Assembly (NCBI RefSeq): GCF_016765585.1
Contig: NZ_JAESWC010000001.1
Coordinates: 1 to 64,000, forward strand
Source of the DNA: Clostridium rhizosphaerae
GTDB taxonomy: Bacteria > Bacillota > Clostridia > Clostridiales > Clostridiaceae
Length of the DNA stretch: 64,000 bases
Reading direction: 5' to 3'
A program made the position numbers and the translations under genes. The notes below the pieces were generated by a model. It saw only the letters and a list, made by a program, of their open reading frames with translations, was not told the DNA's origin and ran no database searches. Position 1 is the first letter of the stretch. Each line of letters starts with the position of its first letter. Below are positions 1 through 64,000 of the stretch, one piece after another.

Positions 1-304
1 CTGTCTCAAAACAACTAAACTTAGCGTGGTATTTGAATACGTAGAAACATTTGAGTAAGCAGTAATAAGACTTTAATTAAAAAATTTATAAATCCGTTAA
101 GAATCTTATATTGCTGAAAAGCCTAAATGGCTTTTCAGGGGCAGTTTACGAATGGCAATGAGTAAGCTAAACTGCCCCGAACTGAGCAAAGTGAGTTTAT
201 AAGATTTAGGATTTATAAATTTTTTAATTATTAGTCTTATCTGCGAAGCGAACGTTTCCTAGAATTCAAATACCACGCAGTAGGTTTAAGTTGTTTTGAG
301 ACAG
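1..304. repeat. About 300-bp imperfect palindrome (MITE-like)
   Basis: The two arms, about 1-112 and 197-304, are inverted copies of each other. Both outer ends read CTGTCTCAAAACAAC, and blocks such as GCGTGGTATTTGAAT, AATTAAAAAATTTATAAATCC and AATCTTATA recur in the same order. The central 80 bases hold a separate two-hairpin repeat. The right end lies inside the 3' end of the MerR gene and supplies its last codons and stop. This suggests an inserted inverted-repeat element, which may now act as a terminator. No transposase is visible and the left edge coincides with the window start, so any target duplication cannot be checked. Confidence 0.75.
113..195 (+). repeat. Two-hairpin repeat unit inside the palindrome loop
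   Basis: Hairpin A (114-138) has arms CTGAAAAGCC and GGCTTTTCAG around TAAAT. Hairpin B (138-178) has arms GGGGCAGTTT and AAACTGCCCC. A GAGCAAAGTGAG tail follows. The order and motifs match the units at 30318, 36186 and 41213, but this copy is not placed before a start codon. Confidence 0.7.
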
Positions 305-1065
305 CCGTTTAAATTAGAAGAGCTTATTATTGCTTTATTAATATACTCATACAGTTCTCTGCTCATTCCATTCTCTTTTGCTGCAAGGGGATTATCCCTA
401 TAATAGTTCTCAGCAGCTTGAACAATATCAGTGTCACCTTGAGCAAACATATTAATTCCTTCCTGCCACTTTTGGGCTAGTTCCTGAACAAAAGGATTAT
501 CCGGTGATGTTCCTTTTTCCATTTCTGATTGAAAAGATGTTAACAGCTGATTCCAATCACTGGTCAAAGCTTCCATCTCATTACTTTTAAACTTTTCATA
601 TTGGATTTTAAGTTTACTGCGCTGTTCCTCAGTAAAATATTTTTTTTGGTTTATTATTAATTGAATCGCCTTTATAAACTGCTCTGAACTTGGCTTGTGA
701 ACTGTATCAAATACTTCTTCAAGCTCCTTCATCTGGCTTCTAAGCTCTTTTTTAATCCTAATTTCCTCATCTAAACGTTCTATCTGCATTTTTATAACCT
801 GCTGAGGATTATAATCAGACCGTTCAAACATTTGTTTAATCTCATCAAGTGCAAAACCTAACTGCTTAAGTGACATAATTTGCTGAAGCTTTACGATGTC
901 CGATTCTGAATATAATCTGTGTCCTGAATCAGTATGACCTGAGGGTGACAGAAGTCCTATCTCATCATAATGATGCAGCGTTCTTATAGTTATCCCTGTA
1001 AGTCTTGATAATTCTCCAACCTTCCAAGTCTCATTACACACTGAAATAACCTCTCTTTCAATCAT
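286..1065 (-). CDS. MerR-family regulator with TipAS-type effector domain
   Basis: The N-terminus is a MerR winged helix (about residues 14-80: KVGELSRLTGITIRTLHHYDE, then GHRLYSESD), followed by a coiled-coil dimerisation helix and a C-terminal TipAS-like domain (about 130-252), which in this family binds small ligands. The ATG overlaps the hslO stop (ATGA), so translation is probably coupled; a GTG at residue 9 has a better-placed GAGAGG and is an alternative start. The last six residues (GCLKTT) and the stop are encoded by the 300-bp palindrome, so the original C-terminus was probably replaced by insertion. It likely controls the MerR-type promoter upstream of hslO, and hence its own expression. 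Confidence 0.88.
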   Translation of the reverse strand: MIEREVISVCNETWKVGELSRLTGITIRTLHHYDEIGLLSPSGHTDSGHRLYSESDIVKLQQIMSLKQLGFALDEIKQMFERSDYNPQQVIKMQIERLDEEIRIKKELRSQMKELEEVFDTVHKPSSEQFIKAIQLIINQKKYFTEEQRSKLKIQYEKFKSNEMEALTSDWNQLLTSFQSEMEKGTSPDNPFVQELAQKWQEGINMFAQGDTDIVQAAENYYRDNPLAAKENGMSRELYEYINKAIISSSNLNGCLKTT

Positions 1066-1922
1066 ATAATTCTTTTGATTTCATCCTTATTAAAGCTATA
1101 TTTTTTCCCACACACATTACATACAATTTCAATAGCTTTATTGTTCTCATATGAATGAATCAGCTCTTCTTTATTTAATGAATAGAGCATTGGATAAAAA
1201 ATATCTTTAGAACATCCGCAAAAGAACTGAATAGGATGAATTCCCATAATATCTACATCTTTAAATAATAAATTGGGTACTTCTTTAAAAGCTATATTAC
1301 TATTTGGATTAGATAAAAGCAATTGATTGTCGTTAATTATATTTTTAATATCTTCAATGATATCAATAGAAGCTCCCGGAAGTAACTGAGCTAATATTCC
1401 CCTGCTTGAAATTATCTCATTGTTTTCATCTAAAACAATATTTAAAGAAAATAACGAAGGAATTTGTTCACTTTGTTTAAAGTAATAAGAAAAATCATCA
1501 ACAATATTTCCATAGGGCATTTCTGTGATTCCTGTAAATATACTGTTCATTCCTAAATCCTTCATTACTTGCAAATATCCTTTATCCCCTATTAATTGCT
1601 CCAGAGACATATTATTAGCTTCTGCTAATGGAAGCTTTAATAACTCATCACTGATATATCCTCGGATATTGCCTAATGCATCAGCATCTGCAAATATCTT
1701 GCAGTTTTTACTGCTGGTATTAACTTTTATACTGATTCTCTGATTATCTTTTAAAATTGCAGAAATTAGACTTGTAATAGAAACAGTTTTACCCAGGGCT
1801 ATTTTTAAAAGCCTGCCCATATTTTTATTATCACAAATCTTTTTAAGCATTTCAGTATTTTTTACAAATAAAATTCGAACTTGTTTATTATATGCTAATG
1901 TTTTTATCACATAGTTTCTCAT
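1062..1922 (-). CDS. hslO: Hsp33-family redox-regulated chaperone
   Basis: The 286-aa protein matches Hsp33 in length and layout. The N-terminal domain carries the family motif DDFSYYFKQSEQIPS. The C-terminal zinc centre is CGC (in FFCGCSK) plus CNVCGKKY, the four cysteines that release zinc and activate the holdase under oxidative stress in known Hsp33 proteins. It acts in the cytoplasm on unfolding proteins. AAGGAG lies upstream of the ATG. It is the first gene of a two-gene operon with the MerR regulator. The unusual point is its apparent control by a MerR-type promoter. Confidence 0.92.
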   Translation of the reverse strand: MRNYVIKTLAYNKQVRILFVKNTEMLKKICDNKNMGRLLKIALGKTVSITSLISAILKDNQRISIKVNTSSKNCKIFADADALGNIRGYISDELLKLPLAEANNMSLEQLIGDKGYLQVMKDLGMNSIFTGITEMPYGNIVDDFSYYFKQSEQIPSLFSLNIVLDENNEIISSRGILAQLLPGASIDIIEDIKNIINDNQLLLSNPNSNIAFKEVPNLLFKDVDIMGIHPIQFFCGCSKDIFYPMLYSLNKEELIHSYENNKAIEIVCNVCGKKYSFNKDEIKRII

Positions 1923-1999
1923 TTTTAATTTAGACTCCTTATTGTTATAGTAAATTTGTGCTAGGTCTATTATATTGTTAAAACACCAGCACCAAATAT

Positions 2000-2030
2000 A
2001 ATATACAACCTAACGTAAGGTTAGATGCAA
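2000..2030 (-). promoter_or_regulatory. MerR-type promoter of the hslO-merR operon
   Basis: On the minus strand there is a -35 TTGCAT, a 19-bp spacer containing the dyad CTAACCTTACGTTAG, and a -10 TATATT. A 19-bp spacer with a dyad between the -35 and -10 is the hallmark of promoters activated by DNA distortion by MerR proteins. The predicted start is about 70 bases before hslO. Confidence 0.8.
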
Positions 2031-2172
2031 GCTTTTTATTTTAGAAAACTGCAAACCTGATTTGTAAACAAAATTTAAAATTCCTGACACATAGCTGTCA
2101 CAAACCTAGCTTAATATAATTCTTGAGAGTTTAATTAATAACCATGTTTCTTATTAAAGGAGGATATTTACA

Positions 2173-2820
<648 letters not shown>

Positions 2821-2874
2821 TTAAGCTATCTGCATTAAAACTGCTTTTATCTACTAAACCTTCCACCCTTAATT

Positions 2875-2927
2875 AAAATGAACTGTCCCAAAATAATTAA
2901 AAAACATTTTGGGACAGTTCATTTTTT
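2875..2927. terminator. Bidirectional terminator
   Basis: The arms are AAAATGAACTGTCCCAAAAT and its complement, with a loop of about 11 nt, A-rich on one side and T-rich on the other. It separates the convergent lipoprotein and potassium channel genes. Confidence 0.85.
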
Positions 2928-2938
2928 AGCTTTACTTT

Positions 2939-3775
2939 TTATTCTTTCCAATGTCTATTTGGTACCTTAAATAGCAGAATAGGCACCATTATTATTCCAA
3001 GTATATAGGCACTTATCATCTCCATTACTGAAATTAAATACATTATATTACCTATAGGATTCATATCTCCGTACCCTACAGTAAAAAAGGTAGTTGCACT
3101 AAACCATAAGCAGTCTGGAAACGCCTTTGGCAGTTTGTAATTAGATTTGATACCATCCTTAAGAAAGTTTCCATCAAAAATTGCATTATACTGATTTTGA
3201 GGATAGTTATGTATTATAAAGAAAATGACTGCATTTACTATAATTATAAGCAGTACAACAGAAATAACTGCTACTATGGTTTTAATCATTGTAATATGTA
3301 TGTCGCTTCTAATATTTGCTGATAGATGATTATAAACCGAAAGCACTAATATCAGTGCAATACAGTATACCACTGTCATGTATAAAACTGGGGTAATTTC
3401 TATAATGAAAATATTCATAGCTGATATATATCTTAATGTACTATCTCTTAATGGATTATAATATATTAATTTATATAAAGCATAGGTAGAAATATAAATA
3501 TTTATTAGATTTAGCCGAAATATTTCAAATAATTTCTTAACATCTATTCTAAATTTATATTTGTTATAATGCCTATAGGATATTATTAGCAAAACTAATA
3601 AGCTCATATAAAATAGAATATAATTCCTAAATAATACTGCAAGCATAAAACAGCATAAATTTATTGTAAGTCCTCGTACTATATTTATTTCAACAGTGCA
3701 TGTAAAGTAAAAGCACAGTAAGCAAATCAATAAAAGAATTAACGTATATAGAAATATATTTATATCATTCACCAC
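2939..3775 (-). CDS. Potassium-channel-like membrane protein
   Basis: The 278-aa protein has several hydrophobic segments in the N-terminal two thirds, then a C-terminal two-helix pore module with the selectivity filter TVGYGDMNP (about 237-245), as in the Ion_trans_2 family. The pore helix FPDCLWFSATTFFTVGYGD and the following transmembrane helix are clear. It probably conducts K+ across the cytoplasmic membrane. There is no RCK/TrkA-N domain, so gating is unknown. It stands alone, with terminators on both sides. Confidence 0.85.
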   Translation of the reverse strand: MVNDINIFLYTLILLLICLLCFYFTCTVEINIVRGLTINLCCFMLAVLFRNYILFYMSLLVLLIISYRHYNKYKFRIDVKKLFEIFRLNLINIYISTYALYKLIYYNPLRDSTLRYISAMNIFIIEITPVLYMTVVYCIALILVLSVYNHLSANIRSDIHITMIKTIVAVISVVLLIIIVNAVIFFIIHNYPQNQYNAIFDGNFLKDGIKSNYKLPKAFPDCLWFSATTFFTVGYGDMNPIGNIMYLISVMEMISAYILGIIMVPILLFKVPNRHWKE

Positions 3776-3866
3776 CTTAAAAACTGCAAGTCGTTTAAAT
3801 ACTATTAGTTATCTATATGATGAAAATCGTTAACTCTTTCATATTTTATATTTATAAAGCAATTAC

Positions 3867-3903
3867 AAACACTGATAGAGCATAACTATCTCTATCAGTG
3901 TTT
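3867..3903 (-). terminator. Terminator after the TPM gene
   Basis: A 14-bp stem (AAACACTGATAGAG with its complement) around a 9-nt loop lies just downstream of the leftward TPM gene. Confidence 0.8.
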
Positions 3904-3924
3904 AATAATAAACGTATAATTATT

Positions 3925-4731
3925 TTACCATCTGCCGGAAGACCCGCCGCCACTGGAGGAACCGCCTCCCATACCTCCAAAGCCGCCTCCGCCGCCGAAA
4001 CCTCCATTATTTCTACCTCCCCTCCCGCCTCGTCCAGACCAGAAGAGCATACTAATAAATAATAAAGTGATTCTGCCTCTATTGAAAATAAAATCAAACA
4101 CTACAAGTGCTAAAATTATAAATCCTCCAACTCTTGTTGTAGTTCTATTTACCTCAACATTTACCTGATTCGGCATATTTACTGGCTGATTTTTTTCTAG
4201 GGTTACGTTATATTCCTTTGCAATAGTATCTGCAAAGGAAGCATAAGCCTCTCTAATACCTTCAGAATAGTTTCCTTCTTTAAACCTTGGTGCGGCAATG
4301 CTGTCCATTACCCTCGCAGAATATATATCCGGTATGGCTCCTTCAAGCGAAGTTCCCACTTCAACTCTCCACTGCCTATCCTGCATTGCTACAAGAATCA
4401 ATAATCCATTATTTTTTCCCTTTTGCCCTATTCCCCAAGTTCTAAAGAGTTCATTTGAATAAGCTGCAATATCATTTCCTTGAAGGGAATTTATAATTAC
4501 TACAACCTCTTGAGCACCTGTTTTTTCTTCAAGTTCTCTTCCAACAGAAATTATATACTGTTTTGTTTGTTCATCCAATGTTGAGGTATAATCATTAACA
4601 TATTTCAAGTCAGTAGGTTCAGGAAATTTAGGTTCAGCGCTAACACGTGTAAATATTAAGGGCAAAAATAAGGCTAATGCTAAAACCATAAATAATGAAG
4701 TTTTTCTATATAAAACTTTTTTTCTTCTCAT
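3925..4731 (-). CDS. TPM-domain membrane-anchored protein (YgcG-like)
   Basis: It has an N-terminal signal/anchor helix, a TPM domain (about 36-165, including YVNDYTSTLDE, a GAQEVVVII strand and FRTWGIGQKGKNNGLLILVA), a second transmembrane helix (about 203-220), then a tail very rich in Gly and Ser ending SSGRW. TPM proteins are usually encoded beside lemA, as here (2-nt gap). The family is envelope-associated; phosphatase activity has been proposed for some members, but the function here is not settled. The Gly-rich tail is typical of bacterial YgcG-type proteins. Confidence 0.88.
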   Translation of the reverse strand: MRRKKVLYRKTSLFMVLALALFLPLIFTRVSAEPKFPEPTDLKYVNDYTSTLDEQTKQYIISVGRELEEKTGAQEVVVIINSLQGNDIAAYSNELFRTWGIGQKGKNNGLLILVAMQDRQWRVEVGTSLEGAIPDIYSARVMDSIAAPRFKEGNYSEGIREAYASFADTIAKEYNVTLEKNQPVNMPNQVNVEVNRTTTRVGGFIILALVVFDFIFNRGRITLLFISMLFWSGRGGRGGRNNGGFGGGGGFGGMGGGSSSGGGSSGRW

Positions 4732-4733
4732 AA

Positions 4734-5309
4734 TTACTTAGTAGGTGTAAAGTCAACCTTAGGAACTTCCTGTGCTCCTGCAGAAGCTTTATAGTAAGGT
4801 TTTTCATTAAACCTGAATAAACCTGAAATTATTGAATTTGGAAATCTCCTTATTGTACTGTTATATGCACCTACTGCATTGTTATAATCCTGCCTTGCTA
4901 TGTTAATTCTGTTTTCTGTTCCTTCTAAGGATACACTTAAATCTCTAAAATTCTGGTCTGATTTTAGATTAGGGTAATTTTCTACTAATGCCAAAAGTCT
5001 TGAAAGCGAGGATGAAAGCTGACTGTCTGCGTTTGCCCTATCTTGAACTGTCTGAGCACCAGCAAGTCTTGACCTTGCATCTGCTACAGCTGTAAATATA
5101 TCCTTTTCCTGCGCTGCATAACCTTTTACCGTTGAAACAAGATTTGGTATTAAATCTGACCTTCTTTGAAGCTGTGTATCTATATTTGACTGTGACTGAT
5201 TAACTGCCTGTTCAAGATTAACCATGCTATTATAACTTCCTATCAAAGGAAACAAAATAACAGCTATTACAGCTATTACAATTAATGCTGTTTTTAATCC
5301 TTTGCTCAT
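4734..5309 (-). CDS. lemA: LemA family protein
   Basis: The ATG at 5309 is chosen because AAAGGAGG lies just upstream; the longer open frame adds 18 residues without a site. The 191-aa protein starts with a transmembrane helix, then the LemA motif YNSMVNLEQAVNQSQSNID, QLQRRSDLIPNLVSTVKGY and later NAVGAYNSTIRRFPN, matching the family along its length. It is a membrane-anchored helical-bundle protein of unknown exact function. It forms an operon with the TPM gene directly downstream. Confidence 0.92.
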   Translation of the reverse strand: MSKGLKTALIVIAVIAVILFPLIGSYNSMVNLEQAVNQSQSNIDTQLQRRSDLIPNLVSTVKGYAAQEKDIFTAVADARSRLAGAQTVQDRANADSQLSSSLSRLLALVENYPNLKSDQNFRDLSVSLEGTENRINIARQDYNNAVGAYNSTIRRFPNSIISGLFRFNEKPYYKASAGAQEVPKVDFTPTK

Positions 5310-5493
5310 ACTATTGCCTCCTTTTGTCGTATGTAAGTTAATGTATTGTTTATTATTCCACATAATAATAAAGATTAGGTAGAAAAAAATGAGGAATCTA
5401 ATGGAAACAATAAATTGTAAAGCTATACACGAAAAGTTATAATAAAGTTATAAAATTAAGTTTATTAGTAATCTTAAAAAGGTGGGCTGTAAA

Positions 5494-6342
5494 ATGAAAT
5501 TTATTACTTATAAATACAACGACAAGGAAAGTGTTGGTTTACTAACCATTCAAGGAATTATACCTTTAACTCAATTCAACTCAATGTTTGACTTAATTGA
5601 AAACTTTAGCATGGATGCCGTTAATGAAGCTCCTACTCATTATATTCCATTAAAAGAAGTTAAACTTTTGGCTCCTATTCCTCATCCAAGAAGAAACATT
5701 TTGTGTTTAGGAAAAAATTATGAAGACCATGCAAAAGAGCTTGGTGCAACAAAAATTTCAGATAAGTTTGTTCCGGAAGATCCAATATATTTTACCAAGT
5801 CAGCTGATGCTGTTATTGCGCATGGAGATGATATTAAGTTTTACTCCGTGGTAACTAAGCAGGTTGACTACGAGGTTGAATTGGCTATTGTTATTGGAAA
5901 GGAAGGAATTAATATAAAACCTGAGGAAGCTGAGGACTATATCTTCGGCTATACTATAATTAACGATGTGTCTGCAAGAGATCTTCAAGTTAGACATAAG
6001 CAGTGGTTTAAAGCTAAAAGCCTTGATACTTTCTGCCCAATGGGACCTTGCCTTGTACATAAAAGCCATCTTCCTCTTCCTGTAAGACTAGATATTAAGA
6101 GTTTTGTAAATGGAGAGTTAAGACAGAATTCAAATACAAACAAACTTATTTTTGATATTCCTTATATTATAAGCGATCTATCTCAAGGATTTACTTTAAA
6201 ACCCGGAGATGTAATTTCAACAGGAACTCCAAGCGGTGTAGGCTTTGGCTTCAATCCTCCAAAGCTTTTGAGTGATGGAGATGTTATAGAGTGTTATGTT
6301 GAAAAAATAGGAAGTTTAGTTAACAAAGTTAAAGCAATATAA
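5494..6342 (+). CDS. Fumarylacetoacetate hydrolase family protein
   Basis: The ATG at 5494 follows AAAAAGGTGGG with normal spacing; an upstream GTG in frame overlaps the site. The 282-aa protein has a short N-terminal domain and the catalytic FAH fold: LCLGKNYEDHAKELG, the metal-binding EVELAIVIG with its acidic residues, YTIINDVSARDLQ, and STGTPSGVGFG. Relatives cleave or isomerise 2-oxo acids (acylpyruvate hydrolases, HpaG-type isomerases) using Mg2+/Mn2+. The substrate cannot be assigned from sequence. It is a single-gene unit ending in a strong terminator. Confidence 0.88.
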   Translation: MKFITYKYNDKESVGLLTIQGIIPLTQFNSMFDLIENFSMDAVNEAPTHYIPLKEVKLLAPIPHPRRNILCLGKNYEDHAKELGATKISDKFVPEDPIYFTKSADAVIAHGDDIKFYSVVTKQVDYEVELAIVIGKEGINIKPEEAEDYIFGYTIINDVSARDLQVRHKQWFKAKSLDTFCPMGPCLVHKSHLPLPVRLDIKSFVNGELRQNSNTNKLIFDIPYIISDLSQGFTLKPGDVISTGTPSGVGFGFNPPKLLSDGDVIECYVEKIGSLVNKVKAI

Positions 6343-6347
6343 ATAAA

Positions 6348-6386
6348 TTATCCCCACACTAAAATATGGTGTGGGGATAACTTTTA
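6348..6386. terminator. Terminator after the FAH-family gene
   Basis: A perfect TTATCCCCACAC / GTGTGGGGATAA stem with a 9-nt loop and a following T-rich tract. It lies between convergent genes. Confidence 0.88.
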
Positions 6387-6397
6387 ATTTATTGTTT

Positions 6398-7381
6398 TTA
6401 TTTAACTTTTACAGGAAACAGTAAATCCAATTGATGCTCGTCACTTTCCGGCCAATTATGATGTGCATTATAAACGTAGTTAAGATGTTCTTCAAGAAGT
6501 CCATACATAAATTCACCATTATCATTAAGCATATTTGCTTCATATTTAGGGTTATTAGTTGTAACCCAATTATTTAACCACTGCCATTCATGAAAGTTTC
6601 CCATAGTAATCATATGAGCTGCATATAAACCCCCATCGAAATGCTTCTTCTGCATATTTTCAGGTACTTCTAAATCCTCGGGAATTGTAACCCATAGCTC
6701 ATATCCATAAAAAGGCCTGTCATTAGATGGGTTAGGATGATTAAAACCAAATACTCTTGCATCTGGCTTAATTTCATATAAATTACTTTCCTTTATAAAT
6801 TTCTCCAGCTGTTTTCCTGCATTGTCCTCAGGGTTTTCTCCAATGTAATGACTTGCTGCAACTGTAAAAGGCGGCAAATGAATAATCCTTACATTACTAA
6901 TAGTCTCTAATTTTTTTGATGCCTTACTTAATTCTTCCACGGACTTTTCCTCCTTAAAATCAAAATTTGATAAGGATAAGGAGTCAATTACCTTAAGTAT
7001 GGAATCATTGCTTAATAAATCAAGGTGTACTCTTATATCTTGGTTTCTTTCCAGTTCCTTAATAAGCCTATTCAATATTTCCTTTATGGTGGATAATGCA
7101 TTTATCCTATCCTCCAGTTCGTTTATATTCTTCCTGAATATATTAATAGCCGCTGCTGCACTCTCATTCTCCAGTATATCGGCTATTTGCTTTAAAGGAA
7201 TATGCAGCTTTCTTAAGATAATTATTTGCTGCAGACAAATAATAGCTTTTTCATCGTAAACTCTATAAGCATATCCCTCTTTTTTGGTGCTTTTAAGAAG
7301 CCCAATCTGCTCATAATATCTAAGAGTCCTGGTAGACACCTCAAAGTTCCTTGAAACCTCACTGATAGTAACAAGCTCCAT
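6398..7381 (-). CDS. MerR-family regulator with GyrI-like effector domain
   Basis: Residues 1-75 are the MerR DNA-binding domain (ISEVSRNFEVSTRTLRYYEQIG, then YRVYDEKA). A coiled coil follows (about 80-125). Residues 160-325 form a GyrI/AraC-E-type ligand-binding domain (HLPPFTVAASHYIG, FGFNHPNPSNDRPFYGYELWVTIPED, YAAHMITMGNF), the architecture of BmrR-like multidrug sensors. The ATG has a GGAGGGAGGA ribosome site. A MerR-type promoter sits immediately upstream, so autoregulation is likely. No drug pump is adjacent; the GNAT genes upstream on the same strand are candidate co-regulated genes. Confidence 0.9.
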   Translation of the reverse strand: MELVTISEVSRNFEVSTRTLRYYEQIGLLKSTKKEGYAYRVYDEKAIICLQQIIILRKLHIPLKQIADILENESAAAAINIFRKNINELEDRINALSTIKEILNRLIKELERNQDIRVHLDLLSNDSILKVIDSLSLSNFDFKEEKSVEELSKASKKLETISNVRIIHLPPFTVAASHYIGENPEDNAGKQLEKFIKESNLYEIKPDARVFGFNHPNPSNDRPFYGYELWVTIPEDLEVPENMQKKHFDGGLYAAHMITMGNFHEWQWLNNWVTTNNPKYEANMLNDNGEFMYGLLEEHLNYVYNAHHNWPESDEHQLDLLFPVKVK

Positions 7382-7405
7382 ACTTATCCTCCCTCCTTAA
7401 TAAGA

Positions 7406-7436
7406 AGTATAAAGTACGCCACGACGTCAAAGTCAA
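7406..7436 (-). promoter_or_regulatory. MerR-type promoter of the GyrI-type regulator
   Basis: On the minus strand: -35 TTGACT, 19-bp spacer, -10 TATACT. The spacer centre ACGTCGTGGCGT is a near-palindrome (10 of 12 positions). It lies 25 bp before the ATG. Confidence 0.75.
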
Positions 7437-7456
7437 CATCATTTTCCAAATTATTT

Positions 7457-8002
7457 TTACTTTAATACATCCTGAACTTTTATTCTCCACACCATATGAT
7501 CAGCGCCTTTTCCCCAGAAGTCCTTTAAATGGTACTCGGGGCTACCAAACATTTTTGACCAAGTCTTTTGTGCTTTTTTATACCCGCTGTCAAAACAAAA
7601 TTCCTCTATTCCTTCTTCTCTTAACCTTTGAAAAATTTCATTTAACATTTTGCTGCCAATTTCCTTATTCTGATAATCAGGATGCACAAAAACTGTTCCT
7701 ATCTCAACTAAATCCTTTAACTCACCGTTAGTGCAGGAATATATTAAATCATTTGAAGGTCCATATTCAATTGAGCCTACTATCTTATCATTATCTTTAG
7801 CTATAAGAAAGTATCTGTCTCTTCCATTGCTTTCTATGTCCTCATTAAGACATTTTCTTTTATCTTTAATTTCTTCTGCCAATGTATCAGCTAAGTCTTC
7901 AATACCATTTCTTTTAAAGGTATCTATAAGTACTATTTTAAAGAACTCATTAATCAATTCCGCTTCTTCAGTATTTGGTCTGCTGATTGTTATATTGTCC
8001 AT
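7457..8002 (-). CDS. GNAT-family N-acetyltransferase
   Basis: The 181-aa protein has the GNAT fold signature: IVGSIEYG (beta 4), EIGTVFVHPDYQNKEIGSKMLNEIFQRL (acetyl-CoA-binding loop with QNKEIGS in place of the usual Q/RxxGxG/A), and a C-terminal substrate half. It transfers an acetyl group from acetyl-CoA to an unknown amine. It lies 15 nt after another GNAT gene on the same strand, so the two are probably cotranscribed. Confidence 0.85.
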   Translation of the reverse strand: MDNITISRPNTEEAELINEFFKIVLIDTFKRNGIEDLADTLAEEIKDKRKCLNEDIESNGRDRYFLIAKDNDKIVGSIEYGPSNDLIYSCTNGELKDLVEIGTVFVHPDYQNKEIGSKMLNEIFQRLREEGIEEFCFDSGYKKAQKTWSKMFGSPEYHLKDFWGKGADHMVWRIKVQDVLK

Positions 8003-8017
8003 AAGATTTTACCCCTC

Positions 8018-8566
8018 TCATAGCCTAGGATTAATTATTCCATACATAGCTACATCACAAATTCCAGAATTATTTCTATCAGCTTTTATTCTTGTTCCTT
8101 CGTATTTTAAACCGCACTTTTGCATAACCTTACCTGAGTTCCCATTTGCAGGATCATGCCTTGCCTCTATACGATTAACTCCTACTTCCTCGAAGAAAAA
8201 TTCTATTAAAGCTTTAAGCGCTTCAGTTGTTATTCCCTGTCCCCAATACTTGCTTCCAATACAATAACCAATTTCCACAGCCTCTATATTTTCTTTATAG
8301 TCAACTACACCAATGCTTCCAATGGCTTCTCCAATACTTTTAAGTTCAATACACCACTGGTAGTTTTTATCCTCTGAATAGTCACTTACCCACATTTCAA
8401 TTACTTTACGGCTTATCTCTATATCCTTATGGGTTGGCCAGGTCAAAAATTTGGTTACTTTATCATCACTTGCCCAATTTTGATACATAGCATCAGCATC
8501 TGTTAATTCAAACCTTCTTAATATAAGTCTTTTAGTCTCTATTCTTTTTGTTCCTAAGTTTTTCAT
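8018..8566 (-). CDS. GNAT acetyltransferase, RimJ/RimL type
   Basis: The 182-aa protein begins with the RimJ/RimL hallmark IETKRLILRRFELTDADAMY and carries AVEIGYCIGSKYWGQGITTEALKALIEF as its acetyl-CoA site and a C-terminal RIEARHDPANGNSGKVMQK block. Relatives acetylate protein N-termini or small molecules. GGGGAGAAATTT precedes the ATG. It is the first of two tandem GNAT genes. Confidence 0.9.
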   Translation of the reverse strand: MKNLGTKRIETKRLILRRFELTDADAMYQNWASDDKVTKFLTWPTHKDIEISRKVIEMWVSDYSEDKNYQWCIELKSIGEAIGSIGVVDYKENIEAVEIGYCIGSKYWGQGITTEALKALIEFFFEEVGVNRIEARHDPANGNSGKVMQKCGLKYEGTRIKADRNNSGICDVAMYGIINPRL

Positions 8567-8629
8567 GTAAATTTCTCCCCACCAAATTATTATAGCTATT
8601 ATTTCTAATTTATCTCTTGTATTTTAACT

Positions 8630-9115
8630 TCACAGCTCAATTCCCATCATATTAATTACCATCTTTGCATCAGTTTCAGTAATCCCGTATATAGGGTTTG
8701 TTCTTACTAGATGCTGCTTGATTTCCTCATCCCCTAAATCCAAATCATCTAATACAACATATTTTGAGGCATTTTCATGCTCGCTTAACCATGCGCTAAT
8801 TTCCTTTGCCTTTACAAGACTGAAGGTTTTCTTTTCTCTAATTTCTTCTGTAGTGAAATCAGGAGTTTTTCCAAATAGCTTTATGTCAGACTCAGTTAAG
8901 ATATCATATAGACATTGAGAATATTTGTGAACTGGCATCATATTATCATCAAACCATAATTTCCATCCGGAAGACATGACAATAACCGCGCTAGTCTTAT
9001 CAATTATACTTTTTAAAATTCTCACACTATTTCTATCGATTATTTTATCAGGATTATTCCTAAAAAATTCTTCTGAATTAAGGACGCCGTCAATATCTAA
9101 AAATATAACTTTCAT
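8630..9115 (-). CDS. HAD-superfamily hydrolase-like protein
   Basis: The 161-aa protein opens with VIFLDIDGVLNS, the HAD motif I with the nucleophilic and acid/base Asp pair, then VIVMSSGWK (motif II Ser) and a late acidic YVVLDDLDLGD (motif IV). The layout matches the small HAD proteins grouped with the 'Swiss Army Knife RNA repair' HAD domain. It is probably a cytoplasmic phosphatase; the substrate is unknown. It stands as a separate gene 28 nt from a lipoprotein gene. Confidence 0.82.
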   Translation of the reverse strand: MKVIFLDIDGVLNSEEFFRNNPDKIIDRNSVRILKSIIDKTSAVIVMSSGWKLWFDDNMMPVHKYSQCLYDILTESDIKLFGKTPDFTTEEIREKKTFSLVKAKEISAWLSEHENASKYVVLDDLDLGDEEIKQHLVRTNPIYGITETDAKMVINMMGIEL

Positions 9116-9143
9116 AAATTGATTCCTTTTCCACTGACTTAAA

Positions 9144-9752
9144 TTATTTTATACTATTTTTATCAAAACTAATTACAGTTGCCCCCATATTATCAGGAGT
9201 ATCTTTATTTTCAAGAATAGCATATCTTATGCCATTATCAGAATAAGTCTTTACCATTTTAGGACAATATATCGGCTTTCCTTTAATGAATTTATTCTTA
9301 TCATCATAGGCATCGTATACTGTATCCTTAATAATTTTTCCATCAGTTTCATACTCTTCAAGTTTATTAACTAAAAACGTGCCGTCCGCTTTAATACTTC
9401 CTTTAATAACACGCACATAAGCTTCTTTACCGCTATTAAAGGAAGCTAGAAATTTATCCATCACTTCTATATTGTAAACTTCAGCCTCTTTACTTTCTTT
9501 TGAAACCATTATTATACTTCCATTTTTAAGTGATGTTTTAAAATTTCTCGCTTCTTCAATATCAGGCTTTTTTAAATTATTTTTTTCCTGGTATAATGTT
9601 CCCAACTCTTTGTCTTCTTTTTCGTCCTTATTAGTGCTTGTATAAACCTTAGATTCGTGACTTACAGTTTTATTAGTATTTTTATTATTTGTACATCCGC
9701 TAATAACAAAAATCATAGCTGCAGTACCTGCTAATAGTGCATACTTTTTCAT
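9144..9752 (-). CDS. DUF4362-like lipoprotein
   Basis: The signal peptide ends in VISGC (Cys about 20), so it should be a surface lipoprotein. After a Lys/Glu-rich linker the C-terminal two thirds (about 80-200: FLASFNSGKEAYVRVIKGSIKAD, LEEYETDGKIIKDTVYDAYDD, GATVISFDK) resembles the DUF4362 domain of Bacillota lipoproteins. Function is unknown. GGGGTGAATC precedes the ATG. Confidence 0.75.
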   Translation of the reverse strand: MKKYALLAGTAAMIFVISGCTNNKNTNKTVSHESKVYTSTNKDEKEDKELGTLYQEKNNLKKPDIEEARNFKTSLKNGSIIMVSKESKEAEVYNIEVMDKFLASFNSGKEAYVRVIKGSIKADGTFLVNKLEEYETDGKIIKDTVYDAYDDKNKFIKGKPIYCPKMVKTYSDNGIRYAILENKDTPDNMGATVISFDKNSIK

Positions 9753-9812
9753 GATTCACCCCTTCAAACTATAGGAAGAAGAATAATTATAAAGATATCC
9801 ACAGCAAATCTT

Positions 9813-10070
9813 CTATTTATACACAATCTTTCGGATTGTTTCCACAGCAAGTGAATATTCCTCCGATAGGTCTTCCATAGAAACATGTTCTGAAAACTTG
9901 CATCTTATCTCTTCATTTCGGTGTTCATAATAGCTTCTTGCACCAGAACCTTCTCCCCATTTTTTACGTTCTGATATAGAAGGTATATAAAGCGCCTCTC
10001 CTTCCACGTACTTTTGTATTTCTTTAAGAAGTTTATCGGGCAGTATATCAGAAGCATTAACATATTTCAT
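9813..10070 (-). CDS. Small CD3324-type protein with a probable HTH
   Basis: The 85-aa protein starts MKYVNASDILPDKLLKEIQKY, contains an acidic YVEGEALYIP segment and ends with a probable helix-turn-helix (MEDLSEEYSLAVETIRKIVYK). This matches small clostridial proteins annotated as the CD3324 family, related to Mor-type DNA-binding domains. It probably binds nucleic acid. It is 16 nt downstream of the 346-aa gene and likely shares its transcript. Confidence 0.7.
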   Translation of the reverse strand: MKYVNASDILPDKLLKEIQKYVEGEALYIPSISERKKWGEGSGARSYYEHRNEEIRCKFSEHVSMEDLSEEYSLAVETIRKIVYK

Positions 10071-10086
10071 TACTTATAGCTCCTTT

Positions 10087-11127
10087 TTATCTATTTACCT
10101 TCAAAAATTCTTCAAGACTTGAATACTCTCTTATTTTAACTTCATTACTCTTAATTACAGATACGATATATTCTTCGATTTCCTCTGCACATTTACGGAA
10201 CCCCATCAGGTTTTCATAATCAAAAATACCCATAAGATCCATAGTCTTAAGCCCGAATTCCTCTTTAATAGAATCGAACTCCTGCTGAAAATTGTATCCC
10301 CAAGCAAAGGCATTGAAAACATCTTTTTTATCGCAATAATAATATATCCTTCTAAAAGTATATCTTCCTTCCTCATACCATGCAGCTAAGTCTTCGAAAT
10401 TATATTCTCTTGTTTTAGTAACTGTTTGCGGCTTTCTTTCCATAAAAAATTCGCGAGTTACAGCAATTATTTCATAACATAATTCTTTTGTTTCCTTTAG
10501 ATTTTTTGCCTCTATAATTCCTTGATAAAGAGCAAGAAATTTTTCAGGAATATTCTTCATACTGCTTAACACTTCAATCTGGTTCTCAGGGCCTCTCTTA
10601 AAATAAGCTTCATTAACATAAGCAACAGCCTCTGACAGGTATGCTGCAATATATCCGCTTGCTTTACGCACTAAGCTTAATGATTCTTCAAAAATCATAT
10701 TCTTATATAGTTCCATGGCAACGTTAATCTTTTCTAAGCCTTTTTTATAGGTAAAAGCATTATTCTTCAAGTTGTCATTAAACTTATTCTGAAGTTCAAT
10801 AAATCTCTGCCTATCTTCCTCGCTTCGTGCATATAGGATAAATCCATCAGCAAGGCATGTAACAATACTTTCATTAAGATTAGCCAGTCCTTCTACTCTC
10901 TCCCAAGACATAGGAAATAAATCGTAACCTATATCTTCAATTATAAATGTCTTTGCCAGTCTATAACCGTACTCTGTTTCAGGTATAAAGAAGTTAAATG
11001 CTATTTCTTCTCCATCCGGTTCTATCTTCCAATGCTTGTGCCCAATAAGAAGACTTACATCATCCTTATATTCAGTGTCTATTTTGTTAACTGCCCAGTC
11101 AATTAATTCTTTGCTAATATACTTCAT
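10087..11127 (-). CDS. Unrecognised 346-aa protein, possibly NT/HEPN-like
   Basis: I do not recognise this family with certainty. The N-terminal third (VSLLIGHKHWKIEPDGEEIAFNFFIP, then FILYARSEEDRQRFIELQNKF) resembles the nucleotidyltransferase-like half of NT/HEPN proteins, but no GSxxxxxxDxD motif is seen. The rest is helical (YKNMIFEESLSLVRKASGYIAAYLSEAVAYVNEAYFKRG), as in HEPN-like bundles. No signal peptide or membrane helix, so it is cytoplasmic. AGGAGGCGAG precedes the ATG. It is the first gene of a pair with the small HTH protein. Confidence 0.55.
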   Translation of the reverse strand: MKYISKELIDWAVNKIDTEYKDDVSLLIGHKHWKIEPDGEEIAFNFFIPETEYGYRLAKTFIIEDIGYDLFPMSWERVEGLANLNESIVTCLADGFILYARSEEDRQRFIELQNKFNDNLKNNAFTYKKGLEKINVAMELYKNMIFEESLSLVRKASGYIAAYLSEAVAYVNEAYFKRGPENQIEVLSSMKNIPEKFLALYQGIIEAKNLKETKELCYEIIAVTREFFMERKPQTVTKTREYNFEDLAAWYEEGRYTFRRIYYYCDKKDVFNAFAWGYNFQQEFDSIKEEFGLKTMDLMGIFDYENLMGFRKCAEEIEEYIVSVIKSNEVKIREYSSLEEFLKVNR

Positions 11128-11254
11128 AATCTCGCCTCCTGATATTTTAATAAGATATAACAGCCGTTTATCTATACTTATATGTTATCAGCGGCAAGTA
11201 TCCTATTCTATACCAAAAATAATTGTAATAATTCTGTACCAAACAACTGAAAAT

Positions 11255-12073
11255 TTACCATCCAACCTGAGAAAACGAAACATTATTTATATAATTATTT
11301 ATTGCTCCTTTTACATAGTCCACCATATTATCAGGCAAAGCACTTATATCAAACCAAGCTAAATCATCACACTTGTGAGGTTCGTTATTTGAAACATCAC
11401 CTGTCCATTCCTTACAGGCAAGGAAATAGTCAACTCTTTCATGGTCTTCACACTTTCGATGCATAACTTGTACTATTTCAAGCTTGCTATCTTCTATATC
11501 AATATTTATCTCTTCTTTTGCCTCTCTTATCATGGCATTAATGATAGTTTCATCTCCATCAACATGTCCTGCAGCTACACTGTAGCAGCCGTCTCCATAC
11601 CCAGTATTAAATCGTCTCAGCAGCAATATTTTGTTATCTTTGATTAAAAATAAATGTACAGCTACTATCATTGAAAATCGTTTGACGGGCTTTTTGGGGG
11701 CCTCCAGGTTCATATCTTCTAACCTTTTTTCTGCCGCCTCAATTGCCTCTATACCAGATTTACAAAGTACATTTATTCCCTTTACGATTGTAACAATAAC
11801 AAATGCCTCTACCAATTCTTCCATAGTTAATCCTGCTTCTACAGCAGCTATGGCATGTGATTTAGCACCACTTGTTTCATCATCCAAGCTATCTAAAAGA
11901 GTAAAAATCAGTTCTCTAGTCTTTTGGGGTAAATGCCCCCTCTGAACTGATTCACGCATAAGTAAATATCCTTTAAGAGCCTCAGGAGAATATTTAGAAA
12001 GAGTTTCTGCAAAAGGCGGGTTCCACTTCAGCTCATTTTTATAATAGTTAAGTATGTTTTCAAAATCATTCAT
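11255..12073 (-). CDS. Carboxymuconolactone decarboxylase-like / Nudix fusion
   Basis: Residues 1-120 resemble the AhpD/carboxymuconolactone decarboxylase fold (NPPFAETLSKYSPEALKGYLLMRESVQ, LPQKTRELIFTLLDS, HAIAAVEAGLTMEELVEAFVI), but the redox CxxC is replaced by GAKSH. Residues 132-265 are a Nudix hydrolase with an intact box, GHVDGDE then REAKEEI. Nudix enzymes cleave nucleoside diphosphate-X compounds. The fusion could link a small-molecule-binding or scaffold domain with pyrophosphohydrolase activity; this is inference. The GNAT gene upstream is 14 nt away, so they are probably cotranscribed. Confidence 0.82.
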   Translation of the reverse strand: MNDFENILNYYKNELKWNPPFAETLSKYSPEALKGYLLMRESVQRGHLPQKTRELIFTLLDSLDDETSGAKSHAIAAVEAGLTMEELVEAFVIVTIVKGINVLCKSGIEAIEAAEKRLEDMNLEAPKKPVKRFSMIVAVHLFLIKDNKILLLRRFNTGYGDGCYSVAAGHVDGDETIINAMIREAKEEINIDIEDSKLEIVQVMHRKCEDHERVDYFLACKEWTGDVSNNEPHKCDDLAWFDISALPDNMVDYVKGAINNYINNVSFSQVGW

Positions 12074-12087
12074 ATGTAAATCCTTTC

Positions 12088-12909
12088 TTATTTAACTCTA
12101 ATAAGTAGATAGTCATCGTAATGTTCAAATCCCAATGCAGTATATGCTTTTACTGCAGGAGTATTATTTTTTCTAACAGAAAGCGTGGGTACCTTGCCTT
12201 TATCAATAATCCTTCTGCATAGTTCTGAGACTACTGCTTTACAATAGCCCTTTCCTCTTTCACTCTCAGGAGTGTAAACACTGCCAATCTGATTTATTTT
12301 AGGAGTATATGTTTGAACACAGGCCTGAGACACCATTATCCCATTCTTTTCAGCTATAATAAATTCCTCTTCTTCACCTCTTTGAGATAAAGTTTTCTTG
12401 ATATCTTCCTTGGTTGTATTTTGTTTAAATCCGTATACTTTGGCATCCATAACAAAATCAACAACCTTTTCTGTTACTACTTTGTCAGCCTCTATAAAAT
12501 TTACTTCATCCAATATAAAGAGTTTAAAATTGTTATTTATAAAGTAAGAACTTTCATTATAGGCCTGAATTTCTTTATAATCTTTAATCAGTTCATACAA
12601 AGGCTTTACAACCTTTTGCATACCAATTAAAAATTCAAAGTTTTTCTCCTTCATAATATCCGCAAATAAAGGTACAGCTTCTACGTCTTCATAATGAGGA
12701 ATACAGCTTCCAAGATTATAAAAAGGCAAGATTCCTTTTAAAATATCATTCTTGAAAAAGCCGTAATAATCTGCACATCTTCTTATGTCTTTTCTGTTAT
12801 CTACTCCAAATTCCACTACATTTGCATATAAAAAAGATGTTTCAATTTCATTTCTATCAAGATACTCCATAATAATTTCCTTATCAGCTTGTACAAGAAG
12901 TCTAATCAT
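12088..12909 (-). CDS. GNAT acetyltransferase, two-domain FR47-like type
   Basis: The 273-aa protein has a divergent N-terminal half (LLVQADKEIIMEYLDRNEIETSFLYANV) and a C-terminal GNAT domain: FIIAEKNGIMVSQACVQTYTPKINQIGSVYTPESERGKGYCKAVVSELCRRII with the RGKGYC acetyl-CoA loop, then LSVRKNNTPAVKAYTALGFEHYDDY. This layout is common to clostridial GNATs with unknown substrate. The Nudix fusion lies directly downstream. Confidence 0.85.
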   Translation of the reverse strand: MIRLLVQADKEIIMEYLDRNEIETSFLYANVVEFGVDNRKDIRRCADYYGFFKNDILKGILPFYNLGSCIPHYEDVEAVPLFADIMKEKNFEFLIGMQKVVKPLYELIKDYKEIQAYNESSYFINNNFKLFILDEVNFIEADKVVTEKVVDFVMDAKVYGFKQNTTKEDIKKTLSQRGEEEEFIIAEKNGIMVSQACVQTYTPKINQIGSVYTPESERGKGYCKAVVSELCRRIIDKGKVPTLSVRKNNTPAVKAYTALGFEHYDDYLLIRVK

Positions 12910-13071
12910 TCATATCACTCCCTTTAACTTTTAGTGTTATATTTTATATTTATCCGTACTGATTTTTCAAATTAGGCCAGTTGATTAGCATCTTACCCAT
13001 AAGATCTTAATTCTTTTATTTTACAAATAATCCATAAATATATTATATACCTTACTCTTATATAAAAACAT

Positions 13072-13095
13072 AAAAAAATCACCCATAAAGGGTGA
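13072..13095 (-). terminator. Terminator after the AIM24 gene
   Basis: The short hairpin TCACCC / GGGTGA is followed on the minus strand by seven T residues. Confidence 0.7.
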
Positions 13096-13148
13096 GCAGA
13101 TGCATTTATTAATTTTTACTTCATGTTATATCTTTAAAATAACTCTGT

Positions 13149-13904
13149 CTATCTCACAGGAGCCATTAATATCCTTCCTGTTCCCCGGTATACATTAACT
13201 AATCCTTCACCTGAAACTGCAGAGCCAATGAGACTCTTACTGGATTTTTCAACTCTAAAATCAAGTGTATCAGACCATGCAATAGCATAATTTCCATCAA
13301 TTCTAACTTCATCATTTTGGAGCACAAATTCTATAAGTTCATTTCTTGGTACAGGGCTTTCAAGTACAGCAATTCCGGAACCCTTAAGACATAGATTAAA
13401 TAACCCTTCATTTCCAAGCACTGCAGAAGAAAGATTGGTTCTTGTTACAACCTTTTGCTGTATCCTTGATTCACAGGCAAGGAAGAGTCCGTCATCCAGT
13501 ACTATTCCACCCCAGTCTGAAACCTCTTCTAGAAGTATATGCTTATAGGTAGGTTCCAGCATAAGCATGCCTGTTCCTTGATATTTGGGTTTAATAGCAG
13601 ATTCCTTTGTCATCTTGGATGATAATGCTTTTCCAAACAAATCACCTAGTCCTTTAACATCTGCAGCCATACTTACAGCTCCAGCTGTCCATTGCATTGC
13701 TCCAGCGCTAATTGTATAAGCATTACCTTTTAATTCAATCAGAACCTGTCTTTTTCTAATATTCATTTCTGAAGCAAAGTATGCATTTATAGCACTTGCA
13801 GCATCCACGCTTAAGTCCTTCTTATACTCAAGAACCTTAACATCACCTCTAGATTCAACAATCTCTAGATTCTTATTTTCAAAGAGATTTTTACATGTTA
13901 TCAT
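13149..13904 (-). CDS. AIM24-family protein
   Basis: The 251-aa protein is almost all beta strand with repeated Gly-rich turns (VLIELKGNAYTISAGAMQWTAG, YQGTGMLMLEPTYKHILLEE, GIVLDDGLFLACES, GEGLVNVYRGTGRILMAPV), the pattern of the AIM24/TRAP-like beta-sandwich family. The cellular role of bacterial AIM24 proteins is not established. There is no signal peptide. It is a single-gene unit with its own terminator; the ATG is preceded by AAAGGATGTG. Confidence 0.85.
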   Translation of the reverse strand: MITCKNLFENKNLEIVESRGDVKVLEYKKDLSVDAASAINAYFASEMNIRKRQVLIELKGNAYTISAGAMQWTAGAVSMAADVKGLGDLFGKALSSKMTKESAIKPKYQGTGMLMLEPTYKHILLEEVSDWGGIVLDDGLFLACESRIQQKVVTRTNLSSAVLGNEGLFNLCLKGSGIAVLESPVPRNELIEFVLQNDEVRIDGNYAIAWSDTLDFRVEKSSKSLIGSAVSGEGLVNVYRGTGRILMAPVR

Positions 13905-14038
13905 TTTATATTCACATCCTTTATATGCGCTGTTTCTATATATCTTTATTCAATTATGCTTAAATTTATGTAGAGCCTTGAAAATCAATGTTTTTCTATT
14001 TATTTAACAAATATCTTAAAAAACATTAGCTATGCTAT

Positions 14039-14893
14039 CTAATTACAAAGTTCAATACCATAATTGCTCATTGTAAAGATTTCTTCTGAATTCATTTCAA
14101 TCATATCTTTGACGCTAATTTTGGGGTAACGTTTTTTAAAGCAATCAATAATTTTATACCCGAAAAAGTATCCTGCACACCAAGGTATTCCTGCGTCAGT
14201 ATCACCAAACATATATTTAACATAATCAACGTCAGTTTCATTTAACAGTTTAGAATAATATTTATTCCACAATTCTTCCTCTTGTTGCCTTGATATTTGA
14301 GAAATCCATGTTGGATTTAATGCTTCATTAAATCCTTTAGCGAAAAAATCCGCCTGTCCATCTATTAATATTGATTCTATAAATTTTCCTGTAAGTCCTC
14401 CATGAATCACATGCCAGTAATTTCCCCATACAGTATGATGATATTCATGTGCAAATACATAAGGTATCCAATCTACATAACCAGTAGAAAAAGGATTAAC
14501 ATTTATTAAAATATTACCAAACACATTGACCCCCAATACACCGTTTTGCTTTTCTTTAACAACAGCATTTTCATCATTCAATGGATAGATTGCAATTGTT
14601 ATAGGATCATCATCATAATTCGGAAGTGCTTCAACTACTTGCAGAAGTTTTCTCTCAAGCTCATTTAAATCAATCTTTTTCAATAATTTGATCTGATTTT
14701 TTAACTTTTCAATATCCTTTATTGGTTTTGGTTTTCGGTCGGACATATCAAATGGTGCCCATTGACTGATTTTTTCCCAATAAGGCTCCACAGCATATTT
14801 ATACCATAACATTTCACAGTCCGCATTTCCCTTTTCCATCTCTAAGATATATCCATCTAAATTTTCATAAACAGCTATTATTTCTAGTTTCAT
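14039..14893 (-). CDS. DUF2268-type putative zinc metalloprotease
   Basis: The 284-aa protein contains HEYHH at about 149-153 within DWIPYVFAHEYHHTVWG, the zinc-binding HExxH of DUF2268 proteins, with a downstream ESILIDGQADFFAKGF helix that supplies the third ligand in relatives. There is no secretion signal, so it is probably cytoplasmic. Its target is unknown. GGGGAATGAGAG precedes the ATG. Next to it lies a GNAT gene on the same strand. Confidence 0.82.
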   Translation of the reverse strand: MKLEIIAVYENLDGYILEMEKGNADCEMLWYKYAVEPYWEKISQWAPFDMSDRKPKPIKDIEKLKNQIKLLKKIDLNELERKLLQVVEALPNYDDDPITIAIYPLNDENAVVKEKQNGVLGVNVFGNILINVNPFSTGYVDWIPYVFAHEYHHTVWGNYWHVIHGGLTGKFIESILIDGQADFFAKGFNEALNPTWISQISRQQEEELWNKYYSKLLNETDVDYVKYMFGDTDAGIPWCAGYFFGYKIIDCFKKRYPKISVKDMIEMNSEEIFTMSNYGIELCN

Positions 14894-14939
14894 TTTCTCT
14901 CATTCCCCTTTTATATCACAATATATCCAAAGAAATCTT

Positions 14940-15482
14940 CTACCTATGCACAACCTTACCGAAAATTAGCTTGTCATAATATCTTCCTTCAATAAAATCA
15001 TTGTCTTTTAGTCTTCCCTCTAATTCGAACCCATTTTTCTGAAGAACTCTTGCAGAACCAATATTTGCCTGTATTACATTAGCATATAGTTTATGGAGGT
15101 TTAATACCTGAAATGAAAAATCATTCATCAGTTCAACTGTTTCAGTACCGTAACCTTTTCCCCAAAAATCCTTATCAAAGACATATCCTATCTCCGCATG
15201 GTTTGCATTGCTGTCAAAGTTAAAAATCATTGCAGTTCCTATAATTTTATTAGTTGATTTAAGCACTACAGAAGCATATAAATGAGTTCCTGCTGCTTCA
15301 CGCCTAATCATTTCCTCTATATAATCTCGAGTTTCCTTTAGTTCTTTCATTAATCTCCAGCCGATAAAACGAGAAACATCTTCGTCTGAAGCATAGATAT
15401 GCACCTCTTGTGCATCGTTTACATCTAAAGTCTTAAAATAAATATTTTCTCCTTTTAGACTATGAAATAAGTTTATATTCAT
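14940..15482 (-). CDS. GNAT acetyltransferase, RimJ/RimL type
   Basis: The 180-aa protein shows NIYFKTLDVNDAQEVHIYASDEDVSRFIGW, then HAEIGYVFDKDFWGKGYGTETVELMNDFSF with the GKGYG acetyl-CoA loop, and NIGSARVLQKNGFELEGRLKDN. It is close in type to the RimJ/RimL gene at 8018. The substrate is unknown. It precedes the DUF2268 gene by 46 nt and may be cotranscribed with it. Confidence 0.88.
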   Translation of the reverse strand: MNINLFHSLKGENIYFKTLDVNDAQEVHIYASDEDVSRFIGWRLMKELKETRDYIEEMIRREAAGTHLYASVVLKSTNKIIGTAMIFNFDSNANHAEIGYVFDKDFWGKGYGTETVELMNDFSFQVLNLHKLYANVIQANIGSARVLQKNGFELEGRLKDNDFIEGRYYDKLIFGKVVHR

Positions 15483-15672
15483 TATTTAATCCCCCCATGA
15501 CTTTAATTAATTTAAAGTCTTATATCCATTGAATCAGGATATAAGGCTTGTCTTTACTAAACAGTTATCTAAATTATAACATTATTCCACTATATGTAAA
15601 ACCAGTATAGCTATATAAATTCCCTTATTTTTCTTTTTATGATTTAATTATTATTATAAATTTATACAATAC

Positions 15673-15711
15673 AAAAAGAGCATTCTTATTATATTGATAA
15701 GAATGCCTTTT
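15673..15711 (-). terminator. Terminator after the penicillin-binding protein gene
   Basis: The stem AAAAAGAGCATTCTTAT pairs with ATAAGAATGCCTTTT around a 7-nt loop just past the stop codon. Confidence 0.82.
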
Positions 15712-15719
15712 ATTCCTGT

Positions 15720-17504
15720 TTAATTTTTCTTCTGACTATCAGGAGTAATATTTAATATTGTAAATAACTCTGTAAACAGTTTTTGTGCTGCAGGTACTGC
15801 GGTCTGAGCAGCATAGAATTTGTCAGGGCTTGGCTCTTTAACTGTAACTATTAAAGTAACTTTTGGGTTATTAGCCGGAGCCATGCCTGCAAAGGAAGCT
15901 ATATACTTTCCTTCTTCATATCTTCCTGTTTGAGGATTAACCTTGTTTGCTGTTCCAGTTTTTCCTGCAATATGATAGCCCTCCATAAAAGTGGCTGTTG
16001 CTGTTCCCTTATTAACAACCTCCTCTAGATAAGTTCTGAGCTGAGCTGCCTTATCGCTGTCTATAATACTTTTTTCTCCAAGATTATCATACTTATTATC
16101 CACAACTTTTTTATCATCAACCTGATGAGAAATCTCTTTCATAACGTGAGGCCTTATCCATGTACCACCGTTAGCAACTGCATTAAAGGCTGCCAGATAT
16201 TGCACTTGGGTAAGAGCAATTCCTTGTCCATAGGACATAGTAGCAAGTTCTACAGGTCCAATATCCTTTAGCTGCTTCATTATTCCAGTACTCTCCCCAG
16301 GGAGATCAACACCGGTTTTTTGTCCAAAGCCTGCATTTGAAGCAAAGCTATAAAGTTTTTCTTTACCAATCTTCTGTCCAAGCTGAATAAAGCCAACATT
16401 ATCTGAAAACCTAAGTATTCCTGCCAAGTCCAAAATACCATTAACCTCTTGTTGGTCATTGTATAAGGTTCTATTTGCAACCTTTATACTTCCGGTACTG
16501 TTAAAACGGTCTTTATCTGTAACAGAACCCGTTTGAAGCCCTGCTGCTGCTGTTATTACTTTAAAAATTGATCCTGGCTCAAATATATCGCTTACAGCAC
16601 CATTTTTCCAGGCTTCTTGTATTTCCTCACTTGTCTTGCCTGCTTTATTAGGAGTATTAGGGTCATAAGCTGGAGTATTAACCATTCCTAAAATCTCACC
16701 GTTGCTTGGATCCATAATTGTTATACTTACTGATTTAGCATTATTCTCTTTTAAGGTTTCATTAGCTACCCTTTCAGCAAGCATCTGAATTTTAGTATCA
16801 ATAGTTAAGGTCAGATCATTTCCATTAATAGGCTGTTTTAAAAATGACTCAGTATCAGGCAGTTCATTATCTGTTCTATCAGCCTCAAGTACTCTAAGAC
16901 CTGGAGTACCTTCAAGCTCCTTGTCATAATATTGTTCTACTCCATTAATTCCCTTTCCTGCACCGTCAGTATGTCCAATAACATGAGATAAAAAGCTTCC
17001 GTTTGGATACATTCTGGTCTCATCCTGGGAGAGCATTAAGCCGCTGTACTTAAGACCTTTAACAGCATCTGCTGATTTTTTCTCTACCTGTCTTTTAAAT
17101 GATACGAATTGAAGCGGATCGCCTTTACTATCCTTGCTGTCAAATATTTTTTGCAACTTATTTATGTCCATATCAAGAGCCTTCGATAAATTGCCTACTG
17201 CTAAATCTTCTGGAATATTCTTATTTGATAAATACGTTTTAAGTACCTTTAAATCAGCATCAACTCTATATACATCTACACTCGTTGCAAGTACAAAACC
17301 ATTCCTATCCTGAACAACTCCCCTTTTAGGAGCTATATCTATGGTTTTAGTCCACTGATCTGTTGCCATTTTCTTATACACCGCGCCTTTAACACTCATT
17401 ACGTATATAAGTCTGCCCTCTAAGGCAATAAACAGAATCAAAATTACTGCCCATATAAATTTAAATCTACCTTTTTTACGCATTTCCTTCTTCAACTTTT
17501 TCAC
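15720..17504 (-). CDS. Class B penicillin-binding protein (transpeptidase)
   Basis: The 594-aa protein has an N-terminal membrane anchor, a dimerisation domain (about 50-220: TIDIAPKRGVVQDRNGFVLATS, MYPNGSFLSHVIGHTDG), and a transpeptidase domain with EPGSIFK (SxxK, Ser at about 313), SDN and KTGT (about 513-516). It cross-links peptidoglycan outside the membrane. There is no PASTA domain, unlike typical SpoVD. The gene is monocistronic and away from the division cluster, so it is more likely an accessory PBP2/SpoVD-like enzyme than the housekeeping FtsI. Confidence 0.92.
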   Translation of the reverse strand: MKKLKKEMRKKGRFKFIWAVILILFIALEGRLIYVMSVKGAVYKKMATDQWTKTIDIAPKRGVVQDRNGFVLATSVDVYRVDADLKVLKTYLSNKNIPEDLAVGNLSKALDMDINKLQKIFDSKDSKGDPLQFVSFKRQVEKKSADAVKGLKYSGLMLSQDETRMYPNGSFLSHVIGHTDGAGKGINGVEQYYDKELEGTPGLRVLEADRTDNELPDTESFLKQPINGNDLTLTIDTKIQMLAERVANETLKENNAKSVSITIMDPSNGEILGMVNTPAYDPNTPNKAGKTSEEIQEAWKNGAVSDIFEPGSIFKVITAAAGLQTGSVTDKDRFNSTGSIKVANRTLYNDQQEVNGILDLAGILRFSDNVGFIQLGQKIGKEKLYSFASNAGFGQKTGVDLPGESTGIMKQLKDIGPVELATMSYGQGIALTQVQYLAAFNAVANGGTWIRPHVMKEISHQVDDKKVVDNKYDNLGEKSIIDSDKAAQLRTYLEEVVNKGTATATFMEGYHIAGKTGTANKVNPQTGRYEEGKYIASFAGMAPANNPKVTLIVTVKEPSPDKFYAAQTAVPAAQKLFTELFTILNITPDSQKKN

Positions 17505-17726
17505 CAGCCTGCCTTGTCCATTTTATATAATATTATCATATTTTTGTGAAGTATGTGTGTATTTTTGATATTATTTTTAAAACTCAAGAATATAATATAT
17601 GCTTAAATTTTTAATTATCTTAATATATATAAAATCAGAGCTTTTCAGCTTACTTGTAGCAAAAAGCCTATAGTGCTATAATACACAACATAAATATATT
17701 ACTTTGGAAATTTGTGGAGGGTATGT

Positions 17727-18128
17727 ATGAAGACAATAGAAGTAGCTGCAGCCATTATAAAACTTAACGATAAAATTTTAGTTACTCGCCGCGGCTACGG
17801 TGAATTTATTGATATGTGGGAATTCCCGGGAGGAAAACTAGAACCTTCAGAAACAAGGGAGGAAGCCCTTATCCGTGAAATTAAAGAAGAATTAGAAGTT
17901 AATATTAATATATTAAATTATTTAACTACCATTGAGTATGATTACCCAGACTTTCATCTTACAATGCACTGTTTTATATGTACTATATGCAAAGGTGAAA
18001 TACATTTAAACGCTCATAATGAAGCTAGATGGATAACCAATGAACAGCTATATAGTCTTAATTGGGTGCCGGCAGATATATTAGTGGTTAAAAAATTGGA
18101 AAACTTTGCTTGCAATAAAGAGCTTTAA
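17727..18128 (+). CDS. MutT-like Nudix hydrolase
   Basis: The ATG at 17727 follows TGGAGGGT; an in-frame upstream TTG lies before the site. The 133-aa protein has the MutT layout: VAAAIIKLNDKILVTRRGYG, GMWEFPGGKLEPSE-type strand (DMWEFPGGKLEPSET), Nudix box G-x5-E-x7-REIKEEL, and a late ARWITNEQLYSLNWVPAD. Relatives hydrolyse oxidised or damaged nucleoside triphosphates such as 8-oxo-dGTP, or CTP. It is a short gene followed at 59 nt by yjbQ. Confidence 0.9.
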   Translation: MKTIEVAAAIIKLNDKILVTRRGYGEFIDMWEFPGGKLEPSETREEALIREIKEELEVNINILNYLTTIEYDYPDFHLTMHCFICTICKGEIHLNAHNEARWITNEQLYSLNWVPADILVVKKLENFACNKEL

Positions 18129-18187
18129 AATCTCTTTATTGAATTAGAAATATATTTTTATATTATAGTAAAAAGGAGTGAATTTAT

Positions 18188-18580
18188 ATGGAATATAAGG
18201 TTAAAACAACTAAAGCTCAGGAATTTATAAATATTACTTCTATTGTAAAAGAAGAAGTATCAAAAAAGAAAATAACTGACGGAATTGCTGTAGCGTTTAT
18301 CCCTCATACAACAGCCGGAGTTACTATAAATGAAAATGCTGACCCCGATGTTGTATTTGATATGCTGTCAGACTTGAATAGAGTTTTCCCAGAAAGGAAG
18401 GAACATAGACACTTTGAAGGAAACTCACATGCTCACATAAAAGCCTCCTTATGCGGTTCCTCAGTAACAGTGATAATTGAAAACGGAAAGCTTAAGCTTG
18501 GAACCTGGCAGGGCATTTACTTCTGCGAGTTTGACGGACCTAGAAATAGAAGTGTTTATGTTAAGGTTATGGAAGGTTAA
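18188..18580 (+). CDS. YjbQ/UPF0047 family protein
   Basis: The 130-aa protein matches the family over its length: VAFIPHTTAGVTINENADPDV, RHFEGNSHAHIKASLCGSSVTVIIENGKLKLGTWQGIYFCEFDGPRNR. The conserved His and Glu residues are present. In E. coli, YjbQ has weak thiamin phosphate synthase activity; the true role is unsettled. AAAAAGGAGTGA precedes the ATG. A shared terminator separates it from the convergent ArsR gene. Confidence 0.92.
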   Translation: MEYKVKTTKAQEFINITSIVKEEVSKKKITDGIAVAFIPHTTAGVTINENADPDVVFDMLSDLNRVFPERKEHRHFEGNSHAHIKASLCGSSVTVIIENGKLKLGTWQGIYFCEFDGPRNRSVYVKVMEG

Positions 18581-18598
18581 TGTAAAAATTAGATGTGT

Positions 18599-18634
18599 AA
18601 AAAGAGAAGATTTCTATGAATCTTCTCTTTTTTA
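18599..18634. terminator. Bidirectional terminator between yjbQ and the ArsR gene
   Basis: AAAAAGAGAAGAT pairs with ATCTTCTCTTTTT around a 7-nt loop. Confidence 0.88.
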
Positions 18635-18636
18635 AT

Positions 18637-19686
18637 CTAACTATCCAAATACTGATACATATCCATAGGTATTCTATCAATAATTTCTCTTTCAATTATG
18701 TAATGAATGTAATTTCCCTCTCTTTTTTTGCGAAGGATACCTGCTTCATACATAAACTTTAGGTGCTTTGACACTCCTGCTTCTGTCATTGCCAAGTCTT
18801 TTGCAATAGCTTGAGTGCTGTTAACTTTCTTATAAATACATCTTAAAATTTTAAGCCTTGTCTCATCTCCTAAAGATTTCATAGTTATAAACAAGTCTAG
18901 AGGCACTTCTTCCGCTGACTTCTCCAAATTTACCCTTATAGTAAATTGAAGGCTTTTTCCTTCTTCTATATCAATAAGCAGATGTGGATCTATAAAGCTG
19001 CTTATAGTTATATATACCTTATTTATAGAAGTAAAAGGTACAGTAAACAAAGTGTATTTATGAAAAAGAAAAGCCTTGTCCGTAGTCTCAATTCTCGTAT
19101 GAATCTTTGGAGCGTATTCTTTAAGACCTATATCTTCGCATAATGCTGTTTCTTTTTTTAGTTTCCTAATAAGAAGAGGTTCAATAAATCTGAGTTCTCT
19201 TTCAAAGTAAAGATAATAGTATTTTTTAAGACATGCAATAAATCTTCTCTTAAAGCCTTCTGGATTATTAAAAATCCTTGCCTGTACTTCGCTTATCTTT
19301 GTAAAATCACCATTATAGGAAGCTTTTCTGATACACTTTTCAACTTCTTCTCTGCTTAAGCTTTGTCGTAAAATTATATATACAAACTCTACAATATCCA
19401 TTTCAGCGATACATTCTAGCGAAGCAATAATATCCAGGTCGTTAACTCTATAAACAATATTCTTAAAGTCCATAACAGTAAGCCACTCATAGTAATTATT
19501 TCCAAAATACATTATCTCTTCATATAAATCTGTATCCATTCTTTCCTTTATATCTCTGTACCAATTAAGCCTGCTTAAATGATGCTCTGGTTTTGTTATT
19601 ACGTGAAGACTGCAGAGCATTTCAAAGTATGGCGAATATATAAACTCTATATTCCAATTAAATTCATTGTAATCATAAAGCTTCAT
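18637..19686 (-). CDS. ArsR-type regulator with long N-terminal domain
   Basis: The 349-aa protein has a long N-terminal region of unknown fold (about 1-250, resembling DUF5937-type N-termini) and a C-terminal ArsR winged helix: FITMKSLGDETRLKILRCI, then TEAGVSKHLKFMYEAGILRKKREGNYIHYII. No metal-binding ELCVCD motif is seen. It lies downstream of an ABC exporter operon on the same strand, so it probably regulates it. Its ribosome site (GTGAAAGGAAG) comes from a remnant of the two-hairpin repeat. Confidence 0.85.
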   Translation of the reverse strand: MKLYDYNEFNWNIEFIYSPYFEMLCSLHVITKPEHHLSRLNWYRDIKERMDTDLYEEIMYFGNNYYEWLTVMDFKNIVYRVNDLDIIASLECIAEMDIVEFVYIILRQSLSREEVEKCIRKASYNGDFTKISEVQARIFNNPEGFKRRFIACLKKYYYLYFERELRFIEPLLIRKLKKETALCEDIGLKEYAPKIHTRIETTDKAFLFHKYTLFTVPFTSINKVYITISSFIDPHLLIDIEEGKSLQFTIRVNLEKSAEEVPLDLFITMKSLGDETRLKILRCIYKKVNSTQAIAKDLAMTEAGVSKHLKFMYEAGILRKKREGNYIHYIIEREIIDRIPMDMYQYLDS

Positions 19687-19690
19687 AATA

Positions 19691-19730
19691 TCTTCCTTTC
19701 ACTAGGAACACTGGGAATCTTAGAGTGCTT
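19691..19730 (-). repeat. Remnant of the two-hairpin repeat before the ArsR gene
   Basis: On the minus strand, CCCAGTGTTCCTAGTGAAAGGAAG matches in pieces the tail CCCAGTATTTCGAGTGAAAGGAG at 41389, preceded by GCACTCTAAGATT. Only the right part of hairpin B and the tail remain. Confidence 0.6.
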
Positions 19731-19757
19731 ACTTTAGGATTATTATAGCATATTTAT

Positions 19758-20573
19758 TTAAAATAAAGACATACTCCCTGTTTCCTTAGCATGAGCTTCG
19801 CCTGTTTTAAGAAAAAATATGGTTATTACCATCATTATGGCTCCTATGATAATGCTGACTAATATGAAGTTTTTTAAATCATAAATACTTTCATTATTAA
19901 GGAGGGCCCTCCTTAATAACTCAGCAGCATAGGTTAAAGGAAAAACATAACTTATACCCTTGGCCCAAAGTGGAAATACTGCTGTGGGAACTTTAATTCC
20001 TGCAAAGATTTCCATTGGCTCCTCTAATATAGTGAAAAGAAAACCTGTATCTCTAGAATATAAAAACAGTGAATTTAAAAGCATTCCCCACAGCAGGGAA
20101 AGTACTATTACAAGCATAATTCCAATCAAAGCTGAAGCAATATTAGCATTAAAAGCATTGCCTTTTATATATAAAATAACTCCAGAAAACACTACAAATA
20201 GCCATACGCTTTCAAACACAGAAGAAATGGCATTCCCTAAAACAAAAGCAAGCCTGTTTCCCGGAGTTAAATAGATAAGTTCAAGGGTACCAAAAATTCT
20301 CTCAGTGGAAAATCTCCAGGCTGACTGAACTAGAGATCTGAAAAAACTCATAGAAACATAACCAATTAGAACAAATAAAATAACATTTGAGCTATTTAGG
20401 TAAGTTATATGGTTTCTAATCTTATCCATATTAAAAGGCTTATATCCGTAATATGTTGACAGGAAAACAAGCATAGGCCAAAAGAACAAGGAAATATATA
20501 TGGATTTATTATGAAAATAATTCTTATGCTGCTTGACCATTTCAGCTCTTACAACCTTTAAAAAATATATCAT
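19758..20573 (-). CDS. ABC-2 type permease
   Basis: The 271-aa protein has six hydrophobic segments and the ABC-2 pattern: N-terminal FLKVVRAEMVKQHKNYFHNKSIYISLFFWPML, central RIFGTLELIYLTPGNRLAFVLGNAI, and a late FPLTYAAELLRRALLNNES. It forms half of an exporter with the ATPase directly upstream (2-nt gap) and the second permease at 21563. The exported substrate is unknown. Confidence 0.9.
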   Translation of the reverse strand: MIYFLKVVRAEMVKQHKNYFHNKSIYISLFFWPMLVFLSTYYGYKPFNMDKIRNHITYLNSSNVILFVLIGYVSMSFFRSLVQSAWRFSTERIFGTLELIYLTPGNRLAFVLGNAISSVFESVWLFVVFSGVILYIKGNAFNANIASALIGIMLVIVLSLLWGMLLNSLFLYSRDTGFLFTILEEPMEIFAGIKVPTAVFPLWAKGISYVFPLTYAAELLRRALLNNESIYDLKNFILVSIIIGAIMMVITIFFLKTGEAHAKETGSMSLF

Positions 20574-20575
20574 TT

Positions 20576-21550
20576 TTAAGCCCCCTTTGATAATTTTATA
20601 ATAGCATCCTCAAGCTTTGGTTCTTTTGTGTAAAAGCTTTTGATAGGCATTTTATGCTTTATTAAAAGACTAGCTATCTCATTGCTTAAATCCATCTTAG
20701 ATTTAAAAGTATACAGCATATTTTTCTCATCCAGCTCTATATTACATCCCTCAATGCCTCTGCATATCTTAAATATTTCTTCATTAAGCTTTGTGTTCAT
20801 AATATAAGTTTCCATACAAAGGGTCTTTTCCTCCATGCCCATTAAAGCAAGCTGCTTTGGTGTTCCCTCTGCAATTATAAGCCCTTTATCCATGATATAA
20901 ATATATTCGCAAAGCTCTTCAACCTCAGGCATGTAATGAGAGGTTAAAAGTATGGACTTACCTTCGGAATATGCAATTCTCTTTACATGCTCTCTAAGTT
21001 CCTTTGCAATAGCAGCATCAAGCCCTAAGGTAGGCTCATCCATAAAAATATAGCTTGGATTATTTATCAAGCCTCTTGCAATTTGAAGTCTTTGCTTCAT
21101 CCCCTTTGAATATCTCTCAACGGGAATATCCTGACTTTCTTTAAGTCCCACCAGTTCCATCAAATAATCTATTCTTCTGTCCAATTCTTTATTTTCAATA
21201 TTATATAACTGTCCGTAGTACCAAAGGTTTTCCCTTCCAGTAAGCCTCCAATAAATCATCCTTTCCCCGCCAGCTACCATATTTATCTTTTTCTTTACTT
21301 CAGCAGAGTTTTTAACTGCATCTATGCCGTCTATAGTAATTTTACCTTCTGTAGGTGTTAAAAGAGTTGAAAGCATTTTTATTGTTGTTGTTTTTCCTGC
21401 CCCATTTATGCCTAATAGACCAACAATCTGCCCCTCATTTATTCTGAAATTGATACCTCTTACTGCTTCAACTCTGCTTTTTTCAGCTTTAAAAAACCCC
21501 TTTTTAGTTTTTTGAACATAAACCTTCTTTAAATTTTCTGCAATTAACAT
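20576..21550 (-). CDS. ABC transporter ATP-binding protein
   Basis: The 324-aa protein has Walker A GINGAGKTTTIKML (about 46), signature YSKGMKQRL, Walker B YIFMDEPTLGLD and the switch His in LLTSHYMPE, followed by a C-terminal extension of about 90 residues typical of ABC-2 exporters (CcmA/NatA type). It drives the two permeases encoded on either side. AGGAGG-like sequence precedes the ATG. Confidence 0.95.
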   Translation of the reverse strand: MLIAENLKKVYVQKTKKGFFKAEKSRVEAVRGINFRINEGQIVGLLGINGAGKTTTIKMLSTLLTPTEGKITIDGIDAVKNSAEVKKKINMVAGGERMIYWRLTGRENLWYYGQLYNIENKELDRRIDYLMELVGLKESQDIPVERYSKGMKQRLQIARGLINNPSYIFMDEPTLGLDAAIAKELREHVKRIAYSEGKSILLTSHYMPEVEELCEYIYIMDKGLIIAEGTPKQLALMGMEEKTLCMETYIMNTKLNEEIFKICRGIEGCNIELDEKNMLYTFKSKMDLSNEIASLLIKHKMPIKSFYTKEPKLEDAIIKLSKGA

Positions 21551-21562
21551 ATATCTTTCCTC

Positions 21563-22375
21563 CTAACCAAATACTTTTTCAAGTGCTATTTTTTCTACTC
21601 TTTTAAGAAGAATAAAACCCAAAACACAGTAAATCATACTAAGTATTATCAAATAACTAAATGAATTTACCTGTTCTAATATACCTATTCCACTTATTGT
21701 GCTGTTTCTAATAATGTCAAAAGAAGCTGTTACAGGTAAGAGCTTTCCTAAATATTGAAGCGGTACTGGCAAATATTCAATCGGAAAGGTAACTCCGCAA
21801 ACTAAAAACATAAGAGCAAACAAGGTATTTTGAGATATATAAGTATCTCTAAAATAAAGCATTACTGCTGCCAATACCAAGGATAGTGAAAAGTAAGCAA
21901 ACAGAGAAAATACAAAACCTATAATAAAGGAAAGAAGATTTATGTGAGAAAAGTCTGCCCCAAAGAATAAACTTATAACTATCATTACTATAATCTCAAA
22001 GCTGGTAGTTATGGTCTGCTGAAGCATATTGCCGCAAAAATACTGAATCCTGTTAAAGGGTGCAATCATTAGGCTGTCCAGTGTCCCTTCCCTAAGTTCT
22101 GTTATAAGACTTCTGCTTACATTAAGACAGGTTCTGACTACGAAAAGATAAAGAGCGGTCCCCACTATTACATAGCTCATGTAATCTCCGGTTCCTGAGT
22201 AAGCTTTAAAGGTATCATCAAGATTTCCCTTAAATAAAAGCTGATACATGAAAAATGCTGATAAAACTGTGTAGATTCCAGTGAGAGTGTTTCCAATAAA
22301 AAAATCTTTTGGATAAGCTCTTAGCTGCATGATGAAGTTTCTTTTAAAGGTTGCCTTTAGGATTTTCAAATTCAT
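21563..22375 (-). CDS. ABC-2 type permease
   Basis: The ATG at 22375 is chosen because AAGGGGG lies 7 nt upstream; the longer frame adds 15 residues. The 270-aa protein has six hydrophobic segments, LRAYPKDFFIGNTLTG near the start and ELREGTLDSLMIAPFNRIQYFCGNML in the middle, typical of ABC-2 permeases. It opens the operon permease-ATPase-permease-ArsR. The leader carries a duplicated segment and a palindrome. Confidence 0.9.
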   Translation of the reverse strand: MNLKILKATFKRNFIMQLRAYPKDFFIGNTLTGIYTVLSAFFMYQLLFKGNLDDTFKAYSGTGDYMSYVIVGTALYLFVVRTCLNVSRSLITELREGTLDSLMIAPFNRIQYFCGNMLQQTITTSFEIIVMIVISLFFGADFSHINLLSFIIGFVFSLFAYFSLSLVLAAVMLYFRDTYISQNTLFALMFLVCGVTFPIEYLPVPLQYLGKLLPVTASFDIIRNSTISGIGILEQVNSFSYLIILSMIYCVLGFILLKRVEKIALEKVFG

Positions 22376-22383
22376 TAATATAC

Positions 22384-22445
22384 CCCCTTGTATTTCTCTG
22401 AGCCACATAAGGATTATCAATCCTTATGCCCCTTGTATTTCTCTG
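22384..22445 (-). repeat. Direct repeat flanking a palindrome in the ABC operon leader
   Basis: A 17-bp sequence, CCCCTTGTATTTCTCTG on the plus strand, occurs perfectly at 22384-22400 and 22429-22445. Between them lies the palindrome CATAAGGATT, 3 nt, AATCCTTATG (22406-22428). On the mRNA each copy ends in AAGGGG, so the duplication also copies the ribosome site. Confidence 0.8.
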
Positions 22446-22498
22446 GAGTCACAAAATGATACATAATTATTTTGCTTTTCCAAAATTTTGATTAGCTA

Positions 22499-22512
22499 TT
22501 TGGTTAACCAAA
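22499..22512. promoter_or_regulatory. Candidate operator of the ABC operon
   Basis: The perfect 14-bp palindrome TTTGGTTAACCAAA lies about 20-30 nt downstream of the predicted transcription start, a position suited to repression. The ArsR regulator at the end of the operon is the obvious candidate binder. Confidence 0.5.
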
Positions 22513-22537
22513 ATCGCCCAAATCTTAGGGCAGAGGT

Positions 22538-22566
22538 ATTATAAGCAGGAGGGATAATATTGTCAA
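22538..22566 (-). promoter_or_regulatory. Sigma-A promoter of the ABC exporter operon
   Basis: Perfect -35 TTGACA, 17-bp spacer and -10 TATAAT on the minus strand. The 5' leader is about 155 nt and holds the operator palindrome and the duplicated segment. I see nothing further in 22567-22722 apart from a probable divergent promoter for the AraC gene. Confidence 0.85.
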
Positions 22567-22722
22567 TAATAAATCTAAATAATTACTTCTTAATTTAGTT
22601 GATGTTTTATCATGCTTGTAATATAAATTCTACAGTGATACAATGAACAACATAAATACAACTTTGTATTATATTTACATTTTATTAATTGTATTTACAA
22701 ATCAAATTCAGGCAGGTGTTTT

Positions 22723-23562
22723 ATGCCAAACCTTAATAATATATTTCGCCCATTAACCTCTCATCCATTTAAAGATAATGAAACATACACAGAAATAGAG
22801 CCCTGCGATGCTCTAAAGCCATATATCCGCTGTTTTTGGGGAACTCCAAAGCCTTGCTTGAACTCTATTTCAAAATGTACAAATTTTAGTTTGGTCACAC
22901 CAGATACCTGTATGGATATTATCTTTAACATAAACCATGATGATAATAAAACAGAAAATCTATTCTGCGGAATAAATGATATATCCTTTGCATCTCAAGT
23001 ACAGAATGTTAAACAAGAAATTTCATGCTTTGCAATAAGATTTTACTTCTGGGCAGTACCTTTGTTTTCGAACAATTCTATGAGGGATGCTATGAATACC
23101 TTTGTTGATGTTGAAGCTTATTTTGAAGATTTTCACAGGCAGCTTGAACCAATTTTAATTGATAAGCATTTTATTAGTGAAAGAGTTGCAGCAGCTGAGG
23201 AGTATCTTCTAAAAAAGCTTAATTTAGGCAGACAAAACAATAATGTAATGAACAGCATTTACTATATTTTAAAGGCAAAAGGTACATTTCAAATCTCAGA
23301 ACTTACACATTATACTGCGGTGGGTCAAAGACAGCTGGAAAGATTATTTCTAGAGTTCACCGGTATAACTCCAAAAAAGCTTTCGAAGCTTATAAGATAT
23401 CAATATTTATGGCAGGACATTGTATGCAATCCAAAGTTTTGCATACAAGATGCTGTGTTTAGATATAACTTTACAGATCAGGCTCATCTTTTAAAAGAAT
23501 TTAAAAAGTATCATTCAATGACACCTTCCGAAGGAAGAGCTTTTGCTTATAGAAACAGGTAA
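22723..23562 (+). CDS. AraC-family transcriptional regulator
   Basis: The 279-aa protein has an N-terminal sensing domain of the DUF6597 type (YTEIEPCDALKPYIRCFWGTPKP, VTPDTCMDIIFNIN) and a C-terminal AraC DNA-binding domain (about 185-279: ISELTHYTAVGQRQLERLFLEFTGITPKKLSKLIRYQ, then DAVFRYNFTDQAHLLKEFKKYHSMTPSEGR). It is divergent from the ABC operon. The prenyltransferase-like gene downstream is 67 nt away and may be its target. Confidence 0.9.
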   Translation: MPNLNNIFRPLTSHPFKDNETYTEIEPCDALKPYIRCFWGTPKPCLNSISKCTNFSLVTPDTCMDIIFNINHDDNKTENLFCGINDISFASQVQNVKQEISCFAIRFYFWAVPLFSNNSMRDAMNTFVDVEAYFEDFHRQLEPILIDKHFISERVAAAEEYLLKKLNLGRQNNNVMNSIYYILKAKGTFQISELTHYTAVGQRQLERLFLEFTGITPKKLSKLIRYQYLWQDIVCNPKFCIQDAVFRYNFTDQAHLLKEFKKYHSMTPSEGRAFAYRNR

Positions 23563-23629
23563 TGTCGTATTTTTACAATATAATTAAGTTTATTTATTAT
23601 ATACTAAAAACAGAAAATGAGGTGAAACT

Positions 23630-24544
23630 ATGGAAAAGCTGAAAAAAGAGCAATTAGAAAAAGTGGAAAAATGGATATACGAAAATGCAAGACCACTGGA
23701 AGTAGCCAAGTGGAAGCTTCTTTGGAACAATGGTTCTAAAGATGAGTTATTAAAAGAAATGCTAAAATATCAGAATGCTGACGGAGGCTTTGGAAATGCT
23801 TTTGAGTCGGACATGCTACTTCCAAAGTCCTCCGCTATTGTTTCAACAGAAGCAATCTTTACAATGCTTAATTTCGATCTAGATGTAACTGAGAAATGGT
23901 TTTTAGACCTTCTAAATTATTTTATGAAAACAAAACAGAATACCCCATCTTACTGGGAGGCTGTGCCAAAGGAAGTAGAAGACTATCCTCGCGCTCCCTG
24001 GTGGAATTACAGCCCTGATACTGAGTTTTCACCAAACCCTTGTGCTGTAGTTGCTGCTGCAATGCTTTTATATGGAAACAATGAGCAGAAAACTCTTGGA
24101 AATGAAATTGCAGAAAGGTGTATTTCTCTTTTAAAAAGTGATAAGGCTGTTGGAGACCACGATATTTATTGTATTCAAAAGTTATTTATTGCTCTTGAAA
24201 AAACAGGCTCTGAGCTTTTGAATGAAGAGGTCCGCAAGGCAATGAATAAGAGAATACTAAGCAATATATGTTTAAAGCCTGAAGAATATATGAATTACGT
24301 GGCTCAGCCACTTGACTTTATAGATTCTACTGAATCTCAATGGTATAATTTATTAAAAGAGCATATACCAATGAATATTGATTTTTGGATTAGTAATATT
24401 AATGATGAAGGTGTATGGACACCTAACTTCTCTTGGGGAGTAAATACACTTGAAGCAAGAAACGCCACAAAAAACTGGAAAGGTTATATGGCCGTAAAAA
24501 GAGTTAGAATTCTTAAGAATTTTGGTGCGATAGAAGAATTATAA
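23630..24544 (+). CDS. Prenyltransferase/terpenoid-cyclase-fold-like protein
   Basis: The 304-aa protein contains KYQNADGGFGNAFESDMLLPKSSAIVSTEAIFTML, a QW-like motif of the alpha-alpha toroid fold, and later NDEGVWTPNFSWG. Related clostridial proteins of this length are uncharacterised. No metal-binding or DDxD motif is obvious, so enzymatic activity is not supported. GAGGTGAAACT precedes the ATG and a terminator follows. Confidence 0.7.
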   Translation: MEKLKKEQLEKVEKWIYENARPLEVAKWKLLWNNGSKDELLKEMLKYQNADGGFGNAFESDMLLPKSSAIVSTEAIFTMLNFDLDVTEKWFLDLLNYFMKTKQNTPSYWEAVPKEVEDYPRAPWWNYSPDTEFSPNPCAVVAAAMLLYGNNEQKTLGNEIAERCISLLKSDKAVGDHDIYCIQKLFIALEKTGSELLNEEVRKAMNKRILSNICLKPEEYMNYVAQPLDFIDSTESQWYNLLKEHIPMNIDFWISNINDEGVWTPNFSWGVNTLEARNATKNWKGYMAVKRVRILKNFGAIEEL

Positions 24545-24547
24545 ATA

Positions 24548-24581
24548 AAAATGCTGTGAAATTAGAACTCACAGCATTTTT
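24548..24581. terminator. Bidirectional terminator
   Basis: AAAATGCTGTGA pairs with TCACAGCATTTT around a 9-nt loop, between convergent genes. Confidence 0.88.
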
Positions 24582-24586
24582 ATAAT

Positions 24587-25200
24587 TTACAACAACTCTC
24601 TCTTTTTAAAAGGCGCCATCATAAACCTCTTAGCTGACTTTATATTTGTAAGCCACTCAATATGTGCATCTTGTTTAGTATTAGAGAGTATCCTGGGAAC
24701 GAAAAACTTGGCGACTGTTTCAGGCTTATCTGCTAGAATATTGAACACTTTTTTAAACTGATCATCTTTCGTAACTGATGATATCTCTCCTGTAGGAGAT
24801 TTGGTTATAAACTCAGTAAGCATCATCCCTGGAGATAATCTTCCTACCTTCACGGGAGAATCTTTCAACTCCTTTGCTAGACCTTTTGTAAAGTAAGTTA
24901 ATGCACGTTTTGAAGTACCATATAGAATGGTCTTATTAATAATCATATCATTAGAGCCTAATCCTTCCATATTAAAAACCTGTCCGTGTCCCTGCTTTAG
25001 CATATTTTCAACTGCTACTTTCGAGCCGTACATAACACCTTTTATGTTTGTATTTACAACAGCATCAATATATTCGTCATCGGTGTCCCACATAAATTCA
25101 CGAGGACAGTTCTGTCCTGCATTATTAATCCAAATATCTATGCTTCCCCATTTCTTTACTGACCTAAGCCACAGGTTTCTAATTTCAGATATGTGGAAAA
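24587..25200 (-). pseudogene. 5'-truncated short-chain dehydrogenase/reductase
   Basis: The frame reads with family similarity from about 25195 downwards: VKKWGSIDIWINNAGQN (NNAG motif), GQVFNMEG, then YGTSKRALTYFTKGLAKEL with the catalytic YxxxK, and PGMMLTEF. The N-terminal Rossmann TGxxxGxG segment (about 60 residues) and any start codon are missing; the first ATG is at 25093. The similarity ends where a headless chemotaxis receptor begins on the opposite strand, so one deletion probably removed both 5' ends. The product cannot bind NAD(P) normally. Confidence 0.82.
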
Positions 25201-26184
25201 AACGAGGTTTCTATTCTTGGAGAGAGTTTTAATGAGATGCTTTTAAAGGTTTCAGGTATGATTAAAGGTATCCAAGCTAACACAACACAATTAGAAGAAC
25301 AGTCCGGTACCCTTTCAAAGGTTTCACTAGAATTAAGCAAGACTTCTTATGAGGTCTCAGGAGCTATAGGCGAAGTGGCTAACGGCGCTACAGAACAAGC
25401 TGCCGATTTAGTAAATATAAGCGGAATAATTCAAGACTTCGGAAATGACCTTGATAAAATTTCAAAGTTAGTTGTTAACGTTTATGGAAATTCTAAGCTC
25501 ATAAGCAGTAAAGCAGCTAACAGTAACTCTGAGCTTAAGGCACTAGTTGATTCAATAAAAAATATAGAACAATCCTTTGAGGGAGTCAGCGCCAAGATCG
25601 GCAAGCTCGGTTCTAACATTAATCAGATTCAGCAAATCACCAGTGCTATAAAAAGCATAGCTGACCAAACAAACCTTCTTGCACTTAATGCAGCCATTGA
25701 AGCTGCAAGAGCAGGAGAAGCGGGCAGAGGCTTCTCGGTAGTTGCAGATGAAATAAGAAAGCTTGCCGAGCAGTCTAAAGTATCCTCAGAAAATATAAAC
25801 AGGATTATTAGTGAAATTACCTCAGAAGCAAATGATGTAATTACTACAACTGATGCGGTAACCACAGAGCTCAAGGATCAATCCTCAATCATAGAAGGCT
25901 CTATAACATCTTTTAGAGACATAGTATCTTCCATGGAAGAAATAATTCCTCAAATAGAGCAAATAAATGGAGCTACAAAGCAAATAGACGAAAAGAAAGA
26001 AGATATCATTAAGAGAGTTGAGGCGGCTTCAGCAGTTGCAGAGGAAACTTCAGCATCCTCAGAAGAAATATCAGCCTCAGCTGAAGAAATGAACTCCTCC
26101 GCGGAAGAGGTATCTAATTCTTCTAAGCTTTTGAATGATGTTTCTCAAAAAATTTCTGCACAGTTAAATAGATTTAAAGTTTAA
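25183..26184 (+). pseudogene. 5'-truncated methyl-accepting chemotaxis protein
   Basis: Only the end of HAMP ([15 protein letters not shown]) and the full cytoplasmic signalling domain remain: the hairpin tip [38 protein letters not shown], flanked by methylation helices. The ligand-binding domain and transmembrane helices are absent. An ATG at 25237 preceded by TTGGAGAGAG could still express a soluble 315-aa signalling fragment able to interact with CheA/CheW; this is inference. The frame upstream of the ATG is open to 25183 and still encodes HAMP residues, which shows that the gene was longer. Confidence 0.85.
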
Positions 26185-26222
26185 AAAATAAGGAGCTTGT
26201 TTATGAAAGCTCCTTATTTTTT
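26184..26222 (+). terminator. Terminator after the chemotaxis gene
   Basis: AAAAATAAGGAGCTT pairs with AAGCTCCTTATTTTT around a 7-nt loop. Confidence 0.85.
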
Positions 26223-26307
26223 AATCAAGCAAACTCCTCACAATTATTATAATTTATCATAATCTATTAATAGTAAGATTAATAATTATTTTAAAAGGAG
26301 TATTTAT

Positions 26308-26835
26308 ATGTATTTCTATTGCCCTTATAAATGGAGAATTGATACACAAAAATTTGCAGCTGTTACTGGTATCGTTACAAAAATTGAGGATTTTAATCAA
26401 AGTCCAGATGATGCTTCAACAGGTTGTTACAAGTTAATGTCTATAGAGAGCAGCGACAAAGGACCAGTAAATTTTGTAATATCTCCTGAAACTTATTTTG
26501 TAGATTATGAAGTTATAAATGAAGGAGACACAGTAACTGGATTTTACGATGCAAACGCTCCGGCTATTCTTATTTATCCTCCTCAATATCCAGCAATTGT
26601 TGTGGCAAAAGATACTGAGTATCAAAATGTTGCTTTTGACTACTTTGACAATCAGCTTGTAAGCAGTAGTGGAAGCTTAAAATTGAATCTTGCTCCCTCA
26701 ACTGAAATAATACTGAAAAACAATCAGCCTTTTAACAGATATCCAGGAAACAGAAATCTAATTGTTATTTACGGACCTTCAACCAAAAGTATCCCTGCTC
26801 AGACTACTCCTTATAAAGTTATTGTTATGTGCTAA
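26308..26835 (+). CDS. Hypothetical 175-aa beta-rich protein
   Basis: I do not recognise a named family. The protein begins MYFYCPYKWRIDTQKFAAVTGIV and is mostly beta strand. TGIVTKIEDF, GDTVTGFYDANAP and KLNLAPSTEIILKNNQPF suggest an OB-fold or similar barrel. It ends VIVMC with a C-terminal Cys. No signal peptide is evident. AAAAGGAG precedes the ATG, and a terminator-like hairpin follows, so it is an isolated gene. Confidence 0.7.
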   Translation: MYFYCPYKWRIDTQKFAAVTGIVTKIEDFNQSPDDASTGCYKLMSIESSDKGPVNFVISPETYFVDYEVINEGDTVTGFYDANAPAILIYPPQYPAIVVAKDTEYQNVAFDYFDNQLVSSSGSLKLNLAPSTEIILKNNQPFNRYPGNRNLIVIYGPSTKSIPAQTTPYKVIVMC

Positions 26836-26921
26836 AGAAATAAAAACTATGATTTACTAAAAGTTGAACATCTCTATCAGACGATAAAAATATATAGGAG
26901 CTATTTTCCCTTATAGAGCAA

Positions 26922-26962
26922 AGCCTATATCTTAAATTGCCAAGCAATATAACATATAGGCT
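26922..26962. terminator. Terminator-like hairpin
   Basis: AGCCTATAT pairs with ATATAGGCT and is followed by CTTTTATTC. It lies between the convergent 175-aa gene and peptidase E. Confidence 0.6.
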
Positions 26963-27014
26963 AACTTTTATTCTTTTGTTGTGAATAACCTGTCAATAAC
27001 ATTTAATACTTACC

Positions 27015-27755
27015 CTAATTATATAACTCCTCTAATACTCTGAAGTCTGCCTCCTTAGCAATTACCTCTCGTATGATTTCTTCTCCCTTTTTATATACCC
27101 TATATGCATTGGCTTCTTTCCTTGTAGCAATTACACGATACCTGCCATCTACAAACTGAACAGCACAGTCGTTATCAATAGCTATACCAACATGTCCAAA
27201 ATCTTCTGTCATCAAATCCATCTTTTCCTTATAGCCTTCAAGATTATAATGTGGACATATTGTAAAAGGCACAAAGCCCATGCAATTAGCTCTAGTGTAA
27301 TCTGAAAATCCTTTAATTGTCTTAAAGCCTGCAGTATATTCCGTGTCAAAATAGTTTAGCCCCCAGCAGAGTGCTCCTGCGCTAATACCTGCAAATACTT
27401 TTCCTTCATTATAAGCCTCTTTAAGCATAGGTATAACATTAAAGCTTTTAAAAACTTCTAAAAGCTTTACTACAGAGCCGCCGCCTACATAAATAATATC
27501 TGCTGAAAATATCTTTTTACGTATTTCATCTTCAGCTGGCGTTTCATTTATTAAAAAGAGTATGTCTACCTCGCAGCCAAAGCGTCCCTCATAAATACTT
27601 CTATAAAGCTCGCAGTAACCAAGGTTATCCCCTCCTGCTGTAGGAACATAAAGCATCTTAGGCTGTTTTTTACCCGTAAGTTTTATAATTTCTTCATCAA
27701 TGAAATCCAAGGATGCCGGTGGTGTTACTCCCCCTATAGTCACTATTTTCCCCAT
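27015..27755 (-). CDS. Peptidase E-like serine peptidase (S51)
   Basis: The 246-aa protein has the S51 pattern: IIYVGGGSVVKLLE, the nucleophile elbow FAGISAGALCWG (Ser in GISAGA), and a following ICPHYNLEGYKE. S51 members such as PepE cleave N-terminal aspartyl dipeptides; others act as cyanophycinases. The size fits a PepE-like dipeptidase. It stands alone; GGAGGG precedes the ATG. Confidence 0.87.
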   Translation of the reverse strand: MGKIVTIGGVTPPASLDFIDEEIIKLTGKKQPKMLYVPTAGGDNLGYCELYRSIYEGRFGCEVDILFLINETPAEDEIRKKIFSADIIYVGGGSVVKLLEVFKSFNVIPMLKEAYNEGKVFAGISAGALCWGLNYFDTEYTAGFKTIKGFSDYTRANCMGFVPFTICPHYNLEGYKEKMDLMTEDFGHVGIAIDNDCAVQFVDGRYRVIATRKEANAYRVYKKGEEIIREVIAKEADFRVLEELYN

Positions 27756-27839
27756 AATAACCCTCCCGCAAATATAATTACAATTATTATACCATTTATA
27801 TCCATAACATTAAATTGAAATTTGTTTATAAAATAATAT

Positions 27840-27860
27840 AGCAGCCAATCCGGCTGCTAA
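27840..27860 (-). terminator. Terminator-like hairpin
   Basis: AGCAGCC pairs with GGCTGCT around a 5-nt loop, downstream of the membrane protein gene at 27872; the T-rich tract after it is interrupted. Confidence 0.6.
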
Positions 27861-27871
27861 GTCATTTTTTA

Positions 27872-28327
27872 TTATTCATCTTTAATCTCATTCCTGTTTA
27901 AATAAAAACTAATAAGGTTATAAATCACAACACATATAAATAGAATAACTACAAGAATTAATCCGATCCTATATTCTATCTTCAGAAGCTTTATATATTG
28001 GGATTCTATTTTTATACTGCTTATGTCAGATTTGATAAGCAGTACACATACAAATCCTGCTGCTCCGATAATAGATGATACAATGTTGTTCTTTATATTC
28101 TTTAAAAATCCCGCAAAAATTCCAATTACTGCTGTTATAAATGCTAAGAGTGCAAAAGTATTTGGATTCATCCTTTGTCCTTCTATAGCTTTACCTAAAG
28201 CTAAATCAATTCCACTTAAAGTTGCAATCTGCCGTCCCTGACAAGAAACTGTAACAAAAGGAAGAAAGAAACAAATTACTATAAGTCCAAAAAGGGATGG
28301 AGAAATATATCTTTTTGAGTTTTTCAT
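27872..28327 (-). CDS. Hypothetical four-helix membrane protein
   Basis: The 151-aa protein has four hydrophobic segments (about 10-27, 55-75, 85-102 and 120-140), with the conserved-looking FLPFVTVSCQGRQIATLSGIDLALG between the first two. The family is not recognised beyond being a small integral membrane protein. GGAGGTGCTG precedes the ATG. It is a single gene. Confidence 0.72.
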   Translation of the reverse strand: MKNSKRYISPSLFGLIVICFFLPFVTVSCQGRQIATLSGIDLALGKAIEGQRMNPNTFALLAFITAVIGIFAGFLKNIKNNIVSSIIGAAGFVCVLLIKSDISSIKIESQYIKLLKIEYRIGLILVVILFICVVIYNLISFYLNRNEIKDE

Positions 28328-28413
28328 TACAGCACCTCCGTAGATTTATTCTTTCAAATCTATATATTATATTTTGAAAAAATTACATAAATGCTGAATT
28401 ATTATAATTATTG

Positions 28414-28437
28414 AAGGGCTGTTTTGAGACAACCCTC
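28414..28437 (-). terminator. Short hairpin after the rsgA-GNAT operon
   Basis: AGGGCTGT pairs imperfectly with ACAACCCT around TTTGAG. The core resembles the GTTTTGAGACA ends of the 1-304 palindrome, but it is too short to prove common origin. No good T tract follows on the minus strand. Confidence 0.45.
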
Positions 28438-28452
28438 TTTTCATAATTAATT

Positions 28453-29241
28453 CTAAACTTCCCCTGCATCCTCAGTAAAATCAATTCTAAGAAGCCTCGT
28501 TGTGCTTATATAGCCTGAGCTTTCAAGGGTTCTCTTACTGTTATGGTTGTAGTACCAGCAGCCTGCAAGAGGCTTTAAGCCTTTTTCTCTGCATATATCC
28601 ATTAAGTTCATTATAATACTTCTTCCAATACCCTTTTGACGATACTTTTCATTCGTAAACATACCTGTGCATGCACAGCCTTTTATTATTCTGTTGTCTA
28701 CTATAATCCCAAGGCCTAAAAACTCGCCATCTTCTCTTAGAATATACAGCTGGCCTTCATTAATTCTTTCTTCATGCTTATCAATAAAGTCCCCTGTTAT
28801 TTCCTTAATCTCATCTATATCCTCAAGAGTTGCTTTTTTTAGAAATTCTCTTGCATATTTAGGCGGTTTAACCGTCTCACCACTCTCCTTAAAGAAATAA
28901 GCCTGAAGATTAACTTTTAAATGGTTATCTAGCGCTAGAGTTAAAACCAGCTCATCGCAAGTAGGAACAAAGGCATTTTTTATTCCATAACTTTTTATAA
29001 TATCAACAAATATTTTTTGTCCATGTCTTAAAAATCCTTTAGTTATAAAAAACTGTGTTAGAAGCGTTTTATTAAAAATTCCAAAATATCCGCAGTATAC
29101 ATCATCTACATAAATAGAATATATTTCTGAATTTAAAATATGCTCCTCTAGAAATTCATCATAAATTCCAGAAAGACTAGAAAGGTAGGAACTGAACGAC
29201 TCCTTGTTTTCCTCTATATTTGACTTAACGTACTTATACAT
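28453..29241 (-). CDS. GNAT acetyltransferase
   Basis: The ATG at 29241 overlaps the end of rsgA (ATGTATAA) and has AAGAAGGATGG upstream; the longer frame runs into rsgA. The 262-aa protein has a C-terminal GNAT domain: LGLGIIVDNRIIKGCACTGMFTNEKYRQKGIGRSIIMNLMDICREKG with the RQKGIG acetyl-CoA loop, then YYNHNSKRTLESSGY. The N-terminal half resembles other clostridial GNATs. It is translationally coupled to rsgA. The substrate is unknown. Confidence 0.85.
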   Translation of the reverse strand: MYKYVKSNIEENKESFSSYLSSLSGIYDEFLEEHILNSEIYSIYVDDVYCGYFGIFNKTLLTQFFITKGFLRHGQKIFVDIIKSYGIKNAFVPTCDELVLTLALDNHLKVNLQAYFFKESGETVKPPKYAREFLKKATLEDIDEIKEITGDFIDKHEERINEGQLYILREDGEFLGLGIIVDNRIIKGCACTGMFTNEKYRQKGIGRSIIMNLMDICREKGLKPLAGCWYYNHNSKRTLESSGYISTTRLLRIDFTEDAGEV

Positions 29242-30316
29242 AGTAGCTTCCATCCTTCTTAAACTGTTTCTGTGCCTTAGATATGCTCTTCCAGCGTGCC
29301 TTTTCATTCGCTCTTATAGATGCATTTTCCTTCATTTCAGCAAACCTTATTTCTTTTTTAAGCTTTATATAGCTTTCCCATCTTGCCTTAGTAAGCTCTC
29401 CGCTTTGCAGTGCTGACTTTACCGCACAGCCTGGTTCACTTCCGTGGCTGCAGTCTCTAAACCTGCAATTTCCAGAAAGCTTTTCAATATCAGAAAAAAC
29501 TGTATCCAAACCCTCTGAAGCATTCCACATGCCAAGTTCTCTCATTCCTGGAGTATCAATAATCATAGTTCCATTTTCCATCATAATAAGTTCTCTATGA
29601 GTTGTTGTGTGACGCCCCCTGCTGTCATCCTCTCTTATATTATTAACCTTCATAATTTCTTCCCCTGCAATAGCATTTACAAGGCTAGACTTACCTACAC
29701 CAGAGGAACCAAGGAACACTATAGTCTTAGAAGGCTTTATAAATTCCTGTAATTTATCCATACCTTCACCGGTTACTGAGCTTATTGGAATTATAGAAAC
29801 ACCAAAAGCAATCTGCTCTATTTGCTCAACATAACCCTCATAATCCTCACATAAATCTGCTTTTGTAAGTATAATTACCGGAGTTCCTCCGCTCTCCCAT
29901 GCAGCAGTTAAATATCTTTCTATTCTTTTGATGTTAAAGTCATGATTTAAAGAAGTCATTATAAAAACATAATCAAAATTAGCAGCAACAAGTTGTTCTA
30001 TCTGATTAAAAGAATCAAGTCTTGAAAACTTGCTCTTCCTTTCAAGCACATGATATATAACATCCTCACCATAAGGGTTGTGAAATGCAAGCACAAAATC
30101 TCCTACTGCAGGATAGGTGCTTTGGAAAGCATCATTATAAAATATAGAGCCCTTAAGCTTTGCGTAACTTTCACCCTTGTCTGTAACAATTTTATAGGTC
30201 TCTCTTTGAACCTCTATAACTCTTCCAGGTATCAAATTCTTTTCTTCTAAATTAAAATTACCTTCCTGAGCTTTATAAAAATCTGTATAACCATATTGTT
30301 CAATAATATTATTCAT
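29234..30316 (-). CDS. rsgA: Ribosome small-subunit GTPase RsgA
   Basis: The 360-aa protein has an OB-fold N-terminus (about 25-95), the circularly permuted GTPase (TKAD, then GSSGVGKSSLVNA, RHTTTHRE, DTPGMRELG), and a C-terminal zinc site CRFRDCSHGSEPGCAV. RsgA GTPases act in late 30S ribosome maturation. This copy diverges slightly in its N-terminus from typical 290-aa RsgA and is longer, like a second YjeQ-type paralogue. It sits behind a nested hairpin repeat and an attenuator, which may control it. Confidence 0.93.
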   Translation of the reverse strand: MNNIIEQYGYTDFYKAQEGNFNLEEKNLIPGRVIEVQRETYKIVTDKGESYAKLKGSIFYNDAFQSTYPAVGDFVLAFHNPYGEDVIYHVLERKSKFSRLDSFNQIEQLVAANFDYVFIMTSLNHDFNIKRIERYLTAAWESGGTPVIILTKADLCEDYEGYVEQIEQIAFGVSIIPISSVTGEGMDKLQEFIKPSKTIVFLGSSGVGKSSLVNAIAGEEIMKVNNIREDDSRGRHTTTHRELIMMENGTMIIDTPGMRELGMWNASEGLDTVFSDIEKLSGNCRFRDCSHGSEPGCAVKSALQSGELTKARWESYIKLKKEIRFAEMKENASIRANEKARWKSISKAQKQFKKDGSYYV

Positions 30317-30317
30317 T

Positions 30318-30484
30318 CATTTCCTCCATTTACTCGGAACACGGGATAGTTTAAACATGCTCGTTCCCTTTCGGTCACTGGGTAACTTAAAACATTCGCT
30401 TGCTCATAAGTTACCAGCTAAAGTCCTAAATAGACTTTAGCCTGGCAAACTACCCGTTAAAGCCAATTTAGGGCTTTAACCTCC
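30318..30484 (-). repeat. Nested two-hairpin repeat in the rsgA leader
   Basis: Read on the minus strand: GGAGG, hairpin A (TTAAAGCCC / GGCTTTAA), the left half of hairpin B (CGGGTAGTTTG), then a whole second unit (CTAAAGTC / GACTTTAG, then GGTAACTTA / TAAGTTACC), then the right half of the outer B (AAACTATCCC), and the tail TGTTCCGAGTAAATGGAGG directly before ATG. One unit appears inserted into the loop of another. The tail supplies the rsgA ribosome site. Confidence 0.8.
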
Positions 30485-30560
30485 AAATTTTTTTTAATTT
30501 TCTTATTTTTAATTCCAAAATCTCTACACTGCTTCTTTCTTTTATATCTACACTTTTCAT
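30468..30560 (-). CDS. Short 30-aa ORF truncated by the hairpin repeat
   Basis: It begins with ATG after a strong AGAAAGGAGAG site and encodes MKSVDIKERSSVEILELK followed by a Lys-rich stretch. The last codons and the stop lie inside the repeat at 30318. It follows an attenuator and its promoter, so it looks like the 5' end of a regulated gene whose remainder was lost when the repeat arrived. Alternatively it is a leader ORF for rsgA. The parent protein is not recognised. Confidence 0.5.
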   Translation of the reverse strand: MKSVDIKERSSVEILELKIRKLKKIWRLKP

Positions 30561-30599
30561 AAAACATCTCTCCTTTCTAAACTTAAAAATGGACATAAA

Positions 30600-30730
30600 A
30601 ATACCGCATAAAGCAACCTTAAAGACAGGCTGTTTCTGCGGTATAAAAAAACACGACCATTCAGTCGTGTTAATATGTCACATATACACTGTATCTATGA
30701 AAGGTTATCTAAGCTGCAAAAACACGACAC
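30600..30730 (-). promoter_or_regulatory. Transcription attenuator with two terminators and an antiterminator
   Basis: On the minus strand, GTCGTGTT (30721-30728) can pair with AACACGAC (30664-30671). That same AACACGAC also pairs with GTCGTGTT (30650-30657) to form a terminator followed by seven T. The two pairings exclude each other. A second terminator, ATACCGCA / TGCGGTAT plus TTTT, follows at 30601-30644. Together with the upstream leader peptide this is the classic layout of ribosome-stalling attenuation of antibiotic-resistance genes. Confidence 0.7.
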
Positions 30731-30780
30731 AAATAAAAGATACACTTATCCCTACGTCACATTTTTGCCCATATTTAGTT

Positions 30781-30813
30781 TTAAGAAGCAATCACCTTTA
30801 AATTTGCACTCAT
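30781..30813 (-). CDS. Leader peptide MSANLKVIAS
   Basis: This 10-codon ORF has AAAGGAAGTG at proper spacing, lies about 50 nt after a strong promoter, and ends about 50 nt before the antiterminator strand. Size and placement suit a translated leader whose stalled ribosome would alter RNA folding. Its regulatory role is inference. Confidence 0.55.
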   Translation of the reverse strand: MSANLKVIAS

Positions 30814-30869
30814 TAAAACACACTTCCTTTCATAAAAATATTTTAATAATTTAAAATATTTACATATTA

Positions 30870-30898
30870 ATAATATGCTGTCAGGATAAATTTGTCAA
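30870..30898 (-). promoter_or_regulatory. Sigma-A promoter of the attenuator transcript
   Basis: TTGACA, 17-bp spacer, TATTAT on the minus strand; start expected near 30863. It points toward the leader peptide and rsgA and is divergent from the dihydrofolate-reductase-like gene. Confidence 0.82.
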
Positions 30899-30986
30899 CC
30901 ATTTAATAATAATAATTATCTAAAAATAGCGAAATAAATGCTATAATTGATTATAATATATCTAAAAAATATTGGAGGATATAACT

Positions 30987-31517
30987 ATGACTAATAAAAG
31001 AAAGATTGTTTTATTTATAGCAGAAAGCTTAGATGGATATATAGCTACTAAAGATGACTCACTAGAATGGCTTTTTAAAGTTGAAGGCGAAGGCGACAAT
31101 GGCTATTCCGAGTTTTACGAAACTGTGGATACAATTTTAATGGGTAAAAGGACCTATGATTGGCTCATCGAAGCAGAAAATGAAAACTTTCCTTATAAGA
31201 ACAAAGAGTGTTATGTTTTCTCCAGAACTTCAAAGGGTAAAAATGAAAATGTTGAGTTTGTAAATGAAGATATAAAAAGTTTTGCAGATAAGCTTAAAAA
31301 AATACCCGGGAAAAACATATGGGTTGTTGGCGGCGGCGAACTACTTCACTATTTTATAAAGGAAAAGCTCATTGATGAATTCATAATTACAATTGCTCCA
31401 ACAATAATAGGCAGTGGAATTCCTTTGTTTAAAGAAATTGATTTTGAGTATGAGTTAGTACTTAAAGACGTTAGACGTTTTAATCAGTTTGCAACACTTT
31501 ATTATGAATTAAAATAA
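30987..31517 (+). CDS. Dihydrofolate reductase-family protein (RibD C-terminal type)
   Basis: The ATG at 30987 follows TTGGAGG; an in-frame ATG 15 nt upstream overlaps poor context. The 176-aa protein has IVLFIAESLDGYIATKDDSLEWL, DTILMGKRTYDW, and IWVVGGGELLHYFIKEKLIDEFIITIAPTIIGSGIPLF, the pattern of YyaP/RibD-C proteins. They use NADPH to reduce pterin- or pyrimidine-like substrates; the substrate here is unknown. It is followed at 18 nt by carbonic anhydrase. Confidence 0.9.
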   Translation: MTNKRKIVLFIAESLDGYIATKDDSLEWLFKVEGEGDNGYSEFYETVDTILMGKRTYDWLIEAENENFPYKNKECYVFSRTSKGKNENVEFVNEDIKSFADKLKKIPGKNIWVVGGGELLHYFIKEKLIDEFIITIAPTIIGSGIPLFKEIDFEYELVLKDVRRFNQFATLYYELK

Positions 31518-31535
31518 TTAAATTCGGAGGTTGCT

Positions 31536-32105
31536 ATGAATAAATTACAGGAAATATTAGATTTTAATCATTCCTTTGTAGAAAATAAAGAATATGACAA
31601 ATATATAACATCCAAGCAGCCTAATAAGAAACTTGTAATCTTATCCTGCATGGACACTAGATTAACAGAGCTTCTTCCAAAAGCTATGAATCTTAAAAAT
31701 GGAGATGTTAAACTTATTAAAAATGCAGGTGCTTCAATAATGCATCCCTTTGGAAGCATTATGAGAAGTATTGTTGTTGCTGTTTATGAATTTAAGGCTG
31801 ATGAGATTTTGGTTATCGGTCACCACGACTGCGGAATGAGCAGTATAAATGTAGATAGCACTATGGAAAAAGCAATGGAGAGAGGCATTTCAAAAGAGGT
31901 TATAAGCACTTTGACCAACGCTGGAATCGATATAAAAAAATGGCTGCACGGCTTTGATTCAGTTGAAGAGTCTGTTAAGGAAAGTGTAAATTTAATAAAA
32001 AATCACCCTCTTATTCCAAAGGACATAAAAATTCATGGTTTGATTATTGATCCTGAAACAGGAAAATTAGATGTCGTCGTTAATGGTTATGAAATAAGTT
32101 TATAG
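31536..32105 (+). CDS. Beta-class carbonic anhydrase
   Basis: The 189-aa protein has the beta-CA zinc motifs SCMDTR (Cys at about 38 and the Asp-Arg dyad) and HHDCGMSS, with KNAGASI between. It interconverts CO2 and bicarbonate in the cytoplasm. TTCGGAGG precedes the ATG. It lies in a three-gene rightward cluster with a DHFR-like gene before and a small membrane protein after. Confidence 0.92.
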   Translation: MNKLQEILDFNHSFVENKEYDKYITSKQPNKKLVILSCMDTRLTELLPKAMNLKNGDVKLIKNAGASIMHPFGSIMRSIVVAVYEFKADEILVIGHHDCGMSSINVDSTMEKAMERGISKEVISTLTNAGIDIKKWLHGFDSVEESVKESVNLIKNHPLIPKDIKIHGLIIDPETGKLDVVVNGYEISL

Positions 32106-32123
32106 TAAAGGGAGAGAGTTTAT

Positions 32124-32414
32124 ATGGAAAGATTAATTTTAGTACTTATAGCAATATTTTTAGTTTTCTTCTCTATAACTTATTTGTTTCACAAACTTTT
32201 TAAAACAAAACGATTTGCTAAATACCTACCGTCTGTGTTGAGCTTAATAGGATCAATAGTTAATCTTATACTAGTTAGAACAACGCACAGAGAGGGCTTT
32301 AAAGATTTAGCCTATTTTCTAATGAGTATGCTTTTATTTGCTGGATTTATATCTGGACTTATAAGTGCACTGTGGTTTGATTTTATTTCAAAAAAAGACA
32401 TAGATAATAATTAA
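32124..32414 (+). CDS. Small membrane protein, 96 aa
   Basis: It has three hydrophobic segments (about 4-25, 36-52, 66-86), with Lys/Arg-rich loops. The family is not recognised. AAAGGGAGAG precedes the ATG 18 nt after the carbonic anhydrase gene, so the two are probably cotranscribed. A large terminator follows. Confidence 0.7.
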   Translation: MERLILVLIAIFLVFFSITYLFHKLFKTKRFAKYLPSVLSLIGSIVNLILVRTTHREGFKDLAYFLMSMLLFAGFISGLISALWFDFISKKDIDNN

Positions 32415-32423
32415 CTAATAATA

Positions 32424-32518
32424 AAAAACTGAGAACACATTCTTTAGCTGAAAAAGGTTATAAATATATAAATATTTATATATTTACCTTTTCGTAATTT
32501 CTGTGTTCTCAGTTTTTT
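32424..32518. terminator. Large nested terminator
   Basis: The outer stem AAAAACTGAGAACACA pairs perfectly with its complement. The interior holds a second A+T-rich stem (AAAGGT / ACCTTT around ATATTTATATATTT-type repeats). It separates the convergent rightward cluster and peptide deformylase. Confidence 0.85.
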
Positions 32519-32566
32519 CTATCTAAATAATATTTTTCCGTACCTTAATTTATTAGGATAATTATA

Positions 32567-33019
32567 TTAATCTATATATTCAGTAACAAAATCAGTAAAC
32601 AGAATTCCATCTAAGTGATCTATTTCATGACAGAAGCACTTTGCTAAATCTCCTTTGCCAGTTAAAATAATTTCTTCTCCATTTTCATTTAATGCCTGAA
32701 CAGTTACTTTTTCAGGTCTATCTAACTTTCCCCATTTATTTGGAATACTTAAGCATCCTTCAATAACTTCCTGATTTCCTTCCTCAGCAATTATCTTAGG
32801 ATTCACTAATTTAATAAGACCTTCTCCCATATCAATTACAACTAGACGCTTCAATATGCCTACTTGAGGGGCAGCCAACCCTCCCCCGTTTTCTGTATTA
32901 TACATTGTCTCTGCCATATCATCTAATATTTGTCTTATTTTATCGTCTACAACTTTGACTCCCTTACTCTTCTTTCTCAATATTTCATCATCATATAATC
33001 TAATTTGTCTCAATGCCAT
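32567..33019 (-). CDS. def: Peptide deformylase
   Basis: The 150-aa protein has all three deformylase motifs: GGGLAAPQVG (motif 1), EGCLSIP (motif 2, Cys metal ligand) and HEIDHL (motif 3). It removes the N-formyl group from nascent proteins at the ribosome. Its ATG directly follows the stop of the upstream XRE gene, so translation is coupled. Location outside a fmt/priA cluster suggests an accessory copy, but this window alone cannot show that. Confidence 0.95.
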   Translation of the reverse strand: MALRQIRLYDDEILRKKSKGVKVVDDKIRQILDDMAETMYNTENGGGLAAPQVGILKRLVVIDMGEGLIKLVNPKIIAEEGNQEVIEGCLSIPNKWGKLDRPEKVTVQALNENGEEIILTGKGDLAKCFCHEIDHLDGILFTDFVTEYID

Positions 33020-33256
33020 TTAAACAACACCTCTGCTTTGTTCTGCTCTTGATTTTCTTTCACTTTCCTCAAAAAGGAAAACTTCTTCAATAGAACTATG
33101 AAATACATTAGCAATATCATAAGCCAGCCAAATAGATGGTTCAAACTTTTCTGTTTCTATAGCATTAATCGCCTGCCTCGAAACCCCTACAAGTTGACCT
33201 AGCTGCTCTTGTGTTAAACCAAGATGCTCACGAAACTGTTTTATTTTATTCTTCAT
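33020..33256 (-). CDS. XRE-family HTH regulator
   Basis: The 78-aa protein is a Cro/CI-type helix-turn-helix (IKQFREHLGLTQEQLGQLVGVSRQAINAIETEKFEPSIWLAYDIANVFHSSIEEVF) with a short charged tail. It abuts def (no intergenic base) and has a repeated operator-like sequence over its promoter, so it is probably autoregulatory and controls def. Confidence 0.9.
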   Translation of the reverse strand: MKNKIKQFREHLGLTQEQLGQLVGVSRQAINAIETEKFEPSIWLAYDIANVFHSSIEEVFLFEESERKSRAEQSRGVV

Positions 33257-33275
33257 TAAATACCACTCCTGTAAT

Positions 33276-33333
33276 GTTGACCTTACATAACTAATATACC
33301 ATTATTTTACACTTACATCAAGTCAACCTTACA
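33276..33333 (-). promoter_or_regulatory. Promoter with three TGTAAG repeats upstream of XRE-def
   Basis: On the minus strand: -35 TTGATG, 17-bp spacer, -10 TATATT. TGTAAGGTTGAC lies just upstream of the -35, TGTAAGTGTAAA within the promoter and TGTAAGGTCAAC downstream of the -10. The three related sites suit cooperative binding of the XRE protein. Confidence 0.65.
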
Positions 33334-33481
33334 CGCTTAGGGGCTTTAGTCCCTATTTCTTAAGGACCTCTATCCTACAATTTGGTGACTATAGAATGCT
33401 TTTAAAGTTAACAAAAATCTCATATAATTAGTTTATTATATTAAAGTAGTACATAAAAAATAAATTTGAGGAGGGTTACAA

Positions 33482-34810
33482 ATGAGAATCAAAAAGAGTA
33501 TTACAGCACTAATCGCACTTTTTATGATCGTTATCTTCAACACACAATATGTTATGGCCAAACCTAACAATTCAGTACCATCGGTTCCATCAGGCTTAAC
33601 TGCATCAAATATTAGTACAAGCTCTATAACCTTGAAATGGTCTTCTGTAACCGGTGCTTCGGGATATTATGTCTATATGGCTACTACAAACGACAGCAAC
33701 TATACTAAGATTGCAACTGTTACAAGTACAAGCTTCGTAAAGTCAGCGTTAACAGCTAACACTAAGTATTGGTTTTATGTCGCTGCTTATAATCGTTATG
33801 GTACATCACTTAATTCTACACATATTTCAGCTGTAACGCTTCAAGCTTCTACTACGACAGCTACCACTAAAAAACAGATTTTAGGTTTTACAACTTATTA
33901 TTATAGCGGGGATACTTCCTCCTATAACTCAATGGCCGCCAATACTTCTTCTATAGATGAAATAGCAACTCAAACCTATAATACAGATAGTCTTGGAAAT
34001 ATATCAGGATTAGTTCCAACTAACCAGTTAACTTATGCAAACAGCAATGGAATTAGAACCTATGCAATGCTTCAAAACAACTTTGACGGTAATATTGCTA
34101 AATCAGTACTTGAAAATCAAACAAATAGATTAAATTTAGAAAACAATCTTTTAAATGCAATAAAAACCAATGGCTATAAAGGTGTAAATGTTGACCTTGA
34201 AGGTGTATTCTACTATGACAGAAGCTACTATACAACTTTTGTGCAGGAACTTTACAATAAGCTAAAGCCCTTAGGTTATTCAGTAACACTTTCAGTTCCA
34301 GCAAAGACCTTTGATAGTACAACAAACAGCTGGAGTGGAGCATACGACTATGCAGCTCTTTCAAACTACTCTGATCAGATAGCTATAATGACCTATGACG
34401 AACACTATCCAGGCGGAACTGCAGGCCCGATTGCTTCTATTGGTTGGGCGGAGAATGTAGTAAAATATGCAGTTACAGTAATACCAAAAGAAAAAATAAT
34501 GCTTGGAGTTGCAGCTTACGGATATGACTGGTCAACTAACGGTACAAAAGCTTATGGAATAAACGGCATATACAATCTTGCCTCCTCTAATAAGGCTGCT
34601 GTTATGTGGGATGATACATCCAAATCACCTTACTTCAATTATACAGATACCTCGGGAATCGCTCACTCAGTTTGGTTTGAAAATAACCAAAGCGTTAACT
34701 ATAAACTTGATCTTGTTAATTCCTATAATTTAAATGGTATAGCAATTTGGAGACTAGGTCTTGAAAACACCGATTATTGGACAAGTATAAAAACAAAATT
34801 TAATAGATAA
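33482..34810 (+). CDS. Secreted GH18 glycoside hydrolase with FN3 domain
   Basis: The 442-aa protein has a signal peptide (1-27, cut near VMA-KP), a fibronectin type III domain (about 33-120: PSGLTASNISTSSITLKWSSV, YWFYVAAYNRYG), a Thr/Ser linker, and a GH18 domain (about 130-440) with the active-site strand GVNVDLEGV (general acid Glu at about 240) and IAIMTYDEHYP. The GH18 subtype resembles YaaH/SleL-like hydrolases that act on peptidoglycan or chitin. It is an extracellular enzyme. GAGGAGGG precedes the ATG. Confidence 0.9.
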   Translation: MRIKKSITALIALFMIVIFNTQYVMAKPNNSVPSVPSGLTASNISTSSITLKWSSVTGASGYYVYMATTNDSNYTKIATVTSTSFVKSALTANTKYWFYVAAYNRYGTSLNSTHISAVTLQASTTTATTKKQILGFTTYYYSGDTSSYNSMAANTSSIDEIATQTYNTDSLGNISGLVPTNQLTYANSNGIRTYAMLQNNFDGNIAKSVLENQTNRLNLENNLLNAIKTNGYKGVNVDLEGVFYYDRSYYTTFVQELYNKLKPLGYSVTLSVPAKTFDSTTNSWSGAYDYAALSNYSDQIAIMTYDEHYPGGTAGPIASIGWAENVVKYAVTVIPKEKIMLGVAAYGYDWSTNGTKAYGINGIYNLASSNKAAVMWDDTSKSPYFNYTDTSGIAHSVWFENNQSVNYKLDLVNSYNLNGIAIWRLGLENTDYWTSIKTKFNR

Positions 34811-34812
34811 AA

Positions 34813-34864
34813 AATCCCCTGAATAGGGTAAAGTATCAAGATACCTTTACTCTTTCAGGGGATT
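34813..34864 (+). terminator. Terminator after the GH18 gene
   Basis: AATCCCCTGAA pairs with TTCAGGGGATT, with a second inner stem formed by GGTAAAGTATC and its near-complement. Confidence 0.85.
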
Positions 34865-34884
34865 CTGATATTTGCATTTTATTT

Positions 34885-35136
34885 CTAGTAAATATATTCA
34901 ATCCTGTTTCTTACGTTGTTCTTTGCAGTATACAATAAAGTATCAGCTTTATTTACAAGCTGCTTTTCATCTTCTTTATTAAATTAAGCTTTGAAAGTCC
35001 ATATTTCAAGAGCTACATTCCAAAATAAAAATAGCCTGTACTCCTTAGATTTCTTATCCAGACTGTAAGTTAAAATACCTGTATACAAATATACTATAGA
35101 AGCGATTAAGGATAAAGTTGACATAAATCTTGCCAT
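34885..35136 (-). pseudogene. Gutted diguanylate-cyclase gene (start and end only)
   Basis: From an ATG at 35136 the frame encodes about 50 residues of a membrane-embedded N-terminus (LSLIASIVYLYTGILTYSLD, then LFLFWNVALEIWTF) and hits a TAA. In the same frame it continues with EDEKQLVNKADTLLYTAKNN and RNRIEY before a TAG, which is the typical C-terminal end of a GGDEF domain (ADxxLYxAKxxGRNR). The middle, including GGDEF itself, is gone. It is the remnant of a membrane diguanylate cyclase that lost several hundred codons. Confidence 0.75.
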
Positions 35137-35230
35137 AATTATTTACCTCGACAAAAGTATAAAAATAATTGAATTTTATTGTCTACGCAGATAGAATAAC
35201 ATACTTTTCATAAAATTCAAACATTAAAAT

Positions 35231-35260
35231 AACAGCTTAATCTTTTAAAATTAAGCTGTT
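35231..35260 (-). terminator. Terminator after eamA
   Basis: AACAGCTTAAT pairs with ATTAAGCTGTT around CTTTTAAA just past the EamA stop. Confidence 0.82.
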
Positions 35261-35271
35261 TCACTGTATCA

Positions 35272-36180
35272 TTATGACTTCTTATTATTTTTAGTCTTTG
35301 AGGTTTGCACTAAGATAACACCGCCTAAAATTACTGCTGTAGACATTATTACCCCCAAGGATAAAGGTTCTCCAAGCACTAACGCTCCCAGAAGTACTGC
35401 TACAAGAGGATTAACATAGGCATAGGTTCCAGCCTTTGCAGCCGGCCATTTATCTAAAATATAAACATAGCAGCTGTAGCCTACAATAGAGCCAAAGATG
35501 ATTAAATAAAGCATAGCTCCCATGCCTTTTGGAGTAACATGAAGCTTAGGAAGTTCTCCAAAAATAGTCCCTGCTATAAATAATCCTAATCCCCCGGCAA
35601 GCATTTGTATCGCTATGTTAGGAATAATTGACGATGTTGCCTTAAAGCTTTTGGAATATACAGAGCCCATAGCCCAGGAAAAAGCACCTATAAGAAGAAG
35701 TACTATTCCAAAAACATCAGCTGAATTTCCTTTTGAGTTTGGAAAAACCAAAAGAGCAACTCCTCCAAAACCTATTAAAAGACCTGTCCAACCTTTAAAA
35801 TTAAGTCTTGGCCTGTCAGGTAAAACTAATTCTATAAGAGCCATAAACAAAGGAACTGTAGCTACCAGCAAAGATGCAACTCCTGAGCTTATACGAGTTT
35901 CAGCCCAAACTACACAGCCATTCCCACCTAACAAGAGAAACAGTCCAACTACTGAAATCTTCATAACCTCTGAAAAGTTCTTAGGAAGTTTTAGTCCTCT
36001 ATATACAGAAAAAGCAAGCATTAAAGCACCTGCAGACAAAAATCTTATACCGGCAAATAAAGTGGGCGGAAATTCTCCTACTCCTATTCTTATAGCCAGG
36101 TAAGTAGATCCCCAAAGTATACATACAGCTATATAAGCTAAATAAATCTTGCTTTCTTTATTTTTAAATATTGAATTCAT
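35272..36180 (-). CDS. EamA/DMT-family transporter
   Basis: The ATG at 36180 follows GAGTGAAAGGAG; the longer frame adds nine residues before that site. The 302-aa protein has ten hydrophobic segments in two EamA repeats (CILWGSTYLAIRIG near the start; LLIGAFSWAMGSVYSKS and later AGTYAYVNPLVAVLLGALVLGEPL). It is a drug/metabolite exporter of unknown substrate. The 300-nt leader is an array of two-hairpin repeats, the last supplying the ribosome site. Confidence 0.92.
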   Translation of the reverse strand: MNSIFKNKESKIYLAYIAVCILWGSTYLAIRIGVGEFPPTLFAGIRFLSAGALMLAFSVYRGLKLPKNFSEVMKISVVGLFLLLGGNGCVVWAETRISSGVASLLVATVPLFMALIELVLPDRPRLNFKGWTGLLIGFGGVALLVFPNSKGNSADVFGIVLLLIGAFSWAMGSVYSKSFKATSSIIPNIAIQMLAGGLGLFIAGTIFGELPKLHVTPKGMGAMLYLIIFGSIVGYSCYVYILDKWPAAKAGTYAYVNPLVAVLLGALVLGEPLSLGVIMSTAVILGGVILVQTSKTKNNKKS

Positions 36181-36185
36181 TAAGT

Positions 36186-36455
36186 TTCTCCTTTCACTCA
36201 AAAACACTGGGTAATCTAAAGCACTCGCTACCTTCGGGCACTGGGTAGCTTAAGATATTCGCTTCGCTTATAAGTTACCTGCTAAAGTCCATTTAGGACT
36301 TTGCTCCGCCACGGGGCAGTCTAATCTCACTCGCTCACGCTCGTAGACTGCCCGTAAAAGTCCATTTAGGACTTTGCTCCGCCACGGGGCAGTCTAATCT
36401 CACTCGCTCACGCTCGTAGACTGCCCGTAAAAGTCCATTTAGGACTTTTACCTCC
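36186..36455 (-). repeat. Array of two-hairpin repeats in the eamA leader
   Basis: Read on the minus strand: GGAGG, then three successive A hairpins (AAAGTCC / GGACTTT around TAAAT). The first two are each followed by a B hairpin with GGGCAGTCTA and TAGACTGCCC arms and the link TGGCGGAGC. The third is followed by GGTAACTTA / TAAGCTACC, then a right-half B (TAGATTACCCAG) and the tail TGAGTGAAAGGAG, 7 nt before the eamA ATG. The array lies between the predicted promoter and the gene, so it should be transcribed. Confidence 0.85.
36284..36448 (-). repeat. 73-bp tandem repeat, about 2.3 copies
   Basis: Positions 36284 to 36375 recur exactly 73 bp further on, and a third partial copy (AAAGTCCATTTAGGACTTT) ends at 36448. 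Each period is one complete A-B unit. The copies are identical, so the duplication is recent or maintained. Confidence 0.9.
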
Positions 36456-36482
36456 TTAAACTTTTATTTTTTCACAATGTCA

Positions 36483-36491
36483 ATTATAGCA
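36483..36491 (-). promoter_or_regulatory. Extended -10 promoter upstream of the eamA array
   Basis: TGCTATAAT on the minus strand is an extended -10; no strong -35 at standard spacing. A start near 36476 would place the entire repeat array in the 5' leader. Confidence 0.5.
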
Positions 36492-36678
36492 TAAATATTT
36501 AAATATTTTATCACTATGCAACACAAAAGTTTTAGTGTATTAGTGCATTTCTTACGCACATAAATAGGACATTAAATATACAAGCTATTTATAGCATTAT
36601 ATTTAATATATATAAAGTTTTAAAATGCAGCAAGAGATTTCAGACTGACCAATACTTCTAAGTGAAAGGATGAATTTT

Positions 36679-38028
36679 ATGTTTATCAATCTACTGGATA
36701 TAGAAAAATTATCTTCAGAAGAACTTAACAATTTATATGAGAAGAATTTCAGCAACTCCTTATATGAATTTTTCAAATTAGGCGATATGGTTGTACACTA
36801 TGAAAAAGCCTTAGGTATGAATGTATGGGACACAGAAGGCAATAAGTATTTAGATTTTATGGGAGGCTTTGGAGCCTTAAACCTTGGGCATAATCACCCC
36901 AGAATTATCGAAGCTGTAAAAAATCATTCTTCAAAACCAAACCTTTTGCAGCAAAGTATAAATGTATATAATGGTGTTCTTGCTAATAACATAAGCTTTT
37001 TAACCAATGACAAACTGCCTGTCAGTTTTTTTACCAACAGCGGTGCTGAAACTGTTGAAGAAGCACTAAAGATTGCTTATATGTACTATGGTAAAGGAAA
37101 GATTGTATACTGCACAAATGGATATCACGGAAAAACCTTAGGTGCTATTTCTGCCTTAGGTACAAATAGCAAAAATAAATTTCTGCATTTTGAACATCAG
37201 TTTATAGAAATACCTTTTGGAGATATAAATGCTTTAATAAAAGTTGCTAAAAAGCATAATATTGCCGCTTTTTTAGTTGAACCTATTCAGGGTGAAGGAG
37301 GAATTAATCTTCCTCCTCAAGGATACTTTGAAGCTGTGCGTGAAATTTGCAATGAAAGTGAGATAGTACTTATATTAGACGAAATACAAAGCGGTCTTGG
37401 AAGATGCGGCACCATGTTTTGCTATGAACAGCTTAATATTGTTCCCGATATTCTTTGTCTCTCAAAATCTCTCAGTGGAGGCATAATGCCGGTAGGCTCA
37501 GTTTCTGTTAAACAGGAAATTTGGGATACTACTTATGGAAAGCTTAAAAATGCCATGCTTCCTTCTACTACATTTGGAGGAAACACCTTAGCCTGTATAG
37601 CAGCAATTGAAACCTTAACCGTTATTAAAGAGGATAAACTTCCAGAAAGAGCAAAAGAGCTTGGGGAATATGCACTTATGAGGCTTAATAAGCTTAAAGA
37701 AAAGCATGAGATAATAACTGAAGTTCGAGGAAAAGGTCTTTTCATAGGTATTGAATTTGGAGGACTCAAGAAGCTTCACTTACCTATGCTGGAAGAATTT
37801 ATGATGATAAATATAATCTCAAAAATGCTTAAAGATCATAAAATACTATGTGGCTTTGCAGCTAACAATCCTTGTGTTATAAAATTTGAACCGCCGCTCA
37901 TTGTAACAAAGGAAGAAATTGATTGCTTTGCGGAAGCTTTAGATAAAGTGCTTGATGAAAACAAAAATGAATTTGTACTGGCTGTTGATACTTTGGTGAG
38001 TACCGGGAAGAACATTATTAAAAATTAA
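36679..38028 (+). CDS. Class III PLP aminotransferase
   Basis: The ATG at 36679 is favoured because GTGAAAGGATG is well spaced; an ATG nine bases earlier overlaps the site. The 449-aa protein has LDFMGGFGALNLGHNHP, TNSGAETVEEALKIA, the PLP Asp in ILDEIQSGLGRCG, and the lysine region LSKSLSGGIMPVG. The fold is that of acetylornithine, ornithine and putrescine aminotransferases; the length of about 450 and N-terminal extension fit putrescine or ornithine aminotransferase. The AAGTGAAAGGA before the start resembles the tail of the hairpin repeat, perhaps by chance. Confidence 0.9.
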   Translation: MFINLLDIEKLSSEELNNLYEKNFSNSLYEFFKLGDMVVHYEKALGMNVWDTEGNKYLDFMGGFGALNLGHNHPRIIEAVKNHSSKPNLLQQSINVYNGVLANNISFLTNDKLPVSFFTNSGAETVEEALKIAYMYYGKGKIVYCTNGYHGKTLGAISALGTNSKNKFLHFEHQFIEIPFGDINALIKVAKKHNIAAFLVEPIQGEGGINLPPQGYFEAVREICNESEIVLILDEIQSGLGRCGTMFCYEQLNIVPDILCLSKSLSGGIMPVGSVSVKQEIWDTTYGKLKNAMLPSTTFGGNTLACIAAIETLTVIKEDKLPERAKELGEYALMRLNKLKEKHEIITEVRGKGLFIGIEFGGLKKLHLPMLEEFMMINIISKMLKDHKILCGFAANNPCVIKFEPPLIVTKEEIDCFAEALDKVLDENKNEFVLAVDTLVSTGKNIIKN

Positions 38029-38076
38029 TGATGACATACTGGCTCTTATAGGTAAAGTTTAAAAGCGCCAGTGAAA

Positions 38077-38115
38077 AATGAGAGCCAAATAAATTTATAT
38101 CCGGCTCTCATTCTT
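38077..38115. terminator. Terminator between aminotransferase and namZ
   Basis: AATGAGAGCC pairs with GGCTCTCATT around a 16-nt loop. The genes converge here. Confidence 0.75.
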
Positions 38116-38141
38116 ATCAATTCGCTATTGCTTTATTAACT

Positions 38142-40625
38142 TTATTTTTGATAAATAAAATACTTTTCTGCCACAGCCTTAAAGCTTGCAGAATCACGAT
38201 CAACTATATTGTTAAGCTGCTCAATTGTATAAGTTCCATCCTTTACATAGCTGTCTCCTGCAAGTCTATCTATAGAACTTATGAATTTAAACTTATCAGG
38301 ATACATATCTCTTATAGTATATATCATTGTAAGAGCTGTCTTAACAGAATTATACTTATCTCTATCTACAACATAAGTCTGAACTCCTCCACAGGCTTGA
38401 GCTTTTCCTGGAGTAGTATTATAGGTCAAATCTGATGAGGAATACTTTGAAAATTGAGGAGTAAAGGTTGTTGCTCTAAATTTAACTCCCGGTATATTTA
38501 AGCTATTTAATTTATCAGCTAAATCAATAGAGTTGATCCAAGGTGCTCCTATCAACTCAAAGGGTCTTGTCGTTCCCCTGCCCTCTGATATATTTGTACC
38601 TTCAAATAAGCAGTTTCCGGTATAAACTATAGCGGTATCCAAAGTAGGCATATTAGGTGATGGCATTACCCAAGTCTTAAGTCCGGTTTCATCATAATAC
38701 ATATCCCTTGTCCATCCGCTCATCGGTATAACTACAAGGTTGCAGTTTATATTAAATTCCTTATTAATATATTTTGCATACTCGCCTATAGTAAGCCCAT
38801 ATCTTTGAATTATAGGATACATGCCCACAAATGAGCTATACTTCATATCCAAAATATTACCTTGAAACTCATTTCCGCTTACTGGATTTGGTCTGTCAAA
38901 TACTACAAAGGTCTTATTATTTTCTGCTGCTGCCTGCATTCCATAAGCCATAGTATTAATGTAAGTATAAAATCTAGCTCCTACATCCTGCATATCGTAA
39001 GCTAAAATATCTACATTTTTAAGCATATCGGGAGTAGGTTTAAGGGTGCTGCCATAAATACTGTAAACAGGAAGTCCAGTTTTAACATCAGTCTCACTGC
39101 CTACAGTTCCGCCAGCCTGACTATTTCCCCTGATTCCATGTTCTGCTGCGAAAAGTGTTGTTAAGCTTGTTTTTGAATTAAGTACATCTATAGTGCTCTC
39201 AAAATTGCTGTTCATACCTGATGGATTGGTAATAAGGCCAACTTTTTTCCCATCAAATATATCAATGTATTTCTCTAGGTTATCTATTCCAAGTCTAACT
39301 TTTGCCTTTATGTCATGCTTGTTGCTCATATCAGTATCTTTATAAATATAATATTTAGAAGATAAATCTTTAAATGCTTTGGATTCTTTGTCTATCATCT
39401 TATATAATTCTTTTAAAGTGTATTTTCCTTCTCTTACATAGCTGTTTCCGGTAAGCTTATCAATATAGTTATCAGATCTATACTGAAAATCCTTAGGATA
39501 CATATCTCTTATTGTATATAAAATAGCCAGAGCAGTTTTCACTGAGTTATATTTATTTCTGTCTACAACATAGGTTTGAACACCTCCGCAAGCTTGAGCA
39601 GCAGTCTTTACCTTTCCCTTTGAGTCATAGACCGGTCCAAACTTTGAGAAGGTTGGTGTAAAGGATACAGGCCTAAATTCAACTCCCGGAAGCTTCAAGC
39701 TATTCATCTTTTCTGCCAAATCTATAGAATTAATCCAAGGCGCCCCTATATATTCAAAAGGCCTTGTTGTTCCTCTTCCCTCGGACACATTTGTTCCTTC
39801 AAAGATACAGTTTCCTGTATAAACTATAGCTGTATCCAAAGTAGGCATATTAGGTGATGGCATCACCCAAGTCTTAAGTCCTGTTTCATCATAATACATA
39901 TCTCTTGTCCATCCAGTCATAGGAACTACAACTAGATTACAATTATATTTATATTCCTTGTTTATAAATTGTGCCAGTTCTCCTACTGTCAATCCATAAC
40001 GCTGAGGTATAGGAAACATGCCTACAAAGGATGAATAAGCTTTATCGAGTATAGTTCCTTGAACCTCTGTGCCTCCAACAGGGTCAGGTCTGTCGAATAC
40101 TACAAAAGTCTTATTATTTTCTGCAGCTGCCTGCATTGCATATGCCATAGTGTTTATAAATGTATAAAATCTAGCACCTACATCCTGCATGTCATAAGCT
40201 AAAACATCTATATTCTTAAGCATATCAGCGGTAGGCTTAACAGTACTTCCATAAAGACTATATACTGGAAGACCTGTCTTAACATCCACTTCGTTTCCTA
40301 CAGTTCCTCCATCCTGACTGTTTCCCCTTATACCATGTTCTGCAGCAAAAAGTGTTGTAAGATTTGTTTTCTTATTCAAAACGTCTATAGAACTTTCAAA
40401 ATTGCTGTCTATTCCAGATGGATTAGTAATAAGTCCTACCTTTTTGTCTTTAAATAAATTTAAATAATTGTCTATATTATCAATCCCAAGTTTTACATTT
40501 GCCTCTGTCTTTTTATCTTTCTTGTCCTGCTTGCTTTCAGAAGCTCTGGTCTTTGTCGCAATTGGGGCTAACGTAACCATAACAGTTAAAGCAGCAGTAA
40601 GCAGCGTTCTTATCTTTTTATTCAT
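38142..40625 (-). CDS. Secreted double-domain DUF1343/NamZ protein
   Basis: The ATG at 40625 follows GGGAGGA; the longer frame adds eight residues. After a signal peptide (about 1-30) the 827-aa protein carries two full DUF1343 domains (about 45-430 and 450-827). Both have GKKVGLITNPSG-type motifs (KKVGLITNPSG), LFAAEHGIRGNSQ, YDMQDVGARFYT, FVVFDRP and GLKTWVMPSPNMPTLDTA. Known NamZ enzymes have one domain of about 400 aa and act as exo-beta-N-acetylmuramidases on cell-wall fragments. It should act outside the cell. A long leader with a terminator precedes it. Confidence 0.9.
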   Translation of the reverse strand: MNKKIRTLLTAALTVMVTLAPIATKTRASESKQDKKDKKTEANVKLGIDNIDNYLNLFKDKKVGLITNPSGIDSNFESSIDVLNKKTNLTTLFAAEHGIRGNSQDGGTVGNEVDVKTGLPVYSLYGSTVKPTADMLKNIDVLAYDMQDVGARFYTFINTMAYAMQAAAENNKTFVVFDRPDPVGGTEVQGTILDKAYSSFVGMFPIPQRYGLTVGELAQFINKEYKYNCNLVVVPMTGWTRDMYYDETGLKTWVMPSPNMPTLDTAIVYTGNCIFEGTNVSEGRGTTRPFEYIGAPWINSIDLAEKMNSLKLPGVEFRPVSFTPTFSKFGPVYDSKGKVKTAAQACGGVQTYVVDRNKYNSVKTALAILYTIRDMYPKDFQYRSDNYIDKLTGNSYVREGKYTLKELYKMIDKESKAFKDLSSKYYIYKDTDMSNKHDIKAKVRLGIDNLEKYIDIFDGKKVGLITNPSGMNSNFESTIDVLNSKTSLTTLFAAEHGIRGNSQAGGTVGSETDVKTGLPVYSIYGSTLKPTPDMLKNVDILAYDMQDVGARFYTYINTMAYGMQAAAENNKTFVVFDRPNPVSGNEFQGNILDMKYSSFVGMYPIIQRYGLTIGEYAKYINKEFNINCNLVVIPMSGWTRDMYYDETGLKTWVMPSPNMPTLDTAIVYTGNCLFEGTNISEGRGTTRPFELIGAPWINSIDLADKLNSLNIPGVKFRATTFTPQFSKYSSSDLTYNTTPGKAQACGGVQTYVVDRDKYNSVKTALTMIYTIRDMYPDKFKFISSIDRLAGDSYVKDGTYTIEQLNNIVDRDSASFKAVAEKYFIYQK

Positions 40626-40766
40626 TACTAAAATCCTCCCATCAAACATACCCTTTTACTAAACAAATTAGTTCATTTGTTCTTTATATCCCTCCTTTAT
40701 CCTACGTTTTCTCAATGTTACCTTATCCCCTCCTTATGTATATCTAAGTTAAATAATTTTAAGACA

Positions 40767-40962
40767 CAAAAAAAGAGCAAAATAGGTAAACAACCTTTTT
40801 TGCTCATGCCTTCTGTTATAGAAGTAACACGCTACTTTATATTCTGTTATAAAAACGCATGATTACAATACTATAAATTTAGGAACATTATATTTTGTCA
40901 TGGATATACTAACCGTCTGCAAGTTAACTTTAGAAAGTAAATATTTTTGCTTTCCATTTTAT
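40767..40962 (-). promoter_or_regulatory. Structured leader with terminator upstream of namZ
   Basis: Downstream of a strong promoter, about 195 nt of leader ends in a terminator (GAGCAAAA / TTTTGCTC, then seven T, 40767-40805). Just before it, GCATG / CATGC can form an outer stem (40805-40809 with 40857-40861). Inside, two hairpins share bases and exclude each other: CTTC/GAAG and AAGTA/TACTT. This suggests a regulated terminator such as a riboswitch or attenuator. It matches no class that I recognise. From there to namZ several GGAGG-like sites occur. Confidence 0.5.
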
Positions 40963-40968
40963 ACCATA

Positions 40969-40997
40969 ATTATATTAAAACTGTATTTATTTGTCAA
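40969..40997 (-). promoter_or_regulatory. Sigma-A promoter of namZ leader
   Basis: Perfect TTGACA, 17-bp spacer, TATAAT on the minus strand. It lies 340 nt before the namZ ATG. I see no gene between 40998 and 41212. Confidence 0.85.
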
Positions 40998-41212
40998 TAG
41001 TATATTGTTGTTTCTCTTATTATTCTGGTAGGTATAGCCACGAGAACCTAAAAGAAAAAGTTCGCTTCAGTAGCAGATTAAAGTTTAGTTATAACTTTTT
41101 AAATGAAAATGTGGTAGAAGCAAATTATAATTTATGCAATACCCCCTTGTAAGTTTATTTCCTTATCCTCATAATATTTATACTTTAGTAATACTCTTCT
41201 TTTTAAGTCACA

Positions 41213-41383
41213 AGGAGGTTGGAGCCCTAAATGGGCTTCAACGGGTAATCTGCGAATGGAAATGAGCGCTCTGGATTACCCAGTGTTTCGAGTGAAAGGA
41301 GGCTGAGGTCCTAAATGGACTTCAGCGGGTAATTTGCAGCAGAGCGAGTGCTCTAAATTACCCAGTATTTCGAGTGAAAGGAG
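41213..41383 (+). repeat. Two tandem two-hairpin repeats before a lipoprotein gene
   Basis: Unit 1: GGAGG, hairpin A (TTGGAGCCC / GGGCTTCAA around TAAAT), hairpin B (CGGGTAATCTG / GGATTACCC), tail GTTTCGAGTGAAAGGAGG. Unit 2: A (CTGAGGTCC / GGACTTCAG), B (CGGGTAATTTG / AAATTACCC), tail ATTTCGAGTGAAAGGAG, then 5 nt and the ATG. The tail of unit 1 is also the leading GGAGG of unit 2. This is the clearest copy of the family. Confidence 0.88.
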
Positions 41384-41388
41384 AAATT

Positions 41389-41934
41389 ATGAGGAAATCA
41401 TTTTATGTTATTGTAATATGCACATTTGCTTTTATGCTTTTATGTGGTTGCCAAAATCCTACAAAGGCTAAGAGAAAAATAATCATGGAGGATGTTAAGG
41501 TAGTCAGCGTTAACGAACCTATTAAATATGATAATATTCAGTATGGCTTCACTTTTACCTTACCAGAAAGCTGGAGTGGGTATAAAATACTAACTAATCG
41601 TTGGGAAGGTTTGTCGTTAGGACAGCAAAATGGTGAAAAAATAGTAGAAACAGGCCCTCTTATCATAATAAGACATCCTCAGTGGACGATGGAAAATCCA
41701 AGACTGGATATCCCAATTATGGTATTTACTCAAAAACAGTGGACTTCGCTGCAGAAGGATGAATTTCATATAGGCGCAGCACCGATAGGTCCAAGTAAAC
41801 TCGGAGAAAACAAGGATTATGTTTTTGCTCTCCCAGCTCGATATAATTTTTCATTTTTGCCTGGATATGAAGAGGTAGAAAATATATTGAAGGGTAATCC
41901 TCTTAAGGCAACTGAAAATACATCCTCATATTAA
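41389..41934 (+). CDS. Lipoprotein, 181 aa
   Basis: The ATG at 41389 is placed by GAGTGAAAGGAG, part of the hairpin repeat. A signal peptide with lipobox LLCGC (Cys at about 21) predicts surface anchoring. The mature part contains YGFTFTLPESWSGYKI, a strand pattern of small clostridial lipoproteins, and HIGAAPIGPSKLGENKDYVFALPARYN. Function is unknown. A fragment of a second copy of its C-terminal part lies at 43493. The gap 41935-42119 holds only a weak inverted repeat, GGATATTCC/GGAATATCC. Confidence 0.78.
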   Translation: MRKSFYVIVICTFAFMLLCGCQNPTKAKRKIIMEDVKVVSVNEPIKYDNIQYGFTFTLPESWSGYKILTNRWEGLSLGQQNGEKIVETGPLIIIRHPQWTMENPRLDIPIMVFTQKQWTSLQKDEFHIGAAPIGPSKLGENKDYVFALPARYNFSFLPGYEEVENILKGNPLKATENTSSY

Positions 41935-42119
41935 AATCTGAATAAGGATATTCCGTATGATTTAGGTTTTATATTGTGTCCAATGCTCTACATAAGTCAT
42001 CAGGAATATCCTCAACTTGTTATAATTATATCTCCCATCTGACATTATAAATTCCTAATAACATATATTCTTCAAATCTATTCCAAACCATTTTAAATAA
42101 AATTATCATATAAAAATTG

Positions 42120-42150
42120 TTGACTCTGACACCATGTCATAGTGTAACAT
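42120..42150 (+). promoter_or_regulatory. MerR-type promoter of the double-TipAS regulator
   Basis: -35 TTGACT, 19-bp spacer with the palindrome TGACACCATGTCA, -10 TAACAT. This is the MerR-activated promoter layout, 90 nt before the ATG. Confidence 0.78.
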
Positions 42151-42240
42151 AAAGATAGAGCTTGATAATATTAACAAAACTCATAGCCGGCAGAGCATTA
42201 GTCGGTATTAGCAGCTCTTATTATTGTTGGAGGTATAGTC

Positions 42241-43410
42241 ATGAGAACAGTAAAGCAAGTTTCGGATTTAACAGGAATTAGTGTGCGCATGCTGCATTAC
42301 TATGATGAAATAGGATTATTAAAACCAAGTTCAGTTACAGAGGCAGGTTATAGGCTTTATGACGATGAAGCTCTTGAAACCTTGCAGCAGATTTTATTTT
42401 TCAAAGAACTTGATATCCCGCTAAAAGAGGTTAATGAAATCATGACTAGTCCCCATTTTAATAAAATGGAAGCTCTAGAAAATCAAAAGAAACTGCTCAT
42501 TTTAAAACGTAGCAGATTAGATGATTTAGTAGAGCTCATTAATAAAACATTAAAAGGAGAACATGCAATGAGTTTTAAAGAATTTGATATGAGTGATTAC
42601 TATAATGTATTAGAAGAATTTAAGAAAGAAAATATGGATAAAGTAATCAGGCAGTTTGGAAGTGTAGATAAATTTGATGAAATGCTTGAAAAGATAAAAG
42701 CTGGGGAGTCAAAGCTTGCCAAAATGGCTATAGAGGAATATGGAAGTATAAAAAAATATGCTGAAGCTGTAAAAAAGAATTTGAATAATAGCGTGATGTT
42801 AACAAAATCAGAGCAAATTGAAGAATTTAAAAAGGACTTTCTTAATGATAAGCATCCTAAATTAAAAGAACTATATAAAAACCTTACAGCTGACTTAAGC
42901 AAAGATCCTTCTTCTAAGGAAGTTCAGCAAATTGCTGGTGAAATAACTAATACAGTGAAAAATGATTATGAAGTTTTCGGAACTGATATGGGAGAGCATT
43001 TTTGGTATACTATGGTACGGCTCTACTTAATATTTCCTGATTGGATAGAAGAAGTTGATAAGAAATATGGAAGTGGTGCTTCTAAGTTTATTGGACGAGC
43101 TTTAGAAACTTATTTGGGGGCCTATGAGCCTAAAATAGAAACACTATATAAAAAGCTTACTGCTGACTTAAGTAAAGATCCTTTTTCAAAGGAGATTCAG
43201 CAAATTGTTGCTGAAATAGTAGATGAGTCACAAAAAACGCATAAAGCTTTAGAAGTAGAAGTAGGAGAAAATTACTGGGGCTATCAAGCTCAGCAGTATT
43301 TATCGGAGACTATTATGGCCAAAGTAATAGATGATAAATATGGAAGCGGTGCTTCTAAATTTATTGGAAAAGCTCTAAAGTATTATAATGAGTATAATAT
43401 CAATGCTTAA
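42241..43410 (+). CDS. MerR-family regulator with duplicated TipAS-type domain
   Basis: The 389-aa protein has the MerR head (VKQVSDLTGISVRMLHYYDEIG, AGYRLYDDEA) and coiled coil, then a long effector part. Two segments repeat: YKNLTADLSKDPSSKEVQQIA to GSGASKFIGRALETY (about 220-295) and YKKLTADLSKDPFSKEIQQIV to GSGASKFIGKALKYY (about 305-385). Typical MerR-TipAS proteins have about 250 aa with one such domain. It is probably autoregulated through the promoter at 42120. A target other than itself is not evident. Confidence 0.88.
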   Translation: MRTVKQVSDLTGISVRMLHYYDEIGLLKPSSVTEAGYRLYDDEALETLQQILFFKELDIPLKEVNEIMTSPHFNKMEALENQKKLLILKRSRLDDLVELINKTLKGEHAMSFKEFDMSDYYNVLEEFKKENMDKVIRQFGSVDKFDEMLEKIKAGESKLAKMAIEEYGSIKKYAEAVKKNLNNSVMLTKSEQIEEFKKDFLNDKHPKLKELYKNLTADLSKDPSSKEVQQIAGEITNTVKNDYEVFGTDMGEHFWYTMVRLYLIFPDWIEEVDKKYGSGASKFIGRALETYLGAYEPKIETLYKKLTADLSKDPFSKEIQQIVAEIVDESQKTHKALEVEVGENYWGYQAQQYLSETIMAKVIDDKYGSGASKFIGKALKYYNEYNINA

Positions 43411-43450
43411 AAGCCTGATGAGCTGAGAAAAGACTAGAAGAACTTTATTT

Positions 43451-43487
43451 AAAAAACTATGCTATTTATAATCTAGCATAGTTTTTT
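43451..43487. terminator. Terminator after the MerR gene
   Basis: AAAAAACTATGCTA pairs with TAGCATAGTTTTTT around a 9-nt loop. Confidence 0.88.
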
Positions 43488-43492
43488 CACAT

Positions 43493-43570
43493 ATAGGTGC
43501 AGTACCAATATGGCCAAGCAAACTTTGGGAAAATATGAATTATGTTTTTGCCCTCCCAGCTAGTACTTAT
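43493..43570 (+). pseudogene. Scrap of a second copy of the 41389 lipoprotein
   Basis: The frame reads IGAVPIWPSKLWENMNYVFA then LPAS, matching IGAAPIGPSKLGENKDYVFA then LPAR of the gene at 41389; the DNA is similar too. Nothing of the rest of the gene remains. It indicates that a tandem paralogue was lost except for about 26 codons. Confidence 0.75.
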
Positions 43571-43579
43571 TCTCTTGTA

Positions 43580-44326
43580 TCAAAGTTTCCTAGCTTTAAA
43601 TACAAATGAAAAAGGCAGCATCTTTGCTTTTTTTATTCTATCTGAAACCTCACCTGCTTCATTTAATGTTTTACTGTCAGTTTGTTCAACCATTTCTTCA
43701 ATAATAAATCCTGCTTTTGATAAGGCGTTGATATAAGTTGAAATTTTGCGACTGCATAGCAAAGCTTTATTTTCACCAGGCATCGGTTGCGTAAACCAGG
43801 CCTCATCAAAATAAGATTTTTCAAATAAAAGCTTGTCTTCATCTATAGTAACGCAGTTATTCAGAGGGTGCTTCCAGCTAAATATAAAAACTCCACCCTT
43901 TTTTAAATAAGCTGCAATTTTCATGAATGTATTTTCAAGGTCCGTTGTCCATCCAATAGCATAAATTGAATATACAAAATCAAAATAATTTTTTGGTATT
44001 CCACATTCCTCTTCCATAGGAGAGCATATTAACTTTGCTGCATAGTTATTTTCTCTTAAATAGTTATTAGCATTCTCAAGCTGCTTGCTGGACATATCCA
44101 ATCCCCATAATTCAGCAGCGCCGTTATCTGCATGATACTTTAAAGAATGACCACTTCCGCAGCCAATTTCAAGTAATTTTGCTTCTCTTACATCCCCAAA
44201 TAAATTCAGCTCCTCTTCTGTAACAAAAGAAGGGCCATATTGGGGCAATGCTGTAACCCCGAACCAATCATCAGCATATGTATTCCAATAAGTTCTATTT
44301 ATTTCATGAATTGTTTTATCACTCAT
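43580..44326 (-). CDS. Class I SAM-dependent methyltransferase
   Basis: The 248-aa protein has motif I LLEIGCGSGHSLKYHAD, motif II-type LWGLDMSSKQLENAN, and FDFVYSIYAIGWT with a later KKGGVFIFSWKHP, typical of Methyltransf_11/25 enzymes. It methylates a small molecule of unknown identity. The N-terminal HEINRTYWNTYADDWFG is shared by related clostridial proteins. AAGGAGGCAC precedes the ATG. Confidence 0.88.
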   Translation of the reverse strand: MSDKTIHEINRTYWNTYADDWFGVTALPQYGPSFVTEEELNLFGDVREAKLLEIGCGSGHSLKYHADNGAAELWGLDMSSKQLENANNYLRENNYAAKLICSPMEEECGIPKNYFDFVYSIYAIGWTTDLENTFMKIAAYLKKGGVFIFSWKHPLNNCVTIDEDKLLFEKSYFDEAWFTQPMPGENKALLCSRKISTYINALSKAGFIIEEMVEQTDSKTLNEAGEVSDRIKKAKMLPFSFVFKARKL

Positions 44327-44434
44327 ATGTGCCTCCTTAATTATGAAAACTTTTAATGCATTAATTTATAAGGCTTGGCTACGCATTACTAGCAACGCAC
44401 TTAAGAGAATTCCAAATTGCAGGTTTGAGATATT

Positions 44435-44959
44435 TTACGTGCTTTTAAAATCATCTTTTGTCATTTCATAATCTACTGATGATTGAAGTTCATCAAGTTG
44501 ATCTTTCCATGAGTCCATATTTACTCTCACTTTGCGGAAACCAAGCTTTTCATAAACATGTTGTGCTCGCTTATTGTTTAAATTTGTATCCAAGATAATC
44601 TTTGAATAACCATACTTATAGAACAATGTACTAATGAGCATATTTAAAAATCGTGTTCCATATCCCTTTTCTTGCTTTTGAAAATCACATATTTTTATTC
44701 CTATCTCTGCAATACCATTGCCTTTATTGTAATAAGACATCTCTCCAATCGGTGTATTACAATATTCTATTATTAATCTTCGGCGTGTTTCATCTGTATC
44801 ATCTGTAACTTGAGCAGCAATTTCATTATCTGTAATATTAAGTCCCTTTGGAAAGCCTGCATGTGCCATAACAGCTCCATCACGCCACCACTTTCCTAGT
44901 ATGGGTGCATCTTCTATAGTTGCATTTCTAATAGTTAAATCACCCTGTTTTATAAACAT
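44435..44959 (-). CDS. GNAT acetyltransferase
   Basis: The 174-aa protein shows DLTIRNATIEDAPILGKWWRDG, EIGIKICDFQKQEKGYGTRFLNMLISTLF with EKGYG as acetyl-CoA loop, and LDTNLNNKRAQHVYEKLGFRKV. It resembles aminoglycoside 6'-acetyltransferase-like GNATs in layout, but no substrate can be assigned. It lies 13 nt after a small membrane protein gene on the same strand. Confidence 0.88.
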   Translation of the reverse strand: MFIKQGDLTIRNATIEDAPILGKWWRDGAVMAHAGFPKGLNITDNEIAAQVTDDTDETRRRLIIEYCNTPIGEMSYYNKGNGIAEIGIKICDFQKQEKGYGTRFLNMLISTLFYKYGYSKIILDTNLNNKRAQHVYEKLGFRKVRVNMDSWKDQLDELQSSVDYEMTKDDFKST

Positions 44960-44972
44960 TATAAATCCCCCA

Positions 44973-45185
44973 TTAATTTTTATCTTTTAATAAATTTACT
45001 AATCCCAGACTAAAAATTAAAGTCCCTATTAACATAAATGAATGTATAAATCCATTTAAAATTGGAACATACTCACCTGTTAAGTTTCTATTAAAATATA
45101 CTATACTAACTGCTTTATACCCTAAAGGTGTGCTTATTAGAATTATAAAAAGTCCAATTAAGAAGTATTTTACTTGTTTTCTCAT
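44973..45185 (-). CDS. Small two-helix membrane protein
   Basis: The 70-aa protein has two hydrophobic segments (about 6-27 and 45-66) with a polar loop and a short charged tail. The family is not recognised. GGAGGATAG precedes the ATG. It probably shares a transcript with the GNAT gene directly downstream. Confidence 0.65.
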   Translation of the reverse strand: MRKQVKYFLIGLFIILISTPLGYKAVSIVYFNRNLTGEYVPILNGFIHSFMLIGTLIFSLGLVNLLKDKN

Positions 45186-45242
45186 AAACTATCCTCCATC
45201 AATTACATATTTTCAATTAACCCTTCTCATAGGTGAAAGTTA

Positions 45243-45362
45243 TTAATTTTCCCCTTTACTAAATTTATCTGATAGAAAGTCACCAATTAATAGAAATGGA
45301 GCTAGTATCATTAAAAAATGATTTTCAACTATATCATTAACTGTAAGGTCTATCTGATCACC
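45243..45362 (-). other. Open tail in frame with the phosphotransferase stop
   Basis: Immediately after the phosphotransferase TAG the same frame stays open for 39 codons and encodes a hydrophobic helix (FLMILAPFLLIGDFLSDKF) before TAA. It has no ribosome site of its own. It may be the 3' remnant of a small membrane protein gene like 44973, or chance. Confidence 0.3.
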
Positions 45363-46313
45363 CTAAATCTTTAACTGCTCTTTCCCACTTAAGATAATAT
45401 CAGCCAAAGCTTCAGCATTTTTATAATAATAAGTAAACCCATTATCTCTTTCAATAGATTCATCCTTTAATTCTCTTTCTATAAACTCGATACACTCATT
45501 TAAACTTGAAAGTACCACGTCCCATATAAACTGTTTAAAATCAGGTTTACGTAAAAGCTTATCGTATACAGCTTTTAGAAAAATCTTTCTATATTCATCA
45601 GTCATATAAAATGGAAAAGGAAAAAACTTTTCTGACCCGTGGCATATTAAACGAGCTACATCTAGGGAGTATGGCATAACTCCACCAAATGCCCAGTCTA
45701 TTAGAATAATATTATTATCTCTTTCTATTGCATTGCACTGCAAAAAATCACCATTGCATAAAGTTCTCGGACATACTAGCTGCCTGTCTAAGAAAATTTT
45801 ATATGCAGCAGATAGTTTGGGTTCATTTATAAGACATTCTGATCTTTTATTTATTCTTGCCCAGTATCTTTCAAAGCGATTGTCCAACTTATGTTCTTCA
45901 AGATCCTTTTCATGCCAGTACATATTAAAAATACTGGAAAGGCTGTCAGCACATTCATAGGCCATATTTTTATTAAATACTCGCAAATCTGATCCAGCAA
46001 TATATTCCATCAATATCCACTTTGTCTTATTAATGCAACACCAGCCTTCAAGCTCTGGCACAGGCAGGTTTTTATTTGCCAAAAACTTTTCATAAAGTCC
46101 TATTTCATTGTCGTCAGACTTTTTCAAGATATAGACTTTATTATCTGCTGTTATCTTATAAACATTATATATCCTATCAACACCCTCACCATTATCATGA
46201 AAGCGTTCAATATGTATTTGCTCTGAAAATGTTGGATTAATTGACTTAAGAACTCTCTTTAACGCATCTATGTAATTAGCATCTTTTATTATTTCTGTGT
46301 ATACCCCTCTCAT
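45363..46313 (-). CDS. APH-family phosphotransferase
   Basis: The 316-aa protein has the aminoglycoside/choline kinase fold: KVYILKKSDDNEIGLYEKFLA (lysine), WILMEYIAGSDLRVF (hinge), the catalytic loop CNGDFLQCNAIE and the metal site IILIDWAFGG. The catalytic HxD is present as NGD. Such enzymes phosphorylate small hydroxyl compounds or aminoglycosides; the substrate is unknown. A creatininase-family gene lies upstream in the same direction. Confidence 0.85.
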   Translation of the reverse strand: MRGVYTEIIKDANYIDALKRVLKSINPTFSEQIHIERFHDNGEGVDRIYNVYKITADNKVYILKKSDDNEIGLYEKFLANKNLPVPELEGWCCINKTKWILMEYIAGSDLRVFNKNMAYECADSLSSIFNMYWHEKDLEEHKLDNRFERYWARINKRSECLINEPKLSAAYKIFLDRQLVCPRTLCNGDFLQCNAIERDNNIILIDWAFGGVMPYSLDVARLICHGSEKFFPFPFYMTDEYRKIFLKAVYDKLLRKPDFKQFIWDVVLSSLNECIEFIERELKDESIERDNGFTYYYKNAEALADIILSGKEQLKI

Positions 46314-46391
46314 TTATCAGTTCCTTTCTTAATAACCACTCTGTTTTCAACGAATAAATTATTCTAATCACCTTCTAATTTCATATTACGC

Positions 46392-47204
46392 TTACACTAT
46401 CCGTCCTAATATTGCTTCTGATATTCTATAAGCATAATCATCAACATTTTTTTGAACATCAACTTTCTCAAAATCAGCAGGAGAACCTAAATAACCTTGG
46501 CATGAAAGTTCTTTTATATGTCCGCCAAATAGCCATGCCTCACCACTGCTGTCATCTAAAGCAATGGGAGGTAAAGATTTTGCTTTATCAGCATCAACCA
46601 GAGATGGATAGAACTCGTATATCATAGCTGTCTCAATATCCCCGCCATGAATATCTGGGACTTCTGCATTGCTTACACTTATTGCTTGTGGTTTTATAGG
46701 ACATAAATAGGGTTCGTTAAGCTCAAGGCCAAAATGAGAAAATCTCCATTCATCAAAAGCATAACAAGCATTGATATGCAGCTTTTCATGAGCCTCTCTA
46801 AATGCTTCTATAATCGCAATGTTATGCTCAATATCTCCATGTGCATTAACACCAAAAACATTATTGAAGCCAAACTCTGACAATGACAATAAAATATCTG
46901 AGATTAATGCTTTTGCAGTCTCTTTTCGTATATGGAAGGAACCTATAAACCCTGATGTTGATTGGCAAACACCCCAATAAAAAGGCGGAGCAATAACAAC
47001 TGCATATCCCTTTTCTTCAAGTTTTTCCTTTATTGCTAGGCAGTATATATGGGAAGTATAAATATCTGTTCCTAAACATAATTGCGGACCATGCTCTTCA
47101 ATAACACCCATTGGTAATAGGACAATTGCATTTTTAAGAGCTAAGTTTTGTATTTCAGGCCACTTCATATTTGCCATTGTATCCTTAAATATTTCACTAA
47201 TCAT
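46392..47204 (-). CDS. Creatininase-family amidohydrolase
   Basis: The 270-aa protein has the metal-binding LPMGVIEEHGPQLCLGTD near the start, VNAHGDIEHN in the middle and HGGDIETAMIYEF near 180, the pattern of creatininase/MftE/ArfB-type hydrolases. Members open amide bonds or process peptides with a bound metal. The substrate is not assignable. Next to it lie a P-loop kinase and a methyltransferase, which may point to a small modification pathway; that is inference. Confidence 0.88.
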   Translation of the reverse strand: MISEIFKDTMANMKWPEIQNLALKNAIVLLPMGVIEEHGPQLCLGTDIYTSHIYCLAIKEKLEEKGYAVVIAPPFYWGVCQSTSGFIGSFHIRKETAKALISDILLSLSEFGFNNVFGVNAHGDIEHNIAIIEAFREAHEKLHINACYAFDEWRFSHFGLELNEPYLCPIKPQAISVSNAEVPDIHGGDIETAMIYEFYPSLVDADKAKSLPPIALDDSSGEAWLFGGHIKELSCQGYLGSPADFEKVDVQKNVDDYAYRISEAILGRIV

Positions 47205-47223
47205 AAAAATTCTCCTCTACTTT

Positions 47224-47748
47224 TCATTCCTCCATATTTAATCTAATTATTTCATCTATTCTCTCTGCAGTTTCTAATGGAGTCATATGGGTATTGTCCA
47301 CTAATATAATATTAGGATTAGTGTTTGAAGCATTATTCTTTAACCATTCATTGAATTGCTCAGAGCTCTTAATCCAATTTTCATCAGTCACATTTCTTCC
47401 GTATTTCATTCTTTTAACAAGCACATCTTTTTCGGCAACAACAGCTATATAAATTATCTCAGTGAAATATTTTCTAGCATCGCATACCTCAAACTGTTCA
47501 GGCACTGCACATCCGCATAAAACTACAGGCATACCTATTTGCGAAATGTTGTAACAGACACGCATCCACAATTCTCGATATTCTCTATAATTATTTTCTG
47601 GCGTATTATACCTTTCTGACCAAAGTAAATCGCTTTCCATGACAATATAATCTTTTTCGTTTCTAAACAAAATTTCACAAGCAGTAGACTTACCAATGCA
47701 GCTCGCTCCTGAAATTACAAATAATTTATTTCTCTTAGTTGGCTCCAT
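47224..47748 (-). CDS. P-loop kinase (AAA_18-like)
   Basis: The 174-aa protein has Walker A VISGASCIGKSTACEIL (about 11-27), an acidic VMESDLLW (substrate-binding region) and a C-terminal RIDEIIRLNM. It resembles small nucleoside/nucleotide kinases and gluconate-type kinases; the substrate is unknown. It lies 19 nt upstream of the creatininase gene on the same strand, so both are probably in one operon. Confidence 0.8.
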   Translation of the reverse strand: MEPTKRNKLFVISGASCIGKSTACEILFRNEKDYIVMESDLLWSERYNTPENNYREYRELWMRVCYNISQIGMPVVLCGCAVPEQFEVCDARKYFTEIIYIAVVAEKDVLVKRMKYGRNVTDENWIKSSEQFNEWLKNNASNTNPNIILVDNTHMTPLETAERIDEIIRLNMEE

Positions 47749-47778
47749 TTTTATCCCCCATTACTAAATCATTTTCTT

Positions 47779-48432
47779 TTATTTAACCGCTTTAATTAAT
47801 GCAGCCTTATTCCATCTTCTTTCTACTGTTATGCTTTTAAATCCTATATCAGGAAGAAGGTCAAGTTCTGTATCTAATGCTAGTGGAATATCAACATGGA
47901 TACTTCCAAAAGGAACTTGCTGTTTTTCATATATCTCTTTTGCATTATTAAGCAAAAAAACTTCAGTTTCTTTATCTTTGCAAGCAGTATCGCCATTTAT
48001 AAAATAACCGTTTACCTTTAAACAGTCATATATTTTTCTATAAAGCTGTGACTTTTGCTGTAATGTAAAATGATGAAAAGAATATGTGGAAAGTACCAAA
48101 TCAAATTGATTTTCTGTAAACTCAACATCAAAATAAGAACTGCAAATAGTATTTAAAGTTACTTTAGGATGCAATTTCTTTTTCTTTAACTCCTCCAGCA
48201 TACCAGATGAAATATCAATTGCCGTAACTTCAGCTAAATGTTTAATTCTTTCTATCTCTAGTCCGGTTCCACATCCAAGAACCAAAATATTTTTAGGTTC
48301 TCCACAAGAACTAATCTGTTTTTCTATTTCATCATAAAACTCGCACATACCAAGATCCTCATAAAAATGTCTGTCGTAATCCGAAGCACATTTATCAAAA
48401 TGCTCGTCCATGTTTTCAACTTCAACCACCAT
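47779..48432 (-). CDS. Class I SAM-dependent methyltransferase
   Basis: The ATG at 48432 has AAGGAGG at 8 nt. The 217-aa protein has motif I NILVLGCGTGLEIERIK, EVTAIDISSGMLEELK, and FDLVLSTYSFHHFT, as in Methyltransf_11/25 enzymes. The substrate is unknown. It belongs to the leftward group 48901-45363. Confidence 0.88.
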   Translation of the reverse strand: MVVEVENMDEHFDKCASDYDRHFYEDLGMCEFYDEIEKQISSCGEPKNILVLGCGTGLEIERIKHLAEVTAIDISSGMLEELKKKKLHPKVTLNTICSSYFDVEFTENQFDLVLSTYSFHHFTLQQKSQLYRKIYDCLKVNGYFINGDTACKDKETEVFLLNNAKEIYEKQQVPFGSIHVDIPLALDTELDLLPDIGFKSITVERRWNKAALIKAVK

Positions 48433-48448
48433 TAATTAACCTCCTTAA

Positions 48449-48901
48449 TTACTGATTACCTTGTAATTCTTTCTCCACAAGCTTCTGAACTCTTCCAAAG
48501 GATATTTCTTTATCTTCTCCTCCCAAAGTAAGAAAACTCTTAGCCAAATCCTCTGTGGTAGACTCTAATAATGTCATAAACTGACCGTATGCAAAGTTGA
48601 ACTTAGGATCCTGTTCATCTTGTCCAAATACTGAGTATATTAATCCTTCAATCATCTGATCCATTCCCCATAGCTTCAAATGCAATAACTCATGAATAAT
48701 CACTGCTTCCAGGTTTGTTTGCTTAGGATTATAATTATTTATCATTAAAACAGCCTTTTTATCATCCATATCAATCTTGATATCACCTGTTTTTCTCCAT
48801 TCCTTATTAACCATTTCATACTTAATATCCCAATCTCTAAGCCTTAAAATATCCTGCCACTTTCTTAAAAATACTTCTACATCCTTCTCATCAAATCTCA
48901 T
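48449..48901 (-). CDS. HExxH metalloprotease-like protein
   Basis: The 150-aa protein has VIIHELLHLKLW (HExxH at about 70-74), with a preceding KKAVLMINNYNP strand as in SprT/WLM-like zinc proteins. No signal peptide, so it is probably cytoplasmic. The downstream zinc ligand is not clear. GGAGG precedes the ATG. Its partner or target is unknown. Confidence 0.75.
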   Translation of the reverse strand: MRFDEKDVEVFLRKWQDILRLRDWDIKYEMVNKEWRKTGDIKIDMDDKKAVLMINNYNPKQTNLEAVIIHELLHLKLWGMDQMIEGLIYSVFGQDEQDPKFNFAYGQFMTLLESTTEDLAKSFLTLGGEDKEISFGRVQKLVEKELQGNQ

Positions 48902-49105
48902 TTTTCAGTATCCTCCGTAATTTTATATAGTTATAGGGGTTATTTCTAACCCCTTATTACTCTCAATATATATTTTTACTTATCTCCCTAATTTAATTAT
49001 ATCATGTAAATAATGTAAAATATAGTCTTATATTTGCGAGAATTTTCCAGTAAACTGATATAGATAAACAACTCAACTATACATCACTTTTGGGGAGATG
49101 GTGCT

Positions 49106-50311
49106 TTGTATAAGTATTTATTAAAGAACAGAAACTTTACCTTATTAACTGTTGGAGGTTTTATTTCTTCCATAGGAGATTATCTCTACAACATAGGTGT
49201 AACAGTATATCTGTACAGTGCCACAAAGTCAGTTGGTTCTGTTGCCTTGATGTGGCTTTCAAGAGCAGTTTTAAGAATACCCATGCTGTACTTGTCGGGT
49301 ATTATTGCAGATTCTTATAATAAGAAAAGGATAATTTTTATTACAAACCTAACTAGTGTTGTCTTCGCATTTCTTTTCATTTTTGCAAATGAGCAAAGAC
49401 TTTGGCTTGTTTATATTTTGGCCTTTTTATTACAATCGCTAAATGACATCGATGTAAGCTCTGAAACAGCTATACTTCCTGAGTTAGTATCAAAAGAAGA
49501 ACTCTCCTACTCAAACTCAATTTTTTCATTTTTAGAATCAACAAGTGTTTTTCTTTCTCCTGCTATCGGTGGAATATTATATAAGCTCTATGGCAGCAAT
49601 ATTTTATTTATTATTAATGCTATAAGCTTCTTAGCGGCAAGTATCTTTTTTTCATTTATTAAATACAGCTTCATAAAATCTGAAGCTGTGGTAAAGAAAG
49701 CTGGAATTATTAAAAGCGGGTTAGAAGGGTATAGGATCTTATTAAAATACCCTAATGTCAAGACAGTGTTCATTATTTCAAGTGTACTTGCTATAATCGG
49801 CAGGTTCTATGAGACTTATAAAACAGCGGTTTCAGATGTGTTATTAAATATAAAACCAGAAGGGATTATTTACTTTGATTACGCCTTGGCAATTGGCGGT
49901 CTCTCTGTTCCACTAATAGTTAAAGTCCTCTCTAAGAAAAATCAAGTATCAATATTCATACTTTCTACTGCCGCCGTTGGAATTGGATATACTATATTTG
50001 GATATTCACATAGCTTTATAATAACCTTCATTGCTTTAATTTTCTTAGGCTTAACTCAAAATATACAGGGAATTTATTCACGAACCATAATTCAAAAGAA
50101 TATACAGAAAGAATATATTGGCAGGGTGTTTTCCTTTTATAAAATACTTCTTACCTCCTTTGCAATATTAGGACTTGTAATAGCAGCGCCCCTTTACAAT
50201 CTAATAGGTATTGGTTATTCTTTCTTAGCTTTTTCAGTTATCTTAATTATACTGTGTGCTTTACAGCTTAGAAGTAATTTTAGAAGTGTTGAACAAAACC
50301 TTCATTTTTAA
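49106..50311 (+). CDS. MFS efflux transporter
   Basis: The start is TTG at 49106, preceded by TGGGGAGA at 8 nt. The 401-aa protein has about 12 hydrophobic segments and the MFS loop GIIADSYNKKRIIF after helix 2. It resembles the MFS_3/MefA-type efflux family in length and N-terminal FTLLTVGGFISSIGDYLYNIGV. It is expected to export drugs or metabolites. A copy of its last 37 codons survives at 57181. Confidence 0.9.
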   Translation: MYKYLLKNRNFTLLTVGGFISSIGDYLYNIGVTVYLYSATKSVGSVALMWLSRAVLRIPMLYLSGIIADSYNKKRIIFITNLTSVVFAFLFIFANEQRLWLVYILAFLLQSLNDIDVSSETAILPELVSKEELSYSNSIFSFLESTSVFLSPAIGGILYKLYGSNILFIINAISFLAASIFFSFIKYSFIKSEAVVKKAGIIKSGLEGYRILLKYPNVKTVFIISSVLAIIGRFYETYKTAVSDVLLNIKPEGIIYFDYALAIGGLSVPLIVKVLSKKNQVSIFILSTAAVGIGYTIFGYSHSFIITFIALIFLGLTQNIQGIYSRTIIQKNIQKEYIGRVFSFYKILLTSFAILGLVIAAPLYNLIGIGYSFLAFSVILIILCALQLRSNFRSVEQNLHF

Positions 50312-50361
50312 TATAAATCGGTGTTTCTAATTAGTTTAATTGTTACACTATATGAGTTGGC

Positions 50362-50463
50362 TTGATTGCGATGTTGAGAGTTAAAATTGGCTCATAATTT
50401 AAGTTCTAACTATAAGTTAAATCATAGCAAGTCTTAATTTATGAGCCTCAATATTGCAATCAA
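50362..50463. repeat. Long imperfect palindrome beside the IS91-type element
   Basis: TTGATTGCGATGTTGAG pairs with CTCAATATTGCAATCAA, and GGCTCATAATTTAAG with CTTAATTTATGAGCC, with a bulge on the left arm. It ends 4 nt before the TAGAAC of the mobile element. It may be the terminator of the MFS gene, or part of the element's end. Confidence 0.65.
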
Positions 50464-50652
50464 TTACTAGAACGAAGTCGCTAAAAGCCCCGTATGGGGG
50501 TTAATAGTTTCATTCTTTACATTTATAGTTAAATTTTACAGCTTTAAACCAAAATAATCCAATACTTTCTTTACATTTATATTATTTTCTGTGCGTTAGC
50601 AAATAGCTTCCCCCTCCCCATTAATTAAGATAGTATTCACTTTTATTAACTC

Positions 50653-51807
50653 CTATGGTGGTGAATATCTTAAAGGCATTAATTTATCTTTTTTTATTAA
50701 ATTTCCCTTCTCACAAACTTTGCACATTCCAATCTTAATTCCTGTTAATTTAAAGAATAGCTCTGCTGACGACAGACTATCGTCTTTTTTAGGTTTGAGC
50801 CTAAATATCTCAAGACATCGCTTAAACTTTAATTGTTTATTTCTATTGCCTAAGATGCCATAATGCCTAATCTTCACAAATCTATCAGGTAAAATATGCA
50901 TTGTAAATCGCCTAATAAACTCCTGTGGGTTCAAAGTCATTACTTTTTCTTTGTTGTTATCTTTATAATCTCTCCATTTAAATAATACGGTATCATTATC
51001 AACTTTAATTATTCTATTATCAGATATTGCAACTCTATGAGTGTACCTACTAAGGTATTGAAGCACGTGCTCCGCACCACCAAAAGGTGGCTTACTGTAA
51101 ACAATCCATTCTTTCTTATATAAAGAATCTTTAAACTGATTAAACACATCTCTTGAACCCAACTCAATAATATTGGATGGAAACTTTAGTTTATTCTTTA
51201 AATAAAGTTCATTCACATAGTATAAAAACTTTCCTCTAAACTTTCTTGAAAGCACTTTAACTGGAATGAAAAACTTCTTTTTAGATTTTATCCATTTACT
51301 TTTGTCTAAACTTAATCCTCCACCTGGAATAATGCAATGGATATGAGGATGATTCATCAAATTTTGACCCCAAGTATGTAACAATGCTGTAAACCCTATA
51401 TCTGCTCTGAGATATTTTTTATCGCAGCCTAACTCTAGTAATGTTTCAGAAACAGATTTGAAGAGTACAGAATATAATTCTTTCTGATTAAATAATATTA
51501 GTGAATTTAATTCTTCTGGCACAGTAAAAACCACATGAAAATAATGTGTTGGAAGAAGAGACTTACGTCTTTCATAAACCCAAAGCTCTTTAGCATAAGA
51601 TTGGCATTTGGGGCAATGTCTATTTCTACATGAGTTATATGAAATTTTTATTTGTCCGCAGTTATCACATTGATATACATGTCCTCCAAGCGCAGAAGTT
51701 TTGCAATACTTAATTGCCGATAAAGTTTTATAAATATTTAAAGGCAACTTTTTAGACTTTAAATATTTATCTCCATGAAGAACCATAACTTCCTGTAATG
51801 TGCTCAT
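50653..51807 (-). CDS. IS91-family HUH transposase
   Basis: The ATG at 51807 lies just after the recombinase stop, so the longer frame is not used. The 384-aa protein has an N-terminal zinc ribbon (QCDNCGQ, CRNRHCPKCQ), the HUH motif NHPHIHCIIPGGG and a catalytic-type KIRHYGILGNRNK (Tyr). The transposase nicks single strands and moves the element by rolling circle in known relatives. No frameshift is seen, so the element may be active. Confidence 0.9.
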   Translation of the reverse strand: MSTLQEVMVLHGDKYLKSKKLPLNIYKTLSAIKYCKTSALGGHVYQCDNCGQIKISYNSCRNRHCPKCQSYAKELWVYERRKSLLPTHYFHVVFTVPEELNSLILFNQKELYSVLFKSVSETLLELGCDKKYLRADIGFTALLHTWGQNLMNHPHIHCIIPGGGLSLDKSKWIKSKKKFFIPVKVLSRKFRGKFLYYVNELYLKNKLKFPSNIIELGSRDVFNQFKDSLYKKEWIVYSKPPFGGAEHVLQYLSRYTHRVAISDNRIIKVDNDTVLFKWRDYKDNNKEKVMTLNPQEFIRRFTMHILPDRFVKIRHYGILGNRNKQLKFKRCLEIFRLKPKKDDSLSSAELFFKLTGIKIGMCKVCEKGNLIKKDKLMPLRYSPP

Positions 51808-51811
51808 GATT

Positions 51812-52657
51812 CTACATTCTGTCCAAAGGGCTTGTAATATTGAGTGTTTGATAATCCTTAACATGTAAATATATTGATGTGGTTTTTATGTTAGAGTGAC
51901 CCATTAAAGCTTGAATGGTAACTAAATCTACTCCATCATTCATTAAATGGGTAGCAAAGGAATGTCTCAACGTATGAGGCGTAGCCTTTCTATTTAATCC
52001 TGCTTTCTTTACTGCTTTTTCCATAGCTGCTTCAACGCCACGATTAGTTAATTGCTCGCCAGTTTGCCTAGAAATAAATAGATAATCTTCTGGAGAATAA
52101 CTTTTATGTCCAAACTTTTTCCAGTATTCTCTTAATAGTAGTAAGTTTTTTTCAGATAATAAAGTATATCGTTCTTTATTTCTTTTACCGGCTCTAACTC
52201 TAATCTTCATTTCCTTGCTCATAATATCAGATATTCTTAGGTTGACAGCTTCGCTGACTCTTAATCCAGAAGAGTAAATTGTAGATAAAATTGCTTTATG
52301 CTTCAGATAAGTGACATTATCTAACAAAACTTTTACCTCTTCCTTCATCAGATAAGAAGGTAACTTCTTATCGTATCTAATCCTAGGAATCCTTAAATCA
52401 CTCCAACTGCCTTCAAGAGTCACAACATAGAAAAATTTTAATGCACTATTTATGGCATTTACAGTTCCTCTGCATAATTTCTTCTGATTAATGCAATAAT
52501 CTAAATAGTTGATAATATCCTGTTCACCTAGTAGTTCAGGTGGCTGGTTATAGAATTTAGAAAAGTTTTTTATGGACCACCCCATATTTTTAATGGTATT
52601 TGGTGTTCGTCCACGAATTTCTAAATCTTTAATCATTTTGTCTATTTTTTGATACAT
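51812..52657 (-). CDS. Tyrosine recombinase (XerC/D-like integrase)
   Basis: The ATG at 52657 follows AGGAGTGAT. The 281-aa protein has an N-terminal SAM-like domain (PNTIKNMGWSIKNFSKFY) and a catalytic domain with SGLRVSEAVNLR (Arg I), HTLRHSFATHLMNDG (His-Arg) and GHSNIKTTSIYLHV (His, nucleophile Tyr). It is probably cotranscribed with the transposase. How it acts in IS91-type movement is not established. Confidence 0.92.
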   Translation of the reverse strand: MYQKIDKMIKDLEIRGRTPNTIKNMGWSIKNFSKFYNQPPELLGEQDIINYLDYCINQKKLCRGTVNAINSALKFFYVVTLEGSWSDLRIPRIRYDKKLPSYLMKEEVKVLLDNVTYLKHKAILSTIYSSGLRVSEAVNLRISDIMSKEMKIRVRAGKRNKERYTLLSEKNLLLLREYWKKFGHKSYSPEDYLFISRQTGEQLTNRGVEAAMEKAVKKAGLNRKATPHTLRHSFATHLMNDGVDLVTIQALMGHSNIKTTSIYLHVKDYQTLNITSPLDRM

Positions 52658-52908
52658 TTTATCACTCCTATAAATGGCGTGTAAAATGTGAGAAGTGAAG
52701 CTTCCTTGAGAAAGAAACTTCACTTCTTATTTTTTACATATAAACTTTGATTTAATCACTGCACCAGCCATCGCTTTTAGCGATTTAGTTCTATAATAAA
52801 ATTGCGACATAAAAATACCGTAAAATCCATTTACTAAAACTGTCTACAACATAGTTAACAATTTATAAATAATACGGTATTTGAAGAAGTTATTCTATAT
52901 TTAATTTT

Positions 52909-53913
52909 TTATTTTTTAACTAATTTTTCATGATTTATAGCTTGCGGTGGTTGCTCAATAAGCCTGTTTTCATTCATAATAGTTATACCATCTTTTACAT
53001 ACTTCATAATTTTAGCCATAAATTTAGCATATTTAGCTTCCAAGTCTAATCTCATGCTTTGTGACATTGCCATTCCCTTATAATTTACTCCTACTGTTGA
53101 CATCATCATAATATGGTATAACATTAATTTCTCCGAAAATGGTGGCTCAGTTGAATCAGTTACAAAAGATTCAGAGGTTGCTGGAATCGGAATATTCTGC
53201 TCTATTAAAAGGTCAATTAATTCCTTATTAATTTCCTCAGATAAATGCTTACCTTTAATAAAATACTCTGAGTCCTCTTTGTTTTTGGAGACCTGAGCAA
53301 AGCCTGTACAAACAGCGATTCCCATTGTATTTGTAAAAATAAGCGCAAATATATTAGTTATCTCTCTTGCAAGTAATGTGCGTTTTTCACCGAAAATATC
53401 AAATATAAAACTTTGACTTTCTATAAATTGAACTTGCTTATGTACTTCTATACGTGGAGCTTTTATAAAGATACCTTTAGATAATCTTAACTCAGCAGAT
53501 TTATTATATAAATCTACACATTCAGTTACGCGTTTTGAAAAGTAATCTCGTATATCAGCACGTGCTATTTGGTTTAATATAACAGTATAATTGTGCATTC
53601 CTACTCTTGCCATAAAACTAATATAAGCTGCATAGAAGGTATCAGTGAATAAACGTGGAGCATTCAAATTTACGTCCTCATTAGTAAATCCATAAGGAAT
53701 TGTTAATCCTTCCTGATTAAATATGTCTTTAATTATTGGAATATGTTGAGTTGATAAATCCAAAGTATGCTGCAATAAAACTCGTGTCTCATTATCTTCT
53801 ACAGTTTTAAGAAAATGGCTAAGAACACATATTGCTAAACTATCACTTATATAAGAATCCCAAAGACCTGATATTTCAGAAGAAACTAATTCTATGTTTT
53901 TTATGTCTGCCAT
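52909..53913 (-). CDS. DUF3231-family protein (two ferritin-like repeats)
   Basis: The 334-aa protein has two helical domains (about 8-170 and 185-330), each starting with helices like ISGLWDSYISDSLAICVLSHFLKTVED and containing a VGMHNYTVILNQIARADIRDYF-type pair. This matches DUF3231, found in endospore formers and related to CotF/coat-type four-helix proteins. It is usually in spores; the function is unknown. AGGAGGTTAT precedes the ATG. A hairpin with AAATACCGTA and TACGGTATTT (about 52815-52879) lies between it and the IS. Confidence 0.85.
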   Translation of the reverse strand: MADIKNIELVSSEISGLWDSYISDSLAICVLSHFLKTVEDNETRVLLQHTLDLSTQHIPIIKDIFNQEGLTIPYGFTNEDVNLNAPRLFTDTFYAAYISFMARVGMHNYTVILNQIARADIRDYFSKRVTECVDLYNKSAELRLSKGIFIKAPRIEVHKQVQFIESQSFIFDIFGEKRTLLAREITNIFALIFTNTMGIAVCTGFAQVSKNKEDSEYFIKGKHLSEEINKELIDLLIEQNIPIPATSESFVTDSTEPPFSEKLMLYHIMMMSTVGVNYKGMAMSQSMRLDLEAKYAKFMAKIMKYVKDGITIMNENRLIEQPPQAINHEKLVKK

Positions 53914-54195
53914 AAGAATAACCTCCTAAGATATTATGTATAAATTAGATTATCCTAAAAATTATTTTTTTATGTAAGATGTAGATTATAAGCATTTTAT
54001 TAAATACCATACTATTCAATTTTCAACATTATAATTAAGTTTATCCTCAATATTTAGTTTGCAATAGTTCATATGTTGCACCAATTTATAAAGCGCGATT
54101 ACTGAATCCTATAATAATATTGCTCCATAACTTAACTGCACATTCTCTTACTTTGATGGATATTCATAAATATTATAAGCTTTCTGTAGTGTTAA

Positions 54196-54210
54196 TGAGA
54201 ATAACTATCA
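54196..54210 (+). promoter_or_regulatory. Fur box upstream of the iron permease
   Basis: TGAGAATAACTATCA matches the 7-1-7 Fur consensus TGATAATNATTATCA at 13 of 15 positions (counting the free centre base). It lies about 90 nt before the FTR1 ATG and suggests iron-repressed expression. The rest of 53914-54298 is A+T-rich and holds no gene that I can see. Confidence 0.65.
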
Positions 54211-54298
54211 CCTAATATAAAAGCTGTCATAGTATATAGCACAAATATATATCTAGTAATAAACTCAGTTTATAAACAATTTTCGTGAGGTGATAGTT

Positions 54299-54997
54299 AT
54301 GTTTGCACCATTATTAATCTGCTTGAGGGAAGGTATAGAAATATTCCTTGTTATTATTCCACTAGTTGTTTATTTCAATAAAAACAAAATGTACAATATG
54401 ACTAAGAGCGTCATGCTGGGCGGCAGTTTAGGTGCATTACTCGCAACTGTAATAGCATCTGTAATATTCTCCCAGACCAGCCTTTTGAATGGCCCTGCCA
54501 GTGAACTATTTGACGGTTTGCTTGGTATTATACTAGCCGGTTTGGTACTTTACAGTGTGGTACTGCTCAGAAAAAGCAAAACCTTCAGCATTAATCCTGA
54601 TGAAAACTTTGTTTCTTTAAGCCGCAGAGGAGTATCTGTAATAGCAGGCGTAACGTTTTTCAGGGAACTCTTGGAAGCAACATTGTTTATTCTAACAAGC
54701 TCAGGCACTTCGCCTCTAATAGTGACAGGCATGTCAATACTGGGCTTGGCAGGTGCCGCACTGGTTGTATTCCTTGTGACTAAGGGAATAAGCAACCTTA
54801 ATATAAGCCTGGTATTCTATATACTCAATCTGTTTTTAATTGCACTAGGCGCTTATTATCTAGGTGATGGTCTTGAAGTATTGTTTGGAAGCTATATTCC
54901 TCAAATCTTTAAAATTGGCATGCTCGTATATGCTATTCCCAGCTATGCCATCATAATAAAGAAGGACTTAAAAATACTTTTAAGTAAGATAAAGTAG
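54299..54997 (+). CDS. FTR1-family iron permease
   Basis: The ATG at 54299 follows GTGAGG; an upstream GTG in frame overlaps that site. The 232-aa protein has seven hydrophobic segments and the paired REGIE (about 8-12) and RELLEATLF motifs of FTR1 permeases, which carry iron in EfeU/Ftr1. It lacks an adjacent efeO/efeB, so the electron or heme partner is unknown. A Fur box precedes it. Confidence 0.9.
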   Translation: MFAPLLICLREGIEIFLVIIPLVVYFNKNKMYNMTKSVMLGGSLGALLATVIASVIFSQTSLLNGPASELFDGLLGIILAGLVLYSVVLLRKSKTFSINPDENFVSLSRRGVSVIAGVTFFRELLEATLFILTSSGTSPLIVTGMSILGLAGAALVVFLVTKGISNLNISLVFYILNLFLIALGAYYLGDGLEVLFGSYIPQIFKIGMLVYAIPSYAIIIKKDLKILLSKIK

Positions 54998-55024
54998 GAG
55001 AATTCGACTATGCTGAAAAATTTA

Positions 55025-55070
55025 AATCCCATATATCAGGCTTAATGCTTAATATATGGGATTAGTTTTT
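55025..55070. terminator. Terminator between FTR1 and argS
   Basis: AATCCCATATAT pairs with ATATATGGGATT around a 15-nt loop, followed by AGTTTTTATT. The genes converge. Confidence 0.85.
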
Positions 55071-55089
55071 ATTAGTAGTTATTTCCCTT

Positions 55090-56853
55090 TTACATTTTAT
55101 CAGGAGCTTCTAATCCAAGCAGCTGAAGTCCCATTTCCAGGGTATCTTTTGTAATAGTAATAAGTTTAAGCCAGGACAGCTGCTTTTCTAAATCTTCCTC
55201 TTTTGCGATTATATTATCCTGATAGAATTTATTAAACGTATTAGCCAAATCGTAAATATATTCGCATATTCTATTAGGTGCTGTATCTTGAAAAGCTCCT
55301 TCTACTGTTTCATTGAAAGCAGTCAGCGTCAGCATTAAGTTTCTTTCTATAACACTGCATGGCTTAGCAAGTCTTAATTCATATTTATTAATTTGCTCTT
55401 TACACTTAACTAAAATTGATTTAATCCTCACAACGGTATAAAGTATATAAGGTCCAGTTTTTCCTTCAAAAGATGAAAACCTATCTATATCAAATACATA
55501 ATCCTTTGTGATCTGGTTTGAAAGGTCTCCATATTTTAGAGCAGCTAACCCAACCTTCCTCGAAATTTCTTCTGCCTCAGACTCACTCAAGGATTTATTA
55601 TCCTTTAATTTGGTCCTAACATTATCCTTAATCATTTTTATTAAATCCTGAAGCCTCATAACTCCGCCCTCTCTTGTCTTAAAGGGTTTGCCATCCTTGC
55701 CATTCATAGTTCCGAAGCCTATAAAATTTAATTTTAATTTTTCACTAGCAATATTTGTTTTTACCGCGCATCTAAATACCTGCTCAAAGTGAATTTCCTG
55801 TCTCTTATCAACTACATATATAATTTGATCAGGGTCATACTTCTTAATCCTCTCCCAAATAGTTGCTAAGTCTGTTGTGCTATAGAGTGTGGCACCATCA
55901 GATTTAAATAGTATAAAGGGCGGAACGGTATAATTATCTCCTTCTTTGGAAACATCGATAACTGTTGCGCCTTCGCTTTCATAAGTAAAGTTGTTGTCTT
56001 TAAGATAGTTAACCATTTCATCGATATATTTTTGACTGTCACTTTCACCCTTCCATAGGTCAAATTCCACATTTAATTCACTGTAATTTCTTTTAAGATC
56101 TTTAATTGAAACTGCAAGTATATGTTTCCAAAGAGCTATATAGCCTTTTCTGCCGTTTTGCAGTTCAAAAGTTGCTTTTCTAGCTTCTTCCATGGCCTCC
56201 TCATTGCTTTTGGCAAGCCTGCTTGCAGCAGGATATATTTCCTCAAGTTCATCTATTGTAAATGGAGCCTTCTCTGGGTATTCTCCATAATAGTTTTCAT
56301 CAAAATAAGGCAGATCACCTTTACGTCTTCCAAGCTCACTAATTACCATACCAATCTGAAGTCCCCAGTCGCCTAAATGAACGTCGCCTATTACTTTATG
56401 ACCTAAAAATCCTGAAATTCTCTTTATACTCTCACCTATTATTGCGGCACGAAGATGCCCCACATGCAGTGGTTTTGCCACATTAGCTCCACCATAATCT
56501 ACAATAATAGTTAAAGGATTAGAAGCCTCAGTACATCCAAGCCTTTCGTCATTTCCCATTTTGCTTACATAATCAACAATAAAGCCGTCTTTCAATATAA
56601 AATTTATGAAACCAGGTTTAACTATATGAACAACTTCAAATATATCAATATTTTTCAGCTCTTCCACTACTGAATTTGCTATTTGCATAGGTGCTTTTCT
56701 ATATTTTTTAGCCGCAGACAAAGCTCCGTTGCATTGAAACTGACAAATATCAGGCCTGTCAGATTCTGTGACTCTTCCATACTCTCTATCGTATCCCATT
56801 AGTTCAAACTTATCTTGAACAATTTCAGTTAAGATATCAATCATTTTTTTCAT
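55090..56853 (-). CDS. argS: Arginine-tRNA ligase
   Basis: The 587-aa protein is a class I synthetase with the arginine-type N-terminal domain, HVGH (HIGH motif in GANVAKPLHVGHLRAA), a Rossmann core, KDGKPFKTREGG near 400 as KMSKS-like, and a C-terminal DALR anticodon domain (about 460-587). It charges tRNA-Arg in the cytoplasm. A T-box leader and a strong promoter precede it, so it responds to uncharged tRNA. It may be a second copy or the only ArgS. Confidence 0.95.
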   Translation of the reverse strand: MKKMIDILTEIVQDKFELMGYDREYGRVTESDRPDICQFQCNGALSAAKKYRKAPMQIANSVVEELKNIDIFEVVHIVKPGFINFILKDGFIVDYVSKMGNDERLGCTEASNPLTIIVDYGGANVAKPLHVGHLRAAIIGESIKRISGFLGHKVIGDVHLGDWGLQIGMVISELGRRKGDLPYFDENYYGEYPEKAPFTIDELEEIYPAASRLAKSNEEAMEEARKATFELQNGRKGYIALWKHILAVSIKDLKRNYSELNVEFDLWKGESDSQKYIDEMVNYLKDNNFTYESEGATVIDVSKEGDNYTVPPFILFKSDGATLYSTTDLATIWERIKKYDPDQIIYVVDKRQEIHFEQVFRCAVKTNIASEKLKLNFIGFGTMNGKDGKPFKTREGGVMRLQDLIKMIKDNVRTKLKDNKSLSESEAEEISRKVGLAALKYGDLSNQITKDYVFDIDRFSSFEGKTGPYILYTVVRIKSILVKCKEQINKYELRLAKPCSVIERNLMLTLTAFNETVEGAFQDTAPNRICEYIYDLANTFNKFYQDNIIAKEEDLEKQLSWLKLITITKDTLEMGLQLLGLEAPDKM

Positions 56854-56892
56854 ACTCTAACCCCCCAAATTTAATCTTGTTTGTCATATAAA

Positions 56893-57139
56893 TAAAAAAA
56901 CACCTGTCTCCTTTATAAAGAGACGGGTGTATATCCGCGGTACCACTCAAATTAACTAAACTTAGTCCACTCAAAACTTTAACGCAGTCAACGGCTTTTC
57001 CTCGCAATTGCTCAGAAAGCTTCTCAAAGGCCCGTTTCACCATTTTTTTCTTGCAGGACTTCCACTCTGTTCCTGCTCGCTGGCAGAAAAATTAATAGTT
57101 ACTTTTTCCTTATCCTTGAATATTTGGCTAATTTATTTA
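56893..57139 (-). promoter_or_regulatory. T-box leader of argS
   Basis: On the minus strand GAGTGGTACCGCGG (56935-56948) matches the T-box core AGGGTGGTACCGCGG, whose TGGT pairs with the tRNA acceptor end. A terminator (ACACCCGTCTC / GAGACAGGTGT, then seven T) follows at 56893-56930. Upstream, GGAACAGAGTGGAAGTCC and CCTTTGAG resemble Stem I elements. I cannot assign the specifier codon with certainty. Confidence 0.85.
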
Positions 57140-57145
57140 AACTCT

Positions 57146-57174
57146 ATTATATAGAACATTGTATTATGTGTCAA
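57146..57174 (-). promoter_or_regulatory. Sigma-A promoter of argS
   Basis: Perfect TTGACA, 17-bp spacer and TATAAT on the minus strand, just before the T-box leader. Confidence 0.88.
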
Positions 57175-57180
57175 CAATAC

Positions 57181-57294
57181 AATCTAATAGATATTAGTTA
57201 TTCCTTTTTAATCTTCGAAGTTATCTTAATTATACTATGTGCTTTACATCTTAAAAGTAATTCCAGAAGTATTGAACAAAACTTTCATTTGTAG
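57181..57294 (+). pseudogene. 3' scrap of an MFS gene (copy of the 49106 gene end)
   Basis: The 37 codons plus TAG encode YSFLIFEVILIILCALHLKS and SIEQNFHL, matching YSFLAFSVILIILCALQLRS and SVEQNLHF of the pump at 49106. Homology continues downstream (GTTTCTAATTAG, about 57352) past a hairpin. Everything upstream of the last 37 codons is absent. Confidence 0.85.
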
Positions 57295-57305
57295 TTTTAA
57301 AAAAC

Positions 57306-57336
57306 GGCATGCCAACCTGACGTAGGTTAGCATACC
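57306..57336. terminator. Hairpin after the MFS scrap
   Basis: GGCATGCCAACCT pairs with AGGTTAGCATACC (two mismatches); T-rich sequence CTTTTAAT follows. Confidence 0.65.
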
Positions 57337-57424
57337 ATTACTTTTAATATAAGGCACTGTTTCTAATTAGATTAATTGTTATATCGTATAAGAAGATTGA
57401 GTATAAATTTTACGTTGATTACTA

Positions 57425-57682
57425 TTATCTCCAACGCTTAAGAGTTGGTAATAAAGCAGTCATTTCGTTTCTTGCTTCTTCTTCGCCTATTGCTTTTCCC
57501 AAAACAGGTACAATTATCTCAATCATTTCTTTCATAGATATATTTGGGTCAATAAACTTTCCGTCTTTATAGCAATTTGTGCAGTAAATACTTTTACTTC
57601 CATCTCGCTCTGTTGCTATAAAATGTGCGTGTTCTTCGTTAAATGGTAAACCACAACTTTGACACATTGTTACTTCTTTCAT
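57425..57682 (-). CDS. Small zinc-ribbon protein
   Basis: The ATG at 57682 is used; the first ATG in frame overlaps GGAATG. The 85-aa protein has CQSCGLPF and CTNCYKDG, a four-cysteine zinc ribbon, and a C-terminal helix (MKEMIEIIVPVLGKAIGEEEARNEMTALLPTLKRW). This matches Bacillota 'putative zinc ribbon domain' proteins. Function is unknown. Confidence 0.85.
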   Translation of the reverse strand: MKEVTMCQSCGLPFNEEHAHFIATERDGSKSIYCTNCYKDGKFIDPNISMKEMIEIIVPVLGKAIGEEEARNEMTALLPTLKRWR

Positions 57683-57702
57683 TTTTATCATTCCTTTCGT
57701 AT

Positions 57703-57716
57703 AGTATTTAAATACT
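57703..57716. promoter_or_regulatory. Palindromic operator candidate of the zinc-ribbon gene
   Basis: The perfect palindrome AGTATTTAAATACT lies just upstream of the ribosome site of the zinc-ribbon gene. Factor unknown. The rest of 57717-58071 is very A+T-rich (multiple ATATTTATA-type motifs) and no gene is evident. Confidence 0.35.
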
Positions 57717-58071
57717 CAATCAACAGTTCTCCTTAGTTTACAATTGAAACGTATAATATAAAAATTCATTATATATTAATTATAATGATAGAACTAATAT
57801 TTTCAAGTTCATATTACTTAGTTCCCATTGCATATAATAATTTCTATATTTATTCTTACATAAATTTTGCGTCATTTGCAATAGCTTATAACTCAAATTA
57901 TTTTCTCAAATTCACTGTAAATATATAAATATTTAAATAAATATTTATATTAATATATGAAGAAATATTTATATATTTAAAAGAATATGCTGATTTTATG
58001 CGGCTTTGGCCGCAAACACCATTTACTTTTGCATATTTATTGCTAAAAGAGTAAATGCAGGTGTATTAAAT

Positions 58072-58326
58072 ATGGGTAGAAAAAAAGCAGCACCTGAGAC
58101 TGCTGATGAAATATTATGTTTTGATGAGGATTACTGTGAGGAGAATGGATTTATTCAAAATATGGAGGTTACTTACAATGTAGTCACCTGTTTCAATTTT
58201 ATAGATACAGCTGACTCCTCCATCGAAGAAACAGAAATTTCTATTCCTCTCATTGATAACAGAAAACTTCAAAAACAACCTTACGGTAAAACTCCCAGCG
58301 TCGATGGAGAGCAGTATTCTGGATAA
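58072..58326 (+). CDS. Small hypothetical protein, possibly frameshifted
   Basis: The ATG at 58072 follows GCAGGTG; the long frame upstream has no support. The 84-aa product begins MGRKKAAPETADEILCFDED and has a beta-rich middle (NMEVTYNVVTCFNFID). After about 58250 the +1 frame is more protein-like, encoding NFKNNLTVKLPASMESSILD then KAIRYYFEAVLGK, and stops at 58366. A single base skip would give a product of about 97 aa. Either it is frameshifted or the +1 frame is coincidental. The family is not recognised. Confidence 0.5.
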   Translation: MGRKKAAPETADEILCFDEDYCEENGFIQNMEVTYNVVTCFNFIDTADSSIEETEISIPLIDNRKLQKQPYGKTPSVDGEQYSG

Positions 58327-58387
58327 GGCTATTAGATATTACTTTGAAGCTGTTTTGGGAAAGTAGATAAGAAATATATTGAGGACT

Positions 58388-58409
58388 GAAGGAACCATAT
58401 GGTTCCTTC
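58388..58409. terminator. Bidirectional terminator
   Basis: The perfect palindrome GAAGGAACCAT / ATGGTTCCTTC lies between the convergent hypothetical and MFS genes. Confidence 0.75.
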
Positions 58410-58413
58410 TTGT

Positions 58414-59703
58414 TTATGGCTTTTCACTACTTAAATCAAAATTCCTGTTTTTTACTGATGTTATATTAATGACTAACAGCATCATACCTCCAGTAATAGG
58501 CATGATATACGTAGGTATAAGCTTCAGCAGTATTCCCGAAAGCAGCAGTGCAGCTGGGAGCAAAGTCTTTACAATGCTTATTCCTATACTCATAACCCTT
58601 CCCCTAAAATTCTCAGGTATGGTTATCTGCATCAAGTATGAAATAGGAATATCGATTAATGCAATAGCAAATCCAAACACAACCATCACCATGCAGTAAT
58701 AAACCATATAAACGCTGCTTAAAAACTGAAGATTACTAAAAAGTATGGGCAATCCTATTAAAAGCATGGACAGTGATAAAATAACGCTTAACTTTTTTAG
58801 AAGCCTGGTATATGAGGTTTTTTCACTTATTTTTTTAACACATAATGCACCAATAATCATACCTACCGGAAATGCACCTTGTATAATTCCAAAGGATCTT
58901 GAATTTAATTTAAGAACGCTGTTAATGATGTATGGCAAAGGCACCGTGACTGAAAAGCCCAAGAAAAAGTTCAAGGAAATTAACATAATAAATAAGCTTT
59001 TGATATTTTCATTTGAACATATATAATTAAAGCCTTCCTTAATATCTCCTAACAAATTAACTCTTCCCGGTTGCTTATCATGATCATAAGACCTGCCGTT
59101 AAACCTAAAATCCATAAAGAACTCGCAGGCTGCAGAAAAAATAAAAGATATGCTGTTTACAATAATAAAGGTTCTTATATCAAATATAGCAAAAACCAAG
59201 CCGCCAATTACTGGTCCAAGAATTGAAGAAATTGAATTTATTAGCTTGCTTACGCTGTTAATATTGAGCAGCATTTTTTCTGATACAATATTAGGCTTAG
59301 CTGTTTCCATGGTTACGCTGAAGATAGTTGTAAATATAGTAAGCAGCAGAATAGATATATAAATCATTGCAAGTCTCAATCCATTTACAATACTTAATAG
59401 ATAGACTATTATAAGAACAGCCCCGTTCAATAAATCCATTAAAATTACAAGCTTCTTTTTATCGAATTTATCTGCAATTACTCCTGCCAATGGGTTTACT
59501 ATTATCATAGGTACAGTGCCTAAAATTAGAGATATTGCAAAGCTTAAGGATGAACCTGTAATTTTCAGTACATATAAATCCAGAGCGAAAGAAAAGATAC
59601 AAGTTCCAAACACCGAAATAATATTTCCTATAGAATACAGCAGCAGGTTATTAAATTCCTTGTAGTCCTTTTTATTCTCTAACATCAATGCTATTGATCT
59701 CAT
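58414..59703 (-). CDS. MFS transporter
   Basis: The ATG at 59703 follows GGAGG. The 429-aa protein has about 12 hydrophobic segments, GVIADKFDKKKLVI after helix 2 and a second half with GIIQGAFPVGMIIGALCVKK, as in MFS_3 efflux pumps. It is expected to export drugs or metabolites. A MerR-type promoter lies directly upstream, and the MerR-methyltransferase gene precedes it on the same strand, so it is probably induced by that regulator. Confidence 0.92.
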   Translation of the reverse strand: MRSIALMLENKKDYKEFNNLLLYSIGNIISVFGTCIFSFALDLYVLKITGSSLSFAISLILGTVPMIIVNPLAGVIADKFDKKKLVILMDLLNGAVLIIVYLLSIVNGLRLAMIYISILLLTIFTTIFSVTMETAKPNIVSEKMLLNINSVSKLINSISSILGPVIGGLVFAIFDIRTFIIVNSISFIFSAACEFFMDFRFNGRSYDHDKQPGRVNLLGDIKEGFNYICSNENIKSLFIMLISLNFFLGFSVTVPLPYIINSVLKLNSRSFGIIQGAFPVGMIIGALCVKKISEKTSYTRLLKKLSVILSLSMLLIGLPILFSNLQFLSSVYMVYYCMVMVVFGFAIALIDIPISYLMQITIPENFRGRVMSIGISIVKTLLPAALLLSGILLKLIPTYIMPITGGMMLLVINITSVKNRNFDLSSEKP

Positions 59704-59736
59704 ATTAAAACCTCCATCAAATTCTTCTTTAATTTG

Positions 59737-59767
59737 ATTATAAACTGTGGTCTTAACCCTCCATCAA
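59737..59767 (-). promoter_or_regulatory. MerR-type promoter of the MFS gene
   Basis: On the minus strand: -35 TTGATG, 19-bp spacer with GGTTAAGACC in the centre, -10 TATAAT. It lies between the MerR-methyltransferase gene and the pump, with a terminator between that gene and the promoter. Confidence 0.72.
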
Positions 59768-59803
59768 TAGGGCAAATTAAAAATTTTTAGAGCAAAAAAC
59801 ACT

Positions 59804-59830
59804 AAAAGGCAGGGTTAACCCTACCTTTTT
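59804..59830 (-). terminator. Terminator overlapping the MerR-methyltransferase stop
   Basis: AAGGTAGGGTT pairs with AACCCTGCCTT on the minus strand (one mismatch), followed by TTAGTGTTTTTT. It overlaps the last codons of the gene. Confidence 0.7.
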
Positions 59831-61038
59831 CCAAGGAAAGAATAGCTGCATACCCTTTCCCCTTCCACAAAAAAGCTTTCATACCTGCCGCCTTTATCCG
59901 CGGTGTCTGAAGTTCTTTCTTCCATAAGCTTGTATTTTATACTTTCAATTTCCTGTTTTATATTTTTTATTAGGAAATTCTTCCGATACTTTCTTTCAAT
60001 TAAACTGTTGCTGGTAAAATTCTTAAATGCAATAAAAGATCCAAGTAAATAAGCATCCTCTTTTACATAAGAATCCACGGATTTTAAAAGAAACTCCTCA
60101 TGTTCAAAGCCGTAATTGCTGCTACCTGATATATCAAGAACAAAATCTACGGACCTTTCTTTTATCGGAATCTCAAGAAAATCAGAACATATAAAAATTA
60201 TATTCTTAGGATTAGGAGCTCTTTCAATGAGCTTTTTTAAAAACTTATGCCTCTCCAAATTATGATCCACCGCAATATAAACACAATCCTCAGGCAATTG
60301 ATTATAAATATTTCTAAGAAAGAATCCCGTACCTGTGCCCAGCTCAAGGAGTATTTTCTCATTGAGCTTCAAATTTTCTATTTTTCTGGAGGACCATTCC
60401 AATCCTTTATGCAGATTATCAAGATAGGATGTATTAGTTAAACTTATATAATCAGAAATATAATTGTCATTAAAACTAACAGCCGCTGTTTCAACAGGAT
60501 TACCTGCCTTTAATATGCCTGATTCTATAATATATTCTTCTCCACAGCTGCATTTAAGAGTGCCGTTTATTATCTGATTATTGCTTATGCTGCCGTCCTT
60601 CAGCACAAGACTTCCATCGCATTTTGAGCATTTAAAAAGTTCCAGATTCTTAAGATTTATTCCCATTTCAAAAGCTGGCTCAGATGGTTTTTTAGACATA
60701 GCCACAATTTCAGTATTAAGTTTATCTTTTATTTGCAGGAGCTGTTCAATTTCCTCTGAGACTTTCCTATGCTTATTAATAAATAGTTCTCTATAGTAAA
60801 TATACCCCTCATAGTCCGTAAGCCTTCCGAAGCTTTCATAAAAGAATATTATTTTAATTTCATTAAGATTAAAGCCTAAACCTTTTAAGTTTAGTATTTG
60901 TTCTAAAGCTTTTTGACACCTTGAATCGAAGTAATACTGACCGCCCTGCTTTTCAGGCAGTATAAGTCCCAAATCCATATAATGCCTTATTGTATCAATG
61001 CTTAGATTATTAGCCTGTGCAAATTTGCCTATTTTCAT
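59821..61038 (-). CDS. MerR regulator fused to zinc ribbon and SAM methyltransferase
   Basis: The ATG at 61038 follows AGGTGATA. The 405-aa protein has a MerR DNA-binding head (IGKFAQANNLSIDTIRHYMDLG), a coiled coil (about 75-110), a Cys cluster (FKCSKCDG, LKCSCGEEY, about 134-168) like a Trm112/zinc-ribbon head, and a methyltransferase domain (ILLELGTGTGFFLRNIY, DFVLDISGSS, about 220-405). RlmA-type rRNA methyltransferases have a similar zinc head. It may sense or modify a drug or SAM-dependent substrate and control the MFS pump next to it; the coupling is inference. Confidence 0.85.
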   Translation of the reverse strand: MKIGKFAQANNLSIDTIRHYMDLGLILPEKQGGQYYFDSRCQKALEQILNLKGLGFNLNEIKIIFFYESFGRLTDYEGYIYYRELFINKHRKVSEEIEQLLQIKDKLNTEIVAMSKKPSEPAFEMGINLKNLELFKCSKCDGSLVLKDGSISNNQIINGTLKCSCGEEYIIESGILKAGNPVETAAVSFNDNYISDYISLTNTSYLDNLHKGLEWSSRKIENLKLNEKILLELGTGTGFFLRNIYNQLPEDCVYIAVDHNLERHKFLKKLIERAPNPKNIIFICSDFLEIPIKERSVDFVLDISGSSNYGFEHEEFLLKSVDSYVKEDAYLLGSFIAFKNFTSNSLIERKYRKNFLIKNIKQEIESIKYKLMEERTSDTADKGGRYESFFVEGERVCSYSFLGKR

Positions 61039-61164
61039 ATTATCACCTATCATAATGATAAACTATTTTTTCGGTTTACAATATATCTTAGTGAAATTTA
61101 TTATAAGAACCACCTTAGCTAATGAGAATAATATTTCTGCAATAAAATATGCTTTGCCTTATTT

Positions 61165-61683
61165 CTATATAATATTTATTTGCTTTCTATTTTTTTTACT
61201 CTTATACATATCTTTATCAGCAATATCTATTGCTGAATGCATTTTTGAAATTGATGTTTCCGAGTAAGCTAGTCCAATTGATATTTGAATAGGTAAATCC
61301 TTATTATTTTCGTTAAATACCTTTATAGTTCTTCGCATTTTAAGATAAAGGTCTTCAATCTCAGGCAAAGATTTATTTTTTATAATAACAACAAATTCAT
61401 CTCCGCCTGTTCTTGAAACTACATATTCGTCATCATCAAATATTAATTGCATAACCTTTGCGGTACTTTTTATCAGGCTGTCTCCCTTTAAATGACCTAA
61501 AGAATCGTTAATATGTTTTAAATTATCCAAGTCACATGCAATAAGTTGACCATTCTCATCAAACTCGGGTATAAGGTAGTCTTCCACCCATATATAATGT
61601 CCGTCTTTATGCTTCATCCTTACCTGAAATATTTTTGAAAAGTCTGTATCACCTTTAATCTTTGTAAACAATGAAAGTTTATT
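61165..61683 (-). pseudogene. Broken PAS-GGDEF diguanylate-cyclase gene
   Basis: No good start exists (the frame opens after a TGA near 61700 and only TTG is available). It encodes the end of a PAS domain (VRMKHKDGHYIWVEDYLIPE, FDENGQLIA), then jumps straight to the middle of a GGDEF domain (CDLDNLKHINDSLGHLKGD, SRTGGDEFVVII, ISIGLAYSE, ADKDMYKSKKNRKQ). The usual 40-60 residues linking PAS to GGDEF, including the D-LTGLxNR start, are missing. The GGDEF signature is intact but the fold cannot be complete. Confidence 0.78.
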
Positions 61684-61734
61684 TATAGTTACACTACAAT
61701 CTCATAAAAGTTTATTTACAATTACATGCACACA

Positions 61735-62124
61735 TTAATTGGAACTATTTGTGCTCAAAAAAACTTCCAGCTCATTTTTAAATTCTAAAGCATCAACAGA
61801 TATTCCACCACAGCTTGTATCTGCAAATACAAGTATTCTGCAGCCATCTCGCTTCATTCCTTCAAGCCAGTATTCCAAAAACTCATATACATCAATTGAT
61901 TCTATTTCAGTTTCCTTCCACTGATTTTCCTTACAGTACTTTGCAAACTCATAAGATGGCCACAAAGGCATAAGAGTTCTACCTTTATCATCGCTTATAG
62001 TTATCCATCCATTTTTGTCCTTTAGTCCGCAAACCTGCTCCGACTCAGCTACCCTATTAAAAAAGTACTTATACTTTCTATCTTCAGTTAAACAAAATAT
62101 TTCTTCTACTTCACTGTAAGTCAT
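61735..62124 (-). CDS. DUF2750-like protein
   Basis: The 129-aa protein has YKYFFNRVAESEQVCGLKDKNGWITI, LPLWPS-type LMPLWPSYEFAKYCKENQW, IDVYEFLEYWLEGMKRDGCRILVF, matching DUF2750 over its length. It has no transmembrane helix. Function is unknown; GNAT and MFS genes lie upstream on the same strand (10-nt gap to GNAT). Confidence 0.82.
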   Translation of the reverse strand: MTYSEVEEIFCLTEDRKYKYFFNRVAESEQVCGLKDKNGWITISDDKGRTLMPLWPSYEFAKYCKENQWKETEIESIDVYEFLEYWLEGMKRDGCRILVFADTSCGGISVDALEFKNELEVFLSTNSSN

Positions 62125-62134
62125 TGTTTTCTCC

Positions 62135-62674
62135 TTAGTAATTTATTAAATTTCTATATTCATTCTCAAGAATACTCATATTAAGCAAAGACCAATATTC
62201 ATCATTCATTTTTCTACATTCCCTGAGACTTCCTTCAACAATAAAGCCTGCCTTTTTATAACATGCAATTGCAGGCAAGTTAAAATCAAATACCCCTAAA
62301 TCAACTCTATGCAAATTTAATTCATTAAAGGCAATATCTAAAGCAGCATTAACCATTTCTAAACCTATTCCTCTGCTTCTATGTTCATTCTTTCCTACAA
62401 GAACTCTTCCAATTCGTGCAGACAAGTTTGCCTTGTCTATCCATAATAATTGTATATGCCCTACTGTTTCATTTTCCTCAACCGATTTCGCACTAAACAT
62501 CATATATTTAGGTTCTACTTCTGACATCATATCAATCTCATGTTTTAATTGGTTTTCAAGTGAATCCAAAGTATATGACGGCCCTGCCCACTGAAGTAAA
62601 AATTCTTTATTTGGTATCCACGAGGTTAATTCCAGTATGTCTTCATAACTAAATTTTTCAAGCTTAATTTTCAT
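62135..62674 (-). CDS. GNAT acetyltransferase, RimJ/RimL type
   Basis: The ATG at 62674 follows AAAGGGG and overlaps the end of the MFS gene by 11 nt. The 179-aa protein has LEKFSYEDILELTSWIPNKEFLLQWAG, ARIGRVLVGKNEHRSRGIGLEMVNAALDIAF with SRGIG as acetyl-CoA loop, and LPAIACYKKAGFIVEGSLRE. Substrate unknown. It is translationally coupled to the MFS gene. Confidence 0.88.
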   Translation of the reverse strand: MKIKLEKFSYEDILELTSWIPNKEFLLQWAGPSYTLDSLENQLKHEIDMMSEVEPKYMMFSAKSVEENETVGHIQLLWIDKANLSARIGRVLVGKNEHRSRGIGLEMVNAALDIAFNELNLHRVDLGVFDFNLPAIACYKKAGFIVEGSLRECRKMNDEYWSLLNMSILENEYRNLINY

Positions 62675-63821
62675 TTGAATACCCCTTTGTAATTTTATAA
62701 TTATAAATAAGAAACAGTATATAAGCCAAAACACAGATAACTACACAAATTGTAAAAGCTGATGGCATAGAGATATCAGCCGTTTTACCAATAATAACGT
62801 TAACTCCAGCTGCAGTCAGATCTCCAAACATAGCAAATACGGATAATAATGTGGCCCTGTCAGCATTGCCTATATTCTTATTTTCAATATCTAAAACTAT
62901 AGGATAAATTATAGCTGCACTGCCGCAGATAAGAACTATTGATAATATAGTCAGCACCGCATTAGACGTTAATACAAGTGCCATGCAGCTTATAATGATA
63001 GTTATATATAAAATCTGAATAACTCTATTTTTACCAAGCTTAATGCTGAACTTATATGCTTTGATTGATATTAGACTGGCTATCTGCATAATCATAGTCA
63101 ACATTCCAAAATATTTAATATTTATTCCGCTTCGAAGATATTGTGACTGGTTTAGAAATACACTTACTACCTGAACTACCTCATTTATCAATGCGAAAGA
63201 AATTACCAATAATATAATATTTTTGTTTTTAAGAGCTTTAAGTAAGCTTTCTCTAAGCTTTGGCTTTTCTTCATGCTGCACTTTAATATCTTTTATAAAC
63301 AATGTTAATATTGATGCCGCCGCATAAGGAATAATAGTCCAAAATACCGTACTATTCATGGATTGTCTTACAATTATTGAAAAGATAATCGATGCAATTA
63401 GATATCCGCCGGTTGAAAAAGCACTATATCTGCCAAATATTTTTTCACCTTCCTCATGCTTGACGGATGAATATAAAAGGGCTATATCACAGCCTGATAT
63501 TCCAGCTAAAGAGGCGGATAATAATACTCGTTCCAAAAAGAACATTTCAAAAGAATTTGCTTTATAAAAAACTATTTTTGATATAAAAAATAAAAAATTT
63601 GAGATGAGAAGAGTTTTCTTATAGCCAAACTTATCTGCAAACCATCCCCATGGAATTTCAAAAATAATCATTAATATCCATGATACCGATTCTATCAAAA
63701 ACATGTTTGATAAAGATAAGTTTCTGCTTTGCCTGTACAAGGTAGCAATAGGCCCATAAAAAACGAGACCCTGAAGAAAGACAATAATGTACATCAAATA
63801 TACATTGATCTTTTTATTCAA
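62664..63821 (-). CDS. MFS transporter
   Basis: The start is TTG at 63821, with GGAGG 10 nt upstream; the longer frame places that site inside the coding sequence. The 385-aa protein has about 12 hydrophobic segments and the loop WGWFADKFGYKKTLLI after helix 2. It is a drug/metabolite-type exporter of unknown substrate, in an operon with a GNAT and a DUF2750 gene. Confidence 0.9.
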   Translation of the reverse strand: MNKKINVYLMYIIVFLQGLVFYGPIATLYRQSRNLSLSNMFLIESVSWILMIIFEIPWGWFADKFGYKKTLLISNFLFFISKIVFYKANSFEMFFLERVLLSASLAGISGCDIALLYSSVKHEEGEKIFGRYSAFSTGGYLIASIIFSIIVRQSMNSTVFWTIIPYAAASILTLFIKDIKVQHEEKPKLRESLLKALKNKNIILLVISFALINEVVQVVSVFLNQSQYLRSGINIKYFGMLTMIMQIASLISIKAYKFSIKLGKNRVIQILYITIIISCMALVLTSNAVLTILSIVLICGSAAIIYPIVLDIENKNIGNADRATLLSVFAMFGDLTAAGVNVIIGKTADISMPSAFTICVVICVLAYILFLIYNYKITKGYSNEN

Positions 63822-63976
63822 TTTTAATACACCTCCAAAATTACACGACAAAAAAACCTACGAAAGGTTAATTTGAAAATCATCTGTAAATTTAAGGCGC
63901 ATTAAATTGGTCTATACATTTTTTATCTCCTTCAAAATTTAATAATTATATTATATCACTATGGATAATTCTGTAT

Positions 63977-63996
63977 ATAGATATCACGATATCTAT
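63977..63996. promoter_or_regulatory. Palindromic operator candidate at the right edge
   Basis: ATAGATAT, CACG, ATATCTAT is a perfect 8-bp inverted repeat about 150 nt upstream of the MFS gene. It could be an operator for the leftward operon or for a gene beyond the window. Confidence 0.45.
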
Positions 63997-64000
63997 GGAT

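Follow-up and report, generated by a model that had tools for sequence, protein, structure and literature searches.

Directly upstream of a gene for a 181-residue protein, the window (the whole analysed stretch of 64,000 nucleotides from Clostridium rhizosphaerae) carries two copies of a structured repeat on the + strand. They stand head to tail, at 41214-41301 and 41298-41383, and have one GGAG in common. A unit of this repeat is about 85 nt long and comprises GGAG, a hairpin A of 10 bp with the loop TAAAT, a hairpin B of 9 bp with an inner stem, and a tail of which the end, AAAGGAG, is a Shine-Dalgarno (SD) sequence; examples of such tails are AGTGTTTCGAGTGAAAGGAG and AGTGCTTCCGACTAAAAGGAG. 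The copies in the window and the gene behind the tandem are:

41214-41301, + strand: first complete unit, from GGAG to GGAG (108.2 bits, model positions 1-88)
41218-41242, + strand: hairpin A of the first unit, loop TAAAT (helix 1 of the covariation alignment)
41243-41281, + strand: hairpin B of the first unit with its inner stem (helices 2 and 3 of the covariation alignment)
41290-41301, + strand: tail of the first unit, GAGTGAAAGGAG (exact match), also the left end of the second unit
41298-41383, + strand: second unit, ending in the SD of the downstream gene (94.3 bits; GGAG-AAATT-ATG)
41389-41934, + strand: gene downstream of the tandem, 181 amino acids, no Pfam family at E 1e-5
36188-36455, − strand: array of a unit (36377-36455), a 73-nt repeat and a composite (36188-36307)
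30324-30484, − strand: composite of an outer unit with a nested unit (66.5 bits)
19693-19774, − strand: probable decayed unit (tail only) before an ATG (16.5 bits, E 0.084)
110-195, + strand: hairpin A and B core within a copy of a second repeat family, no gene following (67.2 bits)

Both composites on the − strand lead into a gene: the one at 36188-36307 ends in GGAG-AAACTTA-ATG, followed by an EamA transporter gene, and the one at 30324-30484 in GGAG-GAAATGA-ATG, followed by a gene for an RsgA-type GTPase. The initial annotation had named at least four loci with this module. Those at 41213, 30318 and 36186 are real, while the remnant at 19691 has a tail and a position before an ATG that look right and is, at 16.5 bits, not significant alone (E = 0.084). 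The same orientation ascribed to all four holds relative to the downstream gene but not by window strand, as the locus at 41213 lies on the + strand and the other three on the − strand.

The stems of the unit are under strong constraint. An alignment of 42 chosen units from the C. rhizosphaerae genome (41 distinct; a selection rather than a census) has standard pairs in 95.5% of the stem cells and changes on both sides at 17 of 27 stem pairs. None of 500 shuffles reached the observed values of pairing and double change, and sliding the stem register by one to three columns lowered the pairing to 30-46%. In helix 1 (hairpin A), 97.1% of the cells are paired, with double changes at 6 of 10 pairs; helices 2 and 3 (hairpin B) are paired in 97.8% and 92.6% of the cells, with double changes at 11 of 13 pairs. 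The compensatory arm changes claimed from the window alone are thus confirmed on 42 units, and stems devoid of them, which would have spoken against the family, were not what we found. A possible third stem in the tail, TTTC-GAGT-GAAA, is paired in 89% of the cells but is unproven, as it has no double change among the 41 distinct sequences.

Nor is the family a product of chance. The 12-base tail GAGTGAAAGGAG occurs 45 times in the C. rhizosphaerae genome compared to 0 times for its reversal, and a covariance model finds at least 158 matches (150 of 1592 first-look candidates were scored), every one of those listed being full length; BLASTN with one unit as query gives 60 matches in this genome. 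One contig, C1, was read completely (658,422 of the 4,849,201 bases of the genome). Units scoring 35 bits or more number 44 there and form 36 arrays, of which 30 are single, five consist of two units and one of four. This count leaves out 7 of 51 matches that score below 35 bits, including the 19691 remnant, and comprises three overlapping tandem covariance-model matches added by hand. Extrapolation from this one contig suggests some 320 units per genome.

The arrays on C1 lie almost without exception at translation starts. An SD and a start codon stand at the end of 34 of the 36 arrays, 33 of them found by script (start codon 3-15 nt after the last GGAG, open reading frame of at least 60 codons) and one, array 208503 with the end GGGAGGAAAAAGTAATG, missed by the script and accepted by eye. 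The gap from GGAG to the start codon is 5-11 nt in the 29 C1 units that stand directly before a start. By comparison, a start is preceded by 4.9% of random intergenic C1 positions, by 214 of 499 (43%) intergenic C1 GGAG sites outside the arrays, and by 62 of 94 AGGAGG sites. The two remaining arrays, at 110 and 74364, are hairpin A and B cores inside the second repeat family. The proposed comparison of start-codon distances with random positions comes out in favor of placement at starts, and copies on C1 are not scattered at random with respect to genes and orientation. The tail, which the initial annotation read as the ribosome site, leads in the second unit of the tandem into GGAG-AAATT-ATG, and the same placement recurs in the C1 arrays. 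The left edge is less uniform than the right, with GGAG in 21 and NGAG in 28 of the 36 arrays. Array strands (13 + and 23 −) follow those of the genes (188 + and 406 −) with no bias beyond them, and a strand bias as a sign of lagging-strand transposition was rejected on this ground.

Other genomes repeat the pattern. Among 31 strong matches chosen from genomes G149, G061 and G001 and 32 chosen from named Clostridium genomes (neither set is a census, and the open reading frame limit was 40 codons), 27 and 26, respectively, stand directly before a start. In the former set, L224 and L225 reach a start through a later tail, while L153 and L161 do not. The exceptions in the latter are the unit at L129 3812, which is followed by another unit, L130 and L182, which continue into a subsequent tail that does have a start, L181, of which the tail is degraded, and L169 and L183, which lie within rRNA operons. 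At L153 (1522-1608, G001), an ATG follows the GGAG of the array, but the frame it opens is very short and may belong to a broken gene or encode a small protein. The L161 unit (1499-1579, G001; also at C5:4722644 and C5:4667130) has no SD tail; judging by scores, G001 has three copies like it. Rfam finds no rRNA gene at L161, and the unit may belong to another repeat.

Beyond its own genome, the family is present in part of the Clostridiaceae. A tail scan with one genome per species (which may not include the C. rhizosphaerae genome itself) yielded 12 stretches, under names including C. carboxidivorans P7, C. drakei, C. manihotivorum, C. muellerianum and C. magnum; chance probably accounts for two of the 12, L126, which scores 14.5 bits, and L128, which the model does not match. 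The P7 coordinates recur under G135 among the family genomes, so that C. rhizosphaerae probably shares its family with C. carboxidivorans. Matches occur in 10 of 38 relatives (E 0.001) and in 28 of 145 family genomes (E 1e-6, strict filters), both besides the own genome, with at least 30 each in G000, G001, G054, G061 and G149 in the family scan. In addition, nine loci from six genomes (L169, L183, L086, L088, L090, L091, L097, L098 and L099) give weaker matches within rRNA operons, all in the sense of the rRNA. They follow the 3' end of 16S, occupy the spacer between 16S and 23S or between 23S and 5S, or precede 5S. Such relatives in rRNA spacers could represent insertions or else an earlier form of the element.

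Comparison of sites across species delimits the unit. The leader S2, upstream of a gene that we take to be of the 2-oxoacid oxidoreductase type, is empty in C. carboxidivorans P7 and contains one unit in C. drakei and three in C. muellerianum, the last two of which are identical by eye. The empty site reads TATAAATAAAGGAGGAAGAGAAAAAATG. In C. drakei, TATAAATAAAGGAG is followed by an 85-nt unit ending in AAAAGGAG and then by GAAGAGAAAAAATG, placing the insertion exactly after GGAG. Taken by itself, this series in three species would be compatible with gain or loss and gives no direction. A nested unit is apparent in C. magnum L130, which has about 74 nt extra in the hairpin B loop after GTGAG compared to P7 L131; at this junction, a few loop bases are replaced and not purely added. 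The inner module of L130 is also found in C. magnum L181, where the outer unit around it resembles L179, a different locus, by eye. Copy number differs at G149 L223, with two units versus one, partly deleted, in P7 L168.

Several sites are common to two to four species, which allows for old insertions with sequence turnover. At one of them, S1, coding sequence that hardly differs among P7, C. drakei, C. muellerianum and G003 flanks units with different arms, whose stems, judged by eye, still pair. Such turnover would fit new insertions, conversion by other copies or fast evolution under structural constraint, and its speed at common sites leaves room for gene conversion. Site S8 is filled in P7 and without a unit in C. 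muellerianum and C. drakei, their leaders having diverged, and S5 retains a remnant of 16.6 bits in C. muellerianum. Upstream of a gene presumably of the grdA type, judging by its protein, units are present in P7 L121; the model finds none in the P7 paralogue L187 or in C. muellerianum L188. Two G001 sites have no unit and are too diverged for exact boundaries, and the paralogous leaders L186 and L191, without a unit, are unalignable and thereby uninformative on boundaries. The anatomy, the covariation, the placement at SDs and, at orthologous sites, one base-exact series, one nested difference and one difference in array length are direct observations; fresh transposition is not among them.

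We consider it likely that the units are copies of a mobile element, non-autonomous and about 85 nt long, which targets GGAG and has a GGAG at its right edge as well. The initial suggestion of a mobile repeat supplying a translation start site is supported by the S2 series, the nested insertion, the copy-number difference and the many dispersed copies. The element would insert on the sense strand directly 3' of a GGAG, in practice the SD of a gene. The old SD would then become the left boundary, the right GGAG would serve as SD at 5-11 nt from the start, and the gene would keep an ordinary SD. Head-to-tail arrays would follow because each copy ends in GGAG, itself a target, and nested copies because the GAG in the hairpin B loop would also be used. 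Movement may proceed as a single strand or a circle with the ends joined at GGAG, by an enzyme acting in trans for which hairpins A and B would be the recognition structures; a HUH-type enzyme is a tentative candidate for this role.

Whether the right GGAG travels with the element or arises at the target was assessed on the 30 of the 36 C1 arrays in which the model match ends in GGAG, the same arrays that served for the SD accessibility analysis below. We hold it probable that the AAAGGAG tail belongs to the element, as opposed to a 4-base target duplication. The left tetranucleotide equals the right one in 20 of the 30 arrays, the others having AGAG, CGAG and the like, and the base before the right GGAG is an A in 27 arrays versus 20 before the left. 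This pattern favors an element-borne tail, yet a 4-base duplication followed by decay of the unused left copy would look similar. The claim that the units carry their own SD is therefore likely in substance, while the GGAG on both sides also fits a duplication. An element without an SD, moved by an enzyme that duplicates its target GGAG so that the right GGAG is a target-site duplication, is nevertheless an unlikely origin. It accords with GGAG on both sides at S2, with the 20 arrays of equal ends and with the GAG on both sides of the nested unit in C. magnum L130, but the ends differ in 10 of 30 arrays (though decay of a left copy no longer in use could be the cause), conservation extends to the A-rich bases that precede the right GGAG, and a GGAG-specific enzyme would be needed.

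Quite unlikely, in our judgment, is that the copies spread without a dedicated enzyme, through template switching and recombination (homologous or by microhomology) from one GGAG motif to another. A homology of four bases is little to go on for the placement of hundreds of copies almost exclusively at SDs, and the 34 of 36 arrays before starts exceed the 43% expected for intergenic GGAG. This despite several observations in its favor: junctions at GGAG or GAG, replacement of the bases between two GAG motifs at the nested junction, the turnover of arm variants at common sites, and the fact that no enzyme was found. A further, highly speculative route leads through RNA, in which a processed two-hairpin leader RNA or its cDNA would later be copied back into DNA. 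It would explain the SD copies in gene sense together with the rRNA-linked loci in rRNA sense. The joining sites, again only a faint prospect, would be the transcript GGAG facing the 16S anti-SD or a point just downstream of the 16S 3' end, which would explain SDs and rRNA spacers as sites. If true, such movement would be a new way of genome targeting, homing to the translation start.

The effect on translation is presumably near neutral. Within the same 30 leaders, the mean predicted probability of the SD being unpaired is 0.448 with the unit and 0.482 with the unit removed. Ordinary SDs average 0.43 in a sample of 150 out of 268, and a value of 0.479 results when the unit body is shuffled. 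The unit thus leaves the predicted accessibility of the SD as it was and looks translation-neutral in silico, and masking of the SD as its main effect was rejected, there being no difference from shuffles, emptied leaders or ordinary SDs. Tail pyrimidines are predicted to pair with the SD at a mean probability of 0.36, which would leave room for mild modulation. The downstream genes are mostly unrelated, as the initial annotation had it. Among 90 distinct downstream proteins, a sample taken after removal of near-identical ones, ten pairs are homologous at E 1e-8, and in nine of these the two proteins come from different genomes. Pfam assigns ten downstream genes to two EamA transporters, a GTPase, an HTH-domain protein, an ABC ATPase, a PLP enzyme, two oxidoreductases and a glycosidase, with one lacking a family. 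A metabolic regulon was rejected on the variety of these proteins, which are samples and not a census.

A regulatory role in cis, as a leader RNA (riboswitch, protein-binding leader or thermometer) that spread by duplication and is kept for gene control, is very unlikely. The strong constraint on the stems, the sites common to several species and the pairing of the tail pyrimidines with the SD would all suit it. However, only ten homologous pairs among 90 proteins, nine of them between genomes, and ten genes in varied Pfam families point elsewhere, as does an SD accessibility equal to that of shuffles, emptied leaders and ordinary SDs. Copies also occur in rRNA spacers and inside another repeat. 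Moreover, the window copies (41150-41420) have no match in Rfam at E up to 10, by which a known Rfam RNA was rejected. The leader RNA switch considered at the outset is unsupported on the same evidence, and we regard a regulatory switch as unlikely because SD accessibility is unchanged and the downstream genes are mostly unrelated.

A candidate partner enzyme was sought among the Y1 transposases. The C. rhizosphaerae genome has one intact Y1 gene and one decayed. The intact gene (L081 1823-2791; G000:C6:81325-82245) encodes 322 amino acids and has, by eye, inverted ends of the GTTAACC type. No unit matches at E 0.01 were found in 12 Y1 loci searched, including L081 and L082 of the own genome. 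A Y1 match is present in eight of nine unit-bearing genomes. Y1 genes do not track the units, as C. drakei has units and no Y1 match while G033 has 31 transposase matches and no unit; a resident RAYT-like partner was rejected on these grounds. According to PMC6006769, the TIRYT subclass has terminal inverted repeats and no REPs, and the Y1 gene of the own genome may belong to it.

Known systems resemble the unit in part. REP and REPIN sequences with their RAYT (TnpA-REP) are, according to PMC6006769 and PMC3733652, short high-copy intergenic hairpin repeats with a foot tetranucleotide, non-autonomous and found in arrays, all of which applies to the unit. Its foot, however, is GGAG (21 of 36 arrays; NGAG in 28 of 36) and not the GT[AG]G given in PMC6006769, and it consists of two different hairpins in fixed order at the SD, with none beside the searched Y1 genes. 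Elements of the IS200/IS605 family have subterminal hairpins, as does the unit, and insert on the 3' side of a short target without evident duplication, as the unit probably does. S2 fits insertion 3' of a fixed target with a matching right end, although a 4-base duplication gives identical letters. GGAG joints, arrays with the same joint and hairpins adjacent to the ends would be the expected leavings of single-strand transposition or a circle intermediate. Unlike these elements, the unit has no transposase gene inside and is not tracked by Y1 genes. There is moderate support for the statement that it works like IS200/605 and no support for its being an IS200/605 derivative.

Small interspersed repeats (MITEs and Correia, ERIC, RUP, SPRITE and BOX elements) share with the unit that they are small, structured, dispersed and in leaders, and they affect transcripts, according to PMC3049150. 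The unit differs in its target, the SD, in restoring that SD, and in having no terminal inverted repeats, as its ends, GTTGAAG... and ...GAAAGGAG, are not inverted copies. ANTAR-type leader RNAs likewise have two adjacent hairpins in 5' leaders. The loop of the unit is TAAAT, it has no Rfam match and its downstream genes are varied; ANTAR leaders have hexaloops and were dropped since the loops differ. Also dropped were integron attC sites (core-box order wrong), IS607 (target GG) and group II introns (the unit is far too small). Mobile or repeat candidates in other genomes are reported in PMC8632094 and PMC6429828. No description of the unit family was found in the open-licence papers searched.

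There is good support for reading this repeat family of the Clostridiaceae, which is placed at the SD and restores it, as a mobile element positioned exactly at SDs. It would thereby be able to spread before unrelated genes and, it appears, to do so without silencing them. For mobile DNA in a leader, damage to gene expression is the usual risk, and landing at an SD while leaving an SD would be an unusually clean way of avoiding this. Such an element would turn ribosome-binding sites into a store of landing places and would account for the differing leader lengths of related Clostridium species, some of which are studied for gas fermentation. S2, where one and the same gene has zero, one or three units in its leader, allows a direct test of what the unit does to translation, and the enzyme, once found, could become a tool for placing DNA at start sites.

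Two further kinds of structured sequence were noted. The second, larger repeat family is found at 60-290 in the window, at C1:74314, at C12:1418421 and elsewhere. It has 27 rows of at least 98 nt in the C. rhizosphaerae genome, seven of them full length with the hairpin A and B core; this core is about 70 nt long within second-family copies, of which three filled and five empty ones were aligned. The window also contains a T-box leader at 56916-57125 on the − strand (115.5 bits).
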